NCBI RefSeq assembly: GCF_000150955.2
Contig: NC_011693.1
Location: 1 to 64,000 of the forward strand
Reading direction: 5' to 3'
Source of the DNA: Phaeodactylum tricornutum CCAP 1055/1
Lineage: Eukaryota; Bacillariophyta; Bacillariophyceae; Surirellales; Neidiaceae
DNA: 64,000 nucleotides
Under the pieces are notes generated by a model. It searched no databases. It saw only the letters and a program-made list of their open reading frames with translations, and had not been told where the DNA came from. This document shows positions 1 through 64,000 of the stretch, in pieces (positions within the stretch are counted from its first letter, which is position 1; each line of letters starts with the position of its first letter). The position numbers and the translations under genes were made by a program.

Positions 1-233
1 CCTAACCCTAACCCTAACCCTAACCCTAACCCTAACCCTAACCCTAACCCTAACCCTAACCCTAACCCTAACCCTAACCCTAACCCTAACCCTAACCCTA
101 ACCCTAACCCTAACCCTAACCCTAACCCTAACCCTAACCCTAACCCTAACCCTAACCCTAACCCTAACCCTAACCCTAACCCTAACCCTAACCCTAACCC
201 TAACCCTAACCCTAACCCTAACCCTAACCCTAA
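1..233. repeat. telomere, CCCTAA repeats
   Basis: About 39 uninterrupted copies of CCCTAA fill the first 233 bases, with the C-rich strand 5' at the left edge. That is the orientation expected of a left chromosome end (TTAGGG toward the 3' end of the other strand). No variant repeats or subtelomeric satellite lie between it and the next sequence, which is copia pol. Confidence 0.97.
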
Positions 234-3200
234 TTTTGGATGTGTTCCAAGCGTTGGACATGACGGGTGACTTACAGGACCCTTCGTTGCTGTGTCCGAA
301 TCAATTGCGGGCAAATGGTGTAATTGTGGATGATGTCCCCAAACATTTGTGTCACAACCGCGAATCAACTCACTCTATTTATATTCCTGAGATGAAATTG
401 CGTATTTCTTTGGAATTACAGGGAGTTATGTCAGGGTTCCAGGCACGGTTGCCTACCCAGACGGAGATTGAGACTTGCGTTCATGTCAAACTCACTGCAC
501 AGGAAGCGTGGGATCCTAGTTCCGACGAGCTGGAACAACAAGAGCGTTTGAAGGAGACTCAGTTGTCTAACGTAGCTGGCACCGTGTCTACGTTATTTCC
601 CGATCGAAAATCGGAGATCTCAGCAGTCTTATCGTCCATCAGCTCTACGCTTGTGGATGATGACTTTGTTTGCGGAATGGAACAGTCTGTTCGGATCACA
701 TCGGCTGTGGCTAGTAGTACTGTGCGTACCAAGTCGCGGCACACAACGATGGAACCAATGGAGCTATCGCGTCGTTGGGGCATTGGCCTCTCGACGGCAC
801 GGAAAACTTTGAGAGTGACAACCCAGAAAGGTTTGCGGACTGCTGTCCACCCGTTGCATCGCCGGTACCGCACGCAACAGCAGCAGCTTCGTTACAGTCG
901 TCTGAACTCCAAATTTTATTCTGACACCATGTTTTCTTCATCGGTTTCTGTGCGAGGCAATACTTGTGGGCAAATCTTTGTGAATGATTTGAACTATAGT
1001 AAGTTTATACCGTTGAAGAGCAAGGGTGACGCCGGAATGGCGTTGGAAGAACTCTTTCAAGACATCGGGGTGCCAACGCATATGCACACCGACGGAGCTA
1101 AAGAGCTCACCACTGGGCACTGGCGGAAAGTTTGCCAGAGCTACGGTCCGGTGAAGCAGACCATGTCTGAACCACTGACCCCGTGGCAAAACCGGGCGGA
1201 ATCGGAGATCCGGGAACTCAAGAAACAAGTGCTTCGTATTATGTCCCATGAGGGTATTCCGCAAAGATTTTGGGATTATGTTGCCGAGTATGTTTCGGAG
1301 ATTCGGTCTCGGACTGCTCACCCATTGTACAATCTCAAAGGTAGGACGCCCATCGAGCATGTTGCGTCGGACGACAAAAGGTTGGAAGCTTTTGATTCAA
1401 TGGAAAGACGGGACGTCCACGTGGGAGCGCCTTGCCAACCTTAAGGAATCAAACCCTGTGCAAGTTGCTGAATATGCAGTTGCTAACAAGCTTGCAGAGG
1501 AACCGGCCTTTATCTGGTGGATCAAAGACGTTCTCCGACGTCGCGATCGGATTATTTCTAAGGTAAAAGCTCGGTACTGGAAACGCACTCACAAATTTGG
1601 TATTCGTGTTCCCAAGTCCGTAAAGGAAGCTTTGGAGATTGACGCGGAAATGGGGACCGATTTCTGGAAACGTGCAATCGAGAAAGAGATGGCAAACGTT
1701 ATGCCAGCATTCAAGTTCCTCGAAAGGGACGAAAATCTCCCGGTTGGTTGCCAAAAAATTGATTGTCATATTATATTTGATGTGAAACTCGATTTGACTC
1801 GCAAGGCACGGTATGTGGCTGGGGGACACATGACGGAAGCACCGGCGGCGTTGACTTATTCGTCGGTAGTGTCTAGAGAAAGTGTACGGATTGCATTTAT
1901 GGCGGCAGCGTTAAACGGGTTGGACATTTTGGCGGCGGATGCGCAGAATGCTTATCTAAACGCGGATTGTCGGGAAAGTGTGTATACCATTGCGGGTCTG
2001 GAGTTTGGTGCAGCTAGACAGGGGCTTCGAGTGTTAATTGTTCGAGCACTATATGGTTTAAAGAGTTCCGGCGCGGCGTGTCATGCGCACTTAGCGCAAA
2101 CAATGTCTGATTTGAAGTTTCGACCCTGCGTGGCGGATCCTGATGTTTGGTTGCGACCTGCTGTCAAAGGTAATGGGGACAAATACTATGAATATGTACT
2201 CATTTATGTTGATGACATTTTGGCAGTTTCAGAGAAGCCGGCTCGGATTATGGAAACGTTATCAGGTCTCTATAAGTTTAAAGAAGATCCGAAGACCCGG
2301 AAGAAGTATGGTCCTCCCGATCGTTATTTGGGTGCTAACGTTGGAAAGTATAAATTGCCAGGAGCTACCAAAGAGCATTGGTATATGAGTTCGGACGACT
2401 ACGTGAAAGCTGCGGTAACTAATGTTGAAAATGAGCTTTTCAAAGTTGGGCAGAGGTTTACCACGCGGTCAGGACACACCGTTATGTCGCAATCGTACCG
2501 TCCGGAATTGGATGTGTCGCCTGTGTTGGGAGCGGACAAGGCTAACTATTACCAGAACCTAATTGGAATCTTGCGATGGGCAGTTGAATTGGGGCGGATC
2601 GATATCTTTGCGCAAGTTTCGATGTTGTCGCAATTCCTCGCTCAGCCCAGGGAGGGACATTTGGATCAAGTGTTCCATATATTTGGGTATCTAAAGGTGC
2701 ATGGACAATCTAAAGTTGTTTTCGACGATACGTTTATTTCGTGGAAAGACAAGTTTACTCAGTGTGATTGGCAGGATTTCTATCCCGATGCGAAGGAACC
2801 GATTCCAGGTAATATGCCGGAGCCTCGTGGAAAGGAAGTTCAGTTGAATGCTTTTGTTGATGCTGATCATGCGGGCGATCAGGTGACGCGTCGTTCGAGA
2901 ACGGGTGTTTTGATATTTGTGAATAAAGCACCGGTGATTTGGTTTTCGAAACGACAGAACACTGTCGAAACGTCTACGTTTGGTTCGGAATTTGTTGCAA
3001 TGAAGATTGCGACGGAGCTGTTGATTGGTTTGCGGTACAAACTTCGAATGATGGGTTTGCCTCTGGATGGACCGGCGAATGTTTTCGGGGACAACCAATT
3101 GGTAGTTACCAATGCGTCGCGATCGGAGTCGGTTTTGAAAAAGAAACATGTTAGCATTTGCTATCATCGGGTGAGAGAAGCGTGTGTGGCCAACATCATT

Positions 3201-3302
3201 CGGATTGCTCATGAGAGTACCAAAACAAACTTAGCGGATTTGCTAACGAAGAATTTGGATGGTCATTGGATTCAAGAATTAGTTTCGAGGATCTTGTATT
3301 GA
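234..3302 (+). mobile_element. Ty1/copia (CoDi-type) relic cut by the telomere
   Basis: Pol region of a copia-type LTR element, read on the plus strand. Parts recognised in order: an integrase core (about 900-1370), reverse transcriptase with a YVDD active-site box (about 2205-2220), and RNase H with a VDADHAG motif and a later DNQL box (about 2850-3130). This order (integrase before RT) is diagnostic of Ty1/copia. Gag, protease and the 5' LTR are absent: the telomere begins where they should be. The element is a broken fossil. No 3' LTR boundary could be fixed. It belongs to a different lineage from the element at 7596-9571. Confidence 0.9.
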
Positions 3303-3878
3303 CTTTATTTGGGTCCCTTGCTTCGGAAGAAGCATCGTACCTCCCACCATGCGGAATTGCATTACAAGAGTGGGTTTCTGTGAGCGTTGTTACAACGTGG
3401 ATATGATTTTTATATTTGTTTTTAAAGACGGTTGTTGATTTGGTTGTTGATCATGGATTTGGTTGTGATCCCAGGAGCTGGACGGATTGTTTGGTCACCT
3501 TATCATTCTGAGTTACGAATAATAATGTGAGGGGACTGAGCAAATCTAGTGGTAGTGGATCTGGTGATGTGACATAGGTAGTATGTCGCAACCCCTATAA
3601 TTTAACCTTGTGTTGCGTATCATCACGTCCTGTATGGAATGTACTGTAAATATGGACCTACGTATCCACTACGGTGAGATTAACAGAATAGGACGTGAAT
3701 AAGCCAGAAAATTTCAACAGAAACCAAACATCCACATATGCTGCGTACAATGGAAGGCAAATTGAAGATAACACCTGAAAAATTCACGACGCGAACAAGC
3801 CGTTTTTACCCGCAAGATTTTTTTCATGGTACGCAGTTGCAATGGTCAAAACAGAAGATGATGGTATGACCAAAACCA
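3303..3878. other. 3' tail of the copia relic, unresolved
   Basis: No gene is seen. The stretch after the copia pol has a short purine-rich run near 3525-3538 that could be the element's polypurine tract, followed by unassigned AT-leaning DNA. An LTR would be expected here, but no second copy exists in the window to define it. Confidence 0.45.
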
Positions 3879-3891
3879 CGTCCTAAAAATA

Positions 3892-4520
3892 CTAACTGCG
3901 GGAACCGTGATCAAAGTTGTCCGGCTGGGAAGCAATTGGCTGTGTTTGTTTTGACATTGGTTGGGATTGGTTGTGTTGATGCTGTCTGCGGTAACAACAA
4001 GAACAGCGGCGATGACGACGAGAACAGCGGCGACGGCAACGGCGGCAGCGCCAACAACAACAATGGTGAAACCAAATTTGTTGATTTGGGACAAAGTAAA
4101 CCATTTGTTGGCTGAAACTGCCCACATGTGCTGTCAAAAGACACAAATGCAAGCGTGCCGTTCGGAGCGAACGAAGGGATTTTCGACGATGGAAAAAGCC
4201 GTGCTGCGATCGCAACGTAGGAAACGGAAGGCAATGATACCAAAGCCGTATCCTGCAAATCAAGAATGATAGATATCCTTCCAGTTGCGAAGGATTGATC
4301 AAAGTTGGTGTCGGCAAAGTAGCAGTTGTATTGGGTCACTCTATCTGTGACAGCAGGAAACCTTGCTTGGCTCCAGTAGCCCACGAGTTCTGCTGTCCGT
4401 CGCAAACAAACCATGATGGGAGTGACCAAGAAAGTTGCAGATACAGGCAGTGTGGGGGGTTGAACAAGTAATGCCAAATAGAATCCACAATAGAAATAGA
4501 AGATAAATTAATCATCAACA
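3892..4520 (-). pseudogene. decayed membrane-protein-like gene piece inside copy 1
   Basis: On the minus strand this stretch can be aligned by eye with 6217-6720 of copy 3 at the peptide level, although the open frames are broken. Shared features are a hydrophobic segment near the start, then short blocks around GQQ.S, and a C-terminal stretch of matching length that in copy 3 ends in YGSRTWYL. Copy 1 has also gained a run of simple codons (about 3990-4060). Similar decay in two copies suggests one gene fragment carried by the element. I do not recognise the parent gene. Confidence 0.35.
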
Positions 4521-4767
4521 AAATGCAACCAACATGTGTTTAGAACGTCTACAGATACTACAAGCAAATTGAGAAAGCGTAACAAATTCTAATGTTAAAG
4601 AAGACTACTTGATGCTATTTCTGTAGAGCCCAGGCTATCAATAGGGCCAGCACAACTGTTTCGTATCGCTCACTGTCAATTTGGTACGTCGTTTGCTTCT
4701 TGCTCGACCGTCGCTTGTTTTGTTTGCTTTCTTCCCTGATTGTCCTACGAGGCGTCCAATTCATGCT

Positions 4768-4953
4768 TTAGCGCTTCTTCGAACCACTGCCAATATCCTG
4801 CTCCCGGTGCACAGCTTTCACCTGCTCCTGGATTTTCTTGTGGAAGGATTTTACATCGTCTTCCCCCTTCCGGGAAGTCACACAGCAGCGGGCGAGTCTG
4901 TTAAAAATGAAGTACCAGCCAGATTTCGTAAAACGCTCCGAATTTCGCTTCAA
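4768..4953 (-). pseudogene. charged helix fragment inside copy 1
   Basis: A minus-strand reading contains a charged helical peptide (KSFHKKIQEQVKAVHREQ). A closely similar peptide (KSFYKKIQEQMKAAHQER) can be read on the same strand of copy 3 near 7010-7060. Conservation at the peptide level in two diverged copies suggests a second piece of a captured gene, probably from a coiled-coil region. No family is recognised. Confidence 0.3.
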
Positions 4954-5243
4954 ATCAGCAACCTACATCATCACTAGTCTTGTCCGGTGGTAGTTAGGTA
5001 TACCCGCAAAAGATGTCCGCGGTTGATGGAATTCTCATGCTGCATCGTAGCTGCAAGCATGATGCCGTCCGTGTAAACAGTATAGAAAAATTCGAAGAAA
5101 AATCCTGTAGAAGCTGTATTGACAGCAAGTTTTGTACTCCAGAGTCAGAGAACGGCTGTACGTATGGCCGACAAAGCCACACAAAGTGCTGACGCAAACG
5201 CAATTCGCAAGGAACAACAGAAAGCTGTATGCCGGACGTTGGC

Positions 5244-5700
5244 AGGTTAGGTATCCCAGAGGAGTAGCTCGAACCCTATTTGATATCCCAGAGGGAATAG
5301 GTGATATCCCAGAGGAAGGATATGATATCCCAGAGGGAATATACGACACAAACAATTCGCGGAAGAACAGCTGACTGTGAATGTGAAAGATGTGTGCCGG
5401 ATGTCAGCAAGTTAGGTATCCCAGAGGAGTAGCTCTAACCCTATTTGATATCCCAGAGGGAATACTTGATATCCCAGAGGAAGGATATGATATCCCAGAG
5501 GGAATACACGACACAAACAACTCGCGGAAGAACAACTGACTGTGAAGGCTGTATGACGGACGTCAGCAAGTTAGGTATCCCAGAGTAGTAGCTTAAACCT
5601 TATTTGATATCCCAGAGGGAAACCCTGATATCTCAGAGCATAACCCTGCTATCCCAGAGGGATTACTTAGACATCCCAGAGGGAAACCCTGCTATCCCAG
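5244..5700 (+). repeat. 165-bp direct repeats of copy 1
   Basis: Repeat starts (A/G-GTTAGGTATCCCAG) fall at 5244, 5409 and 5568, giving periods of 165 and 159. Each unit holds several GATATCCCAGAGG motifs and one TGACTGTGAA motif. One frame reads DIPEG repeats, but every unit ends that frame with a stop, so the array is not coding. Confidence 0.9.
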
Positions 5701-5782
5701 AGGAATTACTTAGGAAGAGTTTTTGGATAAATTTTATAAAGCGATGTATATAGTTACTACTCTGGGATACCCCTCCCCTTAG
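5693..5782 (+). repeat. terminal inverted repeat (hairpin) of copy 1
   Basis: TATCCCAGAG at 5693-5702 and its exact reverse complement at 5760-5769, 57 bases apart, followed by 13 bases ending in TTAG. The left arm is the last member of the direct-repeat motif series. Confidence 0.8.
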
Positions 5783-6206
5783 GGCGGCGTCTGTGCTTAA
5801 CAAAGGTGACGCCTTTGCAGTCATACCAGGATGTATGGCAGCGGTAGCTCTAGTTGCGGTAGTGGGAGAAAGACTCCATACGGTCAGTGCTGGTCTGACA
5901 TGGATTTAGGATGAATTTGTTAGGTGGAAAAGTAAACTTATCGATGATCCAAGAGAATTCCTTAAACAAGAGACAAACCATGTTGAAGATCCCAGAGCCA
6001 TTACTTATTAAAAAGACAAACTGTGTTGAAGATCCCGGTGCATTTACCTACGCAAAAGACAAACGAAGTTGAAGATCCCAGTGCAATTATTTACGCAAAG
6101 GACATGGCATGTTGAAGATCCCGGTGCAATTACTTAGAAATAGTTTTTGCATGAATTTTATCCAGCCAGGTATACCCTTGCTTCTCCGGGATCTTCCTGC
6201 CCTTAG
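5783..6206 (+). mobile_element. hairpin-ended repeat element, copy 2 (short)
   Basis: Only the right end is recognisable as the same kind of element. Four direct repeats of a unit containing GAAGATCCC (about 5983, 6028, 6069 and 6113) are followed by the inverted repeat AAGATCCCGG/CCGGGATCTT (6115-6124, 6186-6195) and then CCTGCCCTTAG ending at 6206. The left 200 bases (5783-5980) match nothing else in the window. It lies head-to-tail between copies 1 and 3 with no spacer seen at its right end. Confidence 0.55.
6115..6206 (+). repeat. terminal inverted repeat (hairpin) of copy 2
   Basis: AAGATCCCGG at 6115-6124 and its exact reverse complement at 6186-6195, 61 bases apart, then 11 bases ending in TTAG. 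The stem sequence differs from copies 1, 3 and 4 in both arms. Confidence 0.75.
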
Positions 6207-6216
6207 GAATCGCGTC

Positions 6217-6720
6217 CTAAAGATACCAAGTACGGGAACCGTAGTCAACCAGCATCCGTCGACCTGGGTCAAATAAAACCTTTTGTTGGCCGCAGCTACC
6301 CACTATGCTGTCACAAGGCACAACAAATACATGTCCTTTGGGCCCGACAAATGCCGCAATATTTTGGACAATGGAAAATGCCTTGCTGCAATCGTGACGG
6401 AGAGAACCGAAGTTGAAATTGAAGCTGAAGCCGCATCGGATAAATGAAAATTGCGGGAACTGTTGGCAGATATCTTTCCGGTTGCAAGGGGCTTGCCAGT
6501 GTTTCATTTGACCAAAGCTGGTGTTGGCAAAAAAGCAGTTGTATTAGGTCACTCTATCTGTGACGGAAGGAAACCTTGCTTGGCTATTGTAGCCTGTGAG
6601 TGCTGTTGTCCGTCACTCATGACCCTTTCCCTACCCATGATGCAAGTGATGAAGAAAGATGCGGATGCAACAAGTATCACCAAATAGAAACCACAATAGA
6701 AATAGAAGATAGAATAATCA
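6217..6720 (-). pseudogene. decayed membrane-protein-like gene piece inside copy 3
   Basis: The best-preserved frame (6217-6507, minus) reads about 96 residues with spaced cysteines (CNRKDIC, FGSLRHDC, VVPCD, GSCGQQ) and ends in YGSRTWYL and a stop close to the element's left end. Upstream, a hydrophobic segment (about 6640-6710) lies in another frame. It matches 3892-4520 in copy 1. The cysteine spacing hints at an extracellular or lumenal domain, but I recognise no family. The frame is interrupted, so the gene is not functional as it stands. Confidence 0.35.
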
Positions 6721-7527
6721 TCAAACAAAATGCAACCAACATGTGTATAGAGCAGCTATAGATACTACAAGCAAACTGAGAAAGCGTAACAAAGTCTAGC
6801 TTTAAAGAAGACCACTTGATGTTATTCCTATAGAGCCCAGGCTGTCAATATGGCCAGCGCAACTGTTTTGTATTGCTCGATTTGGGACGTCGTTTGCATT
6901 TTGCTCGACCGTCGCTCCTTTCGTTTGTTCTCCTTTCTGTTTGCCCTACAAGGCGGCTAGTTCTTGCTTTAGCGCTTCTTCAAAATTCTGCCGCTCCTGG
7001 TGCGCAGCTTTCATCTGCTCCTGGATTTTCTTGTAGAATGATTTGAAATCTTCTTCCCCATTCCGGGGAGCAACAAAAGAGCGGGCGGGTCCGTCGCGAA
7101 ATAAGCACCAGATTTCGTAAAACGCTCCGAATTACACACCAAATCACCACACTGCATGATCACCAGTCTCATCTGGTGTTAGCCTACCCTATCCGCAAAA
7201 AATATCCGCGGTCAATGCTGTTCGCGTTCTGCATTGTAGATGCACACATGGTGCCGTGAGTGTTTCTGTTGTAAAATTTGAAGAAAGAAAAATTCGCTAC
7301 TAGCTAGAAGCTGTATCAACGGCGAGTCCATTTCGGCCGACACTGACTGTTCACAGTTGTACGTAAGCAACACAAAACACAGACGCGATTTACGGAAGAA
7401 CGACCGACTGTGAAAGGTGTTCGCCAGACGTCAGCCAGTCAGGTATCCCTGTGGAGTAACTTTCACCCTTTTTGAATCTCAGTGGGAATTTTTTGGATCC
7501 CAGTGGCATGCGTTAAGTAAAAAATGA

Positions 7528-7595
7528 ATCCCTGTGTAAAGATAAAATACACATTCATGTATAAATTTACTACACAGGGATCTCCTTTTGCTTAG
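7528..7595 (+). repeat. terminal inverted repeat (hairpin) of copy 3
   Basis: ATCCCTGTGTA at 7528-7538 and its exact reverse complement at 7571-7581, 32 bases apart, then 14 bases ending in TTAG. Confidence 0.8.
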
Positions 7596-9571
7596 GGTAA
7601 ATTGTATTTAGTAAATGTTGACAGTAATCATGCTCCTGACAAGGTTGCTGAAATACCTGCTCCTGAAGCAGGGAGGATGGAAAGTGATGCTAGTGATGCT
7701 CCAGAAGCAGTTGCCATCAATAGACCAAAAACAACGCGTCTTGAGCGAGAGCTGAAACTCCTCAAGTCACCATTTCTTAATCCAATGAGCGGAATGGAGT
7801 CAGTGACGGTTGTTGACAACACTGGAAACACAGACAGTACGGAAACAACGAAAGAAAAAGAAATCTACTTTGTTTTTAGTGCTGAGCTCTCATCGGATCT
7901 GGGGGAACCGAAGACACTGAAACAAGCAATCAACGGAAAAGACAAGAGCAAGTGGATACCATCGGTTAAGAGCGAATTTATGAATTTCATAAGCAGGGGA
8001 GTGTGGAAGAAAGTCAAACGCAAAAAAGTGAAAGCTCTTGGACGAAAACCGTTGGGCACAAAGTGGGTATTTAAAGTCAAAGTTGAACAGGATGGTAGCA
8101 AGCAATACAAGTTGAGATGCGTTACACTGGGATATCTACAGATCCCAGGCATGGATTTTACCGAAACCTTCTCGCCTGTTGCTAGTGACTCTACAATTCG
8201 AATCGCTCTCGGAGTCTTTCTCTACAAGGAGAAACCAAAATCTTGGGTTTTGGAAATGATTGACATCGAAGCAGCTTTCCTAGAAGCTGACCAGGATTGA
8301 CCAGTCTACATTGAATGGCCGGAAGGAATGATAGAACTTGGATTCATCTCGAAGGACGACGCGGAAGAATATTGCTGTGAACTTAACAAAGCGATGTATG
8401 GGAACGTTGACGCTCTGCTACAGTGGATGAAGACTTTTGCGAATTTCCTGATGAGTGATGTAATGGACATGAACCAGAGTTTGGCTGATCCATGCATGTT
8501 CTACAAGAAAGACGGAAAAATTGATCTAGTTTTACTTGTGGTTGTCTTTGTGGACAATGTTTTACTTGGCGGAACGGAAAAAATGGTCAAGTGGTTCAAA
8601 ACAAAAATTTCGACGAGATTCAATTTTACTGATCTCGGAAAGTTGCGAAAACATTTGGGTGTCTGGTATGAGTGGGGAAGAGACAAAAACGGAGATACTT
8701 TTATCAAGGCAACAATGGATTCACTTATTGACGAAACAATTGAAGCATTTAGAAACATGACTGGACACTATGCATCAGCAGTTTCTATGCCTGGTTATCC
8801 AGGGAAAGTGCTTCAGAAACACAAAGGGGAAGAACCAGTTATGTTGGACAAATTTCGGAGTCTCACGGGGAAAATCATGTATGTGGAACAAAAAATTATG
8901 CCCATGATTGCTAACGCGGCTCGCAAACTCGCTCAACACATGTCACATCCAGGTGAAGAACACTGGAAAGCCCTTGAATGTTTGGTTGGATACTTAGGCA
9001 CCACAAAAGGAAAAGGACTTATTTATCGAAGACCAAAGGAGTTGCAATTGGTGAGCTGGGCGGATTTGAACTACGCGACAAACGAAGATACGCGACGAAG
9101 TGTTTCGGGTATCATTAACACGCTTGGAGGAGGAACCATCACAAATTGGACATCGAAAACTCAAGCTACGGTCACATTATCAAGCATGGAAGCAGAATAT
9201 CTTAGTCTCTTGCTGTGTACGCAAGATTTACGTTTTACGCAAATGCTCCTCAACGAGATTGATACTTCAGTAACCCCAGGTATTATACACGACGACAACA
9301 CGGGTGCAATTTTTCTGGTCAAGAACTCTCAAGTTGGATTCCAAACCAAACACATTGATGTGCGGCACCATTTTATTTGAGAACTATTGAAGGCAGGATT
9401 GCTTTGGGTAATTTTCACTCCATCAGCAGAGAACCCTTCGGACTGCGGGACCAAAAATTTGACGGAAGATTATTTTTAAAATTTGAAGCTGCAATTCAAG
9501 AAGGACGACTTCTGGACTTCTGGAGGGAGGATGTTAACGAGAGTGGTACGACGGCAGACGAGCCCGCATGA
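7596..9571 (+). mobile_element. Ty1/copia relic, second lineage
   Basis: Plus-strand copia pol remnant. The RT entry block reads IPGMDFTETFSPV (about 8140-8175), the typical copia RT N-terminal signature. The RNase H part carries SWADLNYATNEDTRRS, SSMEAEY and the tail KHIDVRHHFI (about 9055-9380). Gag, protease and integrase are absent, and the relic starts exactly at the end of the hairpin element at 7595. It is a broken fossil with a few breaks. Its peptides are much closer to classical plant/fungal copia than those at 234-3302 or 13004-18557, so it comes from a different lineage. Confidence 0.88.
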
Positions 9572-9918
9572 GGACGTACAAGTAGGGCTCCAATATCCAT
9601 AAGTCCAGAGCTGAAACTATGCCAGTGACTAACTAAGACTCTCACGACCACAGTCACCGACAAAGTATAAGCGGAACTTACCCAAACGATTATCAAACAA
9701 CCCAGTGAAAGGTTATATGACCAAATACATAAAAAGCGTGATGGATGCTACGATTGAATGACTGGCATACAAAAGACCAGCATCCCAATACAGGAAGTAG
9801 ATAGAAACGTAATGTGAAGCAACTCAAAACTTGGAACAAGGTAACGAACGGAACGGTTACATCTAGGTTAGGCAGTAGATACGGATAATCTACTGGGAAC
9901 GAACGAGTATTTCAACAG
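9572..9918. other. unassigned, probably tail of the copia relic
   Basis: No gene, no RNA and no clear LTR are seen here. The sequence lies between the copia RNase H region and the left limit of homology of the next hairpin element. Confidence 0.4.
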
Positions 9919-10100
9919 CCATCCATGTGAACAGTATAGAAAAATTCGACGAAAAAATCCTGTAGAAGCTGTGTATTGGCAGCAAGTTTTGTACTCCAGA
10001 GTCAGAAAACGACTGTACATATGGCCAACAAAGCCACACAACGTGCTGACGCAAACGCCATTTGCAAAGAACAACAGAAAGCTGTATGCCGGACGTCGGC

Positions 10101-11060
10101 AGGTTAGGTATCCCAGGGGAGTAGCTCGAACCCTATTTGATATCCCAGAGGGAATAGGTGATATCCCAGAGGAAGGATATGATATCCCAGAGGGAATACA
10201 CGACACAAACAGATCGCGGAAGAACAGCTGACTGTGAATGTGAAAGCTGCATGCCGGACGTCATCAAGTTAGGTATCCCAGAGGAGTAGCTCGAACCCTA
10301 TTTGATATCCCAGAGGGAATACATGATATCCCAGAGGAAGGATATGATGTCCCAGAGGGAATACACAATACAAACAGATCGCGGAAGAACAGCTGACTGT
10401 GAATGTGAAAGCTGTGTGCCGGACGTCAGCAAGTTAGGTATCCCAGAGGAGTAGCTCGAACCCTATTTGGTATCCCAGAGGGAATAGGTGATATCCCAGA
10501 GGAAGGATATGATGTCCCAGAGGGAATACACGACACAAACAGATCGCGGAAGAACAGCTGACTGTGAATGTGAAAGCTGTATGCCGGACGTCAGCAAGTT
10601 AGGTATCCCAGAGGAGTAGCTCGAACCCTATTTGATATCCCAGAGGGAATAGGTGATATCCCAGAGGAAGGATATGATATCCCAGAGGGAATACACGACA
10701 CAAACAGATCACGGAAGAACAGCTGACTGTGAATGCGAAAGCTGTATACCAGACGTCCGCAGGTTAGGTATCCCAGAGCAGTAGCTCTAACCCTATTTGA
10801 TATCCCAGAGGGAATACTTGATATCCCAGAGCAAGGATATGATATCCCAGAGGAAATACACGACACAAACAATTCGCGGAAGAACAACTGACTGTGAAGG
10901 CTGTATGCCGGACGTCAGCAAGCTAGGTATCCCAGAGTAGTAGCTTTAACCTTATTTGATATCCCAGAGGGAAACCCTGATATCTCAGAGCAAAACCCTG
11001 CTATCCCAGAGGGATTACTTACTGTTAGACATCCCAGAGGGAAACCCTGCTATCCCAGAG
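10101..11060 (+). repeat. 165-bp direct repeats of copy 4
   Basis: Repeat starts fall at 10101, 10266, 10431, 10596, 10761 and 10920. Four periods are exactly 165 and the last is 159. Units are mutually near-identical, so the array was amplified recently or homogenised. Each unit carries three or four GATATCCCAGAGG-type motifs, a CGCGGAAGAACAGCTGACTG segment and ACGTCAGCAAGTTAGG. Confidence 0.93.
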
Positions 11061-11140
11061 GAATTACTTAGGAAGAGTTTTTGGATAAATTTTATACAGC
11101 GAGGTACATAGTTCCTACTCTGGGATACCCCTCCCCTTAG
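11051..11140 (+). repeat. terminal inverted repeat (hairpin) of copy 4
   Basis: TATCCCAGAG at 11051-11060 and its exact reverse complement at 11118-11127, 57 bases apart, then 13 bases ending in TTAG. Identical in layout to copy 1. Confidence 0.82.
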
Positions 11141-11438
11141 GACATCCATACTACCCTCCGTTACCTTGGTGTACCAGTGACAGGAAAGACAATCTTGTTT
11201 GGTGACAACCAGTTGGTGATTACTAGCTCAACAGAACCTTAGTCACCCATAAACAAGCGTCATAATGCATTGTCCTATCATCGCGTTCGTGAGGCAATTG
11301 CAGCAGGAGTTGTTGATTTCCAGAAAATCTTGGGAGCCGAAAACGTGGCGGATGTGCTCAGTAAGCACTGGGGTTTTCAACAGGCATGGCCAGTCCTTAA
11401 GCCACTCTTGTTCTGGCAAGGTGATACATCAAATTGTG
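11141..11438 (+). mobile_element. Ty1/copia (CoDi-type) RNase H fragment
   Basis: Short plus-strand relic of the C-terminal end of copia pol, with GDNQ-type and YHRVREAIAAGVV peptides. The same peptides occur in the minus-strand element at 13004-18557, so both belong to one family. Its left limit is the end of the hairpin element at 11140. The fragment is a fossil. Confidence 0.85.
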
Positions 11439-11720
11439 TGTTACGTAGTACAACCAACGTACGTACGAAAGACAGGAAAAACGCAGTTTCGACAAAGTCT
11501 GGTAAACGAAGGTTGGGCGTTATTACGAACGACCTGTGATACACCTAAGCAAGCCTAGGGACTGTAAAACTCAACTTGCTTATGACGCTCCCCACGGGTT
11601 AGACAGCGGATACGAGGACCTATGCTAATGCAATATTTGGATCAATGACTTTCTAAAACAATGAGAGGAAGATTATTCTACTACTAGTCCATCAGGCTAG
11701 GGAGGTCCAGTTCACTGGAC
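11439..11720 (+). repeat. 282-bp LTR-related block
   Basis: This block recurs in direct orientation inside both LTRs of the neighbouring element (12387-12668 and 19222-19503) with only a few differences. More decayed, inverted versions lie near 20370-20640 and 21400-21800. It begins TGTTACGTAGTAC and ends TTCACTGGAC. Confidence 0.8.
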
Positions 11721-11721
11721 T

Positions 11722-13003
11722 ACCAATGGATTGTTCTTCAAAAAGAATACTACTTATGGGTTCGGGTCCTTCGCTGTATACTATAGCGGACTTCGTTAGT
11801 ATGACCCTACACCAGTGAACAAAGCTAGCACTGGTACACTCACTTCTACCTCCGTAGGTAGTGTCCTCGGGGACTGACGAGGGTTTGATTAGCCCCCCCC
11901 CCCCCCCCCCGGCACTGCTTTAAGCCGGGCAGTAAGTCCGTCTCAACCGGAATCAGGGCTGAGGTCTTCAGGCCTATTGGTATTTCTACCTCACCTGACT
12001 AGAGCAACCCGTAGTCACGAAGCGGCCCTGCCGACAAGCCCTGAAGACTCCAAGGGGGTTTCGGCACCGGCGACTCCGAGGAAGTAGGGAAGCCACGAGT
12101 AACTTACCGAAAAACCCTGTAGCAGTACTAGTGGGTCCTCGGTACCAGTTAGCGTGAGGAAGTAGGGAAGCGGCTTTCAAACAATGTGTCGCACAAGCCG
12201 ATAAATATCACCTTAAGTGATACCTCTGACACTTATACAACACGAATGGATGTAAGCGATTAGTTCTCAAAATTCACGGAGCTCGTGGAAAATTGAGAAC
12301 GACCTTAAGTAGACTTAAGGGTGTTTACCAGTAACGACTGTGCAAATGAGCAGCAGTGGTTTGACGTGCTGTCAAGACTGTTAATCTGTTACGTAGTACA
12401 ACCAATGTACGTACGAAAGACAGGAAAAACGCAGTTTCGACAAAGTCTGGTAAACGAAGGTTGGGCGTTATTACGAACGACCTGCGATACACCTAAGCAA
12501 GCCTAGGGACTGTAAAACTCAACTCGCTTACGACGCTCCCCACGGGTTAGACAGCGGATACGAGGACCTATGCTAATGCAATATTTGGATCAATGACTTT
12601 CTAAAACAATGAGAGGAAGATTATTCTACTACTAGTCCATCAGGCTAGGGAGGTCCAGTTCACTGGACTGCCGTTACCATGTTCCAGATAATCTTACTCA
12701 CATGTACAAGTCTACTTCTTCTAAATATAAATCCCACACAGAATCTTGTAGCGAGTATTCATCCCTCCTTGATTACTCCCTCATAATTTGTGGGACTGGA
12801 TCCTATCATTCATTTGTATAATCCTTTCCTGTATCCTCTTCCAAAGGATTCCCATAATCGTCCCGCGAATACATCGTGTCGTACAATAAGGCCGACACAA
12901 ATTCAACGGTTCCATCGCCATCCTCAACATGATCACCACCCACGTTCCTGTTGGTATCTTTTACCTGTCGCACAGACATGTCGCGATGGTGTATACCGTA
13001 ACA
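11722..13003 (-). repeat. 3' LTR of the minus-strand copia element
   Basis: About 1282 bp, near-identical to 18558-19838. On the element's sense strand it starts TGTTACGGTATAC right after a polypurine tract (GATGGGGAG). It contains a run of 18 C (11893-11910) and the 282-bp block at 12387-12668. I count roughly eight mismatches against the other LTR, so the two are more than 99% identical, which points to a young insertion. The left boundary is set only by where the two copies stop matching. Confidence 0.8.
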
Positions 13004-16000
13004 CTCCCCATCGGCCTGTCTTGATGTATTCGAAAACTTTACCTCACATTTTGACGTATCGCCTTGCCAGAAAAGGAGGGGCTTCAATACAGGCCACGCT
13101 TGTTGGAATCCCCAATGCTTACTGAGAACATCTGCAACATTATCTGCTCCCAGGATCTTGTGGAACTCAACAACACCAGCTGCAATAGCCTCTCGTACTC
13201 TGTGGTAAGAAAGAGCGTTGTGTCGCTTGTTGAGTGGAGACTGGGATTCCGTTGAGCTAGTAATCACGGACTGATTATCTCCAAACAACACTGATTTCTC
13301 CGTGATAGGAACTCCAAGGTAGCGCATTGTAGTACGTATGTCCATGATTTGTTCAACAGCGATGCGCGCTGCGACAAACTCAGATCCATATGTGGCGGTT
13401 TCAACCGTAGCCTGTTGCTTGGAATACCATTCAAAAGGAGTTTGATTGATGAGATGCAGGACACCCGTAACCGATCGACCAGTGATCATATCATGGTAGA
13501 GATTGGCATCCACATAACAGGTGAGTGTGACGTGTCTTCCCAAAGGCGTAGGAGCGTTGCCAGGTATGAGTTCCTTGACGTTACCATATACGGATGTTGC
13601 CCAGCTATGTACTTTCTTGGGTAACATCGAGTAATCCGATTCATCCGTACGGACCCGTATAGCACCTGCTTTCATTTTCCTAACGTAACCATAGATCCTT
13701 TTGAGTCGATCTAGGTGGCCCTCGCGAGGCGCAACACGGAACCGCGACATACTCATGACGGCAGTAGCTATATCAAAGCGACCGAGGGTGATAAGCCACT
13801 GTAAACTACCGATGAGTGATTGGTACTGTTTAATCCCATGGTCGTCGAGTTCAGAGGTGGAGTCTAACTCCGGGTGGTCCCCCTTTTCCAAAGGCAATGC
13901 AAACATCTTGGGCTGCTCATCGTACATTCGTTTGTATTGTTCCATCATACGAGCGATGTACTTCTTGGGGTGATAGTACAGGGTACCATCCTTATATCAC
14001 GTTTGAACATACATCCTAGGTGATAATCCAACGGTCCAACTCCCTTGAGTTTGTACTTGTGCGTCTCCTTGAGTTGGCACATGATGTGCTCTGGATCATG
14101 GGCTGCCACTGCAATGTCATCAACATACACAGCAATATACTCATACACACCGGAATTCTCCCTCATCCATACATCTGAGTCAGCTTTGCTTGCCGTGAAA
14201 CCAAGGTCTCAAAGGGTATCCGCAAAACGCTTGTGCCAGCGCAATCCGCTACTCCTGAGTCCGTACAGGGCCTTGTTAATCACCAGGATATGTCCTTCAA
14301 GGTCTGCAAATTCTGGACCGGCGACTACGAAGACCTTCTCCTTGGTCTTGGCCTCAAGATACGCGTTTCCTATGTCAGCTCCCCACAGCTTTAGGTTGTT
14401 GCGCTCAGCTAGGAATATGACAATTCAAAGGCTTCTGAGTGAAACGACTCCTGAATAGACACTCTCATTTGGTACTGGGGTTAGATGACCACCTGCCACC
14501 ATCCTGGCCTTGTGTCTGCCATCATGCTTGACGTCATATACGGTATGGATACGGATCTTCTTGTATCCCTCAGGTGCGTTCTCAACATGTTGACCTCGGA
14601 TAGTGGCCTTGCCTTTATCAATGAAGGTGTTGTACTTGTGCAATTGTGCTCTCTCGGTACTCTCAGCGTCTTGCCATTTACTATTTCCGTTGCCCTTATC
14701 AATGCTGACTGCCTCTTTGTGGTCACGAGGGATCTGATATCCGAACTTCAGTACGGGAGCGCGTCGACCATTATGAAGCCGGGCTTGGTGTGCAAGTCGT
14801 TGGAATGTAACATTTCTGATTGCAAGGCGCTTGAACTGTTTCCAACCTGGTGTATCTAGGAGGCCCTGTCGTTTAGCATAGGTAGCGCATGTAACAGGAT
14901 TGTCGGCCCGGATAACATCTAGGGGTTCATACGTAGACTCCCCAGTTTCCCAGTGTACAAGTACATTGAATCTAGATCCTTTGTAGTTCTTGTCGTTAGG
15001 GGAAAGAGGTCCTTCGTGCGCCACAATGTCCTTGAAACTCCATTTACGGTCAGTATCATGAAGTTCTTTGTCTAGATCCGTCTCGAGTTTATCTAGAATT
15101 TCGTTGTAATTTCGTCGTATTCACCATCATTTATTTCCACAAGAAAATTCACATCAGAAGGTTTGTCTGGGTCAATGATTTTTCGGGTGATACGAGCTCG
15201 AAAACGTTCTCCATTATCGTGTGAATCCGTGAGAAACGTGCGACCGATGAGATCGTCGGGAGTGAAACCAGGTAACTCCTTCAAGGCATAGGAATTTTGA
15301 TTTTCTGTTCTACGCGACTTGATAAAGTTGATGGGCTTAGAAATACTCTCCCCATCCTGTGTCGCAAGACGGAGGTTGGTTTCAGAGGGGACAGACGCGG
15401 ATCGCACACTAGAACGGAATAGGATGCGGTTGGTGTCTTCGGTAAGGATCTTATAGGTGAGAGCGTCACCTACAGAATCTGCGATGCCGACGAAACGACC
15501 ACGTTTTTCGGTACCATCGGACGGGAAGGTGACATCTTCGATCCTATAATAAACAGGTTCCCAGAAAGAGAACTGGAGGAGAACACTGATATCAGGGGTT
15601 GATCCGTTGAGAATTTCCAACGGAGTTCTATTATCTAGAGATTCGTGCGCAAGATGGTTAAATACATAGCATATGTAAGTAACACAGAGTAACCAGGTAG
15701 AATTGGGCGCGCCTGTTTTATTGAGAACGTTGTTCGTGTTGGCCTCAATGGTAGCGATGCGTCATTCAGCGAAGTTCTGGTGCTGATGATGTGGTTCGCT
15801 TTGCCACTGGTCAATGTGGTAAGCCCGTGTAATGTCAGTAACCTTTTTACTGATCTCAGCTTGAGCACGGTCGCTGATGAGCTTATCCATGGCCCCACGG
15901 TAACGGATATGATCCTCTAGGGCGTTGACAAATTCTTTGTCGGTTTTCATGGGGTAGACGTCAGTGACCAGGGAACGTCTCCCTACAAAAAGTTGCGCAT

Positions 16001-18557
16001 ACTTTGCTCCGTTGTCGACGGCAGGGGTGTCGGACCAGATTGTATCTGTGGCAACGGCCTCATTGCGTCAATGGACCTTTAAAGCCGGGAAACGAGACTT
16101 GAAATGTTTACGTAGAGGTGCATTATAGACCTCACGCGCATATTGAGTGGTTGCAAAAATGGTTTTGCGAACGGTATCACTGGAGACCCATGCCAGGCAA
16201 GGACGGAGGGCATCATAATCATGTTCATTGCGTTGGACAGCATGCTTGTTACACGTAAGTATACGGTCGAGAGCATCGTGACGTTGAGAATTACAGATGG
16301 CAACGTGTCGGTGCATGTATTGGCCGAGATTGTCAAATCGTGGCTCAATATATGGCATGCCAGGTAAGTCATGGATGTCGGTATGCCATTCAGCCTTCAT
16401 GTCGATTTCGTTGTCGAGAACTGATGGGTCCCAGTCAACGTCAGAAGTAAGAACAACATGGGGAAGGGAATGAAGTTCATGACTGGTGGGTGCGCGCATA
16501 TCCATGTACGGAAGACCCTGTCGTATGTTTAGTGGGATGATGTAATCATCCAGGGTAACAATACGTTGGTTGCCGCCCACGGTACGAGACCGATCTTGAA
16601 CACAATTGTGGCAATGTTCAAGTTGGGCGCTGGAATGGATGGTTTTACCTTTACCAAGATGCGCGTATTGATGCATGATAACAACAATGGGCCCTCGTTG
16701 CGATTCGACAAGACCGGCAGCCGTGACAATGTCTAGATTGGACAAGGTATGTTCATTTATACCGGTTATGTTGGCTGAACGTCCAGTTTTGTGCAGTACG
16801 GTAACATCACTCCCCGCAAGTCCACCGTTGGCACCGCGATCGACAAGTGCAGATGTGGTATTTTGTACTGTGTGTCGGGAGACTTGGTACTGTAACACAT
16901 TTGACTGAAGTGACTTGGTGGTACCATGAGGACGGAGGGAACCCGTTGATACGGTGTTGCGTGACGCTGCAAGTACCTTACGTATGTCGCCTGGATCCAT
17001 ACGTCCAACCCGATCAGAAAGATGTGCTAGGAGTTCCGTTTCTGGTGCACAATCATGAAAGGTATCCACGGGAGTTCCATTGTTGTCGTCCGGGGCTGCG
17101 TCGCGACTGCCAGTTGCATGTACATGCGCCATCAAGGGACGTGCCAATCCATTACTAACCGGGAGAACCTTAGCTGGGGCAGCCAATCCCTGAAGTATAG
17201 CCTTAGCATCATCTGAGAGCTGGTTCCACATATCTCTAGGGATATAAGGTCGTTCACGGTTAGTGGGCGTACTATGATGTCGGTTATTAGTACAATTCTC
17301 CCTGCGGGCATGCGCATTGGCTTCATAGAGTACGGAAGGTGACAAGTCAATATTGTAGTTAACATCCGGATCAGTGTCAAAGTCTGTAGGATGGTAAGAA
17401 AGATCAGTAGAATGAATACTACGCTTTTCCTTGGGACTACGGGAATTAGAGAAGTTGTTTCCTTTATTGTAGAGTGACGCTGAAGCAAGTAGAAGACTAA
17501 GGTAACTCTCGTAGCTAATAGGATTACCTCCTTTGGCTAGGTCAAGAGTGGCTGTGATCTTCACTTGACAAAGTTCCGGTACATTGTGGACAGCATTCTC
17601 CAAAAGACTAAGACACAGTTGCTTTGGGAGTTGCTCAGCCATTGGTACAGTATTGTGGTAGATACAAAGGTGGTTCTTCCAATGAAGGATAAATCCTTCT
17701 GCTGTGCCTGTCCATGAGGATCCATATTTCGCCGTAGTTAGGTAACCAAGCGTGGTGGCTGAACTGATCTTCGCACTTGCTGATTCCGTATAGTGTTTGA
17801 CAACTTTACAAAACACTTCTTGCGCATCGAAGTCAAAGCTGGGTTCTCAAACGAGGTTCTTACCCATATCTGTCTGCAGTGTGTGTTCTAGTGCAGAGTA
17901 CACAAACTTCTTTTGCTCTTCGAAAAGTGCTTTGTCAGAGGGCTCTGTAAGAGCATACATTGGGTCAAGGACCTTTTCAACATTATGCGAGACTGCAGTG
18001 ACCACAAACAAACGGTAGAAGTTATCCCAGTACTTGTCATCCTTGAGTACGGGATAATGCGTTTTGTCACATTTAACGCCACGCCTGAAGTCGTCAGCAG
18101 CAGATCGCACTTTAGGGGTGATGCTCGTTGAGGTGGGGGCCAAAGTCGAGGGACTATTGGTTGTCGATACCTGGCCAAGTGCTGATCCTCGATACTGAAC
18201 AAAGTCTTCGTTGTTCAACGCAATGAGTTCCGAAGGCTTCATGGGGCTCCCCTTTTGCCGTTCAAGGGATGCTTGCCAACGTAGAAAATGACGCAGGATT
18301 TGTCGATGCGCCATGAGCAGTGGGATCCGTGGGTTGTCTACACCGTCAATAGGCGTGGGAGACTTGTAACCGAGGGCATCGAGTTCGTTCTCAAAGATAG
18401 AGAGAATGTCGATGGCTGTTTCGTATCCCTGCTGTTGGAAGCTAAGACGGATAGGGTGTTCTTGGGACAACAAGAGAATGTTATCCAAGATGTGTGCATA
18501 GACAGCCTCGCTTGTCATTTGCCGGGTGGCAGGTACCATTGTGGGCTGGGTAGCCGG
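13004..18557 (-). mobile_element. Ty1/copia (CoDi-type) element, internal region
   Basis: Full-length internal region read on the minus strand between two LTRs. The first ATG of the gag-like part is at 18539, just inside the 5' LTR. Parts in order: gag-like (about 18539-17000), a protease-like box VDRGANGG (about 16840), a degenerate integrase region (about 16100-15100), RT with VYVDDIAVAAHD (about 14110), and RNase H with GDNQSVI and YHRVREA (about 13290-13190). A polypurine tract precedes the 3' LTR. The element looks whole in layout but broken, with several breaks. LTR similarity suggests a recent insertion. Confidence 0.88.
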
Positions 18558-19838
18558 ACCAATAGATTGTTCTTCAAGAAAAATACTACTTATGGGTTCG
18601 GGTCCTTCGCTGTATACTATAGCGGACTTCGTTAGTATGACCCTACACCAGTGAACAAAGCTAGCACTGGTACACTCACTTCTACCTCCGTAGGTAGTGT
18701 CCTCGGGGACTGACGAGGGTTTGATTAGCCCCCCCCCCCCCCCCCGGCACTGCTTTAAGCCGGGCAGTAAGTCCGTCTCAACCGGAATCAGGGCTGAGGT
18801 CTTCAGGCCTATTGGTATTTCTACCTCACCTGACTAGAGCAACCCGTAGTCACGAAGCGGCCCTGCCGACAAGCCCTGAAGACTCCAAGGGGGTTTCGGC
18901 ACCGGCGACTCCGAGGAAGTAGGGAAGCCACGAGTAACTTACCGAAAAACCCTGTAGCAGTACTAGTGGGTCCTCGGTACCAGTTAGCGTGAGGAAGTAG
19001 GGAAGCGGCTTTCAAACAATGTGTCGCACAAGCCGATAAATATCACCTTAAGTGATACCTCTGACACTTATACAACACGAATGGATGTAAGCGATTAGTT
19101 CTCAAAATTCACGGAGCTCGTGGAAAATTGAGAACGACCTTAAGTAGACTTAAGGGTGTTTACCAGTAACGACTGTGCGAATGAGCAGCAGTGGTTTGAC
19201 GTGCTGTCAAGACTGTTAATCTGTTACGTAGTACAACCAATGTACGTACGAAAGACAGGAAAAACGCAGTTTCGACAAAGTCTGGTAAACGAAGGTTGGG
19301 CGTTATTACGAACGACCTGCGATACACCTAAGCAAGCCTAGGGACTGTAAAACTCAACTCGCTTACGACGCTCCCCACGGGTTAGACAGCGGATACGAGG
19401 ACCTATGCTAATGCAATATTTGGATCAATGACTTTCTAAAACAATGAGAGGAAGATTATTCTACTACTAGTCCATCAGGCTAGGGAGGTCCAGTTCACTG
19501 CACTGCCGTTACCATGTTCCAGATAATCTTACTCACATGTACGAGTCTTCTTCTTCTAAATATAAATCCCACACAGAATCTTGTAGCGAGTATTCATCCC
19601 TCCTTGATTACTCCCTCATAATTTGTGGGACTGGATCCTATCATTCATTTGTATAATCCTTTCCTGTATCCTCTTCCAAAGGATTCCCATAATCGTCCCG
19701 CGAATACATCGTGTCGTACAATAAGGCCGACACAAATTCAACGGTTCCATCGCCATCCTCAACATGATCACCACCCACGTTCCTGTTGGTATCTTTTACC
19801 TGTCGCACAGACATGTCGCGATGGTGTATACCGTAACA
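18558..19838 (-). repeat. 5' LTR of the minus-strand copia element
   Basis: About 1281 bp, matching 11722-13003. The C-run is 17 long here against 18 in the other copy. On the sense strand the LTR is followed by TTGGTCCGGCTACCC, which would be the primer-binding region, and then the gag-like ATG. The base to the right (19839) begins a different copia fragment, so no clean target duplication is visible. Confidence 0.8.
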
Positions 19839-21900
19839 TTGTGAGGTGAAGACTTTTAAGACCACCAAGCAGGCTGATGGGGAGTGTTACGGTATGCCTC
19901 CTTGCGACATGTCTCATGGACATGATTCACCTAACATGGATGTCGCAAGTGTGAATCAAAACTATGCACATGGAGTTAAGGAGGCGCGCACAGAAATATT
20001 GTCAGCCTTATTTCGTGGCCACATGGACTCACAATAAAGGGAGCATTTGTACAATTGCTAAGTTTCTGGAGGTGCATGTCTTTAGTCCTTACTTGTCGGT
20101 TTACAAGACCAAGGTACAGTGAAATACAATCGGAACATAGGAGATACAATTGCAGGAACAAAAGGGGTACCACGAACCACATGGTGGGATTGAACAAGAT
20201 CCTATACTCACCATAGGTATTGTGCAAGGAACTTATAGTTCCGAAAGTATATATACATGTGAAAGAAAGGTTGCCTATTGAGATTATGGCAGCTGTGGAA
20301 GATCAAAGATTTGATGGCATTTTGTGGGATTGTTCACTGGACTGAACAACGGATTGACTAGTTTGTAGAAGGTAATCACCCACTCATTGTTTTATAAGTT
20401 CATTGATCCAAATTGCATTCTACGCATAGGTCCTTGTATCCACTGTCTACCCTGTGGGGAGTGTTGTCAATGAGTTGAGTTTTACAGTCCCTAAGTCTCT
20501 TAGGTGTATTGCAGGTTGTTCGTCTCAACACCCACCTTTGTTTACCACTCACTGTCCTAACAGCAATCTGTCCTACGGTTGTGCTTTCGTAGTACTCCGT
20601 AACAGTTTCCGAAACCGAGTACCTCTACATGACCAAGGGATTAGCGGCCTTGTAGGACAATCAAGAAAGAGAGCAAACAAAACAAGCAAGGGTCAATCAA
20701 GATACAAGAATTTGAAAGGTTGTTCCCTTTATTGTATAGAGAAGCAGATGTAAGCAATAGACTCAGGTAACCTTTGTAGTTGAGAGGAGTGCCTCCTTTA
20801 GCTAAGTCTAAAGTGGCGGTGATCTTGACCTGGCGGAGTTCAGGGATGTCGTGTACACCGATTTCAAGCAAACTGAGGCAAAGCTGTTTAGGCAACTGCT
20901 CTGCCATAGGGACCATCGGCTTGCAGGCTCGACAGAGCATCGGTTTGAATCGCAAACGGCCAAAAGCAAATGTTTCTGAAGATGACGTCTATCAGTCGTG
21001 TGGATGATTTTCATACCCGCGAGACTAGGTGATCTAGCCATCCCCGAATGCTGCATGGAGTCTCTAGATACAATGATGTATTGTGCGTTGGAGAGAACAC
21101 GACGGAACGGATTGTGTTCTGACGGTGGCAACGGAAAGGGACAGACAATACTTATTGCCTGCCTAACGGATGTAAATGGATGTGCTCCATTTTCCGCGGC
21201 ATGCATGTTATGAAAAGTATTTCTAGTTCCACTATAATTATATGTGAGCGCGCGTCATGGTATAAGGATACTATGACGGAAGACAGATATTTGTGTACAG
21301 TTGAGTTTGTTTCTAAGGTTTTGTTGTATCATGGCAAACCAAAGGAGCTTGTTTGTAGCACTAATTCTTTAATCAATGTTAATAAGTTCTTTGATCCGTA
21401 CTGCTAGTTCACGCATAGGTCCTTGTATCCGCTGCCTAATCCAAGGGGAGCGTCGCCAGCAAGTAGAGTTTTACAGTTCCTAAGTCCCTTAGGTGTATTG
21501 CCGGTTGTTCATCATAACGCCCTCCCCGTTTACCAGGCTCTCTCTCTAACAGTGCTTCTGTCCAAACGGTGTACATTTGTGTATATCATAACAGGCACAA
21601 TTCTAGGACTTTATTGTTGCAGTTCTATACAATCAACTACGAAAGTATGTTGGATCCTGCGAAACCTCAGGCACAATTCTGGCCTTTTATCGTTGCAGTT
21701 TTCTACGTCATAACGCCCAACCTTTTGCTGACCAGACTTTGTCAACACAGCATTTTCCTGTTTCTCGTAGTTACATTGGTTGTAGTAGGCAACAACAAGT
21801 CTATAGTACATTGTTCAACGCCTACAAATACAATCCTTAGTTCCTTAGGTACAATTCTAGCCTGCCGTTTTTGTTGCCTTACCTAATAGAGCATGCCACA
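19839..21900. mobile_element. nested copia LTR and gag fragments
   Basis: A graveyard of CoDi-type scraps. 19839-19884 is the end of a pol region plus polypurine tract in plus orientation, with an LTR start (TGTTACGG) at 19885. 20370-20640 and 21400-21800 hold decayed inverted versions of the 282-bp LTR block. 20641-20955 (minus) retains a gag peptide block (MAEQLPKQLCLSLLE, VKITATLDLAKGG) also present near 17500-17640. All parts are fossils. I see no host gene here. Confidence 0.75.
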
Positions 21901-22152
21901 CTCTCCCAAGACATTTCAGAGCACGGCTAACATAATGGTAGCATATGTTTTATTCAGATCTGACTGCAATCTATAGTTCTAGCTAGAGATTTGGAAAATG
22001 TCCTTTGTTGAGGATAGGTCCTCAATATAGGACACAAGTAGACTGAACACTAGCACTCACATCACTTGGGACTAATTTTTATATAGTCATGTATAGTCAT
22101 AATTCTGTGGAAATTCACCTCCCTTAGGTTCATGCATTTGAATATAATTACC
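21901..22152. other. edge of the subtelomeric repeat zone
   Basis: No repeat match and no gene seen. This short stretch marks the change from transposon-derived DNA to single-copy genes and would contain the 3' UTR of the kinase gene. Confidence 0.5.
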
Positions 22153-25100
22153 TTACGTTGCGCAGGTATTGCACATTGGCCCATCTGGTAGTATAGGGTC
22201 TGCTGTGTCTGTGCAGGACTGTGCAGCAAGGAACATTCCATCAACATTACAATCCAAAGGAAGCCAAGCCAGCCAGGGACAAAGGTTGCCCTCAAATGAA
22301 GATGCGCCATTAAACATTTCTTGCATGGTAGTTACCTTGCTGACATTCCAGCTTGACAGGTCGCCGTTGAAGGCAGCTGCAAACTGAAACATAGACTCCA
22401 TACTTGCAACCTGATCTACTCTCCATGAAAATAGGTTCCCATTAAAGGAGGATGCATGCCAAAACATAAAACTCATGTCTGTTACCTGGCCCACATTCCA
22501 TGTTGAGACATCGCCATTGAAGGCACCTGCCTCCTCAAACATAGCTCTCATGTTTGTAACCCGCATTACATTCCAGGATGAGAGGTCAGCATTGAAGACA
22601 GATGCAGCCTGGAACATACTTGACATGTTGATCACCTGATCTACATTCCATGCTGAGACATCGCTATTGAAAGTCTTTGTATTGTAAAACATAGACTCCA
22701 TATTTGCAACGTTGTCTACCCTCCATGATGAAAGATCCCCGTTGAAGGAAGATGCACCCCAAAACATGAAACTCATGTCTGTTACCTGTCCTACATTCCA
22801 CATAGCAAGATCACTGTTGAAAGCACTTGCATTGTAGAACATTGACTCCATATTTGAAACCTGATCTACCCTCCATGTTGAAAGGTCTCCATTAAAGGAG
22901 GATGCGCCCCAAAACATGAAACTCATGTCTGTTACCTGACTCACATTCCACAATGCAAGATCACCATTGAAAGAGCTTGCACCCTCAAACATAGACTCCA
23001 TACTTGCAACCCGGTCAACCCTCCATGATGAAAGATCCCCATTAAACGCCGATGCGCCCCAAAACATGAAACTCATGTCTGCTACCCGACTCACATTCCA
23101 AGCTGACAGATTGCTATTGAACGCATAAGCACCATTGAACATCGAATGCATTGTTGACGCGGCCGAAACATCCCAGTTACTCAGATCTTCATCAAACATT
23201 CCAATGGCGCTGTTCCGAGCTGATCCATCAAAAACTTGAGAAAAGTTGGAGATTCGTGACACATCCCATGATCCAATAGGATATCCATACACAGTCGCTG
23301 CGGTGGAGTCTACGGGGCTGGTTGTACCAACGTAAGCATCAACAGCATCATACAACTCCTGTGTGGTTTGAAAAGACAGGTGAGCCGGCAACGGTGACGA
23401 GGGATCAGGAGAACTTCTGGGCACCAGGATAACGGCCAATAGCACTATGACTCCTAGCAACACCACAATACTTGCAATGACAGACAGTCTAATGTAGCAA
23501 CGTTTCTTTGAGGAAGTAGTATATCCTGCTTTGGACTCGTCTTCATAGCCTTTCGTATCAAAGACAATGTCTTGACTTGTTGATCCCTGAGTACTTGTTG
23601 GCAGCCAAGTCTGGCCAATGCCACCACTTTTTGCTGAAGGTGGGTTTTGGAGAGAGAAAGACAGTGGTTCAACATTCCCTGGAGACTTTACTTTATGCCA
23701 AAGTGCCACCACCACAGAAGCAGTAGGTCTCACCAAGCGATCACGAGAGAGGCATGATGTGGCAACCATTTTGAGCGCTTTCCAGGACACCATCTCTATC
23801 TCTGGGAGATCCTTTGGTTTGGATGGGACTACGAGCATGGGCAAGTGCTTCTTTGTCGCTGCCAGAAGTGCTATGGATGATTCTTTCTTCCCTCCATGTG
23901 GAATCTTGCTTGTCATGCACTCCCATACTGTCACCCCAAACGAAAACATCTCACAAACGCGTGATATGTCAAGCACTTCTTCCGAGAGGATTTCTGGTGC
24001 TTGATATGCAGCTGTACCTGCTATCTGGTTGCCCTGGTGGCTTGTTGTGGCCAAAATTGTACTGAGACGGAGTTTCGTGGTGTGGAGGCCTTTTACTTTC
24101 GACTCTCCAAAGTCAGCCAACTTGGCAATTGTCAATTGTTTGTTCAGCAAGATATTCAGAGACTTAATATCATGGTGAACAATACCTTGCAGATGAAGAA
24201 ACTCTAAGGCTCCAGCAATACCTTTTAACAGAAAGAGCCGACGAGAAAATCCCATAGCATCCTTTTGGTTTCGATCATGGAGAGCATCAAATAATGTTGT
24301 ATGCATTAGCTCCATGACAATGAGAGGTCTCTCGACTTCACTCAATACGGTGATGCATCCAATAACGTGGATAATATTGGAGTGCTTGCTGCACTTGTGC
24401 GTCAAAATGGCTTCGGCGGCGAGTCGTTCCACATCACGGGCGATTTGAGAGAGAGAGAGAGACGCTACATCTCCATGGTACGCCTTGAGGCGCTTGACCG
24501 CAACTGGCCGGTGGTTGTAGGTCCCTCGAAAGACTTCCGCAAATCCTCCACCGCCCAGAAGATTCTTTTGGTCATCGCTAAACTCCAGCAATGATGCCTT
24601 GAGCGAGATAGCAAGCACATCCTCTTTGGATGGACGAAACGCTATCTTTTGTTGCTGTGGAGATAAGGCAACCTCATCTCCCACACAGTCGAGAGAGTTG
24701 TACTCTTGTACGGGATGGTGGATTCGGTCACTGGGGATAGAAACGGCGACTTCGGGGGCTTGTGTCTGTGCATCCGCCAGGACCTTATCAAATTGCTGCT
24801 GTACTGTCACGGAAGGATTCGATTTGCTCATTGCAAGAGTGCCAAACTGGTCGAGCAATTCTGCAACTCCTTTTGAGACGTCAACCAGCTGTGAAAAGAT
24901 GGCATTGGATTGCTCCATCTGTAGATCATTGATAGCAGTATTCAACTGACTCTCTGCTTCGAGGATTTTGTCGAGCAAAGTTTGGGATTGTAGCGTAGAC
25001 TTGAACATTTTGTTCCATGAGGACCGCTTGCTTCTAGGCGATGTAACGGCTTGTAAGCACAAGAAGACATTCTCCACGACTTCGTGGAAATGAATCAGGC

Positions 25101-25263
25101 GCGCACTTGCACAAACCGCTCCCCATTCATGCGCTCGCGCGACCACTATCGTCAGACGCTTGCCGATGCGGCCTGCCTCATCCTGGCATATTTGAGCGTT
25201 TCGACAGCTCTCAATGCCCGCCTTGGCGAGAGCTACGATAGAGAAGAACACAGCGTCCGCCAT
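22153..25263 (-). CDS. TKL receptor-like kinase with BspA/DUF285 repeats
   Basis: 1036 residues in one open frame. Residues 1-150 form a helical region that resembles the MLKL-type N-terminal bundle (inference). A complete protein kinase domain follows: glycine loop at 236-240, VAVK lysine 257, catalytic HHDIKSLN at 363-370, DFG at 384-386 and a GTAAYQAPE activation segment. The sequence style is tyrosine-kinase-like (TKL) Ser/Thr kinase. A single membrane span lies at about 592-614. The C-terminal part (about 650-1010) is 13-14 repeats of about 27 residues with W-N/R-V, M.SMF and AFNGDLS, the DUF285/BspA-like leucine-rich family. The kinase is N-terminal and the repeats C-terminal, the reverse of plant receptor kinases. 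With the kinase in the cytosol, the repeats would face outside or a lumen. The repeats alternate as 54-residue pairs, so they spread by unit duplication. The ligand is unknown. Confidence 0.9.
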   Translation of the reverse strand: MADAVFFSIVALAKAGIESCRNAQICQDEAGRIGKRLTIVVARAHEWGAVCASARLIHFHEVVENVFLCLQAVTSPRSKRSSWNKMFKSTLQSQTLLDKILEAESQLNTAINDLQMEQSNAIFSQLVDVSKGVAELLDQFGTLAMSKSNPSVTVQQQFDKVLADAQTQAPEVAVSIPSDRIHHPVQEYNSLDCVGDEVALSPQQQKIAFRPSKEDVLAISLKASLLEFSDDQKNLLGGGGFAEVFRGTYNHRPVAVKRLKAYHGDVASLSLSQIARDVERLAAEAILTHKCSKHSNIIHVIGCITVLSEVERPLIVMELMHTTLFDALHDRNQKDAMGFSRRLFLLKGIAGALEFLHLQGIVHHDIKSLNILLNKQLTIAKLADFGESKVKGLHTTKLRLSTILATTSHQGNQIAGTAAYQAPEILSEEVLDISRVCEMFSFGVTVWECMTSKIPHGGKKESSIALLAATKKHLPMLVVPSKPKDLPEIEMVSWKALKMVATSCLSRDRLVRPTASVVVALWHKVKSPGNVEPLSFSLQNPPSAKSGGIGQTWLPTSTQGSTSQDIVFDTKGYEDESKAGYTTSSKKRCYIRLSVIASIVVLLGVIVLLAVILVPRSSPDPSSPLPAHLSFQTTQELYDAVDAYVGTTSPVDSTAATVYGYPIGSWDVSRISNFSQVFDGSARNSAIGMFDEDLSNWDVSAASTMHSMFNGAYAFNSNLSAWNVSRVADMSFMFWGASAFNGDLSSWRVDRVASMESMFEGASSFNGDLALWNVSQVTDMSFMFWGASSFNGDLSTWRVDQVSNMESMFYNASAFNSDLAMWNVGQVTDMSFMFWGASSFNGDLSSWRVDNVANMESMFYNTKTFNSDVSAWNVDQVINMSSMFQAASVFNADLSSWNVMRVTNMRAMFEEAGAFNGDVSTWNVGQVTDMSFMFWHASSFNGNLFSWRVDQVASMESMFQFAAAFNGDLSSWNVSKVTTMQEMFNGASSFEGNLCPWLAWLPLDCNVDGMFLAAQSCTDTADPILPDGPMCNTCAT

Positions 25264-26845
25264 TCTGATGTGTACACAGTTTTGATGTACAACTTTTGTC
25301 GACCTTTGCCAAGGGCCGAAATAGAGCTGCCCGTTTTTAAATTTGACGTCGAGTGTTGACAGTGAGGTTGTGCGAAATGATCAACGGCGGCGTCTTCCGT
25401 GCATACCAACAGTGAAGTTGTACCTCCTAGCTAGGATGACTGGTACAGGTTCCAGTGCATACCCTTCTCGTCCAATGAAACGGAATATTTCATCGCTTCA
25501 CAAGACTACTACAGGTCACATAGGATTCCAAAATAACCACGTGTCTGTAGTGGATCGTAGTGTCTACTCACAGTCAGTCCTGCTAATTTGTTTTTGAATT
25601 CTGCAGTAAAATGTAAATGAAATATATATGCCGCACGGGAACAAAATGTGACAAGCTAACAGTACAGGAAGTTGTTGACCGTGAGATACAGCACGCGGAC
25701 ATCTCCTGAATCTACAGTTAGAAACCTTAAATGAAAGAAATAAAAAAGTGTACAGCATTAAATATGTATTAGCTGGCACTTATTGCCCTATTCGACTTTA
25801 TCGACCTTGCAGAAAAACGAAACCAAACAAACATGTGAGGATCTTGCTGTTAATGTTCACTGTCAATATATGAAACCAAATAGAGAAATGCCAGTTGATC
25901 ACCACAAAACGCACAGCATGTTGAGACTGAATCTCGTATCCCGAAAAACGCGCTTATTTTCACTGGAGATCTGTAGCCATCAACAACTCGCTAGCTAGAC
26001 TAGCATCATAGAAGACTACAAGTGTCTGGGCTACCTTTATTGTCCAAAGACAACCCAGCCTAACAGTAAGGAAGGACACTTTTGAACTCATTCGAGCTTA
26101 TGTCTCTGTATCTATCTGACGCCTAGTAAAAACCGGTAATTCACAGTTAGTAATGTAAAACAGCTTCGTTGAAGCCTCAAGCTCACAAATCCGGTCTGCC
26201 ACACCGAAGATACGTGAATCATCCTGGGGCTCAAAATCGTTCCTCTAGCAAAATCATTTAACAGTAACGATGAGATTCAACAAACCTGAAGTAGTTCCTA
26301 TAAGAATAAATGAAAGTATCAAGGGATGTAAATATGACAGAGACGAGACGAACAAATTGCAGGCACGTGTGATAGGCCTGACCACAACAGGCAGAAAGCG
26401 TCTCATATTACTCTGCCAATTCTTGCTTTCTGTCTGTCAGTGTTCGTTAGTATTTTGCTGCCCCTGTTGCTCGCCCTGCTTAGCGGGCTTCCATATGGAC
26501 ACGGTGTTTTCCCAAAGATCGCATTACGTGGTCGAATCGGACCAAACGGCAGACCAAACAAAGGTGAGCTTTGGACAAAGATCTACAACGGAGACATGCT
26601 TTGTGTCGCCGTGGCCCAATGGCATTCAAAGAACGTGTGCATTGTGCGTCTTTGACATAGCTGAGAATTGTAGCTAATTGTAAGGTAACAAGAGCAGTTC
26701 TTGACTACTTGTGGATCAAACAAGTACCACAGAGGACCAGCTTGATAGTCTACTGGCCGACGTCTTTTGGCCGGGCCCAGCCTCTTTCAACAATTGCTTA
26801 AAGTTTCGTTGAATTTGGTGCCGGAGACGGGAACTAGTAAGGGGC
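25264..26845. other. 1.6 kb intergenic region, one weak ORF
   Basis: No gene is supported. A plus-strand frame at about 26270-26677 (135 codons) overlaps another at 26440-26655 that reads like a signal peptide (VSILLPLLLALLSGLPYG) but lacks an ATG. It could be an exon or noise. ACTGT-type motifs occur near 25571, 25714, 25852 and 26141. Confidence 0.4.
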
Positions 26846-27355
26846 ATGGCCTCGTCACTTTATGACAATCTGTTTCGACAAGATTATCATTGCCCTAGCG
26901 AGACCAACGATGTACCATCTGAGGACAGATCGACGGAAATGGAGCAATACGAAAACGAAAGTTCTCGCTCAATGTCAAAGCACCATTCTTGTTCCATATG
27001 GATGCGTCCTATTTTGTACACTCGCCGATGGCCAGTAACACTGTAAGGACCACCGGCAGCAAACGCTACCGTCATACATTGGAGAAAAGCGCAACGGAGG
27101 AGCCAGAGCCTTCTAAATTCGCCGTGTATGTCGAGGCCATTCTGGCTTCATATGAGCCCGTCGCATTGGTACACTCGGACATGGTCAGAACTAGTGAAGC
27201 CGTCTCCAGCTTTACGTATCGTTCCAATCGACACCGTGAATTCGTCGGCAGACAGCGCAATGGACCTTCCAGATAAAATCTTGAGCATCTTCTCCGTTGA
27301 TGCCAAATCCGACCTGATTTCGCATGAACCCGTCCTCTTCTACACTGGCACATAG
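26846..27355 (+). other. possible small gene or gene remnant
   Basis: An ATG at 26846 opens 66 codons (MASSLYDNLFRQDYHCP). A second frame continues from 26989 to 27276, and the first frame is open again at 27128-27355. The short frames chain along one strand, which could mean an unrecognised intron or a decayed gene. No domain is seen, and a minus-strand frame (27072-27362) is equally open. Unrecognised; low confidence. Confidence 0.25.
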
Positions 27356-28057
27356 CCAGCACTCAGCCCGGCTTCAGCAGAGCACCAATTGCCGCTGTGG
27401 TGCCATCAGAGGAGAATCGCGACAAATCCGTTAAATTTTGTAAACAAAAGCAGCACGGATCAATATTATTGCGGCAAGAATTGTCACCTTCATGACTCTG
27501 CAGCTGTTTAAGACGTGAATATCGAGGACTGAAGAAAAAGATTTTGTTGGTATTCCTATCCTCTTCCTTTTTGTTTGGCGATAATTGTTGCATGACAGTA
27601 CTTGTAGATGGCAAAATAGCCAAGCAAGAAATGAACAGGATTCAGACTTGCATGAACACGGCGAGGGCTATTTCTATTTCGTGATGCTTTCGCTTTCAGT
27701 CGTTTCCTACAGAAGAATTATTTCTATCGGGCTCATGCCGCAAAGTCGTGCATTGCGAAGGTCCCGGTTCTTATTGTTTCCTTTTTGCAAAGTAACAGCG
27801 TCCGGTTTAACCCTACCCACAAGAAGGGTTGTGTGAAATTCCCAATTTCTAGAGGAAGAAGTGGCACTCCTCCCGCTTGACCGGAGTGTTGACTGCGTTG
27901 TAATAACAAGTCTCGAAATTTTCAAGGAAACGTATCTTTCGTTCTTCTCCGTGCTAGAAGATGCATCTCTCTATGGGGCCAGCCTTGAGAAACAAGTAGC
28001 AAAGTACACCGGCACTTGAACATAGGGTGAATGCGGATCCAGCGCATATAAATCAGT
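27356..28057. other. intergenic region, nothing seen
   Basis: No ORF with protein-like composition, no RNA and no repeat recognised. It contains the promoter side of the TMEM65-type gene. Confidence 0.5.
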
Positions 28058-29086
28058 ATGACAATGGCGGTGATGAAATTTTACCATCCCTTTTGCGGCG
28101 CCAAAAGAGCTTGGTCTACTTTAGTTCGCCAGCAGAAACAGAGCCTGGTTTGTATGCTAGCAACGCGCAGCAATTCAAGCTCTGCAAGAAGCCAATCCAC
28201 CCTTTTGGCAATAGAAGGAGCAGCCAACGCGAGACACACTGTTCCGCGCACAGAATTGTGGAAGGTCTTTATGACTGCAGCTGTTCCAATGGCAGGCTTC
28301 GGTTTCATGGATCAAACCGTTATGTTACAAGCCGGGCACGTGATTGACTGCACTCTGGGTGTGGCCTTTGGATTGAGTACTTTAACCGCCGCCGCTTTTG
28401 GGCAAGTTTGCTCTGATGCTTCTGGCGTCTTGTTTGGTGGAACCTTGGAAAGGCTCGCATCTAACATGGGCTTACGAAAGGCCAATTTGACCACCGCCCA
28501 ACGTCTGTTGCCAGTCGTGCAACGTACAAAGCTTCTGGGTGCACTCGGCGGCGTCATATTTGGTTGTTGTCTCGGCCTTGCCAATCTTTTGTTCATCGAT
28601 ACCAAGCGATCTTCGACACTTAAATTGCAAGCGTTGAATGAAGAGCAAGAATTCAAATTTCAAGTTGAAGCTTCCAACGAAATCCCCGGTGTGACTACTT
28701 TAACGGTACGAGGTCCGGATGTCGACGGGATTCTGGCGTCCATGACTGCGGCGCTTGCAGTGCAAGGTTGCTCCTTGATTGAGCTTCACGCCAAACGTTT
28801 AAACGAAGAAGATAGTCACATTCACGATGTCTTTTCCGTGGTGCATCGCGATACGAACGAACGCTTTGACGACGACGATTTGCCTGCTTTGGCGCAGGCT
28901 TTGCTGGAAGCTACAAAGACCCCCATGAATCACGATGCCGTACAGGCCCTTACACACGATTTGGAACGAACTGTACAAGCGCTTCGATCTCGTGTTCACA
29001 AGCTCGAAAAAGTCTTGCGAGACAAGCAAATTCAAGTTGTCCCGCGTTCATCGTCGACCACAGAGATGATTGAACAAGAAACCTAA
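28058..29086 (+). CDS. TMEM65 family protein with C-terminal ACT domain
   Basis: 342 residues. Residues 1-55 are rich in R, S and K with few acids, typical of a mitochondrial presequence. Residues 62-180 match TMEM65 (PF10507): RTELWKVFM, then FGFMDQTVMLQAG, AFGLSTLTAAAFGQVCSDASG and a last hydrophobic segment at about 158-180. Animal TMEM65 is an inner mitochondrial membrane protein tied to sodium-calcium exchange. Residues 211-285 read like an ACT domain (TLTVRGPDVDGILASMTAAL, then IELHAKRL), followed by a coiled-coil helix (292-328). Animal TMEM65 ends soon after its membrane part, so the ACT plus coiled-coil tail is an added module and may sense a small ligand (inference). The start ATG at 28058 gives the presequence; no intron is needed. 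Confidence 0.85.
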   Translation: MTMAVMKFYHPFCGAKRAWSTLVRQQKQSLVCMLATRSNSSSARSQSTLLAIEGAANARHTVPRTELWKVFMTAAVPMAGFGFMDQTVMLQAGHVIDCTLGVAFGLSTLTAAAFGQVCSDASGVLFGGTLERLASNMGLRKANLTTAQRLLPVVQRTKLLGALGGVIFGCCLGLANLLFIDTKRSSTLKLQALNEEQEFKFQVEASNEIPGVTTLTVRGPDVDGILASMTAALAVQGCSLIELHAKRLNEEDSHIHDVFSVVHRDTNERFDDDDLPALAQALLEATKTPMNHDAVQALTHDLERTVQALRSRVHKLEKVLRDKQIQVVPRSSSTTEMIEQET

Positions 29087-29349
29087 AGCACACAATGAAT
29101 CAAGGCCAAACCTCCAATTTTTCTACTCAATTTTGCATGTAACAATTTTCAATAATTTTAAGGGACCTTCAAGTCTATCTTTTCCTTTCTTGTATGACCG
29201 GAAGAACGACCGGTTGGTGAGCGTATGGGAAATTTGCTTTCACAGAAGCTTCTCATTTTCTTCGTAGCGAGATTCCTTGTACTTTCGAAAGAGCCATTAG
29301 GCAAGTAGATAGCACTTTAAACTCCTGCATTTCGGCCAGACTCTTGAAA
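29087..29349. other. intergenic region
   Basis: 3' flank of the TMEM65-type gene; nothing recognised. Confidence 0.5.
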
Positions 29350-29529
29350 ATGATGGATTCACAGTCAATGATAAAAGCAGCGTTTTTAGTTTTCTTTTTC
29401 TTTTGTGCAGTTTGTTTTCAAAGATCGAGTAGTTTTCCATCACACCTCATGGGTCCAGCTAAAGTAAAATTGGCATTTGCCTCCATCGCACTGCGAAGTA
29501 ACCTTAAGAAAGGCAACGGAAATCCATAG
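29350..29529 (+). CDS. possible small secretory peptide or first exon
   Basis: 59 codons from an ATG at 29350. The first 30 residues form a convincing signal peptide (MIKAAFLVFFFFCAVCFQ) followed by SSSFPSH. That resembles the hydrophobic leader plus an aromatic residue used in diatom plastid targeting. The remainder is basic (LRSNLKKGNG). A TTCACAGTCA motif lies just inside its start. It may be a short protein, the first exon of a longer gene, or chance. Confidence 0.3.
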   Translation: MMDSQSMIKAAFLVFFFFCAVCFQRSSSFPSHLMGPAKVKLAFASIALRSNLKKGNGNP

Positions 29530-30099
29530 CACATTCAACAGAGAGGGTACCGAAAGGATGGAACCCTAACTGCTACTGCTGATAGGTTTCAAAAATGTGT
29601 GAAGTTATGCCGGCTCATAGTCAATTGATAATTCTTTCAGATTGGCATGTTGTCGGTTTGGGTTTTCTCAAGAAGTACCGTATCGTATGTATGTAAGTAT
29701 GTATGTAAGTATGTATGTAATAGTTACAAGAGAGCGACAGTTTCCGGCTTGCAAGTTTCGATATATGGAGAGCCTGCATTGGCTTCCGTTGGATACTCTG
29801 CTTTTGTATTTATCTATAAAAAGTCACAAGCCATAACAAGAATAGAACTAAACAACCTTAGTTGACTGCACAAGATCTTAAGCTTTTGGGCGACACAGAA
29901 CCAAAAGCATGTTTACGCGGAGCGACAGACTCTCTGCTGCGATTTTTAGCATGTTTATACATGTTTGGCTTGCGGGACTGTCACGGTGAGGTTTGGAACG
30001 AACAGCGTTCGAAGAAACATCTCCTGTGGCGTCAACCCAAAATCCTATATTTTCCGTGTGTTTTAAGATCCACTCAAACAATTTAATAGCAAGGCAATC
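29530..30099. other. intergenic region with a short microsatellite
   Basis: No gene seen. Apart from the ATGTATGTAAGT repeat at 29685-29720, nothing is recognised. Confidence 0.5.
29685..29720. repeat. ATGTATGTAAGT microsatellite
   Basis: Nearly three perfect copies of a 12-base unit ATGTATGTAAGT. Confidence 0.9.
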
Positions 30100-30969
30100 A
30101 TGGTCTTGCGTACTAGTCTCAGCAGTACGATGGAACCCACAACAAAGACCTTCAAATCTGCCAGTATATCTCCTGCTTCAACCCCAAGCAGAGGATCTTC
30201 GTCGCCGCGTCGAAAATCATCCAAGTCATTAAACAAACCGGCCGTCATACCCCAAACCCAGCACTCCATTCTCTGGTGTGGCATCGCTCGCAATCACACT
30301 CCTCTAGCCCGTGTATTGGTTGGTGGGAAAACCCAGGATCACGCAAAAAATGTAATTGCTTTGGGTCGTTCCATAGTCAAGGCGGAACCGAAATCTGGCT
30401 GGGATTACTTTCATTTCGGCAACGACGAACAAGAGTACGGAGTTCGCGGTGTCAAGTTTCACGTATACGAACGTAACGCCTTTGCGCCAGGTGAGAAGGT
30501 CACCCTTCGAGGTCTGGTCGAAGAAACTTTTTTGAACGGTCAAAAAGTCGAAGTGGTTGCGTACTACGCCGATCAAGATAAGTACCGGATCCGTCCCGAT
30601 GCCTCGTTGAATGCACAAGAAACTTTGCTGGGAGATGGCACAGTGTACGTACCGAGCGAGCACGTGGTCGGTCAATCTAGTTTGGAATACATTGTTTGGA
30701 CCTATGCTTGTGTGTACCACAACAGAAAGATGACGCAAACGTCGGCCTGTTTGTTTGTGGAAAAACTAGCGGTTCTTTCCGAAGCGTTGAGGGGACCGTG
30801 GCGCGAGGTAGACCGCCTTGGGGCTCAAGATATGTTTGCTGCCGTTATGCAGGCCCAGGCTGAAATGTATGAAGCCGTTGGCAACGAAGCCTTTCACGAA
30901 GAGTCCTTGGAATATTCGAAACGCGTAATTGAAAACAATATCGAGCTCTTGTCCGAAGGGAGCTTTTAG
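30100..30969 (+). CDS. longin-like protein with an inserted SH3-like segment
   Basis: 289 residues. Residues 1-50 are a low-complexity S/T/P/K linker. Residues 56-125 (ILWCGIARNHTPLARVL ... WDYFHF ... GVKFHVYE) and 197-260 (YIVWTYACVYHNR, SACLFVEKLAVLSEALRG) together resemble the two halves of a longin/SNARE-like fold, as in VAMP7, Ykt6 and trafficking adaptors. Between them, about 126-190, sits an extra segment (APGEKVTLRGLVEE, NGQKVEVVAYYADQDKYRIR) with the look of a small SH3-like barrel. No SNARE helix or membrane anchor follows. The likely role is vesicle trafficking (inference from fold resemblance). The ATG at 30100 is used; MEPTT at 30130 is an alternative. Confidence 0.5.
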   Translation: MVLRTSLSSTMEPTTKTFKSASISPASTPSRGSSSPRRKSSKSLNKPAVIPQTQHSILWCGIARNHTPLARVLVGGKTQDHAKNVIALGRSIVKAEPKSGWDYFHFGNDEQEYGVRGVKFHVYERNAFAPGEKVTLRGLVEETFLNGQKVEVVAYYADQDKYRIRPDASLNAQETLLGDGTVYVPSEHVVGQSSLEYIVWTYACVYHNRKMTQTSACLFVEKLAVLSEALRGPWREVDRLGAQDMFAAVMQAQAEMYEAVGNEAFHEESLEYSKRVIENNIELLSEGSF

Positions 30970-31564
30970 GACGTAAAAGCCTTGGCAGATATGTTTGGGG
31001 TCGTGTACTGCAGTGCAAGCTAGATACCGAGGCGATCTACCGCAAGCAGTCAAGCCCGAACTTCACAAAATTTACGTTGTGCATGATTGTAAACATCTTT
31101 GTGTGATCAATCTATTTACAGGTTATGGATGACATGTCAAAGTAACTAGATCCCTCTAAAGGATTTCTTTGTTTTCACAATCAATAGCAGTTACTAGTCT
31201 TTAGAAAACACAGGTTGCTGCTTGCTCACGTTTGGAAAAGACCCGAGTTTCGCTACGTATCCGAGAATAATAATCTGTGGAGGGGAACGAGGATAGCTGT
31301 TTCTAAGAATGCTGTTCTTCGCCTGTCCTTCGCTCGTACGCGTGTACCGTGATCCTCTTTGTCGGCCGTCGCCGAAATAGTCCAGCCGAAACGTCGCTCA
31401 CAGTCAGGGAAGGAAACCGTCAACAGTAACTGTGATTGCCAAGTTACAGTTCTGAGGTCTTCCTACGATTCCGGAATCGTTCGGCGGTTGAATCTGTGGT
31501 GGTGCGTCCTCGCAGCTATCACCTATCCCTCTCTGCCTACGTGTTCCTTTCTATCAGTGTCACC
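30970..31564. other. intergenic region and ArfGAP leader
   Basis: No separate gene. ACTGT-type motifs cluster at 31399, 31426 and 31443, 120-170 bases before the ArfGAP ATG. The frame open from 31436 lacks an ATG until 31565. Confidence 0.5.
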
Positions 31565-32977
31565 ATGGCGACTTCCGTATCGGCTGCGGCGGAGTCGGCC
31601 GTGAAAAAGCTCGCGCGTCTTCCTGCGAATACGTGTTGTCCGAACTGTGGGACACAGAAAAAGTTTGGTTTCGGGACGGTTTGCATCAAATACTTGACGT
31701 TCGTATGCGATGCCTGCAAAACATCGCACCAGGCCATTTCGCACCGCTGCAAATCCCTCACGATGAGTAGCTGGACGATGGAAGAAGTGCTCTTGTTGAA
31801 AAAGAATGGCAACGAACGAGCACGCGCGACTTGGCTAGCGACGGCACCGCCGGTGGGACAAGGCGGACGTCCTCAGCAGGGTGATCCCATTGAGACTTTC
31901 AAAGCGTTTGTTGTCAACGCATACGAACACAAAAGCTACTACGGAAATGGGGGTGATGATGCCGCGGTATCCCCGGCGACTCCAGAATGCCGCCCAGCTG
32001 TCGCCAGTGCCCCACGCGTGGTGGCGCCACTGCCTCCCGCGCAACCCGCTGCTCCACCAGCGATGGCGGCGCCTACTGTTGATTTGCTCGATTTTGGAGG
32101 AGCCTTGGATGCACCGGCACCGCCCGTAGCTCGAGACAGCAACAACTTGTTTGACCCTTTTGGTACCACAACGCAATACAGATCGTCAAACCCCCTACCG
32201 TCGGATCCATTCGGAGGTTCTCAAATGTCCAGCGTCTCCACTCCGGTACCGGCATCGACATCTACGGCGGGGCCCTCGTTCGATCCGTTCGGCAGTAGTG
32301 TTTCGAGTACCACAGCAAATTCCTCGGTCCATCACAAGCAACAGACTGGGAATGGGTTTGTTCCCTCTGCTAGCCTTCCATCCAGTACCACGACATTGTC
32401 CACGTTTGATCCGTTCGCCTCGAACGGCACACTGCACGTACCGGGTAGCCTGGGTGGTCCGACTTCTGATCCTACACCAGTGCTGAAAAGAAATGTCAAC
32501 TCGGGCGCGGACACTGGTTCGATCCACTCTAGCAATATTGGCATGTCAGCAATGACAAGGAATTTTGCGGCTACTAATCTGAGCAACAATAGTATGAATA
32601 TGATGCAATCCGGTGTGGCTCCCATGCACACAATGAATTCCAACATGATGGGACATCAGCACCCGACTAATTTTTTGACGAGTGGGAGTTCCAATGCTGG
32701 TATGAATGTGATGGGCGGAATCAGCAACAGCACCATGAGCATGCTGGGAGGACAAACAATGACGAACGGTAAAGGATGCAACTGGAGCGGCACAATGCCG
32801 ATGAGCGCCAATACAGGAAATCACTATGGGGGCGTTGGAATGTTACAGTCACAGCAGCACCAGTCATCCACATCGCACTCGCCAGGAGTTTCGACCAATC
32901 GCATTTCGCAAGACTTTGGCCCGATCAATGTCAAAACATCCAACAACAATGATCCCTTTTCGGATTGCAAATACTAA
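31565..32977 (+). CDS. ArfGAP-domain protein, AGFG/AGD14-like, with DPF motifs
   Basis: 470 residues from the ATG at 31565, which sits in a good context (CACCATGG). Residues 12-100 are an ArfGAP zinc-finger domain: C25-x2-C28, then C48-x2-C51, SHRCKSLTMSSW and KKNGNERARATWL. The last pieces are typical of the AGFG/AGD14 branch. The catalytic arginine expected five residues after the last zinc cysteine is glutamine here (SHQA, Q56), and the finger loop is three residues longer than usual, so GAP activity may be lost. The rest is a disordered tail with five DPF motifs (LFDPFG, SDPFGG, FDPFGS, FDPFAS, DPFSD). In animals DPF binds the AP-2 appendage, so an endocytic adaptor role is likely (inference). 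The C-terminal third is rich in M, N and S. Confidence 0.85.
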   Translation: MATSVSAAAESAVKKLARLPANTCCPNCGTQKKFGFGTVCIKYLTFVCDACKTSHQAISHRCKSLTMSSWTMEEVLLLKKNGNERARATWLATAPPVGQGGRPQQGDPIETFKAFVVNAYEHKSYYGNGGDDAAVSPATPECRPAVASAPRVVAPLPPAQPAAPPAMAAPTVDLLDFGGALDAPAPPVARDSNNLFDPFGTTTQYRSSNPLPSDPFGGSQMSSVSTPVPASTSTAGPSFDPFGSSVSSTTANSSVHHKQQTGNGFVPSASLPSSTTTLSTFDPFASNGTLHVPGSLGGPTSDPTPVLKRNVNSGADTGSIHSSNIGMSAMTRNFAATNLSNNSMNMMQSGVAPMHTMNSNMMGHQHPTNFLTSGSSNAGMNVMGGISNSTMSMLGGQTMTNGKGCNWSGTMPMSANTGNHYGGVGMLQSQQHQSSTSHSPGVSTNRISQDFGPINVKTSNNNDPFSDCKY

Positions 32978-33204
32978 AAGCATAAGAATATTACATACGC
33001 ACCATTGCGAAGAGATTGATGAGACGGTATAAAGACCACTGTATTGGTCAGGCTTTGCTGGCAAGTGCAAATTTGGTGTGTCATAGAAAGAGTTGGAGGT
33101 GCCAAGTTTAACGTCGTGAGGGACCATTCGCAACAGTATTTTCTTTTAATTTACTCTCTCCCGGAATTGCGCTAAAGGTTGATCAACAAACAAAGGTGTC
33201 TAGA

Positions 33205-34101
33205 CTAGAGTAGGAGCGTAACCACTCCCATCACCATGAGGCTTTCAAGGCCAAGCGCCATGCCTCCACCGCTGGTTCCGTCGGCATTGCCAACCTCACT
33301 ACCTTCGTCTATACCCGCACTGTTACCACCGGTCGAGCCTCCGGTCCCTCCTCCACCGGTAGATCCTCCAGTTCCTTCTCCACCGGTAGATCCTCCAGCT
33401 CCTTCTCCACCGGTAGATCCTCCAGCTCCTCCTCCGCCGGTAGATCCTCCAGTTCCTTCTCCACCGGTAGATCCAGAATCATTTAGAGTGAAAGTACAGG
33501 AAGTGCTGGGGTCGTTATCGTCGGCGCACTGCAGAGCTGCCAAGATTTCGCCTCCGCAAAGCGGGCAACAGCCCGACAAAACGTCAATCGCGACTTGAGT
33601 CGCATCGCAAGTTGTCGTCCCGAGACTTTGCGCGTTACTTAATTCATCAAGCGAAGTCTCCGTACAAGAACTCAAACATGCATCGCGCACGAGGCAGCCA
33701 GCAAAGGCGGACTCTTCCTGCGCGCATGCAGAATCACTGGCTGTACCCTCGTTGGTGTAAGGATAAGTGTTAGGATCGCAGGTCAAGTCGCAACCAGATA
33801 TACCGGTATCTGCAGTGCAGAGTCCGGTCACGGCACACTGAAAAAAGCCTCGACCAGCATCCGCACAAGTTCGACAACAATTGACACCAGGACAAACAGC
33901 GTCTTCAAGGTTGAACGTAGTCGACGTCGGATCGGTAGGCGCAAATTCAGTCTCACATTCCGTGCACCCATCGTTGGACCCTAAGCAAGTAACGTAATCG
34001 GCGACAGCGTCGAGGCAATCTGGATCAGTTTGCGCGTAAGCACCGCGACGGATGATTCCGAATGCTGCCGTGAAGGCCAGAAAAATTCCGAAGCGTGTCA
34101 T
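33205..34101 (-). CDS. secreted Cys-rich protein with Gly-rich tail, paralogue 1
   Basis: 298 residues. An N-terminal signal peptide (MTRFGIFLAFTAAFG, cleavage after AYA) leads into about 180 residues with more than 20 cysteines in a regular pattern (CLDAVADYVTCL, CTECE, CCRTCADA, CDLTC, CLSSCTE, CCPLCG). A run of GGSTGGEG/GGSTGGGG octads follows at about 205-255. The C-terminus is small residues followed by MVMGVVTLLL, which looks like a GPI-anchor signal. It pairs with 35644-36555 (about 65% identical by eye). Probable extracellular or cell-wall protein; I recognise no named family. No intron is needed. Confidence 0.8.
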   Translation of the reverse strand: MTRFGIFLAFTAAFGIIRRGAYAQTDPDCLDAVADYVTCLGSNDGCTECETEFAPTDPTSTTFNLEDAVCPGVNCCRTCADAGRGFFQCAVTGLCTADTGISGCDLTCDPNTYPYTNEGTASDSACAQEESAFAGCLVRDACLSSCTETSLDELSNAQSLGTTTCDATQVAIDVLSGCCPLCGGEILAALQCADDNDPSTSCTFTLNDSGSTGGEGTGGSTGGGGAGGSTGGEGAGGSTGGEGTGGSTGGGGTGGSTGGNSAGIDEGSEVGNADGTSGGGMALGLESLMVMGVVTLLL

Positions 34102-35203
34102 TCTACCGTTCGATATCGTAGTTGTGAATTACAATGTAGACTTCGTGTTTTCTAACTGATGGCGGGGACGACTGGAAATAATCGACCTGTTTGTTCCGTC
34201 ACGACCGGTATCAAACGAGGAGAAACGGTATTTGCGGATTTTCTTTTTGTGGGGCTTGGATCACTCCAATGTCAGCTTTTGACGGGTCGTTTTGTGTTGG
34301 TGTTGTTCGTGCATGGGTGGTGTTACTTCCGTCAAAAATAGGATGACGGTTTGAATCTTCAAGGTGTCAATTATAAGAACAGGACGAGGTCATCAAAGGA
34401 AAAAAGCACAAGTCGCGGCCGTTAATACTCAGTGACTTTATAATTCATGCAAGGAGAGTTTTCACGACAGCTTATATGTGAAATTTGGATCTTTCGCTAC
34501 TCGGGAGAGGAGCAAAAGGAGAGTCGGTACCAAGTCAACTCCTTTAGAGTCTTCGATTTATTGTCGCCAGATTTTCCACTTCCGAATCACAACCGTAAGT
34601 CAATACCGTATTTCCCGGATGACTGCAATTGAAAATGTTCGGACATAGCAGGGTTATCTCATTTTCATTATTTGGGAACAGTCTGTGAACTTCAAAACTT
34701 TCCTTAATTTGTCTAGAGAATCATGTGTCGTACACCAAGGCAATGCTCTTGAAACTCCACAATAAGTAGGTAGTAGGCATCACTGTCCACAGGACGTACA
34801 TCAATTGAGAGAAACTGGTATTGATCACCTTAGTTTGGGGTTAGTAGAGCCAACTAGAAGCTAAAGACGAGAGCAATGGATGCATATGATATATGATGGA
34901 TGGAAAATAAATCACAGTAACCGTCAGTACAAATCAAATTTCTAACTATGAACGGTAAAAAGCCACGAAAAATGGACCTGAAGTCATGCGATGGCCCGGA
35001 AAATAAAAATTTCTGCTGGATTTATGTTTTTATGTTAACTGTAACCTCATATTTACATTAGATATACAGAAACCTAACTAGAGCAATGCAGGAAGATGAC
35101 AGCTTTGGAAAGCTCTATTCAAGACGAATATACGTTGTGGGTTTGACCTGACTGAGAGTAACTTACTCAAAAAATGTTTAATCTCCCTTGATTGTGTAGG
35201 TGG
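34102..35203. other. intergenic region with a duplicated promoter-side segment
   Basis: No gene seen. 34446-34620 aligns with 37120-37290, so the paralogue duplication carried upstream DNA with it. 34620-35200 is AT-leaning with nothing recognised except a TTAACTGTAA motif near 35035. Confidence 0.55.
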
Positions 35204-35575
35204 ATGGCGTCCTTGCGTTGTTCGTTTGAATCGCAAAAGGCAGAATCGAAAGTATTTCTGAGTATGACGTGGAAGAAGTCGTGTAAGGAGTTTTCACTCT
35301 TGAGTATTTGTGAATTTTTTGCCATCCCCATTCGGTACAATCGTACCATTGACCGACCATTCATTGATGACCGTAAATCCGCCGGCGACCCAAATCACGA
35401 CACACATGACACAGACAGCGTTGACGATGAGTATAAACGAGGACAAGGATCCAAATTAACTATAAATTACAACAACAGTGATGCAGAGCAATCCATCCGA
35501 CCGCTAAAGACCACTATATTTGTCGGGCTTCGCATAAAAGTAGCCAAGGTTGAAGGCGTGAAAGAACTATACTAA
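35204..35575 (+). CDS. hypothetical ORF
   Basis: 123 codons from an ATG at 35204. The C-terminal half is polar and acidic, with HDTHDTDSVDDEYK. There is no signal peptide or domain. It is preceded by TGTGTAG, which could be an acceptor site, so it may be a last exon. It lies between two minus-strand paralogues. Unrecognised. Confidence 0.25.
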   Translation: MASLRCSFESQKAESKVFLSMTWKKSCKEFSLLSICEFFAIPIRYNRTIDRPFIDDRKSAGDPNHDTHDTDSVDDEYKRGQGSKLTINYNNSDAEQSIRPLKTTIFVGLRIKVAKVEGVKELY

Positions 35576-35643
35576 CTGAATTTAGTTTTGATCTCTGCCA
35601 GAATTTCGTGAAGACTTCATCAGCATATAGAAAAGCTTGTAGC

Positions 35644-36555
35644 CTAGAGTAGCAGCGCAACCATTCCCATTACCATGAAGCTTTCAGGACAAAGCGTCAT
35701 GCCACCTCCACTGGTTCCGTCACCACCTCCACTTCCGTTGTCCATACCCAAACTGTCCCCACCCGTCAAAGCCTCAGTTCCTTCTCCAGCAGTATCTCCT
35801 CCAGCTTCTTCTCCACCAGTGGATCCTCCAGCTTCTTCTCCACCAGTGGATCCTCCAGCTCCTCCTCCAGTTGACACTCCAGTTCCTTCTCCACCGGAAG
35901 AACCAGAATTTTCTAAAGCGAAAGAGCAGGATATGTTGGGATCGTTCTCGTCAGTACACTGTAAGGCTGCCAAGACCTCGTCTCCGCACGTAGGGCAGCA
36001 GCCCGACAAAACATCAATTATGGTTTGGCCCGCTGCGCAGTCCGGCATCCCACCGCTCTGCTCATCGCCCAACCCAGCAAGCGAAGTCTCCGTGCAAGAG
36101 CTCAAACATGCATCGCGCACGATGCAGCCAGCAAAGGCGGACTCTTCCTGCGCACACGGAGAATCACTGGCCGTGCCCTCGTTGGTATAGGGATAAGTGG
36201 TAGGATCGCAGATCAAGTCGCAACCAGATATGTCGAAATCTGCGGTGCACAATGAACCGACAAAGCACTGATAAAAGCCTCGAGCAGCATCCGCACAAGT
36301 TTGACAACAGTTGACAGCAGGGCAAACGGCTTCTTCAAGGTTGAACGAAGTGGACGATGGATCCAATGGCATGAACTCAGCGTCACAATCCGTACAATCG
36401 TCATTACTTGCTAGGCAAGCAACGTAATCGGCGACAGCGTTGAGGCAGTCCGCTGCTGGATCGGTTTGCGCGTAAGCACCGTGACGGGCCGTTCCGAATG
36501 CTGCCGTGAAGACTAGGAAGATTCCAAAGCGCGTCATTTTACCTTTCGATATCAT
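35644..36555 (-). CDS. secreted Cys-rich protein with Gly-rich tail, paralogue 2
   Basis: 303 residues by the first ATG, but alignment with paralogue 1 places the conserved start at MTRF (36537); the extra MISKGK has no ATG counterpart in paralogue 1. It has the same architecture: signal peptide ending AYAQ, the same cysteine spacing (CCQTCADA, CDLICD, CLSSCTE, CCPTCG), a GGSTGGEE-type glycine-rich run (shorter and more acidic) and a hydrophobic C-terminus (MVMGMVALLL). Tandem direct duplicate of the gene 2.4 kb to the left. Likely cell-surface or wall protein; function unknown. Confidence 0.8.
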   Translation of the reverse strand: MISKGKMTRFGIFLVFTAAFGTARHGAYAQTDPAADCLNAVADYVACLASNDDCTDCDAEFMPLDPSSTSFNLEEAVCPAVNCCQTCADAARGFYQCFVGSLCTADFDISGCDLICDPTTYPYTNEGTASDSPCAQEESAFAGCIVRDACLSSCTETSLAGLGDEQSGGMPDCAAGQTIIDVLSGCCPTCGDEVLAALQCTDENDPNISCSFALENSGSSGGEGTGVSTGGGAGGSTGGEEAGGSTGGEEAGGDTAGEGTEALTGGDSLGMDNGSGGGDGTSGGGMTLCPESFMVMGMVALLL

Positions 36556-36660
36556 GGAAATGGATGGTAACCTTTGGTTTCTGATTGGTCGCAGGCAAGA
36601 TGTGGAAGCTTTAGAGGCTCAATAACGTATCTGATTAATCTGTAACGATCGGTGTCCAGC

Positions 36661-37025
36661 GATGGGAAACAGAAATTGTGCTTGGTCTCGGGTTGTCTGT
36701 CTTTTATGGAGGGTTAAATCCGAATGCGAACCAAAGTTGTTAAGGGTGTCACGCCTTTGACGGCAAAAAACAGTGTTGTTATTTTTGTTCGTGCGGAAAT
36801 TTTGCGTTCGACCAAATTAGGATCACCGGCACTGACCATAGGATGCGACGGGAAACAAAAGTTGTGCTTGGTCTCGTGTTGTCTGTCTTTTATGGAGGGT
36901 TAAATCCGAATGCGAACCAAAGTTGTTAAAGGGTGTCACGCCTTCGACGGCAAAAAACAGCGTTGTCTGTTATTCTTGTTCGTGCGGAAATTTTGCGTTC
37001 GACAAAAACAGGATGCCAGTGCTGT
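36661..37025 (+). repeat. 186-bp tandem direct repeat
   Basis: Two copies (from 36661 and from 36847), about 90% identical by eye, with shared blocks such as GTTGTCTGTCTTTTATGGAG and ATTTTGCGTTCGAC. The repeat lies 100-470 bases upstream of Cys-rich paralogue 2. Confidence 0.88.
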
Positions 37026-37058
37026 GCGTAAGAAGAAACGTAAAACGAATCAAGGCTA

Positions 37059-37072
37059 TACAGTTAACTGTA
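37059..37072. promoter_or_regulatory. perfect palindrome TACAGTTAACTGTA
   Basis: Fourteen-base perfect palindrome made of two facing ACTGT half-sites, in the divergent region between Cys-rich paralogue 2 and PIG-T. It has the form of a dimer-binding site; the binding protein is unknown. Confidence 0.45.
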
Positions 37073-37574
37073 AATAATATATGTATAAGCATAATTAGTT
37101 GACGTTACATTCACAAGCAGTGACGACTTGATTCGTGCAAGCGGAGATTTCACGACAGTTTGACGGTCGATTTGGATCCTTCTCTCGTTGGAATAGGGAC
37201 AAAAGGAGAGACACACTGTCGCCGCATAGTCGAAAAATAGGAGGTATATTGTTTACTGTTGTTTCCACATCCGAATCATGTGTCACAGTCAATAGCTGTA
37301 AAGAATAAAACTATTTGGAATAGGTAGGTGGTCTGTTGGTCCTTTGGATTGTGGGGAAGGAAGGACCGGAAGAGGTCCCCACAATAAGACCTCGGTAACC
37401 CCACCCTATTCTGGATTTAGATTTCACAAATTAGTACAATCGTTTCATGGACTATTGCTAACTGTAAGTGTGAATGCTGCTTCGAGCACTTGCATCCGGC
37501 ACCCCACTCCGCACGGACAGTGTTGACAAACAATGGCAAGCATCTAAAGAGCTACAACGAGGTTGCTAGGAGCA

Positions 37575-39578
37575 ATGGACGAATCTTCAGCCTCGTTTGT
37601 ACAACACGAGCGTCTTTGGGTGACGGCGGAAGCCGCCATCACGGGAGCAGAATGGCGCGGGTCTCCACACGAACAAAACTACCAACGACAGGCATCCCAC
37701 GAGAGCCCGTCACGAATGCTACTGGTGCGTGCAGAGTCTCAGCAACGTTTACGAGTAGCGGATTTTTCCACTAGCGGATCCAATAAACCATCATCCGCAG
37801 AGTCTTCCGGGCTCAGTCCTTTTCCAACGAAGGTTTACAACATCTTGCAACGACATCGAGTTTCCCATATACACATAGAGTTCGCCAACCGCGCGTCAGA
37901 TACGTTTCCTCTCCCTCATTCAAAGGAACTGCAGCAGCAACAACATCAGGATCAACGAGACGGCCCAATGCCGCTGTCAGGTCCTTCGGGGGTGTCAGTG
38001 CGCGCCGAATTCTGGCCGTTCGACTCCTTGTACCACCGAGATCCACTGGGCTTTGACGGTAGCTACAACAGAAACGACAGCAACAACAAGTACCATACAG
38101 GTCCGGCAACGTACACTACGCGGTTCCACGCACTGCTGCAAGATCTAGTGGCTGATCGTATCCTTCTGGCCCCCGTGGTTTCGCTGGACAAGCCTCGCTT
38201 GCGACGCGACGTCCATACCCGTTCAACTCCTCCATTCAACCCCCCAGCGACCGCCAACGGTACCCGACCCTCGACCGTCACTGTCGAAACTATTTTACCT
38301 ACGGAGGTGGCGCCGGCGGCAGTCGAAAGCTTTCAAGCCTTTGCCAACCTAGCCACCTGCACCGCATTGTTTGCCAATGCGGACGCTTGGTCCAACTTTT
38401 GGGTAGGTGCCCAAGACGCCACGACACCCTCCAAGCGTAAGTGGCAGCTTGCCACCACTACACCACTGTCCCGACGTACCATGTACTGGGATCTATCGGC
38501 GAACGAGGCGTGCTTTGTGCGAGAGTATCGAGGTGACGGTGAGACATCTGATGCTTGCGTTTATCGGTTTACGCATGGCCTCTCGTACGCTGTAATCGGG
38601 CCAGCCGATTCCTCTAGTCATCCAACAGTCGCAGAGATTGTACCCATAACTAGGCTAGAAACTTGCCCATTTTCACCCTTGGTGCAGTTGGACGTCTTGG
38701 TTCATGACGAAACTTCTTTATCGGCTACTCTTGTTTCCAGACAAACACTCACCCCCGATACCGAGCTTCCGCACGCATCACTTGAAGCGTTGGAACAGAG
38801 TCGGTCGGCGTACCGTCAGCGCGGCTTTTGGAGGTTGATCGTTGGACTGGATCGCCGAAAGGGAGTCGCCAACAGCGGCCGGCTCTGGATGACCGTCGAA
38901 AACGACCACGACTGCGCCGCAACAGGAATTGTGTTGCAACAAATTCCACAGATTATTCAACCGATTTGGTCAACACTGACGTTGATCACAGAGAGTTATG
39001 CAACAGATGTAGCTGAAATTTCCTACTTGGCTTGGGCTGATCTGGATCAGCACAGTTTGCAAGTATTGGAGAACGGTTCACTGGAATTTTTGTTTACGCA
39101 CATATTGCCCCCCAAGTCGTCTTTGACATTCTCGATTGACTACAACCCGTCCTTTCTACCCTTTGAAACTTTTCCCGGCGACGCTAACCGCGGATTTGAG
39201 TTACCACCAGCTCGAGTATTTTTACAATCAAGCTGCGTCTCGAACAAGACGACAGCGCAACCATTCGTCGTCAACACCACCTTGTACGGTGAATCGCTCT
39301 TACTTATGGCGCCACTTCCAGATATGAGCATGCCTTTTAACGTCTTATCTCTCTGTTGTACGTTGTACGCTTTTGTGTTGGGGTCCATATTGAATTTGGT
39401 CACACGGAAGGCGTCGGAAAAGATCAAGTACTCGATGGACCCGAGTGCGAAGCCAAAGTCCAAACTGGATCGCGTCCGAGAAAAGGCAAGGACCACTTAC
39501 GATCGAATTGGAGCCAAGTGTAGAGGACGTCGAGCTATGGAGGAACACGAGAACGGAGCAAAATTGAAAAACGAGTAA
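37575..39578 (+). CDS. PIGT: GPI transamidase subunit PIG-T (Gpi16)
   Basis: 667 residues from the ATG at 37575. PIG-T is the lumenal scaffold of the ER complex that attaches GPI anchors. Recognised family features: an early LRVADF block, VSHIHIEFANR, SVRAEFWPF, TCTALFANADAWSNFW, and the C-terminal end MAPLPDMSMPFNVLSLCCTL with one membrane span (about 585-608) followed by NLVTRK and a basic cytosolic tail. Length fits animal and fungal PIG-T (about 580-610) with extra low-complexity inserts. The expected ER signal peptide is missing: the frame has a stop just upstream (37545) and no ATG before 37575. A short 5' exon is likely; AACTGTAAGTG at 37458 contains a possible donor, but no partner was convincing. 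Confidence 0.87.
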   Translation: MDESSASFVQHERLWVTAEAAITGAEWRGSPHEQNYQRQASHESPSRMLLVRAESQQRLRVADFSTSGSNKPSSAESSGLSPFPTKVYNILQRHRVSHIHIEFANRASDTFPLPHSKELQQQQHQDQRDGPMPLSGPSGVSVRAEFWPFDSLYHRDPLGFDGSYNRNDSNNKYHTGPATYTTRFHALLQDLVADRILLAPVVSLDKPRLRRDVHTRSTPPFNPPATANGTRPSTVTVETILPTEVAPAAVESFQAFANLATCTALFANADAWSNFWVGAQDATTPSKRKWQLATTTPLSRRTMYWDLSANEACFVREYRGDGETSDACVYRFTHGLSYAVIGPADSSSHPTVAEIVPITRLETCPFSPLVQLDVLVHDETSLSATLVSRQTLTPDTELPHASLEALEQSRSAYRQRGFWRLIVGLDRRKGVANSGRLWMTVENDHDCAATGIVLQQIPQIIQPIWSTLTLITESYATDVAEISYLAWADLDQHSLQVLENGSLEFLFTHILPPKSSLTFSIDYNPSFLPFETFPGDANRGFELPPARVFLQSSCVSNKTTAQPFVVNTTLYGESLLLMAPLPDMSMPFNVLSLCCTLYAFVLGSILNLVTRKASEKIKYSMDPSAKPKSKLDRVREKARTTYDRIGAKCRGRRAMEEHENGAKLKNE

Positions 39579-40095
39579 CTTCACCGTCAATCCGAACTGT
39601 TTCTGGCAAGGAAAAGGAATCAAAGTGGCATACCCTACGAAAGTTCGATACACACGACAAGTTTTAAACCTTTTCATAGCTCGTACAGTATTGAAACCTT
39701 ATTGTTATCTTGCTCGACGTACAAGTACAACAGTGACTATGTTTGTCAAGATTACGATATGAGACGATGAGGTGCGTGCAAATCTAACGGTGAATGAACA
39801 GCATTGCGACCTACTGTAAAGAAATCTTGGCAGTGAATACGCTAACTGTAATTAGAATTACAGTTAATACAAGGTAGCAACATTAAAAATACAAATATTG
39901 AAACCTTTAAAAACCCTGACTTTGACGTAGTCGCTCACGTGAGCATGTTTTGGCTGGACTCGACTATGGTACTGGCGGCGACAATGGTAGTCTCGGGTTT
40001 GTGTTGGCCAAGGCCACTTCACAAAGCAAAGATCGGTTTTTAATCTACAGCCAGAGAGTGCCGCGCTTATCCAATTTAAAGGAGTCAGAACAAAC
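39579..40095. other. intergenic region with a perfect inverted repeat
   Basis: No gene seen. The notable element is the inverted repeat at 39843-39866. Confidence 0.55.
39843..39866. promoter_or_regulatory. perfect 11-bp inverted repeat around ACTGT half-sites
   Basis: TAACTGTAATT, two bases, then AATTACAGTTA, 230 bases upstream of the ATG at 40096. The half-site is the same TNACTGTNA motif seen upstream of many genes here. It could be a binding site for a dimeric protein. Confidence 0.45.
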
Positions 40096-41667
40096 ATGGC
40101 TCCGTTTCTTCGTTTCTTGTGCAGCTCAAGGCAACAGCAACGATTTTTGGTCAAGACCCTTTTGGTATCCAAGTCGTACTGCAGTCGCAGCACTAACAAT
40201 AACTGGTGCAAGTCAGCCGCAACCTCGTCTTGGATCTCATCTAAATCCTCAGACTCCGCATCGTTAGCTATTTCTACCGCTAGTGCCACGACGCCTCCAA
40301 CAGCCGAGCCTTCCCTTGCTTCTGATCCTGTTTTGAGTGAATCAACCTCGTCCTCGTCGTTTGTGCCATCTTTGTCGTCGTGGGGCTGGACTGTGTCATC
40401 GACATCTCCAACCTCCTACGTCATTGCAGTATGTCTCGCCGGCGTGGCGTCGTTGGCTCTGGCAACCCGCATTGCCCTCATTGATGGCACCGGCACCACA
40501 ACGTTTTGCGAACGAGCAACCACTGCGCGGTCCGTTCCACAACAGCCAAAAGATCACGAGAGAAAAGATAGCTACATACCGACCAGCGAGTCGAAGCAAG
40601 ATGTGGATACTGCCATGCTAAGTAGTTACCCTAATGATTCCAGAGAGCATTTCATTCTTGAGAACATTGCTCCCCAAGCCGAAGGTACAGACGAAGAAAT
40701 TTCCGACCAGACAAGCCAAACCAGAAGTGCCACTCCGCTTCCACCAAATCCACTGGCTGACGGATTTTCGTCCCAAACGGTGGACGAACTTGTCAATGAA
40801 TGGCTTCAAGATCCTTCCATCAACATTCGTGCGCTCCCGGATGCCTTGGAACGTCAAGTGTACCGTTCCACCGTTCAGCTGACCCTCAACGCTGTCTACC
40901 GTTCTTTGGCATCGTTGCACGGTAAGGCTTTGCTGGGGCACGAGTTACGCTTGCGCAAAACGTCCGACCGTTCGCCCTTCGAATTTCTATCACGTTCGCA
41001 TCACTCGACGCATACAATAGAGGAATCGGTCCTGGGGCAAGTCGCTGATCGGCTCTTGCAGAACAAGGCCATCAATCGACCACTGATTCCGGATATGGTG
41101 GAGCGCCAATTGTATGTTAACTGTCTCAAATTGATCTTTCGAGTATTGGACTTGCTGGCCGCCTCTTTGAACCTGACCATTTGCGGACATGATGTCTTTG
41201 TTGGTTTGGAACCTGCCAAGCATCAGGGGGGTGCAATCTTGCAGGATTCGTTGAATCGAACCACATCTTCCTTGACCAAACTCGATCCTGAAGTTCTGCG
41301 AGAATTTGCCCGCCAAGCCGGGGTCCGGGAAGCCTTGTCAAATCAGTCCTGGTGGCAACGATTCTGGTACGCTTCACAGAAAGAATTACTGGCGCAGCTG
41401 CACGGATCATTGTATAGTCTAGTACTCGGAATTGTAGACGACATTCTCGCCAATACCAGTTTGCGGTTACTTTCTGAAAACGTACAAGTCGATATATGTC
41501 AGACATCTGAACCCGCGAGTCCGTACATCCCACCTGGCGGTGCCGTTGTGGAAGAGAATCTCAACAGAGCAAATACTACAGGACGGTTCCTAGCTGCCTT
41601 TACAACGGGCGTTGGCGTAGGATTGGCTACAATGGCAGCCTTGGGCGGCGGCGGTGGCCGTCGATAA
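40096..41667 (+). CDS. unknown membrane protein with an internal duplication
   Basis: 523 residues, unrecognised. Residues 1-50 are basic and S/R-rich (possible mitochondrial or other organelle leader). A membrane span lies at about 107-127 (VIAVCLAGVASLALATRIAL). After a disordered acidic stretch come two copies of a 60-residue helical unit at about 226-286 and 313-370. Both contain PD..ERQ.Y followed by a leucine-rich helix and then GH: PDALERQVYRSTVQL and PDMVERQLYVNCLKL. The C-terminus has a second weak hydrophobic stretch (FLAAFTTGVGVGLATMAAL) and ends GGGGGRR. The conserved pattern suggests a real domain that may dimerise or bind a membrane partner. No function is assigned. Confidence 0.7.
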   Translation: MAPFLRFLCSSRQQQRFLVKTLLVSKSYCSRSTNNNWCKSAATSSWISSKSSDSASLAISTASATTPPTAEPSLASDPVLSESTSSSSFVPSLSSWGWTVSSTSPTSYVIAVCLAGVASLALATRIALIDGTGTTTFCERATTARSVPQQPKDHERKDSYIPTSESKQDVDTAMLSSYPNDSREHFILENIAPQAEGTDEEISDQTSQTRSATPLPPNPLADGFSSQTVDELVNEWLQDPSINIRALPDALERQVYRSTVQLTLNAVYRSLASLHGKALLGHELRLRKTSDRSPFEFLSRSHHSTHTIEESVLGQVADRLLQNKAINRPLIPDMVERQLYVNCLKLIFRVLDLLAASLNLTICGHDVFVGLEPAKHQGGAILQDSLNRTTSSLTKLDPEVLREFARQAGVREALSNQSWWQRFWYASQKELLAQLHGSLYSLVLGIVDDILANTSLRLLSENVQVDICQTSEPASPYIPPGGAVVEENLNRANTTGRFLAAFTTGVGVGLATMAALGGGGGRR

Positions 41668-42135
41668 ACTATATTTGTGTAGAAAGGTACCACTTTTGTT
41701 CTTGTCATAACCCTTTCTTGAAATTGCTCACCTCATTGATACAGCCATCGGAATATGCGGTTTATTCCATATCTTTAGCAACGGGAGGAGGGCATTATCG
41801 CATTCAGCGATAGAGTGAGTGATATATGAAATTGTAGACACATATGATCTCTGAATCATTTTCCGACAGCAGGGGAGACACCAGACCACGGCAAGCATAT
41901 AAGGTTGCGAAGCGGAGGCCGCAGGATGACTATAATGTGAACACAACACCCCACATTTCATATTTATATTCTTTTCTTTACGTTCTCCCGTTGCGTATAC
42001 AGAACTGACCACGTAGTATATTCCCTTCCCCGCAACTTTTGGTTTGCTCAGATCACTCCGCCAATTTCCCAAAAGGGTCCCATCACAAACATATCACATT
42101 AGAACGGTCAAGGCGAAAAGCCGCCCTTTCCCCAC
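41668..42135. other. convergent intergenic region
   Basis: Shared 3' flank of two converging genes; nothing recognised. Confidence 0.6.
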
Positions 42136-43883
42136 TTACAAACGCTGTCGCTTGGAACGGCGGGCCGAGCGCGGTGGATCTGTTGCCGTCGGAGATTCTG
42201 ACCGTTTCTTCAAAGCCGACATCGACTTTCGTGGTTTAGCCTCTTTAGCTTGGGATCTCAACGGGAACGAAACACTAGTTCTGCTTTTCTTCGCTTTCTT
42301 CAGGAGAGACTTGTCACTTTCCTTCTCCACCTTAACTTTGGCGGCGGCAGACTTTTTCGCAGCGGAAGTATTTTTTTCAGTCTTTTGTTTAGTGTCTTTC
42401 TTTGCGTTCACCGGAGCCGTATCGAGACTGGCTGAAGAAGAGGATCGCTTAGAAAATTCCTTGTGCACCTGTTGAAGTGACTCGTTTTGTCGAGGAGTCT
42501 TTGACTTTCGTGGTGGGGTCATTTGTGGAGTCGACTTGTCCGTGACTTCCGACGTGGCATCGGTTTGGTAGTGGACCGGAGCGAGTGTCACACCCTGAGG
42601 AAGACGCACCAAACCACCACCGGATACGAGATTGGAATCCCATTTTGCATACTTTTCAACGTCAAGCACATTCCACTCGTTGTCCTTGTAGGCGACGCAG
42701 AGTCCCACCGTTTTTCCCGTTACGTGCATCGAGCCATACTTTGCCAAAGCTTTCTGCTTGAACGTCTCGTCACGCATTTCTTTGGCAATTTGCCAAGGAC
42801 CGTGCACAAAGTCGTGAACGCTTCCGTCCTGCCACAAAGTAACCATACGTAATCCTCGCAACTTGAGTAGGGTGTACAACCGCTGAACGTATGGCCACTG
42901 AAATCCGGCTGGTAACGAGTGCCAGTAAAAGCAATTGATGAGTAGCAAGTCTTCGTATTCTTGGTTAGAGGGCCGATGAGATGCAGGGTTGACAGATGTG
43001 TCGGGGAAAATGACAATGTCGTTCCCCTGCAAAAGCGGACCAGACGGTGCCTTTGCCACGGTGGTGTTAGGAGCCGTCTGTACAGGCGCATCGATCACGC
43101 GACTGGGAATCGTGTGTATGGTCTTTTGCTGCAACATGGCGTTCTGATGAGCCATGACCCGATGTTGGTACATCAGCTTCTGTTGTTGAATGGCTAGCAA
43201 GTTGTGGACGTTGGGCAATCCAGGATTACCCAATCCAGGCAAGTTCGGATGGGGTTGCGACACCGAAGGTTGAGAAGCGGTCGCCAAATTGGGAACGGCT
43301 ACCGCAGGTTCGGATCTGGCCACCGCGGCACCGTCCAAAGTCTTAGCCTTGCCCATCTTAGTTTTCAGGGCCTTTTCTTTCTGATCTGCTTTGATGGCGG
43401 CTTCTTGGCGGGTAGGTGGTGTTGTGGTAGCAAACTTGTTCATAGTCTGGCCTGCATTCAGCAAAGCAAAGTACTTCTGAGCGTGAGTCCGCACTTGCAT
43501 GACGGTTCGAGTCTGCACGGAAGCAGCCACCTTCTTCCATTCACGTCCATGTTTTGCGAGACCTTCTAAAAAGCGATCATGTTCTGGCTCAGTCCAACGG
43601 CCGAGATGCTCTTGACCTTTACGAGCGATTTTTGGCTCGGGCTCAGCTTCTTGGGGGGCGTTGGCATTTAACTTGCTTTCTTGGGGAGAGTTTTCGTTCA
43701 ATAAAGGCGGAGGCGTCTTTACGGATTTACTTTTGGTGTTCTCGCTGGAAGAGGTGTTTGTCCAAGGGGTCTGTCGGTTCTCTTCTGACTTTACTTCAGG
43801 CTCTTCTTCTCTTGTCACTTTCTTTGTGTCGTCGTCGTCGTTGCAGCGACAGGCATCTTCTTGCGAGAATTTCCTCGAGGCAT
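42136..43883 (-). CDS. MYB-related transcription factor, SHAQKYF type
   Basis: The main frame covers 43818-42136 (560 codons). Residues about 71-118 are a single MYB/SANT repeat (GRWTEPEHDRFLEGLAKHG, W, V) ending in THAQKYF, the signature of the plant SHAQKYF class that binds GATA-like promoter boxes. A central region holds Q/H-rich segments. A second conserved-looking block (about 285-430: LLINCFYWHSLPAGF, LRGLRMVTLWQDG, WNVLDVEKYAKWDSN) is not recognised. The C-terminus is a basic nuclear tail (RRSKRQRL). The main frame has no ATG before the MYB domain. An ATG at 43883 (MPRGNSRKKMPV) opens another frame, so a short first exon joined by an intron is probable. TTCACAGTCA lies just upstream. 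Confidence 0.8.
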
Positions 43884-45189
43884 GATGAGCTAACTGGTGA
43901 GGATGGTGATTGTACTGACTGTGAATACAAACGTCAATTCGAAAGCTTTTTTTGTGCTCAAGACCAATCTACTCCATGGCCAACCTGCGGACGTTTCTTT
44001 GATCTCGGAGAGGTTTTTCTTATGTTACTTACAGCTACCTACGTAGACGGCTGTCAATTTACGGAGCTCTTCCTTTTCAAAAATGATTTCTTTGTTAATG
44101 TGTGTTTCTCTTCTATGGTCAATGACCAATATTTCACTTAAGTATTATTTCAGTTGATGTCAATATTAGTAAAAGGGATTGTATCTCAACATATATTTCT
44201 GCGATTAAAATATCTAAGTAGCTTTTCAGCAAGACTGTATGTATTTCCAACGGAAATTGCGAGGTTATGGTTGGATTCTGCGGTATATCCCGTATGCAAT
44301 AGCCACACAAAATCGTGGGAGGGAAAAAGAGCCTCAAGTGCCCTACGTCAAGGATCCAGATGGGGTTGTTATTTACAGTTAATGTATCTGTAAGTCGACT
44401 GGACGAGTCTATAAGGTCTATCTTTACGTCTTTCTCAGCCTACGAAAGTATCTAAGATTCTTTGGTTCCTTAGGTACGATTCTAGACCGTTATCGTGTTA
44501 CATTACTTTCCTAGTTTCACATTCGAAGACTGCGCTGAACACGATGGATGATTCATGACGGTAATTGCTACTAGCATTAACGCAACTGCCACGGTTAGCT
44601 GTAAGCTCATTCTTTCCAATCTGGAGAGAGGTAATGCACCTATAGAGAGGAATTCTTAGGGTGGAAGTTGTAGAATGAAGTGCTTTGGATGGTATATTTG
44701 ACCATAGTCGAAACTAGGTTTGTATTCTTCAAGTATCAAACTCAAAAGAAATCCTATGCTACTTTGCATCAAAGAAAATGCCAATTATGTCTGGTTTCCA
44801 TCTCGGTACATACCCGACAGACAGTCCTTGAGTAAACACAATCAGCACAAAGGAAATCTATTCTCATAGTTCGTTTGTTAGTTGTGGGTAGGCAATCTAA
44901 CTGTAAAACACACTGACTGTAAATACTGTGAATTGCACAAGCATTCCTCTGAAAATCTGGCACACTATTCGTTACCTTGTCGAACGGAACGTGATTGCGA
45001 ATGCGCAGTCCATAGGCATTGTGAAGGAGGAAAACAAACTCAGGTAACACAATGCAATTGTCTGCCAGCACCTTGATTCCCATCATGTCCTGAATTTCTG
45101 GCCTGACGATTTCATAGCGAAACGGAAGTGCACGCTACCTATTTTGCTGGGGCTGGGCCTGAATTGTATTTTACATTAATGTGGTATAT
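43884..45189. other. intergenic region, 1.3 kb
   Basis: No supported gene. A minus-strand frame of 105 codons (44769-45086) has no domain. 44466-44500 (TTCCTTAGGTACGATTCTAG) resembles LTR scraps near 21840, a possible tiny relic. ACTGT-type motifs occur at 43916, 44376, 44899, 44914 and 44927. Confidence 0.45.
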
Positions 45190-48100
45190 TTACTGTTCGA
45201 ATTGCTGGTCGGATATAGAATTAGAGCAGCACTCGACGAGCCCACGGCAATTAATTTCTAGTGTGGCGTCAGGGTCATTCATGGCGATCAACAAGTCGGT
45301 CAGAAGTGACACCGAATTTGCTACGCTCATAATCCCGGCGCAAGTCTCTCGCACTTTTTTGTGGTTCGAATCGTTAAAAAGAGACTTCAGCATACCAAGG
45401 GCTCGTTTGTAATTCTCAAAGGCTTCAGTGTAACATTGAAATGCCGCTTCGAAACGATGCTCGCTCACGAGACACTCTCCCATAAGTCTCTTAGCTGTAG
45501 CCACGTTACCCCAAGCTGTAGCAATCGATTCGTTGCCCTTCTCCTTGCCATATACATGTTGCTTCATGGCGAGAGATTTTTGAAACATCTCCAGCCCTGT
45601 AGCAAAGTTCCCTTTCGCTATATGGACTCGGCCGAGGTGACTTATGGTAGTTGCCACTGAGTCATTCTGAATCTCATTCCGAAACTGCAGAGATTGCGCT
45701 CCAAGAGCTGCTTCAAACCAGAACAAGGCTTCTTCGAGGTAGCCATTTTCGCCGTAGCTGCGTCCATAATTTTCTTTAGTCCAGGTTTGTACGCCCTCAC
45801 AATCTTCGCCCTCACGGTACGATCGGCCAAAATTCACGAGGGTGTCCGCAAGCGCCCCGAGAACTTTTCGCTGAGCGCTGTATTCTCGCTCTACAGGTTG
45901 CGGTTTCGGCAGGGAAACGTCCGTGTCCGCTGACTCTAATAGTGACTTCAATAGATTTCGGCCTAAGTCGCGCAGTGCTTCTTGTTCAACGAGCCTTGTG
46001 GAATAGGTTTCATCGTTGGAATAAAAAGGGGAACCTACCAATTCACCTCGCGTAGAGTCTGGTATCGCTCTGTATCGAATTTCAAGAGCTTTCCGGAAGT
46101 GTTCCAGGGCCTGGGCATAGCAACTCTTGTTGTGCTCCAGTCTCCCAATGTCATCCAAAATGTCAGCCTCCAGCCAGGAACGCGCATCACTTGCTGGGCA
46201 AAGTCGTAAAAGGTTGCGCGCTCGGTCAAAGCTTTCTTTTGCATCGTCCGGTTGCGAACAGGATCGGTGCAGTTTTCCAAGGAACATGTGTACCTTGACC
46301 ATTTCTTCACTGACAGCTTCTCGCACTTCTGCTAGCAGGCATTCCGACTTCAAAATGCTGGAGCATACCGAAATACAAGAGTGCGACATTTTCTTCGCTC
46401 CTCCAAAGTCATGATTTACCCACCGGTTCACTTCTGCAGTCTTCTGAAGAGTTTGCGCCCATACGAAACAAAGCTCCGAAGGCCAGCTTTCCACTCGCTC
46501 CTTTAGCGCGACCACGTGCTTTACCATGGCAGCTGGGAGTTTCCAATGTGCAGGAGTGTCGCGATCAAATGTTGTAATATTTTCGTGGACCACTCGGAGA
46601 GCAGCTCCAGGCGAACATCCATTTTCCAATGAGACCTGCCGTGCAGCATTTTGATGCAGCCGATGCATGGAGTATACCTCTTCATTACTATCTGTCTTCC
46701 AGTCCCTCCTCAGAATGTTCCACTTCGTGAGTTGTATCGCTGCTCTATTGGCGCTCTCTCCTCCCAACAAAATCAGCGGTATAGAATCGGGGTTCACATA
46801 AGCAGCCACATCCAGAACTTTCCCGAGACCCCGTTGGTAAGCGTTATTTAAAGAACTTCTGATGGCCGCCTGGACCCTATTTTGCACAGCATCAAAATTG
46901 TTCCGTTTTATGTACTGGTCGACACTTATCACGTCATTCAGCAATTCTCCCTTTGCCGTAGCTATAGCTAGCGGTAAACAATCGAATAACGAAACCAAGC
47001 GATGCAATGAGGCCTCGCTGCCCTGTTCTTCCGGCAGATCTGCTTGTAACATTTGCACAGCTGATTCTTCATCCAAGAGGTCGACACGGATTTGAGCGAT
47101 ATATCCCATGCTGGATTTTGTTGTCCCAACATATCCATCGTGTGTCGATAACAATAGTATCCGGCCACGACCATTTCTCCAGTCTCTTGGAAGGAACCAC
47201 TCTTGAAATCCCAAAGGACCCTCTCTTTTTGTTCCATCTAAGGCTTCTACAAAGGCCGGGACATTGTCAAATACCAGAATCCACTCGAACGACAAAGATA
47301 ATTGAGCAAGAGTTTCCCAAAGACGAAGGGCTAGGCTTTGGATAGTTACCATTCGTCGTTTCGCCGAAGGCTCTTCAAGACTCGTCCCGTGGCGAAGTCG
47401 TCGAATTGCGGTTTCGTAGCTTTCGCGCAAAGTTGATTCCGTAGCTGCATTGAGCCAAAAGCCAAAACGAGTGCAGTTCTTGTCTCGCTCTTTTGTCCAT
47501 TCCCATGCAAAGACACGTGCAAGATGGGTCTTTCCAACACCCGATCGACCCACCAAAGACACTAATTTACCGTCGGGCGAGACCTTTTCTTTCAAATCCT
47601 TCATTTCTTTGTATCTGCCGTACAGTGGTTCCGATACTCCGGGCTCTTCACTTTCTGAATCAATCTCATGTATATTGGAACTGGGAAGGGTTGACTTCCA
47701 GGAGGCTTCTTTTTGCAGATGGGATTTTTTAGGTATGGAACGCTTTCGGGTAGATGCCGGAACGGCCTCTTCCGCTGCATCCGACGGCTCACGTTCGGCG
47801 TGAATAGAAAGGTTCATGAGTGGCCTCGAAATTCCACCCATACCTTGCTCAGCCAATACGCTTGAAGCTCCAGAGGACGAGTGCTGGTGATGAGTTCGTC
47901 CGGTCAGCCGGTTCAGACTCGTTTCGAGTGGGAAGCGTAGCTTGGCTTTGAGCTCCTTATCACTTTCGAGCCTCCGAAAGCAAAACGCTTGCCATGTTGT
48001 AGCACTAAGACTGCACAGTTTACCATTGTCGTCCCGGGGCCCATCGTGGGCGTCCCAAAAACAAAAGTAGTCACCGTGCCGATGGATGATTTCGATAACA

Positions 48101-48684
48101 TCGGCCGTTTTACGCTTCCGACTTTCCAGTGCGCCTTCGACTGCGCGGACATCCAACCAGTATTGCTGCAACAGATGGTCAAACTTGTGATTCGCCGGGG
48201 AAGGTGCGAAGTTCCGGCAACCCAAGATTACGTGGTTTCCGGGCGTCTGGAGTATCGCTTCGCCGGAAAGAAACGTTTCTACTGCTTGCTTTTGTTCAAC
48301 ATTGAAAGAAAAAGATTCGGGGGGCTCTGTCGGCTGTATACACGAACCAGAAATTCCGAAGGCGCGAACACCAGAATCATCTTCCGAAAGCAAAAAGTTC
48401 AAAGGATCGTCGCTGCCATCACTTACGCCGAAGTGCCATGCTTTAGGATACTGTTCCTGTTGCTGCAATTGTTGTTCTTCTGGCAGGCTGCCGTTGCTCA
48501 CGAGGTTGACCCCGGAATTTTCAAGTCCGGCAACTTCTTCAACATTCTCTTGCAGGTGTCGCTGATCCGCAGCAGGAACGGCGTCGTGCGATGCACTTTC
48601 TGCAGCTTCATCAATCACTTCGAATTCCACAACCCAATCCTGTGCGTAAGATTCGTCACTGCTTATTCCCGACTGTTCATTCAT
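45190..48684 (-). CDS. NLR-like STAND protein: DUF6824-like, NB-ARC, TPR
   Basis: 1164 residues in one frame. Residues 1-130 are acidic and disordered. Residues about 145-245 (PGNHVILGCRNFAPSPANHK, then RKRKTADVIEIIHRHGDYF) resemble the diatom DUF6824 domain, usually written DVLxGRG..NxHPGN. Residues 355-620 are an NB-ARC-type NTPase: P-loop GRSGVGKTH at 379-387, Walker B WILVFDN, and a GLPL-like box CLPLAIA. Residues about 800-1120 are TPR-type helical repeats (DDIGRLEHNKSCYAQALEHF, EEALFWFEAALG, SHLGRVHIAKGNFATGLEMF). This N-effector, NTPase switch, C-sensor layout is that of NLR/STAND signal proteins, which oligomerise on ligand binding. The input signal is unknown. No intron is needed; start at MNEQSG. 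Confidence 0.85.
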   Translation of the reverse strand: MNEQSGISSDESYAQDWVVEFEVIDEAAESASHDAVPAADQRHLQENVEEVAGLENSGVNLVSNGSLPEEQQLQQQEQYPKAWHFGVSDGSDDPLNFLLSEDDSGVRAFGISGSCIQPTEPPESFSFNVEQKQAVETFLSGEAILQTPGNHVILGCRNFAPSPANHKFDHLLQQYWLDVRAVEGALESRKRKTADVIEIIHRHGDYFCFWDAHDGPRDDNGKLCSLSATTWQAFCFRRLESDKELKAKLRFPLETSLNRLTGRTHHQHSSSGASSVLAEQGMGGISRPLMNLSIHAEREPSDAAEEAVPASTRKRSIPKKSHLQKEASWKSTLPSSNIHEIDSESEEPGVSEPLYGRYKEMKDLKEKVSPDGKLVSLVGRSGVGKTHLARVFAWEWTKERDKNCTRFGFWLNAATESTLRESYETAIRRLRHGTSLEEPSAKRRMVTIQSLALRLWETLAQLSLSFEWILVFDNVPAFVEALDGTKREGPLGFQEWFLPRDWRNGRGRILLLSTHDGYVGTTKSSMGYIAQIRVDLLDEESAVQMLQADLPEEQGSEASLHRLVSLFDCLPLAIATAKGELLNDVISVDQYIKRNNFDAVQNRVQAAIRSSLNNAYQRGLGKVLDVAAYVNPDSIPLILLGGESANRAAIQLTKWNILRRDWKTDSNEEVYSMHRLHQNAARQVSLENGCSPGAALRVVHENITTFDRDTPAHWKLPAAMVKHVVALKERVESWPSELCFVWAQTLQKTAEVNRWVNHDFGGAKKMSHSCISVCSSILKSECLLAEVREAVSEEMVKVHMFLGKLHRSCSQPDDAKESFDRARNLLRLCPASDARSWLEADILDDIGRLEHNKSCYAQALEHFRKALEIRYRAIPDSTRGELVGSPFYSNDETYSTRLVEQEALRDLGRNLLKSLLESADTDVSLPKPQPVEREYSAQRKVLGALADTLVNFGRSYREGEDCEGVQTWTKENYGRSYGENGYLEEALFWFEAALGAQSLQFRNEIQNDSVATTISHLGRVHIAKGNFATGLEMFQKSLAMKQHVYGKEKGNESIATAWGNVATAKRLMGECLVSEHRFEAAFQCYTEAFENYKRALGMLKSLFNDSNHKKVRETCAGIMSVANSVSLLTDLLIAMNDPDATLEINCRGLVECCSNSISDQQFEQ

Positions 48685-49862
48685 GGCGCGAAATATGGAT
48701 AGCGTCGACTCTCGGCAACGGTTCTACTGATACCTAGCCTAGACCCAAGAGGGAAAGTCTGCCGAGTGCTTCGTTATGGCACCCGCAGTCTTTACTCAAA
48801 GCAGTGCAGCTATCAGAATGGATTGTGACAGTCAGTTGCAAATTGGAGTCGATGCGGAATCCAATACGTGGACGAATTCTCCTTCGGGAATTGGAAACCG
48901 TTTTTGAGCGTTTCCATTATGGAAGTCTCCAAAATGTCGCATCTCACGAAAATACACTTCACAGTTCCCTTCTACTACAACTTTACTCTCTCTATTAGGG
49001 AATGTGGAAAGAATAGTAGAGTGAAGAGTCCACAACACCGTCATTCATACGGAAGAACGTCGTCCCTCAAACCGTTGTCGAATCATCTGGCTTTTGCCAC
49101 TTTACTACTTGTACATATTAAAAAAAATGAATTTGTCGAGAGACTCGAATATCCGAGGCAACTCATTCAGTGCAGCACTGACTGTGAAAAAACGCGATCA
49201 GAGCGCGCAAAGAAGTGTTTCTGTCATAAAGGCATGTTAACTGCACGGTACCTTCCGTAACTTCTAGCTAGCGAATGCGATTTCGGACTCAATGGAAGGC
49301 CTTCATACTTTCTCTTTATGCTAAGTTGAAAACATGGACAAGAGAAAAGATAAATTTGTTGTAAACGGTCATTTTGTCCTTGCGCAGTGTCGTCTACTAC
49401 ATTCCGAAGCAAACGAGCCATTCAGAGAGCATTTTCGGACGCCTCCAAAGCAGTGAGCTCGCCACTGGAAACTAGAAGCTTGCAGAGGCTCCTGATACAT
49501 CGCACGTCACGGTCGTATCCATTCCTTCCCGGCCCAGATCACCCATACTTTAAGGGAGCGAATATCCAGAGTCCCAAAACGCGACTTGTTATGCAACAAT
49601 ATTTTATGATTCGGACCAGCCTTAACGTCACTACCAGCGTGATCAGTTCGCTCTAGCCTGGACAGAGAAAGGACAATCTTCGTCGTTAAGACTCGTGCGA
49701 AAAGCAAAAGATCACAAAATAGCACATCGGCACCGACCAACGATTATTTCCAGAAAAGGAAGAGAAAAAAGAATGCTTCACTACAAGAAATTGTTTCATC
49801 CCTATACAGAGTCTTGTTACTGTGACAGAAATTGATGGAAGATGTGGCGGATTGCCTTTACA
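48685..49862. other. intergenic region, 1.2 kb
   Basis: Two short plus-strand frames (48868-49260, 49387-49656) lack domains and good composition. ACTGT-type motifs occur near 48828 and 49181. No gene is supported. Confidence 0.45.
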
Positions 49863-52493
49863 CTAGCCAACTTGTTCGACTAATTGCAGCTTCTTCTGAG
49901 AGGCTTCACCGAGTAACGCGAAGAACACCGGTGTCTCGTACATGCTCGTCGGTGAACGTTCGTCCAATGACACCCCCCACTTTGTATCAATATCCCAACT
50001 TGGTAGTGAACTGGAATGATACATGCAATTTCGCGCCGCATCAACAGCCACGGGCCACCATCGACGAATAGACTCGGCGCGCCCCATGGCGTTTGCGCCA
50101 TGATCTTTCAAACACAACTCTCGACTTGGGTCTAACAAAGGGTTACTCTTCAACATGACTGAACACAGTGCACTGTCAGTACTCCCTTTAACCCTCCGGA
50201 GTAACTGCCAATAGTCTACTCCAATTGTACCTGCAAGTCTGCTCATTACAGACCATCCCTGCAACAGAAGAAGATCTGAATCACAGCCCTCAGATTCACT
50301 ATCCGTCATATTAGTACCATTCTGATTTTGCAACGGAGCGTTTGCCAGCGTCTTCTCGTGTAATTGGACTCGGGAGATGGATCGATGCATAATTCGGACG
50401 GTATCAAGTAGTTTGTTGCAGTACAGAGTCAAAGCGGCCATCTGCACATCGTAAAATACACCCATATGATTGCTAGCCGTGTACACCATCCTGGCGTGTG
50501 AAGTCGTTGTCACCCACTGACGGTAGTGACCAAACCATTCTTGCAAACCAAGCCTATCCGAAATAGAAAGTACGTCACCCTTCGATTCCAAAATTTTTAC
50601 GGCGTCAAGGAGATATACCAAGTTTGTCATGTCCATCATCATTATGTCGTTGCTACGACGGAAAATATTCTCGCTGGCAGAAGAATTTGTTTTTGCGGGG
50701 AATGTTGAGTTTGACGAGTATTGTTTATCCAAGTCCCAGGCAATACGCGTCTGTTGCTCCACAAACCAGGATCGTAGAATGCTAGCTGCTTTGGTCGAAT
50801 ACGTACTGTTTTCCGTGATAAATCCTGTTAGAGCTAGAATGGTCGTAGCATTCATCATTGATTGAAGCTCAAAGTGGAAATGGTTTTTCTGTGGGTTAGC
50901 ATCATTGTCTTCAGGGACTGCGTCGACGCTGATCATGTCCGGCGACAGTAAAACTTCTTCCGCTGCCTCGATCAAGTTGCGGATTGGAGGTGTTGGGTCT
51001 CCCCTTTTCCACAGATCACGCTCAATCTGCAACTTAGTCACGTTGAAGAAGAGCACACTGGAGGACGACAATCCGTACAATTCGGTAGCTGCCCTCAAAT
51101 CGAGCCGCTCGATCAACCGCAAAATGGCAGTGTTTCGCGACGCCACTCGACGGCGGACTCCACCAACAGCCTCAGCCTCAGCATTTCCAGAGTAGAGGCG
51201 AGTGGTCCATCCAGCGAGCGATGCTCCAACTGTCTTGTGCATGTCGGTCGGCGGTAGCATTGCCGATGCCTTTTTCTGATCGGTGTCCTTATACGTGTCC
51301 CACAAGGCAGCCGGTTTTCCTGGTACGCGCAAACGGACCAAAAGCTCTATCTTGTTCAGGTTTCCGTAACGGAGCGTGGGGTCGAACCGAGCCACGCTGT
51401 CTTTGTGAAAAATGATCTGGGGCTCCTCTTTGGGATGGGGTTGGTAGGATTCCGAAAGCAGAGCCTCATTGGGTTGAGAGAGTCGGTCCATTGGAGTGTA
51501 AAAATACCTGGCGGACGCTTGGTTTCGGAACGCAATTTGCATAGCGGACCATGCTTGTTTGGTGACAAAACAGTTGCCGTCCCAGGGCAAAACGTACTCT
51601 TCCTTTGACCTAGTCCGACCGAAGTCCAGCATGGCGTTGCGGACTCCGTTGACGTTGATTGCGTAGAGAAGCCTGTGGTGCATGAGCTTCTGTTCGATCG
51701 ATAAAGTCGTCTGATACAGGACGGAATGGATGAGATCGTCTGGTAGATGGTGATAGGGAAGAGCACTGTATTCGGCAATGTCGAAGGGAATGACCGAAAA
51801 CGATTCGTTGGATCGACGAAGTCGCTCCAGTACCTGTTCCTCTTGCTTCTTGTCAACGATTCGATTCACGAACCAGTGGCGGGTCATGTTGGGAAAACGT
51901 TCCTCGTGCTCGAGCAGAAAATCCAGATTGTCCAAGGTCTGTGACGCGCTGTGACGCGGAGGGAGAGAGTTCCCGATAGCGCGTATCAGAAGCATGGACT
52001 TGGCTGGGTGCGGGAAAAGGCTTGCAGTGCTGTGTAGTAAAAGGTCTTGGTGTTGTGAGGCAGGTTGCGGGGGAACGGATGTAGAATGATTGGAACGCGG
52101 AGGTGTTCCGGATGATGTTGTTCCAGTCTCTGGAGTCCGCGTCGTTGCATTCCCTGTGAATGTAGTAGTAACGGTAGTAGAAAAAGGGCGACGCTGTTCC
52201 GGCGTCTTTACGTATGTTGGTAATTCGTTCTGGAGTGTTGTAGTGCCATTGTTCTTTGTCGGAGTCTTTCGTTGAAGCGACAAGCGGTTCTTGGCCGATG
52301 GTTGGGAGTTTGGCATTCCAAATTCTGTCGTAACGGAGCGGACGTGCAATCCAGAGGTTGTCTGCGTCGACAGGATCTGTATCCATGCGAGATTCGCGCA
52401 CGTTGCCACAGCCACTACGGAGACAATCCACGTGAACGGGATCATTCTCAACCGTCGACCAGCAGGGCTTTTGACTTTGGGTACATTTACCAT
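49863..52493 (-). CDS. type II membrane protein: GT-like plus alginate-lyase-like domains
   Basis: 876 residues from the ATG at 52493. A signal anchor at about 17-40 (MIPFTWIVSVVAVATCANLA) and a long S/T/P-rich stem (45-165) are typical of Golgi enzymes. Residues 165-420 look like a glycosyltransferase-type domain (LLIRAIGNSLPPRH, QTLDNLDFLLEHE, YAINVNGVRNAMLDFGR, VLPWDGNCF with a possible metal-binding acidic site at 305). Residues about 460-800 match the alginate lyase family PF05426: many N-glycosylation sites, DMTNLVYLLDAVKIL, and the box TASNHMGVFYDVQ near 675, where family members have NNHG..YD. Diatoms are not known to make alginate, so the substrate is probably another uronic-acid polysaccharide (inference). 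The frame is open upstream to 52577, but without an ATG. Confidence 0.8.
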   Translation of the reverse strand: MVNVPKVKSPAGRRLRMIPFTWIVSVVAVATCANLAWIQILSTQTTSGLHVRSVTTEFGMPNSQPSAKNRLSLQRKTPTKNNGTTTLQNELPTYVKTPEQRRPFSTTVTTTFTGNATTRTPETGTTSSGTPPRSNHSTSVPPQPASQHQDLLLHSTASLFPHPAKSMLLIRAIGNSLPPRHSASQTLDNLDFLLEHEERFPNMTRHWFVNRIVDKKQEEQVLERLRRSNESFSVIPFDIAEYSALPYHHLPDDLIHSVLYQTTLSIEQKLMHHRLLYAINVNGVRNAMLDFGRTRSKEEYVLPWDGNCFVTKQAWSAMQIAFRNQASARYFYTPMDRLSQPNEALLSESYQPHPKEEPQIIFHKDSVARFDPTLRYGNLNKIELLVRLRVPGKPAALWDTYKDTDQKKASAMLPPTDMHKTVGASLAGWTTRLYSGNAEAEAVGGVRRRVASRNTAILRLIERLDLRAATELYGLSSSSVLFFNVTKLQIERDLWKRGDPTPPIRNLIEAAEEVLLSPDMISVDAVPEDNDANPQKNHFHFELQSMMNATTILALTGFITENSTYSTKAASILRSWFVEQQTRIAWDLDKQYSSNSTFPAKTNSSASENIFRRSNDIMMMDMTNLVYLLDAVKILESKGDVLSISDRLGLQEWFGHYRQWVTTTSHARMVYTASNHMGVFYDVQMAALTLYCNKLLDTVRIMHRSISRVQLHEKTLANAPLQNQNGTNMTDSESEGCDSDLLLLQGWSVMSRLAGTIGVDYWQLLRRVKGSTDSALCSVMLKSNPLLDPSRELCLKDHGANAMGRAESIRRWWPVAVDAARNCMYHSSSLPSWDIDTKWGVSLDERSPTSMYETPVFFALLGEASQKKLQLVEQVG

Positions 52494-53206
52494 CCCTTCA
52501 GTTACTTGCAGATGCTCCAAATTGCAGGCACGTAAAGAAACGGATCGAAACTTTGGATACGCGCACTCACGGTCCAATGCGCCGCTAATGGTGATTGGGA
52601 AAAACAGGGATGAGATTGCGTTTTGTCGTACTATCGAGAAATGGTGTTGGCGCCCCGGGCCCGCGCGTTCGAAATTATCTACAACACCAGTACTCCGTCA
52701 ATCGAAAAAAGCAAAGAATTGGACTCTGCGTAGTACTTACAGTTCGGCAATAAATCCTCGGGAACCAATATTGTATCCAAATGTCTCTGATATTTAAAGA
52801 TCGGGAATGAATTCTTGTTGTAACTGTTAGACTATGACTAGTGTCCAGAAAAGGGATTCCCAGAGGTTCATGTTCTTGCCGATCCAAGATTCTTTTGAGA
52901 GCGAGAGCTACTAAGGATGAGTGTCTAGCCGTTTTCGCGCTCAACGTGACGTTCCCTGTGAAAGGTCACTATAGCCTTGTGTCATAGTGCGGGATACTCG
53001 AAATGACGATTCACAGTCACATTGAAATCAGGGTTCGATTGGGCTGGTTGCATTCTTCCACACGACAAAAGTTACTCTATATGTGACTATAGCAAAGCTT
53101 TCTGGCCAATCCCGAGTCTCTAGTCTCTCCATGTCAGATTTCTATCCTCGCGAGCTCCTGTTCCACTTTCTTGAAGATCTCATCATGATCTTTTGGTTGT
53201 TGATCC
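52494..53206. other. intergenic region
   Basis: 5' flank of the GT/lyase gene and 3' flank of the DUF5672-like gene. ACTGT-type motifs at 52739, 52818 and 53010. No gene seen. Confidence 0.5.
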
Positions 53207-54367
53207 TCAAGGCAAGCTCGCTTCGCTCCCACTACTGCAGTTGACGGGCAAGATGTTGTATGCTCTGGCACAGGAAATCGGATCCACATGGTCCCCGACA
53301 CATGCCGTGCGTGTCACGCCCGGATAAAAATTCTTACTTTCAGGGCATACTTTCCAAATGTGCTCACGGGCCTCTCGGGAAATGTCGTATTGGACGCCCT
53401 CAACGACCATAGGCCCCCAGTCAGTCAAGTTAGTCAATAGACGGCCCTCTGCTGAATCGAGGTTACTTGTTCCACCAAAGGCAAACGTCTGTTCCGGTGT
53501 TGCTATCGTAAAGTTAGCGATACCTTTTCGAGTCATGTCCAACATTATCCGTATATGATCGTCAGATGAGAGGTGACTGCGCTTCGAATAATCGTAGACT
53601 GCCAGTGCGGCATAGCGATTTTGGTAGAAGTAGCCTCCTCCCAGTCCACCCATCCCACCAAAAGTTGTCGAAGGTGGTCCAATGAAGTCAATTCGAGCAT
53701 TCCGGAGATCCGCATAGGACATTTTGGAATTTGCACAAAAACTTCCGCCCCCGTGAAAATGAACAACAGGGAAGTAGTCCGTCGTCTCGGTTGTGGCAGT
53801 TGTGGCATTGACGATATTGTCCCATATCCAGCGATCTTCTGTGATTGGACCCGGTTTATTGTTTTGCAATCTAAGCGGCAAGTCCTTGACAATCACTCGT
53901 GGATTATCTAGCACGTGACGCCGGACGCCGTATTGATTAGGCAATAGCGTGTTTTCGAACCAGTCTTGATTGACAAAAAGCTGAATGGCCCAGGTGTTCG
54001 GGACTGTCGCAAGAGCACTGTCGAGCAGCGCGTTGTAGCGCTTGAAAAACCAATATGGTCTCTTTTTCAGAATCATAAAGGCTACACCATCAATCTCTGG
54101 CTCGCTTTCTTGGTTCATAACTTCGGAAATAGGTGCAAAACTTTTGCACTCGTTGTCGACCTGCGTAACTTTTGCTTGTACTTTCGCTGGTTCAAAAACT
54201 GTGGTTTGAACGCCAGATGCACCGTGCCTTCGCTCGATAAGGGTTGCGCTCGTGGGTCTCTTGCTTAGTTTTGCAAACACAATCCACTGGATGACTATTA
54301 GAACAAGAAGGGCTTTGGATATATGGACTGATGATGAGGCTCCCGCTAACGACAAGAACAAAGACAT
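53207..54367 (-). CDS. DUF5672-like Golgi protein, possible glycosyltransferase
   Basis: 386 residues. A signal anchor lies at about 17-34 (SKALLVLIVIQWIVFAKL), giving type II topology. The catalytic-like region has VNQDWFENTLLP, RWIWDNIVNA, VVHFHGGGSFCANSKMSYAD, RIDFIGPPS and GGMGGLGGGYFYQNR. These fit the DUF5672 family, whose members carry D-[YF]-IGAP and G-N-G-G-[FL]-S-L-R blocks and look like glycosyltransferases. The C-terminal third has paired cysteines (VCPESKNFYPGVTRTACVG). It lies 0.7 kb from the GT/lyase gene on the same strand; both may act on the same Golgi glycan (inference). A CTCACAGTAAG motif is 160 bases upstream. Confidence 0.7.
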   Translation of the reverse strand: MSLFLSLAGASSSVHISKALLVLIVIQWIVFAKLSKRPTSATLIERRHGASGVQTTVFEPAKVQAKVTQVDNECKSFAPISEVMNQESEPEIDGVAFMILKKRPYWFFKRYNALLDSALATVPNTWAIQLFVNQDWFENTLLPNQYGVRRHVLDNPRVIVKDLPLRLQNNKPGPITEDRWIWDNIVNATTATTETTDYFPVVHFHGGGSFCANSKMSYADLRNARIDFIGPPSTTFGGMGGLGGGYFYQNRYAALAVYDYSKRSHLSSDDHIRIMLDMTRKGIANFTIATPEQTFAFGGTSNLDSAEGRLLTNLTDWGPMVVEGVQYDISREAREHIWKVCPESKNFYPGVTRTACVGDHVDPISCARAYNILPVNCSSGSEASLP

Positions 54368-57300
54368 GGTTCTCTGTTCATCGAGAGTGGTTCCACAGTA
54401 CGAGTGTTATTGTAAAAGGACTGCGAGGAATAATCATTCTTTGCGCTTCCCGGCCCAACTGGTTATCGTTGGCGGTCATCGACAAGACATTCATAGTTGT
54501 TTGATATCGTTACCCAATGTGTCTGTCTCACAGTAAGCGCATAATTAGAGAAGCTATTAGAAGAACCCTAACCTGGTCAAGCTTCTGCTCATTTACATTA
54601 ATTACATCAACAACGACGGGATTCTGTTCCAGAGAAAATGTAAGTGTGAGCGCCAAATCTGGAGAAATCTTTGAGCTGGGAATATTACAGATGGAAAACT
54701 GCGGATACTCTACTTTTTTTACTCTGACAGTGACTCTGATTGCAATAGTCGCTTATCGGTCAAAATGAGTTCTTGCTCGCCACAGACAATCCCTACGATT
54801 CATGTGTACTGCCCTTTGCCCCCCTCAAGTTTTACATCACGCAATTTACGAGAAACAACAATATACTTTCCTGGTGCTTCATTGCAATTGTAGGAGATGT
54901 CTGGCTAGACATAAGCATCGCCTACGGTAAAGTTCCGGTAAAGTTCACACCCTTTCAGTATTCCAGCGCGCATGAAAGGTGCGTTGGCGTGTAGTAAAAC
55001 GGCAGTGTATACATCTTCTAGACACGCAATCACAGGTTTTTTAGCACGGAAATTGAACGCGGGTGCGCTTCTTTTGCAGTTGATGCACCAAGAGACATCC
55101 TATATGGCCTTAATCATACACTATTCCTACGGATAATGAACCTTCTTCTACTTCTCTTCCTTGCTTCCAAGCTTTGATGCGAAGAAAAGAAGATTTCATA
55201 GTCAGTAGTACCTTTCAGGGGCTGTCCGATCCTGAGAACATTCAGAATTTGCACTATGTGCACAACCTTTGAAATTTTGCTTGTTAACAGTGAGAAATGC
55301 TTCTGCGGCTGTCCTATGTTGACGTTTCCAAAATACAAACGTAATCTGTACCTGCGCTAAATATACTGATCTATGATATATGAAAGGGATTTGCATGGAT
55401 TTGGGTTTCAGGACGAATACGCTTTTTAACCTCATACGGAACCATCCATGGAAATTTTTTAGAAAAATTGTCCAGATTAAAATAACTTGTCTTGAAACTA
55501 CCATTGAAAACACTGAATGCCAAGAGTGAGAACTTCCTTTTCCACATCACTGCTGTAAAACTGTTGTAACAGTAGCCACGAGCGTAGCTTTGAGTAAAGT
55601 TGCGCATTGGCCTGAACGAAGTTTTAGCAAGCGCAATAAGTGCGATAACAACTTATAATAGAAAGAAAATCCTCACAAATTTTTTGCTACGGAAATAGAA
55701 GAAACAATGAAGCTCACTCCTGTCGACAGTTAAAAAGTTAGAGAATGAGTTGACTAGAATTTGATTTGTGAAATTGCTGTGAAGAATCAGATCACAAAGG
55801 TGAAAGGTTGATTAATAGGAACTAATTTCCAAAACGGCAATTCGGATTCTAAAGGAAATCATCGAATATACTTGTAATTGGTAACGATGAATGCTACAAC
55901 TTAATTATGTGGTTTTCACAAAATCGCAAGTTGTAGTTATTTACATTTAGATCAAATCAGCATTTTCTAAACGAAAAGCGAAAAAGAAATCACAAGACCG
56001 AAAATCAGTAAACAGAATCAACAGTTTCTTTATATACTTCCGTGATTCAGAAAAACAAAAGAACTTTGTAAGCGCGGGAAGTCAAAAGCATGTTCTTACG
56101 ACATAAATCGCGATACGAAAGCGTTGAACTAACGCTACCATACGATTGAAATGCATCAAACTCTCCCTTGTGGTGAGGAGAGTCATTTGCTGATAGCTGT
56201 ATAAACTGCAAAGGTCTGTTTTTTTATGATGTATGACTTTTCAATGTTTTTATTCATTTTTTGAAAGGCGATCTTTGCTGATGGCTGATAGCACTTAAAG
56301 ATTTGATGGGAGACCTCTGCCGACGTCTGATAGCACTTAACGATTTCGAAGTACTCTCCTTTCGGTAGATTTATAATATCATAATGAAATTATATGCCAC
56401 TTCTCTGTCAAAATTTTATTGACATGGAAAAATTTGAAGGCAAAAAAAGTGAGCTTGCATTCAATATCCACAGGACTACACTCATTTATACTAAAAATAA
56501 AGACATGAAACGATTAAAATAGATATTTGGCGTTTCTGTATCATTTAAAGTCCATGCCCAGAATAAAGTATACTTCCTTTTTTCTTTGTAAAATGAACAA
56601 AATTCCACATTACTAAAAGAAAACCTTGCAATTATTCGTGTAATGTTTAAAGCTTAAAGGTACTTATTCCTGCAATAACAGATAATACCAAACACTAGCT
56701 AGGATCAATTCTTATGAATTTCTACGCATAAAATTGTCGGCCATTTGTCAAATTTCTTACAATTACCATCTTATATCAAGATTGAAAGAAAAATCACTCA
56801 TTTTTACATAAAATTAACTAGTTTTATTTTAGTGAATAAGCAACGAGTTTCAGCAAATTTGCGCATTAATGCCGGAATTATCATTTACAATCCTTGTGCT
56901 CCGAGCAAAGAGAAAACAATTGAGGCATAGATTTAAGAGACGCAAATACAATGGCTACGGCATTTGTTTTACTTTCCAGCATGTTGGTGAGCAATGCTTG
57001 AGCGTGATAGGCTTCGCTTGCTTGAACAAGACTTTCAGCTTTCGTTTTTGTCCAGATTCACAGGATCTGTTTCAAAAAAGCAACAGTCCTACAAAAATCG
57101 ACTTTTAAGAGGAATGATTCGCTCGTCCGGTACATACTGCTAGAAAACATTCAGTTGATGAATGATGATGTTTCTTTTTAAGGGAGCTTGCATAGGCTCG
57201 AGATGATTGCGACCGGCTAGAACGATGCCAACAAAATACACTGACTACGTTTGAGCGAAGAGCAGTCTCATTTTTCTGTTTGGCATTTTTGCAATTTGCA

Positions 57301-57677
57301 CACTATAAATGCCATTAACAGTATACGGTTTACGCATTGTTGTGGGGAGTGCAATATAATCCAATTGTCTTATCAGCAAAGCAAGAACCCCGCAGAGGAC
57401 ACGATGGCCTTAGTATCTATAGGAAACGAAGCGGCAACACACCGAATCATAGACTAAGGTTAGTTACTTATCCCTTTGGACCACGCTATGAAATAAATGG
57501 TTTCAAGAGCCATCTCGGAATCCGAATAAAGTCCTATTTCGTCACCAGCAAAAAAAAGCCAGAGACTATTTTCCTTTGTATCAAACGGACCAATGTTTGG
57601 AGAAAAGGCGCGGCAATTGGTTTACACGACGTCATTGATTCCAATTAAGACAGTTTTAAACAGCCAAATTGTTGTTA
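54368..57677. other. 3.3 kb gene-poor, AT-rich region
   Basis: The longest gene-free stretch outside the transposon zone. Short frames (55202-55607 minus, 56745-57108 plus, 57251-57648 plus) have AT-driven composition and no domain. No RNA or repeat is recognised. See the separate entry for the lowest-GC part. Confidence 0.55.
55620..57000. other. low-GC segment, candidate centromere-like region
   Basis: Rows of 60 bases that I counted here run from about 20% (56761-56820) to 35% G+C, mostly 27-33%, against roughly 45-50% in the flanking genes. The segment has no ORF of substance. Centromeres of P. tricornutum have been reported as short low-GC regions without repeats, so the composition and size fit. 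Alternatives are an ordinary AT-rich spacer or old inserted organelle DNA. Confidence 0.35.
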
Positions 57678-58031
57678 TCATGATTCTTGGACTGATTTTT
57701 TGCTTTCGTATTGTGCCGGTGTCCATGTTTTGATGGTTAGGGCATGGATCTGTGGCATGTGTACCGCCACACAATCATTTACCAGACGATGCCGTTGCAG
57801 GGGTGGTTTCCCCCGAAACGAATCGCTTACAACGATGAGCTTGAGCTTAGCTCCATTGCAAACATCATCCGAAAAATCGTGCACATGCACTTCGGTCGTT
57901 CCAGGAAGACTTATCAAAATCTTGAAGAAAAGCAATACGTAGCGATGTAAGTTTCTTTCCGAAAGCAATTGGCTTTGATCCAATTCTTTAGAAGACTCTA
58001 CCTTCTCCTTGACGTCCTCGGCTATACCCAT
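57678..58031 (-). CDS. BolA family protein, one intron
   Basis: BolA proteins bind [2Fe-2S] clusters together with monothiol glutaredoxins. The C-terminal part reads DDVCNGAKLKLIVVSDSF, GKPPLQRHRLVND and MPQIHALTIKTWTPAQ, the full BolA signature with both conserved histidines (HRLVN, IHAL) and one cysteine in the loop. An 81-base GT...AG intron (57921-58001) is predicted between exons 58002-58031 and 57678-57920. It is in frame and free of stops, so the unspliced frame reads 117 codons and the spliced one 90. Splicing gives MGIAEDVKEK joined to ILISLPGTTEVHVHD, which matches the family's length and first helix. No targeting peptide is seen, so a cytosolic or nuclear protein is likely. A TGACTGTGA motif is 126 bases upstream. 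Confidence 0.87.
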   Translation of the reverse strand: MGIAEDVKEKVESSKELDQSQLLSERNLHRYVLLFFKILISLPGTTEVHVHDFSDDVCNGAKLKLIVVSDSFRGKPPLQRHRLVNDCVAVHMPQIHALTIKTWTPAQYESKKSVQES

Positions 58032-58537
58032 GGTCGCTACTTAGCTAATTCAAACAGGAAGGACAACGGCTATGTAAGTCTCGTCAAAATGGTGTGGTGC
58101 AAAAATTTGAAACTATTTTGTGTCGTCCGATGCAAGTTTTCGAATCAACGTGTTGACTGTGAGCGGCTTTTCTTTCCTCTTCATTTCTGCTGGAATTGGA
58201 AAGGATAGTCTGTTCTTGTCCGTTTGGACCGGACATAGCAAGACTGTCGCGTCTACTCTACTAGCTAAAGCGGTATGTTCTATAAATTGCAGGTGCCAGC
58301 TCTACTCGACTCGCTAGAGATACAGCAGCTGTTGGGTTATCTTGTGGTTCACTGTCAAGAATGATTGATATCTTTGCTGAATTGTTTGCTGCTGTTCACT
58401 TTTTGGCAATCGTTAGAAAGAGCGAGACAGCAGTCGAAGAGCAATCCAGTGCATCGTAATGGTTCCGGTGTGCCTGAAGTTGAGAGTCTTGCACGTCCAT
58501 ACGAGCATCCAACCGACAACATTTTGCAAATCATAGA
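58032..58537. other. divergent intergenic region
   Basis: Shared 5' region of the BolA gene (-) and the plastid-type gene (+). TTGACTGTGAG at 58155 and TTCACTGTCAAG at 58349. No gene seen. Confidence 0.55.
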
Positions 58538-60154
58538 ATGCTACGCAACAAGTACTCCACCAGCGGACCACGGAGAAGAAAATGCCTGGCTTTCATTACC
58601 TGTACCGTTTTTTGCACGGTTTCTCAGGGTTGGATCCCTTCCAATGAAAGAAATGCAGCACAGAGACGGCGGGATCTACCAACTTCCGTGACGAAAGTAA
58701 AAACGAATCCATTTTGGGCAATGTCCAGTTCCGATTTGAAAGATGATCGAAGTAAGAGAGAAACCTCGTCGAATAACAGAACACCGAAAATGAAAGAGTA
58801 TGATAAAAACAGTGTCGTAAGTCGTCTTCACCAGGCGGCGTCGCGGGCCCATCTTCGACAACAGCTTAAAGACGCCCAGGAGGCAACAACAGCTAGTACA
58901 AAACTACATAGAGAGGGCCCTCGCCTAGCCAGCCTTCAAAAACTTAATACAGCAATTGATCTCCGATTGGATAGTAATCGGTTCCCCTACAATTCTGTTT
59001 CGTCTCAAGTCCTACAAGCCGCTCGAGATCCCATGATTGCTGTTGTCAGTCACAACCAGCAAGTTGCGGCTCATCAGCAAGCTGTGGCGGCTACGTCAGT
59101 TTTGTTCGAAAAATGTCGTCAAGTCGCTATCGTTTTATCAAAGTCGCTACAAAAAGATCAGGTCACCGTTGAATACGCAAACCGTATTCGACGGCTCTTG
59201 AAGGCCATGCTCGAAGAAGATTACCACCCGGACGCTATATGTTTCGTTGGAGGCACTTCGACTGGTAACAAGATTGCCGACGCGGATGCTGGCTATATAT
59301 ACTTCCGATACTTGTGTGCATGTCAGAATATTTCACTGGATGGAATTCAGTTTATTTTGGAGTACACGCGTGCCGAGCAAGGCGCCTTTCAAAATGTTGT
59401 GGATGAACTGCAGCAAAAATGTTTACCTCTGTGGCGGAAGGCGGCCTTTAATGAGGAAGACGAGGACTATCAGTCGTTCAGTACCAAAATTCGCCGTCGT
59501 TTGCGGGTTCACTTTTCAATTGTCTCATCCGAGTATCATCTTTGCCAACTAAATGATATACATGTTCGTTCTCCAGGCCAGTCTCCGCTTCGAGCGTTGG
59601 GAGGGTGGATGCGAGTATCCGTGGACACAACCTGGGCATACCAATACTCCACCACCATGCTGCCTCGTCAGAAAAATCCGGCTCGGTCATTTTGCGCCAA
59701 ACATTACAAAACAGCACAGCGCTTGGTACCTGCCTTGCACAATCTTCGGGGCGTCGTCGACAACCGGGAATTTTTTCAGAGGGATAATTATCGCGTGCTT
59801 GTATCTGCTCGTCGAAGCCTTGTGACCGATATGGAAAAGTTGTATCACAGGCAGCCATCGCTAAAAGACGTCCATAAGCTCTGCTCAGATGATGGCAAGC
59901 CCATGGATGTCATTTTAGAGAGCGCTCTACTGAACCTAGGCCGTTGTCTCGACCTTGTTCGGCCCGCGGGACTGCTCACCGGGATCGTCTCATCCACAGA
60001 TTGGAGCCTGGCGCTGACCTTTCTTGAGCAGGCGGTGCAACAAATTTGCAAGGCATGTGACCCCGACGAACCCCTCGATTACTCCGATTGGGGTTCCCTT
60101 GGCGACCTAACGCTTGCATCTTCTTGGACGGCAGCGACAGAGCGCAAGTCATAA
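58538..60154 (+). CDS. unknown protein with plastid-type leader
   Basis: 538 residues. The start is basic and then hydrophobic (RRRKCLAFITCTVFCTVSQG), a signal peptide, followed by WIPSNERNAAQRRR, a basic Ser/Arg stretch. A signal peptide with an aromatic residue right after cleavage plus a basic transit-like region is how diatoms target proteins to their four-membrane plastids (W is an accepted +1 residue). The mature protein is helical early on (VSRLHQAASRAHLRQQLKDA). It then has a conserved-looking core: ICFVGGTSTGNKIADADAGY, FRYLCACQNISLDGIQFILE, WRKAAF, SPLRALGGWMRVS, NLRGVVDNREFF. The VGGT block recalls DUF218/YdcF-like folds, but this is weak. Function unknown. Confidence 0.7.
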   Translation: MLRNKYSTSGPRRRKCLAFITCTVFCTVSQGWIPSNERNAAQRRRDLPTSVTKVKTNPFWAMSSSDLKDDRSKRETSSNNRTPKMKEYDKNSVVSRLHQAASRAHLRQQLKDAQEATTASTKLHREGPRLASLQKLNTAIDLRLDSNRFPYNSVSSQVLQAARDPMIAVVSHNQQVAAHQQAVAATSVLFEKCRQVAIVLSKSLQKDQVTVEYANRIRRLLKAMLEEDYHPDAICFVGGTSTGNKIADADAGYIYFRYLCACQNISLDGIQFILEYTRAEQGAFQNVVDELQQKCLPLWRKAAFNEEDEDYQSFSTKIRRRLRVHFSIVSSEYHLCQLNDIHVRSPGQSPLRALGGWMRVSVDTTWAYQYSTTMLPRQKNPARSFCAKHYKTAQRLVPALHNLRGVVDNREFFQRDNYRVLVSARRSLVTDMEKLYHRQPSLKDVHKLCSDDGKPMDVILESALLNLGRCLDLVRPAGLLTGIVSSTDWSLALTFLEQAVQQICKACDPDEPLDYSDWGSLGDLTLASSWTAATERKS

Positions 60155-60521
60155 TCTGTAGAGACTGAAGAAATCACGGCGACCAAGACATAAATGCTGT
60201 CAAGCAAAGCACAATGCATTCAATCTACAAACAGAATAGCAGCCAACCATAAATTACGTAGTACCGTACTGGGCTAGTGTTCGCGTTTCAGCTCTAGGAA
60301 AAGCGATATGGAGCATGTGCTCTGGTTTAGCTGTAGCTCAGAGCGTGTACAAAGTTTTAGGGAAAAGCAATTCTATCATAGACTGGTGCAGATCACGAAG
60401 TACTGTACTGGGCTAGTGCTCGCGTTACAGCTATAGCAAAAGCGATATGTGGAATCTGTACTCTGGCTAAAGCTATGACAGCGTGTGCATACTTAGTTTC
60501 AGGAAAAAGTACTCTAACATC
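60155..60521. other. intergenic region with duplicated tRNA flank
   Basis: 3' side of both the plastid-type gene and the tRNA. Mostly filled by the 139-bp duplication listed separately. Confidence 0.6.
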
Positions 60522-60533
60522 CGACTGCTGCAG
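60253..60533 (+). repeat. 139-bp direct repeat including the tRNA 3' end
   Basis: 60253-60391 and 60392-60533 align with about 75-80% identity by eye (GTACTGGGCTAGTG, AAAAGCGATATG, AGCGTGTGCA blocks). The right copy ends inside the tRNA-Ser gene. The left copy ends in GACTGGTGCAG, a one-mismatch copy of the last 11 tRNA bases, with no tRNA body. Confidence 0.75.
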
Positions 60534-60603
60534 GGTTCGAACCTACGCGGGATGAACCCAATTGATTTCAAGTCAATCGCCTTAACCACTCGGCCAAGCA
60601 GTC
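60522..60603 (-). tRNA. tRNA-Ser (UGA)
   Basis: 82-nt type II tRNA read on the minus strand. The acceptor stem GACTGCT pairs with AGCAGTC. The D-arm contains TGGCCGAGTGGTTAAGG (A box). The anticodon stem-loop has the loop CTTGAAA with anticodon TGA. The long variable arm (about TGGGTTCATCCCGC) is typical of tRNA-Ser. The T-arm holds GGTTCGAACCC (B box) with a G-T pair in the stem. No CCA is encoded and no intron is present. A TTTTT run just downstream (about 60503-60509) fits Pol III termination. Confidence 0.95.
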
Positions 60604-60880
60604 TGCAATATAAGAGTCTACTTTAATACAAGTATCTATAAATCTGATGTCAAACCGGATATTTTGTAATACAGTAGCGTCGTCCACTACCTTGACAGTG
60701 AGTAGTTTTTGTGATAGATACTGACAGTGCAGTGTACCGGAAAGATGCTCGAGCCAAAACCAGGATGCGCTACCTGGCGAAGCATGGTGACGACAAGCAA
60801 GAGCAAGTTTTCTACTGTTGCGCGCTTTTCCATTCAAAAATTCTGACTTTGTAGGGCAAAGACAAAAAATATTGCGAATC
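60604..60880. other. intergenic region
   Basis: 5' flanks of the tRNA (-) and the CBM9-like gene (+). TTGTAG at 60849-60854 could be an intron acceptor for an upstream leader exon of the CBM9-like gene. Confidence 0.45.
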
Positions 60881-61981
60881 ATGACCCCTTCGTCAATCTA
60901 CGACCCTCACTGGGCTTTGTACCCCAAAGCTTATGTAGCCACTAGATCTATAGGACCTGTTGAGATTAATGGCGACTTGGAAAAACCTGTTTGGAATTCT
61001 GTCCCTTGGAGTGACTTATTTGAGGATATTCAGGGAAATGATGCACCCGCCAACGCAATTGGCCCAGCGAAAACGGCCTTCAAGGCCATCTACGATGATG
61101 AGCATCTCTACGTTGGCGCTCTGTTGCATCCCTCCCCTGTCTTTCGAACGGAAGCACACTTCACCACGCGAAATTCACCAATTTATCAAACAGATTCCGA
61201 TTTCGAAGTTTTTTTTGACTTGAACGGAAGCAACCACGGTTATAAAGAATTTGAAGTAAATGCACTCAATACAGTCTGGAATCTCATGCTCGACAAACCC
61301 TACGATGATGGTGGACACGAGCACTCGGGACGGATAGCCCACCGTGGCGATTCTGCGTTCTACGATGTAAACAGCCAAACTACCGCGGTACAAGTGCTGG
61401 AAGGCCGCTTAAACGATGCCTCCAACCAAGGGGCACTGTGGTCGGTAGAAATGGCCTTTGCCTTTGAGGACTTGGCGGCTCACCTCCCCAGTCCGGTACC
61501 GCGACCCTCACCTGGTGAATTTTGGAGAATCAATATTTCTCGAGTGGAGTTGAAAGGAGAAGTCAATTGGACGTGGCAACCACAAAAAGTTTGGGATCCA
61601 CTTTTGAGAAAGCATCATGGTAAAGTTGCCATGCACATGCCGGACTCGTGGGGTTACCTTATATTCGGAGACACCGTTCTGGAGTTAGACAATTCTTCCT
61701 GGCGAGACCCTTTATGGCCCACGAAATTAGCGGCGATGAATATTTACTACGCGCAATATTTCTATAAAAGCCTAAATGGTTTCTATACAGACTGTATGGA
61801 AGAGCTCGCTGGTTATCTGGACTTGGAAATCACTTCTCCTTTCAAAGTTGATCTAGTGGCCGACACCGATCGCTTTCTCGCAACAGTGTCAGCTTCTGAC
61901 GAAGACCAAGCCATCTCTATATTAGACGATCGCCTCCTACAAGTAATCCCATCCGCGAGAATGTCGTCTACAGCGGTGTGA
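60881..61981 (+). CDS. CBM9-like carbohydrate-binding protein
   Basis: 366 residues from the ATG at 60881. Residues about 20-260 match the carbohydrate-binding family 9-like domain: INGDLEKPVWNSVPWSDLF, FEDIQG, AIYDDEHLYVGALLH, DSDFEVFFDLNGSNHGYKEF, EVNALNTVWNLMLDKPYDDG and a final GYLIFGD. The family binds sugars and occurs alone or attached to glycoside hydrolases. No catalytic domain follows; the last 90 residues are a helical extension (LAAMNIYYAQYFYKSL). The ATG-based start lacks a signal peptide, although the frame is open 21 codons further (RAFPFKNSDFVG), so a 5' exon cannot be excluded. Confidence 0.85.
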   Translation: MTPSSIYDPHWALYPKAYVATRSIGPVEINGDLEKPVWNSVPWSDLFEDIQGNDAPANAIGPAKTAFKAIYDDEHLYVGALLHPSPVFRTEAHFTTRNSPIYQTDSDFEVFFDLNGSNHGYKEFEVNALNTVWNLMLDKPYDDGGHEHSGRIAHRGDSAFYDVNSQTTAVQVLEGRLNDASNQGALWSVEMAFAFEDLAAHLPSPVPRPSPGEFWRINISRVELKGEVNWTWQPQKVWDPLLRKHHGKVAMHMPDSWGYLIFGDTVLELDNSSWRDPLWPTKLAAMNIYYAQYFYKSLNGFYTDCMEELAGYLDLEITSPFKVDLVADTDRFLATVSASDEDQAISILDDRLLQVIPSARMSSTAV

Positions 61982-62134
61982 GCTAAACGGTGATCCATGG
62001 AAGGGCGGTTGCTGGTCGGACTGCAAAAGGCTTAAGCTGCGACACTTTTTCGGGTTTTACTCACACGAATTGTACGTAAAATTTATAAAGTGTGTTGAAA
62101 ATGAGATCACTAAACGAAGGAATGATTCCAACTC
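61982..62134. other. short convergent intergenic region
   Basis: 3' flanks of the CBM9-like and SLC34 genes; nothing recognised. Confidence 0.6.
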
Positions 62135-64000
62135 TCACGGATTTTCAACGGTATCTTTCTCGCCAGAGACGTTATCTCCGTCAGCATCAATATCAAAATT
62201 GCCCTCCGCATCGTAGGTTTGCGACGGCTTGTCGTTTCTATGGCTCAAACGGTCCAAAATCGAGTGAAATTTTGATTGCCCATTACGGAAGTTGCACCAA
62301 AACATCAACAAGGCCAAGGCAAAACCCGCAACAAGAGTTAGTAGCACTGCAAATGCAAGCAATCCTGCACTTCCGTTCTCGTATAGGGACGACAAACCCC
62401 AGAAGAAAAGCGGCAACAGGCAAAATACCAGGACAATGTAGCATAAAGGAAACATCCGCCAGATCCCTGCGTTCTTCCCGAGTCGACGTGCCGCAAAAAA
62501 TGGAATGTTTCGAAGTGGCGGAAGCGGATACCAAATCAGAAAACCCGTCAAGTTAAAAAACAAATGTGCAAGGGCTACCTGAAGAGGATCGGTGCCGACA
62601 GCATCCAAACTACTGACAACTGCCTGAACGGCAGTTCCCATATTCGCACCCAAGACGAGAGGATAGACCTGCTCTAATCGAAGAGCCCCGACACCAGCGA
62701 ACGGAACAAGAACCGAAGTCGTAATGCTTGAGCTCTGTGTGATCATCGTAATTCCGATACCGACAAGGAATCCGATGTATCCGTTGCAGGTGGTAACCGT
62801 ATGCACTACCTTGGTGGACAACCCGAACAAAAGCTTCTGAACAGCAAAAACCATGGACAGCATGGAAACAAACAGTATGATCAAAGCAATAACAAAAGAG
62901 ACGGCTCCGGCTACTTGATCCTGAGTGCGAGAAGCAGACTCGCGAAAGAGTACAGGGCAGCGCCCGGTACTCTCATAGCAGCCAATCAGTCCAACTTTAC
63001 ACGTTGCGAAGCTAGGCTCTGCTCCTTCATCGCAATGAATCGGGTAGTAGTCGTCGCATGTTTTTCCGTTCGCAACGCCAACAATGAGTTTTTTGTTGCT
63101 GGTCAAGAGACGAGCAGACAATGGACTAACAAATTTCTTTATCGGTCCTTCGAAATGGTCTCTTCTACCAGTCTCAGCCCCCTCGGCAAGGGCTCCGGTA
63201 AGATGCTGTAAATATCCCGTGGCGCATTCCACTGGAAACAGGATTGCCACAGTAAAGATGTTGAAGACGTCATGTAATGTGGCAGCTGCGAACGACCGGT
63301 CCAGCTCGGCGCTTTTCCCCATTTGGGCCAAAGAAACGATCGTCGAAGTGACTGTGGTTCCCACGTTGGCACCCATAACCCTTCAAGAAACGCAGTAGCT
63401 TTTGAGTGTATACAAAATCAATCGCAAGCCCAAAGTTGGAATACGCACGCCTCTTGACTCACATGTAGATACCCTGGGCCACGCTTATGGCGCGTGCCTC
63501 AGTGAGCGAAACAATCACGGTGGTGGTTGTGCTGCTGCTTTGCATTAACACTGTGGCAATAATGCCGACCATCAACGCACTAAAACAGTACAATGTGTTA
63601 GAAACAGATGGAATAGCAGCAGCATTCAACTCATCGACAACATTCGAAATTTTCCTACCTCAAGGGGTTGGAGTCCGAATCAAAGAGTTTCCCTGCTCCA
63701 CAACCTGCCAAGACTTTGGCCGCATCTCCGAGAAGCGTCAGACCGAAAACTAGCCAATACAGAGAACCGACCAAGATTATAACAGCCAACAGCATCCATA
63801 GCCATTCAATTTCCGATCGAAAACAGCATGCGGTGCACACTTCTCCAAATGACGCCTTCTCGTACGTGTCCAGAAGATCTTCGGTTTCTTGAATGGTGAA
63901 ATCTTCATCACCGAAACGGACTATACCCCGCCCTTTCCGTCGTGCTCTCTTTTTCTCAGCAGTCGCTGAGATTTCATTAGGTGACAATTCGGTCTCGTGG
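62135..64000 (-). CDS. SLC34-type Na/phosphate cotransporter, 5' end beyond window
   Basis: Secondary transporter that couples phosphate uptake to sodium at a membrane. Three exons predicted on the minus strand: exon 1 from the right edge to 63659, exon 2 63579-63463, exon 3 63380-62135. Introns have donors GTAGGA and GTGAGT and acceptors TTTTAG and TTGAAG. Joined, they give NPLSALMVGIIATVLMQSSS and AQGIYMVMGANVGTTVTSTI, which restores the family's first QSSS repeat. The second repeat is in exon 3 (MITQSSSITTSVLVPFAGVG and LVLGANMGTAVQA). The inverted QSSS repeats are the substrate-binding core of NaPi-II/SLC34. A large Cys-containing loop (about CDDYYPIHC ... CYESTGRC) lies between the two halves, as in the family. 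The N-terminus is cytosolic and basic; no ATG lies before the window edge. Exon-intron structure is inferred from sequence only. Confidence 0.9.

Follow-up and report, generated by a model that had tools for sequence, protein, structure and literature searches.

A probable telomere-linked-helicase-like element, truncated and with a transposon-like terminus, at a chromosome end of Phaeodactylum tricornutum

Four truncated elements at the end of the contig

The window analysed here is a stretch of 64,000 nucleotides that forms the left, telomeric end of P. tricornutum contig C25 (NC_011693.1). It carries telomere repeats, pieces of Copia retrotransposons and four elements of families A, B and C:

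1 to 233, + strand: CCCTAA telomere repeats; the contig end is the window start
234 to 3687, + strand: Copia retrotransposon fragment, with a reverse-transcriptase match at C25:1737-2345
3688 to 5782, + strand: element 1, family A; outer part absent, inner terminus TTAG at 5779-5782
5220 to 5702, + strand: direct repeats of element 1, ATCCCAGAG iterons in 165-bp units; the final iteron is the left arm (5693-5702)
5760 to 5782, + strand: right arm of element 1 (inverted iteron, 5760-5769), tail and TTAG
5783 to 6206, + strand: element 2, family B; outer part absent, left arm 6114-6124, right arm 6186-6196, TTAG 6203-6206
6207 to 7595, + strand: element 3, family C; outer part absent, left arm 7528-7538, right arm 7571-7581, TTAG 7592-7595
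7596 to 9917, + strand: Copia fragment, not part of the element, with a reverse-transcriptase match at C25:8040-8783
9918 to 11140, + strand: element 4, family A; outer part absent, left arm 11051-11060, right arm 11118-11127, TTAG 11137-11140

Element 1 is joined into element 2 at TTG|GGC, and the same stretch is uninterrupted in contig C14. The site at which element 2 joins is the leader of element 3. The target of element 3 is the second Copia fragment, which ends in an LTR-like stretch (TGTTAAC...TTCAACA, approximately 9532-9917, seen in the sequence) and is inserted in element 4. Element 4, with 165-bp repeats from approximately 10077 to 10890, is joined to a further Copia piece starting at 11141. 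The outermost Copia fragment directly abuts the telomere repeats at its outer cut and has, near 3686, an LTR-like end (...GATTAACA) that is, by sequence, common to contig C20; this fragment lies outside the element, yet it cuts element 1. The start of element 1, placed at 3879 by the first-pass annotation, is instead a cut by the Copia LTR at approximately 3688, and relatives of the element extend further outward.

The four copies had been described as sharing perfect 10-11 bp stems and a terminal TTAG, a layout that we confirmed letter by letter. Scanning the window for a 10-bp perfect inverted repeat with a wide loop, followed by 5-12 bases and TTAG, returned exactly four sites on the + strand and none on the − strand; 30 first-order Markov random windows gave a mean of 0.17 sites (maximum 1) under the same rule. 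In copies 1-4 the loops are 57, 61, 32 and 57 bases long, and the tails between the right arm and TTAG 9, 6, 10 and 9 bases, so the distance of 11-14 bases reported earlier stands if TTAG is counted in, but not otherwise. Folded as single-stranded DNA and compared with shuffled sequences, copies 2 and 3 were far better than expected (z of −4.68 and −4.81), and copies 1 and 4 were unexceptional (0.01 and −0.59).

The inner terminus and its joins across the genome

The elements belong, as first supposed, to a real repeat family with one end layout recurring in many copies: rather than finding no further copies, a genome search returned 114 ends, 110 of them with TTAG, with 100 distinct inner flanks. 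The suggested joint change of repeat motif and end was also borne out, the iteron and its inverted copy varying together between sub-families. Covariation of the two arms is real but partial. We reduced 63 of the 67 unique termini to 25 unique arm sets, in which each left arm matched its own right arm at a mean of 8.52 out of 10 positions; reshuffling the right arms gave a mean of 7.95 and a maximum of 8.40, and the observed value was reached in none of 5000 reshuffles. Family G, however, keeps two mismatches (8 of 10 positions matched in 11 of 12 termini, and 4 in the remaining one), one mismatch is present in three of six family D termini and five in another, and a single G-T mismatch is found in 12 of 17 family B termini. 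This covariation need not mean a hairpin, as an iteron-binding protein acting in both orientations would give the same pattern.

The exact inner terminus is joined to about 100 differing flanks, with G|G as the usual site: of the 62 flanks that have an uninterrupted homolog, 56 have the join there, against a background GG frequency of 5.3% in the segments examined. Homology before the join is short, with 1-2 matching bases in 44 of 48 cases. Beyond the element, the outer target half was found again in only one of 61 joins tested, the outward sequence being complete to the contig end for 26 of 62. Close to contig ends the elements form head-to-tail stacks of a single orientation; on the numbered contigs, 83 of 84 ends face away from the contig end nearest to them, and of 72 neighbouring pairs, 51 have the outer element joined collinearly into the inner element's body, the other 21 having no collinear support. 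The elements have eroded outer parts, some of which telomere repeats close off, as in contig C18, where the repeats lie directly on the final ~30 bases of a family B terminus. The joins are thus one-ended additions onto truncated ends. A few cases count against a mobile element added at chromosome ends: C44:38932-39089, where family H sequence flanks both sides, an old-looking group inside C12 near 422 kb, copies on C31 that lie 37-40 kb from the contig end, and the end at C11:21267, which points outward. On viral contigs two stretches fitted a pattern, and none was confirmed as a relative.

A helicase gene in the longest copies

The longest copies carry a gene for a zinc-finger SF2 (RecQ-like) helicase, transcribed towards the telomere; its open frames of at least 180 codons read outward in 10 of 10 cases. 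Profile matches of the protein to DEAD (3.3e-12) and Helicase_C (3.5e-7) are above cut-off, while RecQ_Zn_bind (0.017) and weak C2H2-type zinc-finger matches fall below it, and in a PDB sequence search the helicase part resembled Helicase_C proteins only weakly (best E 0.00055). The gene evolves under constraint, with dN/dS of 0.11-0.59 in eight comparisons with the C24 copy. Its outer cut coincides with a TTAG join in eight of the nine copies with a visible cut (C8:1002306, C16:751414, C16:761713, C18:305, C19:2178, C19:8820, C19:686407 and C24:447), and in the ninth (C19:215) it lies at telomere repeats. None of the copies examined had its outer end intact or its helicase gene complete, and in C24:448-6810 no coding frames other than the helicase were recognised. 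Read inward from the chromosome end, the element consists of the opposite-strand helicase gene, a leader of ~2 kb, the iterons, one inverted iteron, a tail of 6-10 bases and TTAG.

Linkage of the gene to this terminus suggests that the helicase protein may have a role in joining. Searches of Pfam, PHROGs and PDB found no nuclease, Rep or recombinase domain in the element protein. Two motifs of its central region, VRHFFAS and QSHHAPSTHASTY, were noted by eye only and resemble tyrosine-recombinase boxes II and III, as a Crypton-like element would have; this region gave no tyrosine recombinase match in the same three collections, and its fold prediction was unreliable (pLDDT of 29).

Because the longest copies carry the helicase gene, the window holds inner remnants of an element that is itself coding, which does not support the non-autonomous family suggested by the first-pass annotation. 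This element is telomere-linked-helicase-like and has a transposon-like terminus. With fungal telomere-linked helicases, such as Colletotrichum higginsianum DHX_G198, it shares by description an SF2/RecQ-like helicase gene, a subtelomeric place, the same orientation relative to the telomere and several sub-families; the fungal elements are described as present in single copies of full length, bearing TTAGGG motifs and DUF3505 (PMC5576322), unlike the many truncated stacked copies, exact inner terminus, iterons and GG target seen here. Pfam gave no DUF3505 match in the element helicase protein. DUF3505 is not known to be a feature of all telomere-linked helicase genes. Saccharomyces Y′ elements are likewise subtelomeric and tandem, with a helicase gene and internal tandem repeats, but they are described as spreading by homologous recombination, often with telomere-like sequence between copies, whereas the joins here are exact and to unrelated sequence (PMC13177704). 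We conclude that the element is probably a telomere-linked-helicase-like subtelomeric mobile element that spreads by capping worn ends.

Alternative origins and a possible capping mechanism

Part of this pattern is known from retrotransposons: one-ended addition, outer truncation and stacking make up the geometry of HeT-A. With the + strand taken as sense, the elements show one-ended addition, an inward 3′ end and outer truncation, as a retrotransposon would. In terminal retrotransposition, a + strand RNA would end in the iteron/inverted-iteron structure and ...CUUAGG, and a worn 3′ end in CC would pair with GG and serve as primer for a reverse transcriptase supplied from elsewhere, a process like that of telomeric retrotransposons. 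A CC primer would fit the GG rule, Copia reverse transcriptases are plentiful in the genome, and Y′ RNA is reported to be reverse transcribed by Ty1 (PMC13177704). FoTeR and Mycosphaerella telomeric elements are described with the same inward 3′ end, outer truncation and tandem stacks (PMC12857005, PMC4522978), and telomeric retrotransposons such as FoTeR, MoTeR and telomeric Penelope-like elements share the geometry of one-ended addition, truncation and stacking. Unlike them, however, the element has its sole gene found on the opposite strand, has no telomeric repeats at its inner end beyond TTAG(G), and has no reverse transcriptase, because the three RVT_1 (PF00078) matches are on C7 and C13 only (C7:931954, C7:935560 and C13:547766) and none is in the element. 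The places of these matches are presumably not near ends. The A copies, moreover, fold unexceptionally when computed as DNA, and we regard retrotransposition as unlikely.

In Helitrons and Helentrons the short 3′ end lies close to an inverted repeat, and the target has two bases and is not duplicated. The first-pass annotation had likened the copies to Helentron/HINE elements, and a rolling-circle transposon of Helentron type, with TTAG as variant end and G|G as variant target, whose outer halves were lost later through end erosion, would share these features and the internal tandem repeats; subtelomeric Helitron-like elements with PIF1 are described in Oscheius tipulae (PMC8022731). Against this reading stand the single orientation (83 of 84) and the retention of both target sides in only one of 61 joins, which are unexpected for free insertion, and the helicase, which is of the DEAD/Helicase_C and not the PIF1 type. 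PIF1 (PF05970) had no match in the genome, with a control that matched in three genomes; since a cellular Pif1 would be expected, this search may miss intron-split genes. Helitron_like_N (PF14214) also had no match, weak evidence as its control matched nowhere, and neither did PF02689, a poorly suited model whose control matched in one. The element further differs from Helitrons, Helentrons and HINEs in being one-ended and confined to ends, with a wide loop, a G|G target and no Rep or PIF1 found, and such an origin is highly improbable.

Also highly improbable is plain subtelomeric recombination or break-induced replication without a dedicated end, as for yeast Y′ elements, which are described as spreading by recombination (PMC13177704). 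Blocks common to several chromosome ends (C17/C60, C45/C53 and C5/C14/C16/C23) would point to it; against it, 100 distinct flanks meet the same element base, with little shared homology beyond GG.

The element appears to be joined repeatedly, by one exact end, onto worn tips, which would be a little-known way of chromosome capping, and the reading that we favour is that of a telomere-linked-helicase-like mobile element living by it. At worn or broken chromosome ends, the zinc-finger helicase protein would recognise the iterons of its own family, perhaps aided by a nuclease or recombinase partner, and would fix the terminus at TTAG|G. A copy reaching out to the donor telomere would be either attached to the broken end at GG or made by synthesis starting there; the element would spread by capping worn ends in this way. 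More tentatively, it may represent a class of DNA elements that live by end capping, in which the element's own zinc-finger helicase, whose central domain may be recombinase-like, reads the family iterons, fixes the one-ended terminus at TTAG|G and adds the element to broken ends at GG.

Searches of one open-licence library gave no published description of the element. To our knowledge, there is no agreed reason why fungi and yeast repeatedly have subtelomeric helicase genes. From the ~100 join flanks the end can be placed exactly, and a rule for the target and the order of the layers can be read, so that movement by a dedicated mechanism becomes testable. If the proposal is true, the element would correspond to HeT-A as an end-specific counterpart based on DNA, and telomere-linked helicases elsewhere might be mobility proteins and not passengers of recombination. 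In a genome that still has CCCTAA telomere repeats, the stacks are also a record from which the loss and repair of chromosome ends can be read.

Layout and arms of the window elements

CCCTAA repeats fill the first 233 bases of the window (C25:1-64000, the start of contig C25), and AACCCT telomeres are given for Phaeodactylum tricornutum (PMC9266582). The terminal layout that the first-pass annotation had described for four copies was borne out: arms, loops and TTAG sites were all verified in the window, and no fifth site was found under the same arm/loop/TTAG rule anywhere in its 64 kb. Each terminus consists of iterons (the last being the left arm), a loop, an inverted iteron (the right arm), a tail and TTAG; families A, B, C, D, G and H are sub-families by iteron or terminus sequence.

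Elements and neighbouring sequence in the window's outer 12 kb
234-3687: Copia fragment, reading inward (away from the telomere)
ending at 5782: element 1, family A, tail of 9 bases before TTAG
ending at 6206: element 2, family B, tail of 6 bases
ending at 7595: element 3, family C, tail of 10 bases
7596-9917: Copia fragment, reading inward
ending at 11140: element 4, family A, tail of 9 bases
11141-11560: Copia fragment, reading inward
11896-11911: subtelomeric stretch of some 16 or more C, immediately inward of element 4

By hand count, 11 of 15 RVT_2 matches lying no more than 10 kb from a contig end read inward, too few to conclude from (left ends and placeable right ends of numbered contigs, from 150 scored matches of 207 candidates); further in, orientation is mixed.

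The claim that both arms change together stood in that an element's own arms co-vary between families, but pairing is imperfect in families G, B and D. The mean match between own arms is 8.52 of 10 positions, against 7.95 for reshuffled arms; none of 5000 shuffles reached the observed value, in a test that covers a handful of independent families uncorrected for relatedness, with family H outside it. Family H adds to the case: its core reads AACCC or AACTC instead of ATCCC, and its right side has GGGTT. Two mismatches are kept in 11 of 12 family G termini, and families B and D have partial arm mismatches. In folding as single-stranded DNA against shuffles, exceptionally good folds were obtained for copies 2 and 3 but not for copies 1 and 4. 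Inverted protein-binding sites account for the arm data as well as a hairpin.

Number, orientation and joining of the ends

Loci in the genome (88 contigs, 27,450,724 bases) were gathered by DNA similarity to the window copies and merged into segments, within which ends were detected by right arm and tail patterns, TTAG not being demanded. Further copies of the proposed family do exist: the segments hold 114 ends (B 29, H 25, C 22, A 16, G 16, D 6), 110 of them with TTAG at the expected position. Among these ends are 100 distinct inner flanks (the sequence joined past TTAG), and in 91 the base after the terminus is G. On the numbered contigs (C1-C33), 83 of 84 ends, covering 18 contig ends, are directed inward from the nearest contig end, the sole exception being C11:21267; the copies on C31 sit 37-40 kb from the contig end. 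The telomere-to-telomere genome paper counts 25 chromosomes, so not every contig end is a chromosome end. Three weaker matches to copy 4 (C12:422298-422819) lie deep inside a contig reaching at least 668 kb; they may mark a place where chromosome ends once fused, or a join made in the assembly. The ACGAAAGTATGCGGGATCCTTTCGGTTCCTTAG repeat (C17:694, C18:6809, C23:505572, C48:13028, C60:172160 and C11:21535) was rejected as an element end, because conserved sequence continues past TTAG; repeat and continuation recur at the six places with one or two letters differing.

The elements have a precise end and join on one side, mostly at G|G. An uninterrupted, element-free homolog was found for 62 of the 100 inner flanks, placing the join at G|G in 56 cases (G|A 2, T|G 2, G|T 1, A|G 1), with a GG background frequency in the segments of 5.3%. 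The base preceding the G is T in 30, A in 23, C in 9 and never G, so the join lies where a G run begins. A search for the outer target half outward of 61 joins returned 17 raw matches, 16 of which were dismissed as other uninterrupted copies since they continue into flank-like sequence. This left one real candidate with both target sides (C44:38932-39089), a family C fragment flanked by two H pieces having a common 18-base stretch; outward sequence reaches the contig end for 26 of the 62 joins.

Stacked, composite and sealed ends

Elements are stacked. Of 72 pairs of neighbouring joins no more than 7 kb apart, 51 have the outer element joined to the inner element's body, at a distance about as in another copy, and part of these 51 are duplicated blocks (for example C45/C53 and C17/C60); collinear support is absent in 21. 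The window shows two joins between elements, of element 1 into element 2 and of element 2 into element 3. A Copia fragment adjoins element 3, and no uninterrupted homolog of that flank was found; the flank of element 4 is also Copia sequence, which C19 carries uninterrupted.

Composite ends in C4, C24, C19 and C10 have a B or G terminus (in C10 reading TTAA) followed by an identical 18 bases, an H arm with its tail up to TTAG, and continue into four different flanks. Either the joins favour the GG of the H arm, or the composite moved as a unit by its H end. At C18:1-305, a B terminus is reduced to its final 30 or so bases and directly capped by CCCTAA repeats, so that the worn element is sealed with telomere sequence.

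The helicase gene and the origin of the joins

The longest element among those found (C24:448-6810) carries on its minus strand part of a 1420-codon open frame, about 31 terminal codons of which are read-through into a joined H tail and B element. Its protein matches the Pfam families DEAD (3.3e-12) and Helicase_C (3.5e-7), with zinc-finger and RecQ zinc-binding matches below the cut-off. All ten related frames (at least 180 codons; C16, C18, C19 and C24) read outward, and where the outer cut of the gene is covered (nine copies), it falls at a TTAG join in eight; in the ninth, C19:215, it falls at telomere repeats. A complete Copia with 722-bp LTRs lies inside a helicase element at C19:676759-684447, the uninterrupted form being C24 near 3854-3860.

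The outward-reading gene is under constraint. Against C24, dN/dS is 0.29, 0.59, 0.27, 0.33, 0.25, 0.38, 0.23 and 0.11 in eight pairs, 0.59 coming from a near-identical pair (dS 0.045), and the ninth pair is without synonymous change; five of the nine copies have no stop and four have one. From these values and stop counts, the protein seems to be kept by selection, though several copies are broken. Outside the N-terminal part, the C16 and C19 copies are more than 90% identical to C24 (for C16, 94% in the central part and 93-97% in the helicase part). N-terminal identity is 49% for C16:748123-748830 and 53% for C19:2179-3024, and both lie in H-ended elements (C16:745785, C19:5366), which would fit, in these two copies, an N-terminal recognition part changing with the iterons.

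We suggest that the element's own protein recognises the iterons, and that the terminus may be joined to, or synthesised from, a worn chromosome end. Terminal reverse transcription would account for the geometry equally well, but the element's gene is on the wrong strand for it and a search found no reverse transcriptase in the element. Why about 100 different flanks meet one base is left unexplained by plain recombination.

In a search of one open-licence library, we found no description of this element. The P. tricornutum genome paper gives 0.54% of the genome as labelled Helitron by EDTA, a fraction that might include it, and subtelomeric Helitron-like elements with PIF1 are described in Oscheius tipulae (PMC8022731). 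The element is probably a telomere-linked-helicase-like subtelomeric mobile element. As described, the telomere-linked helicase repeats of fungi, and Y' elements, have the gene, the place, and the orientation or tandem order in common with it (PMC5576322, PMC13177704), and FoTeRs have the same geometry (PMC12857005).
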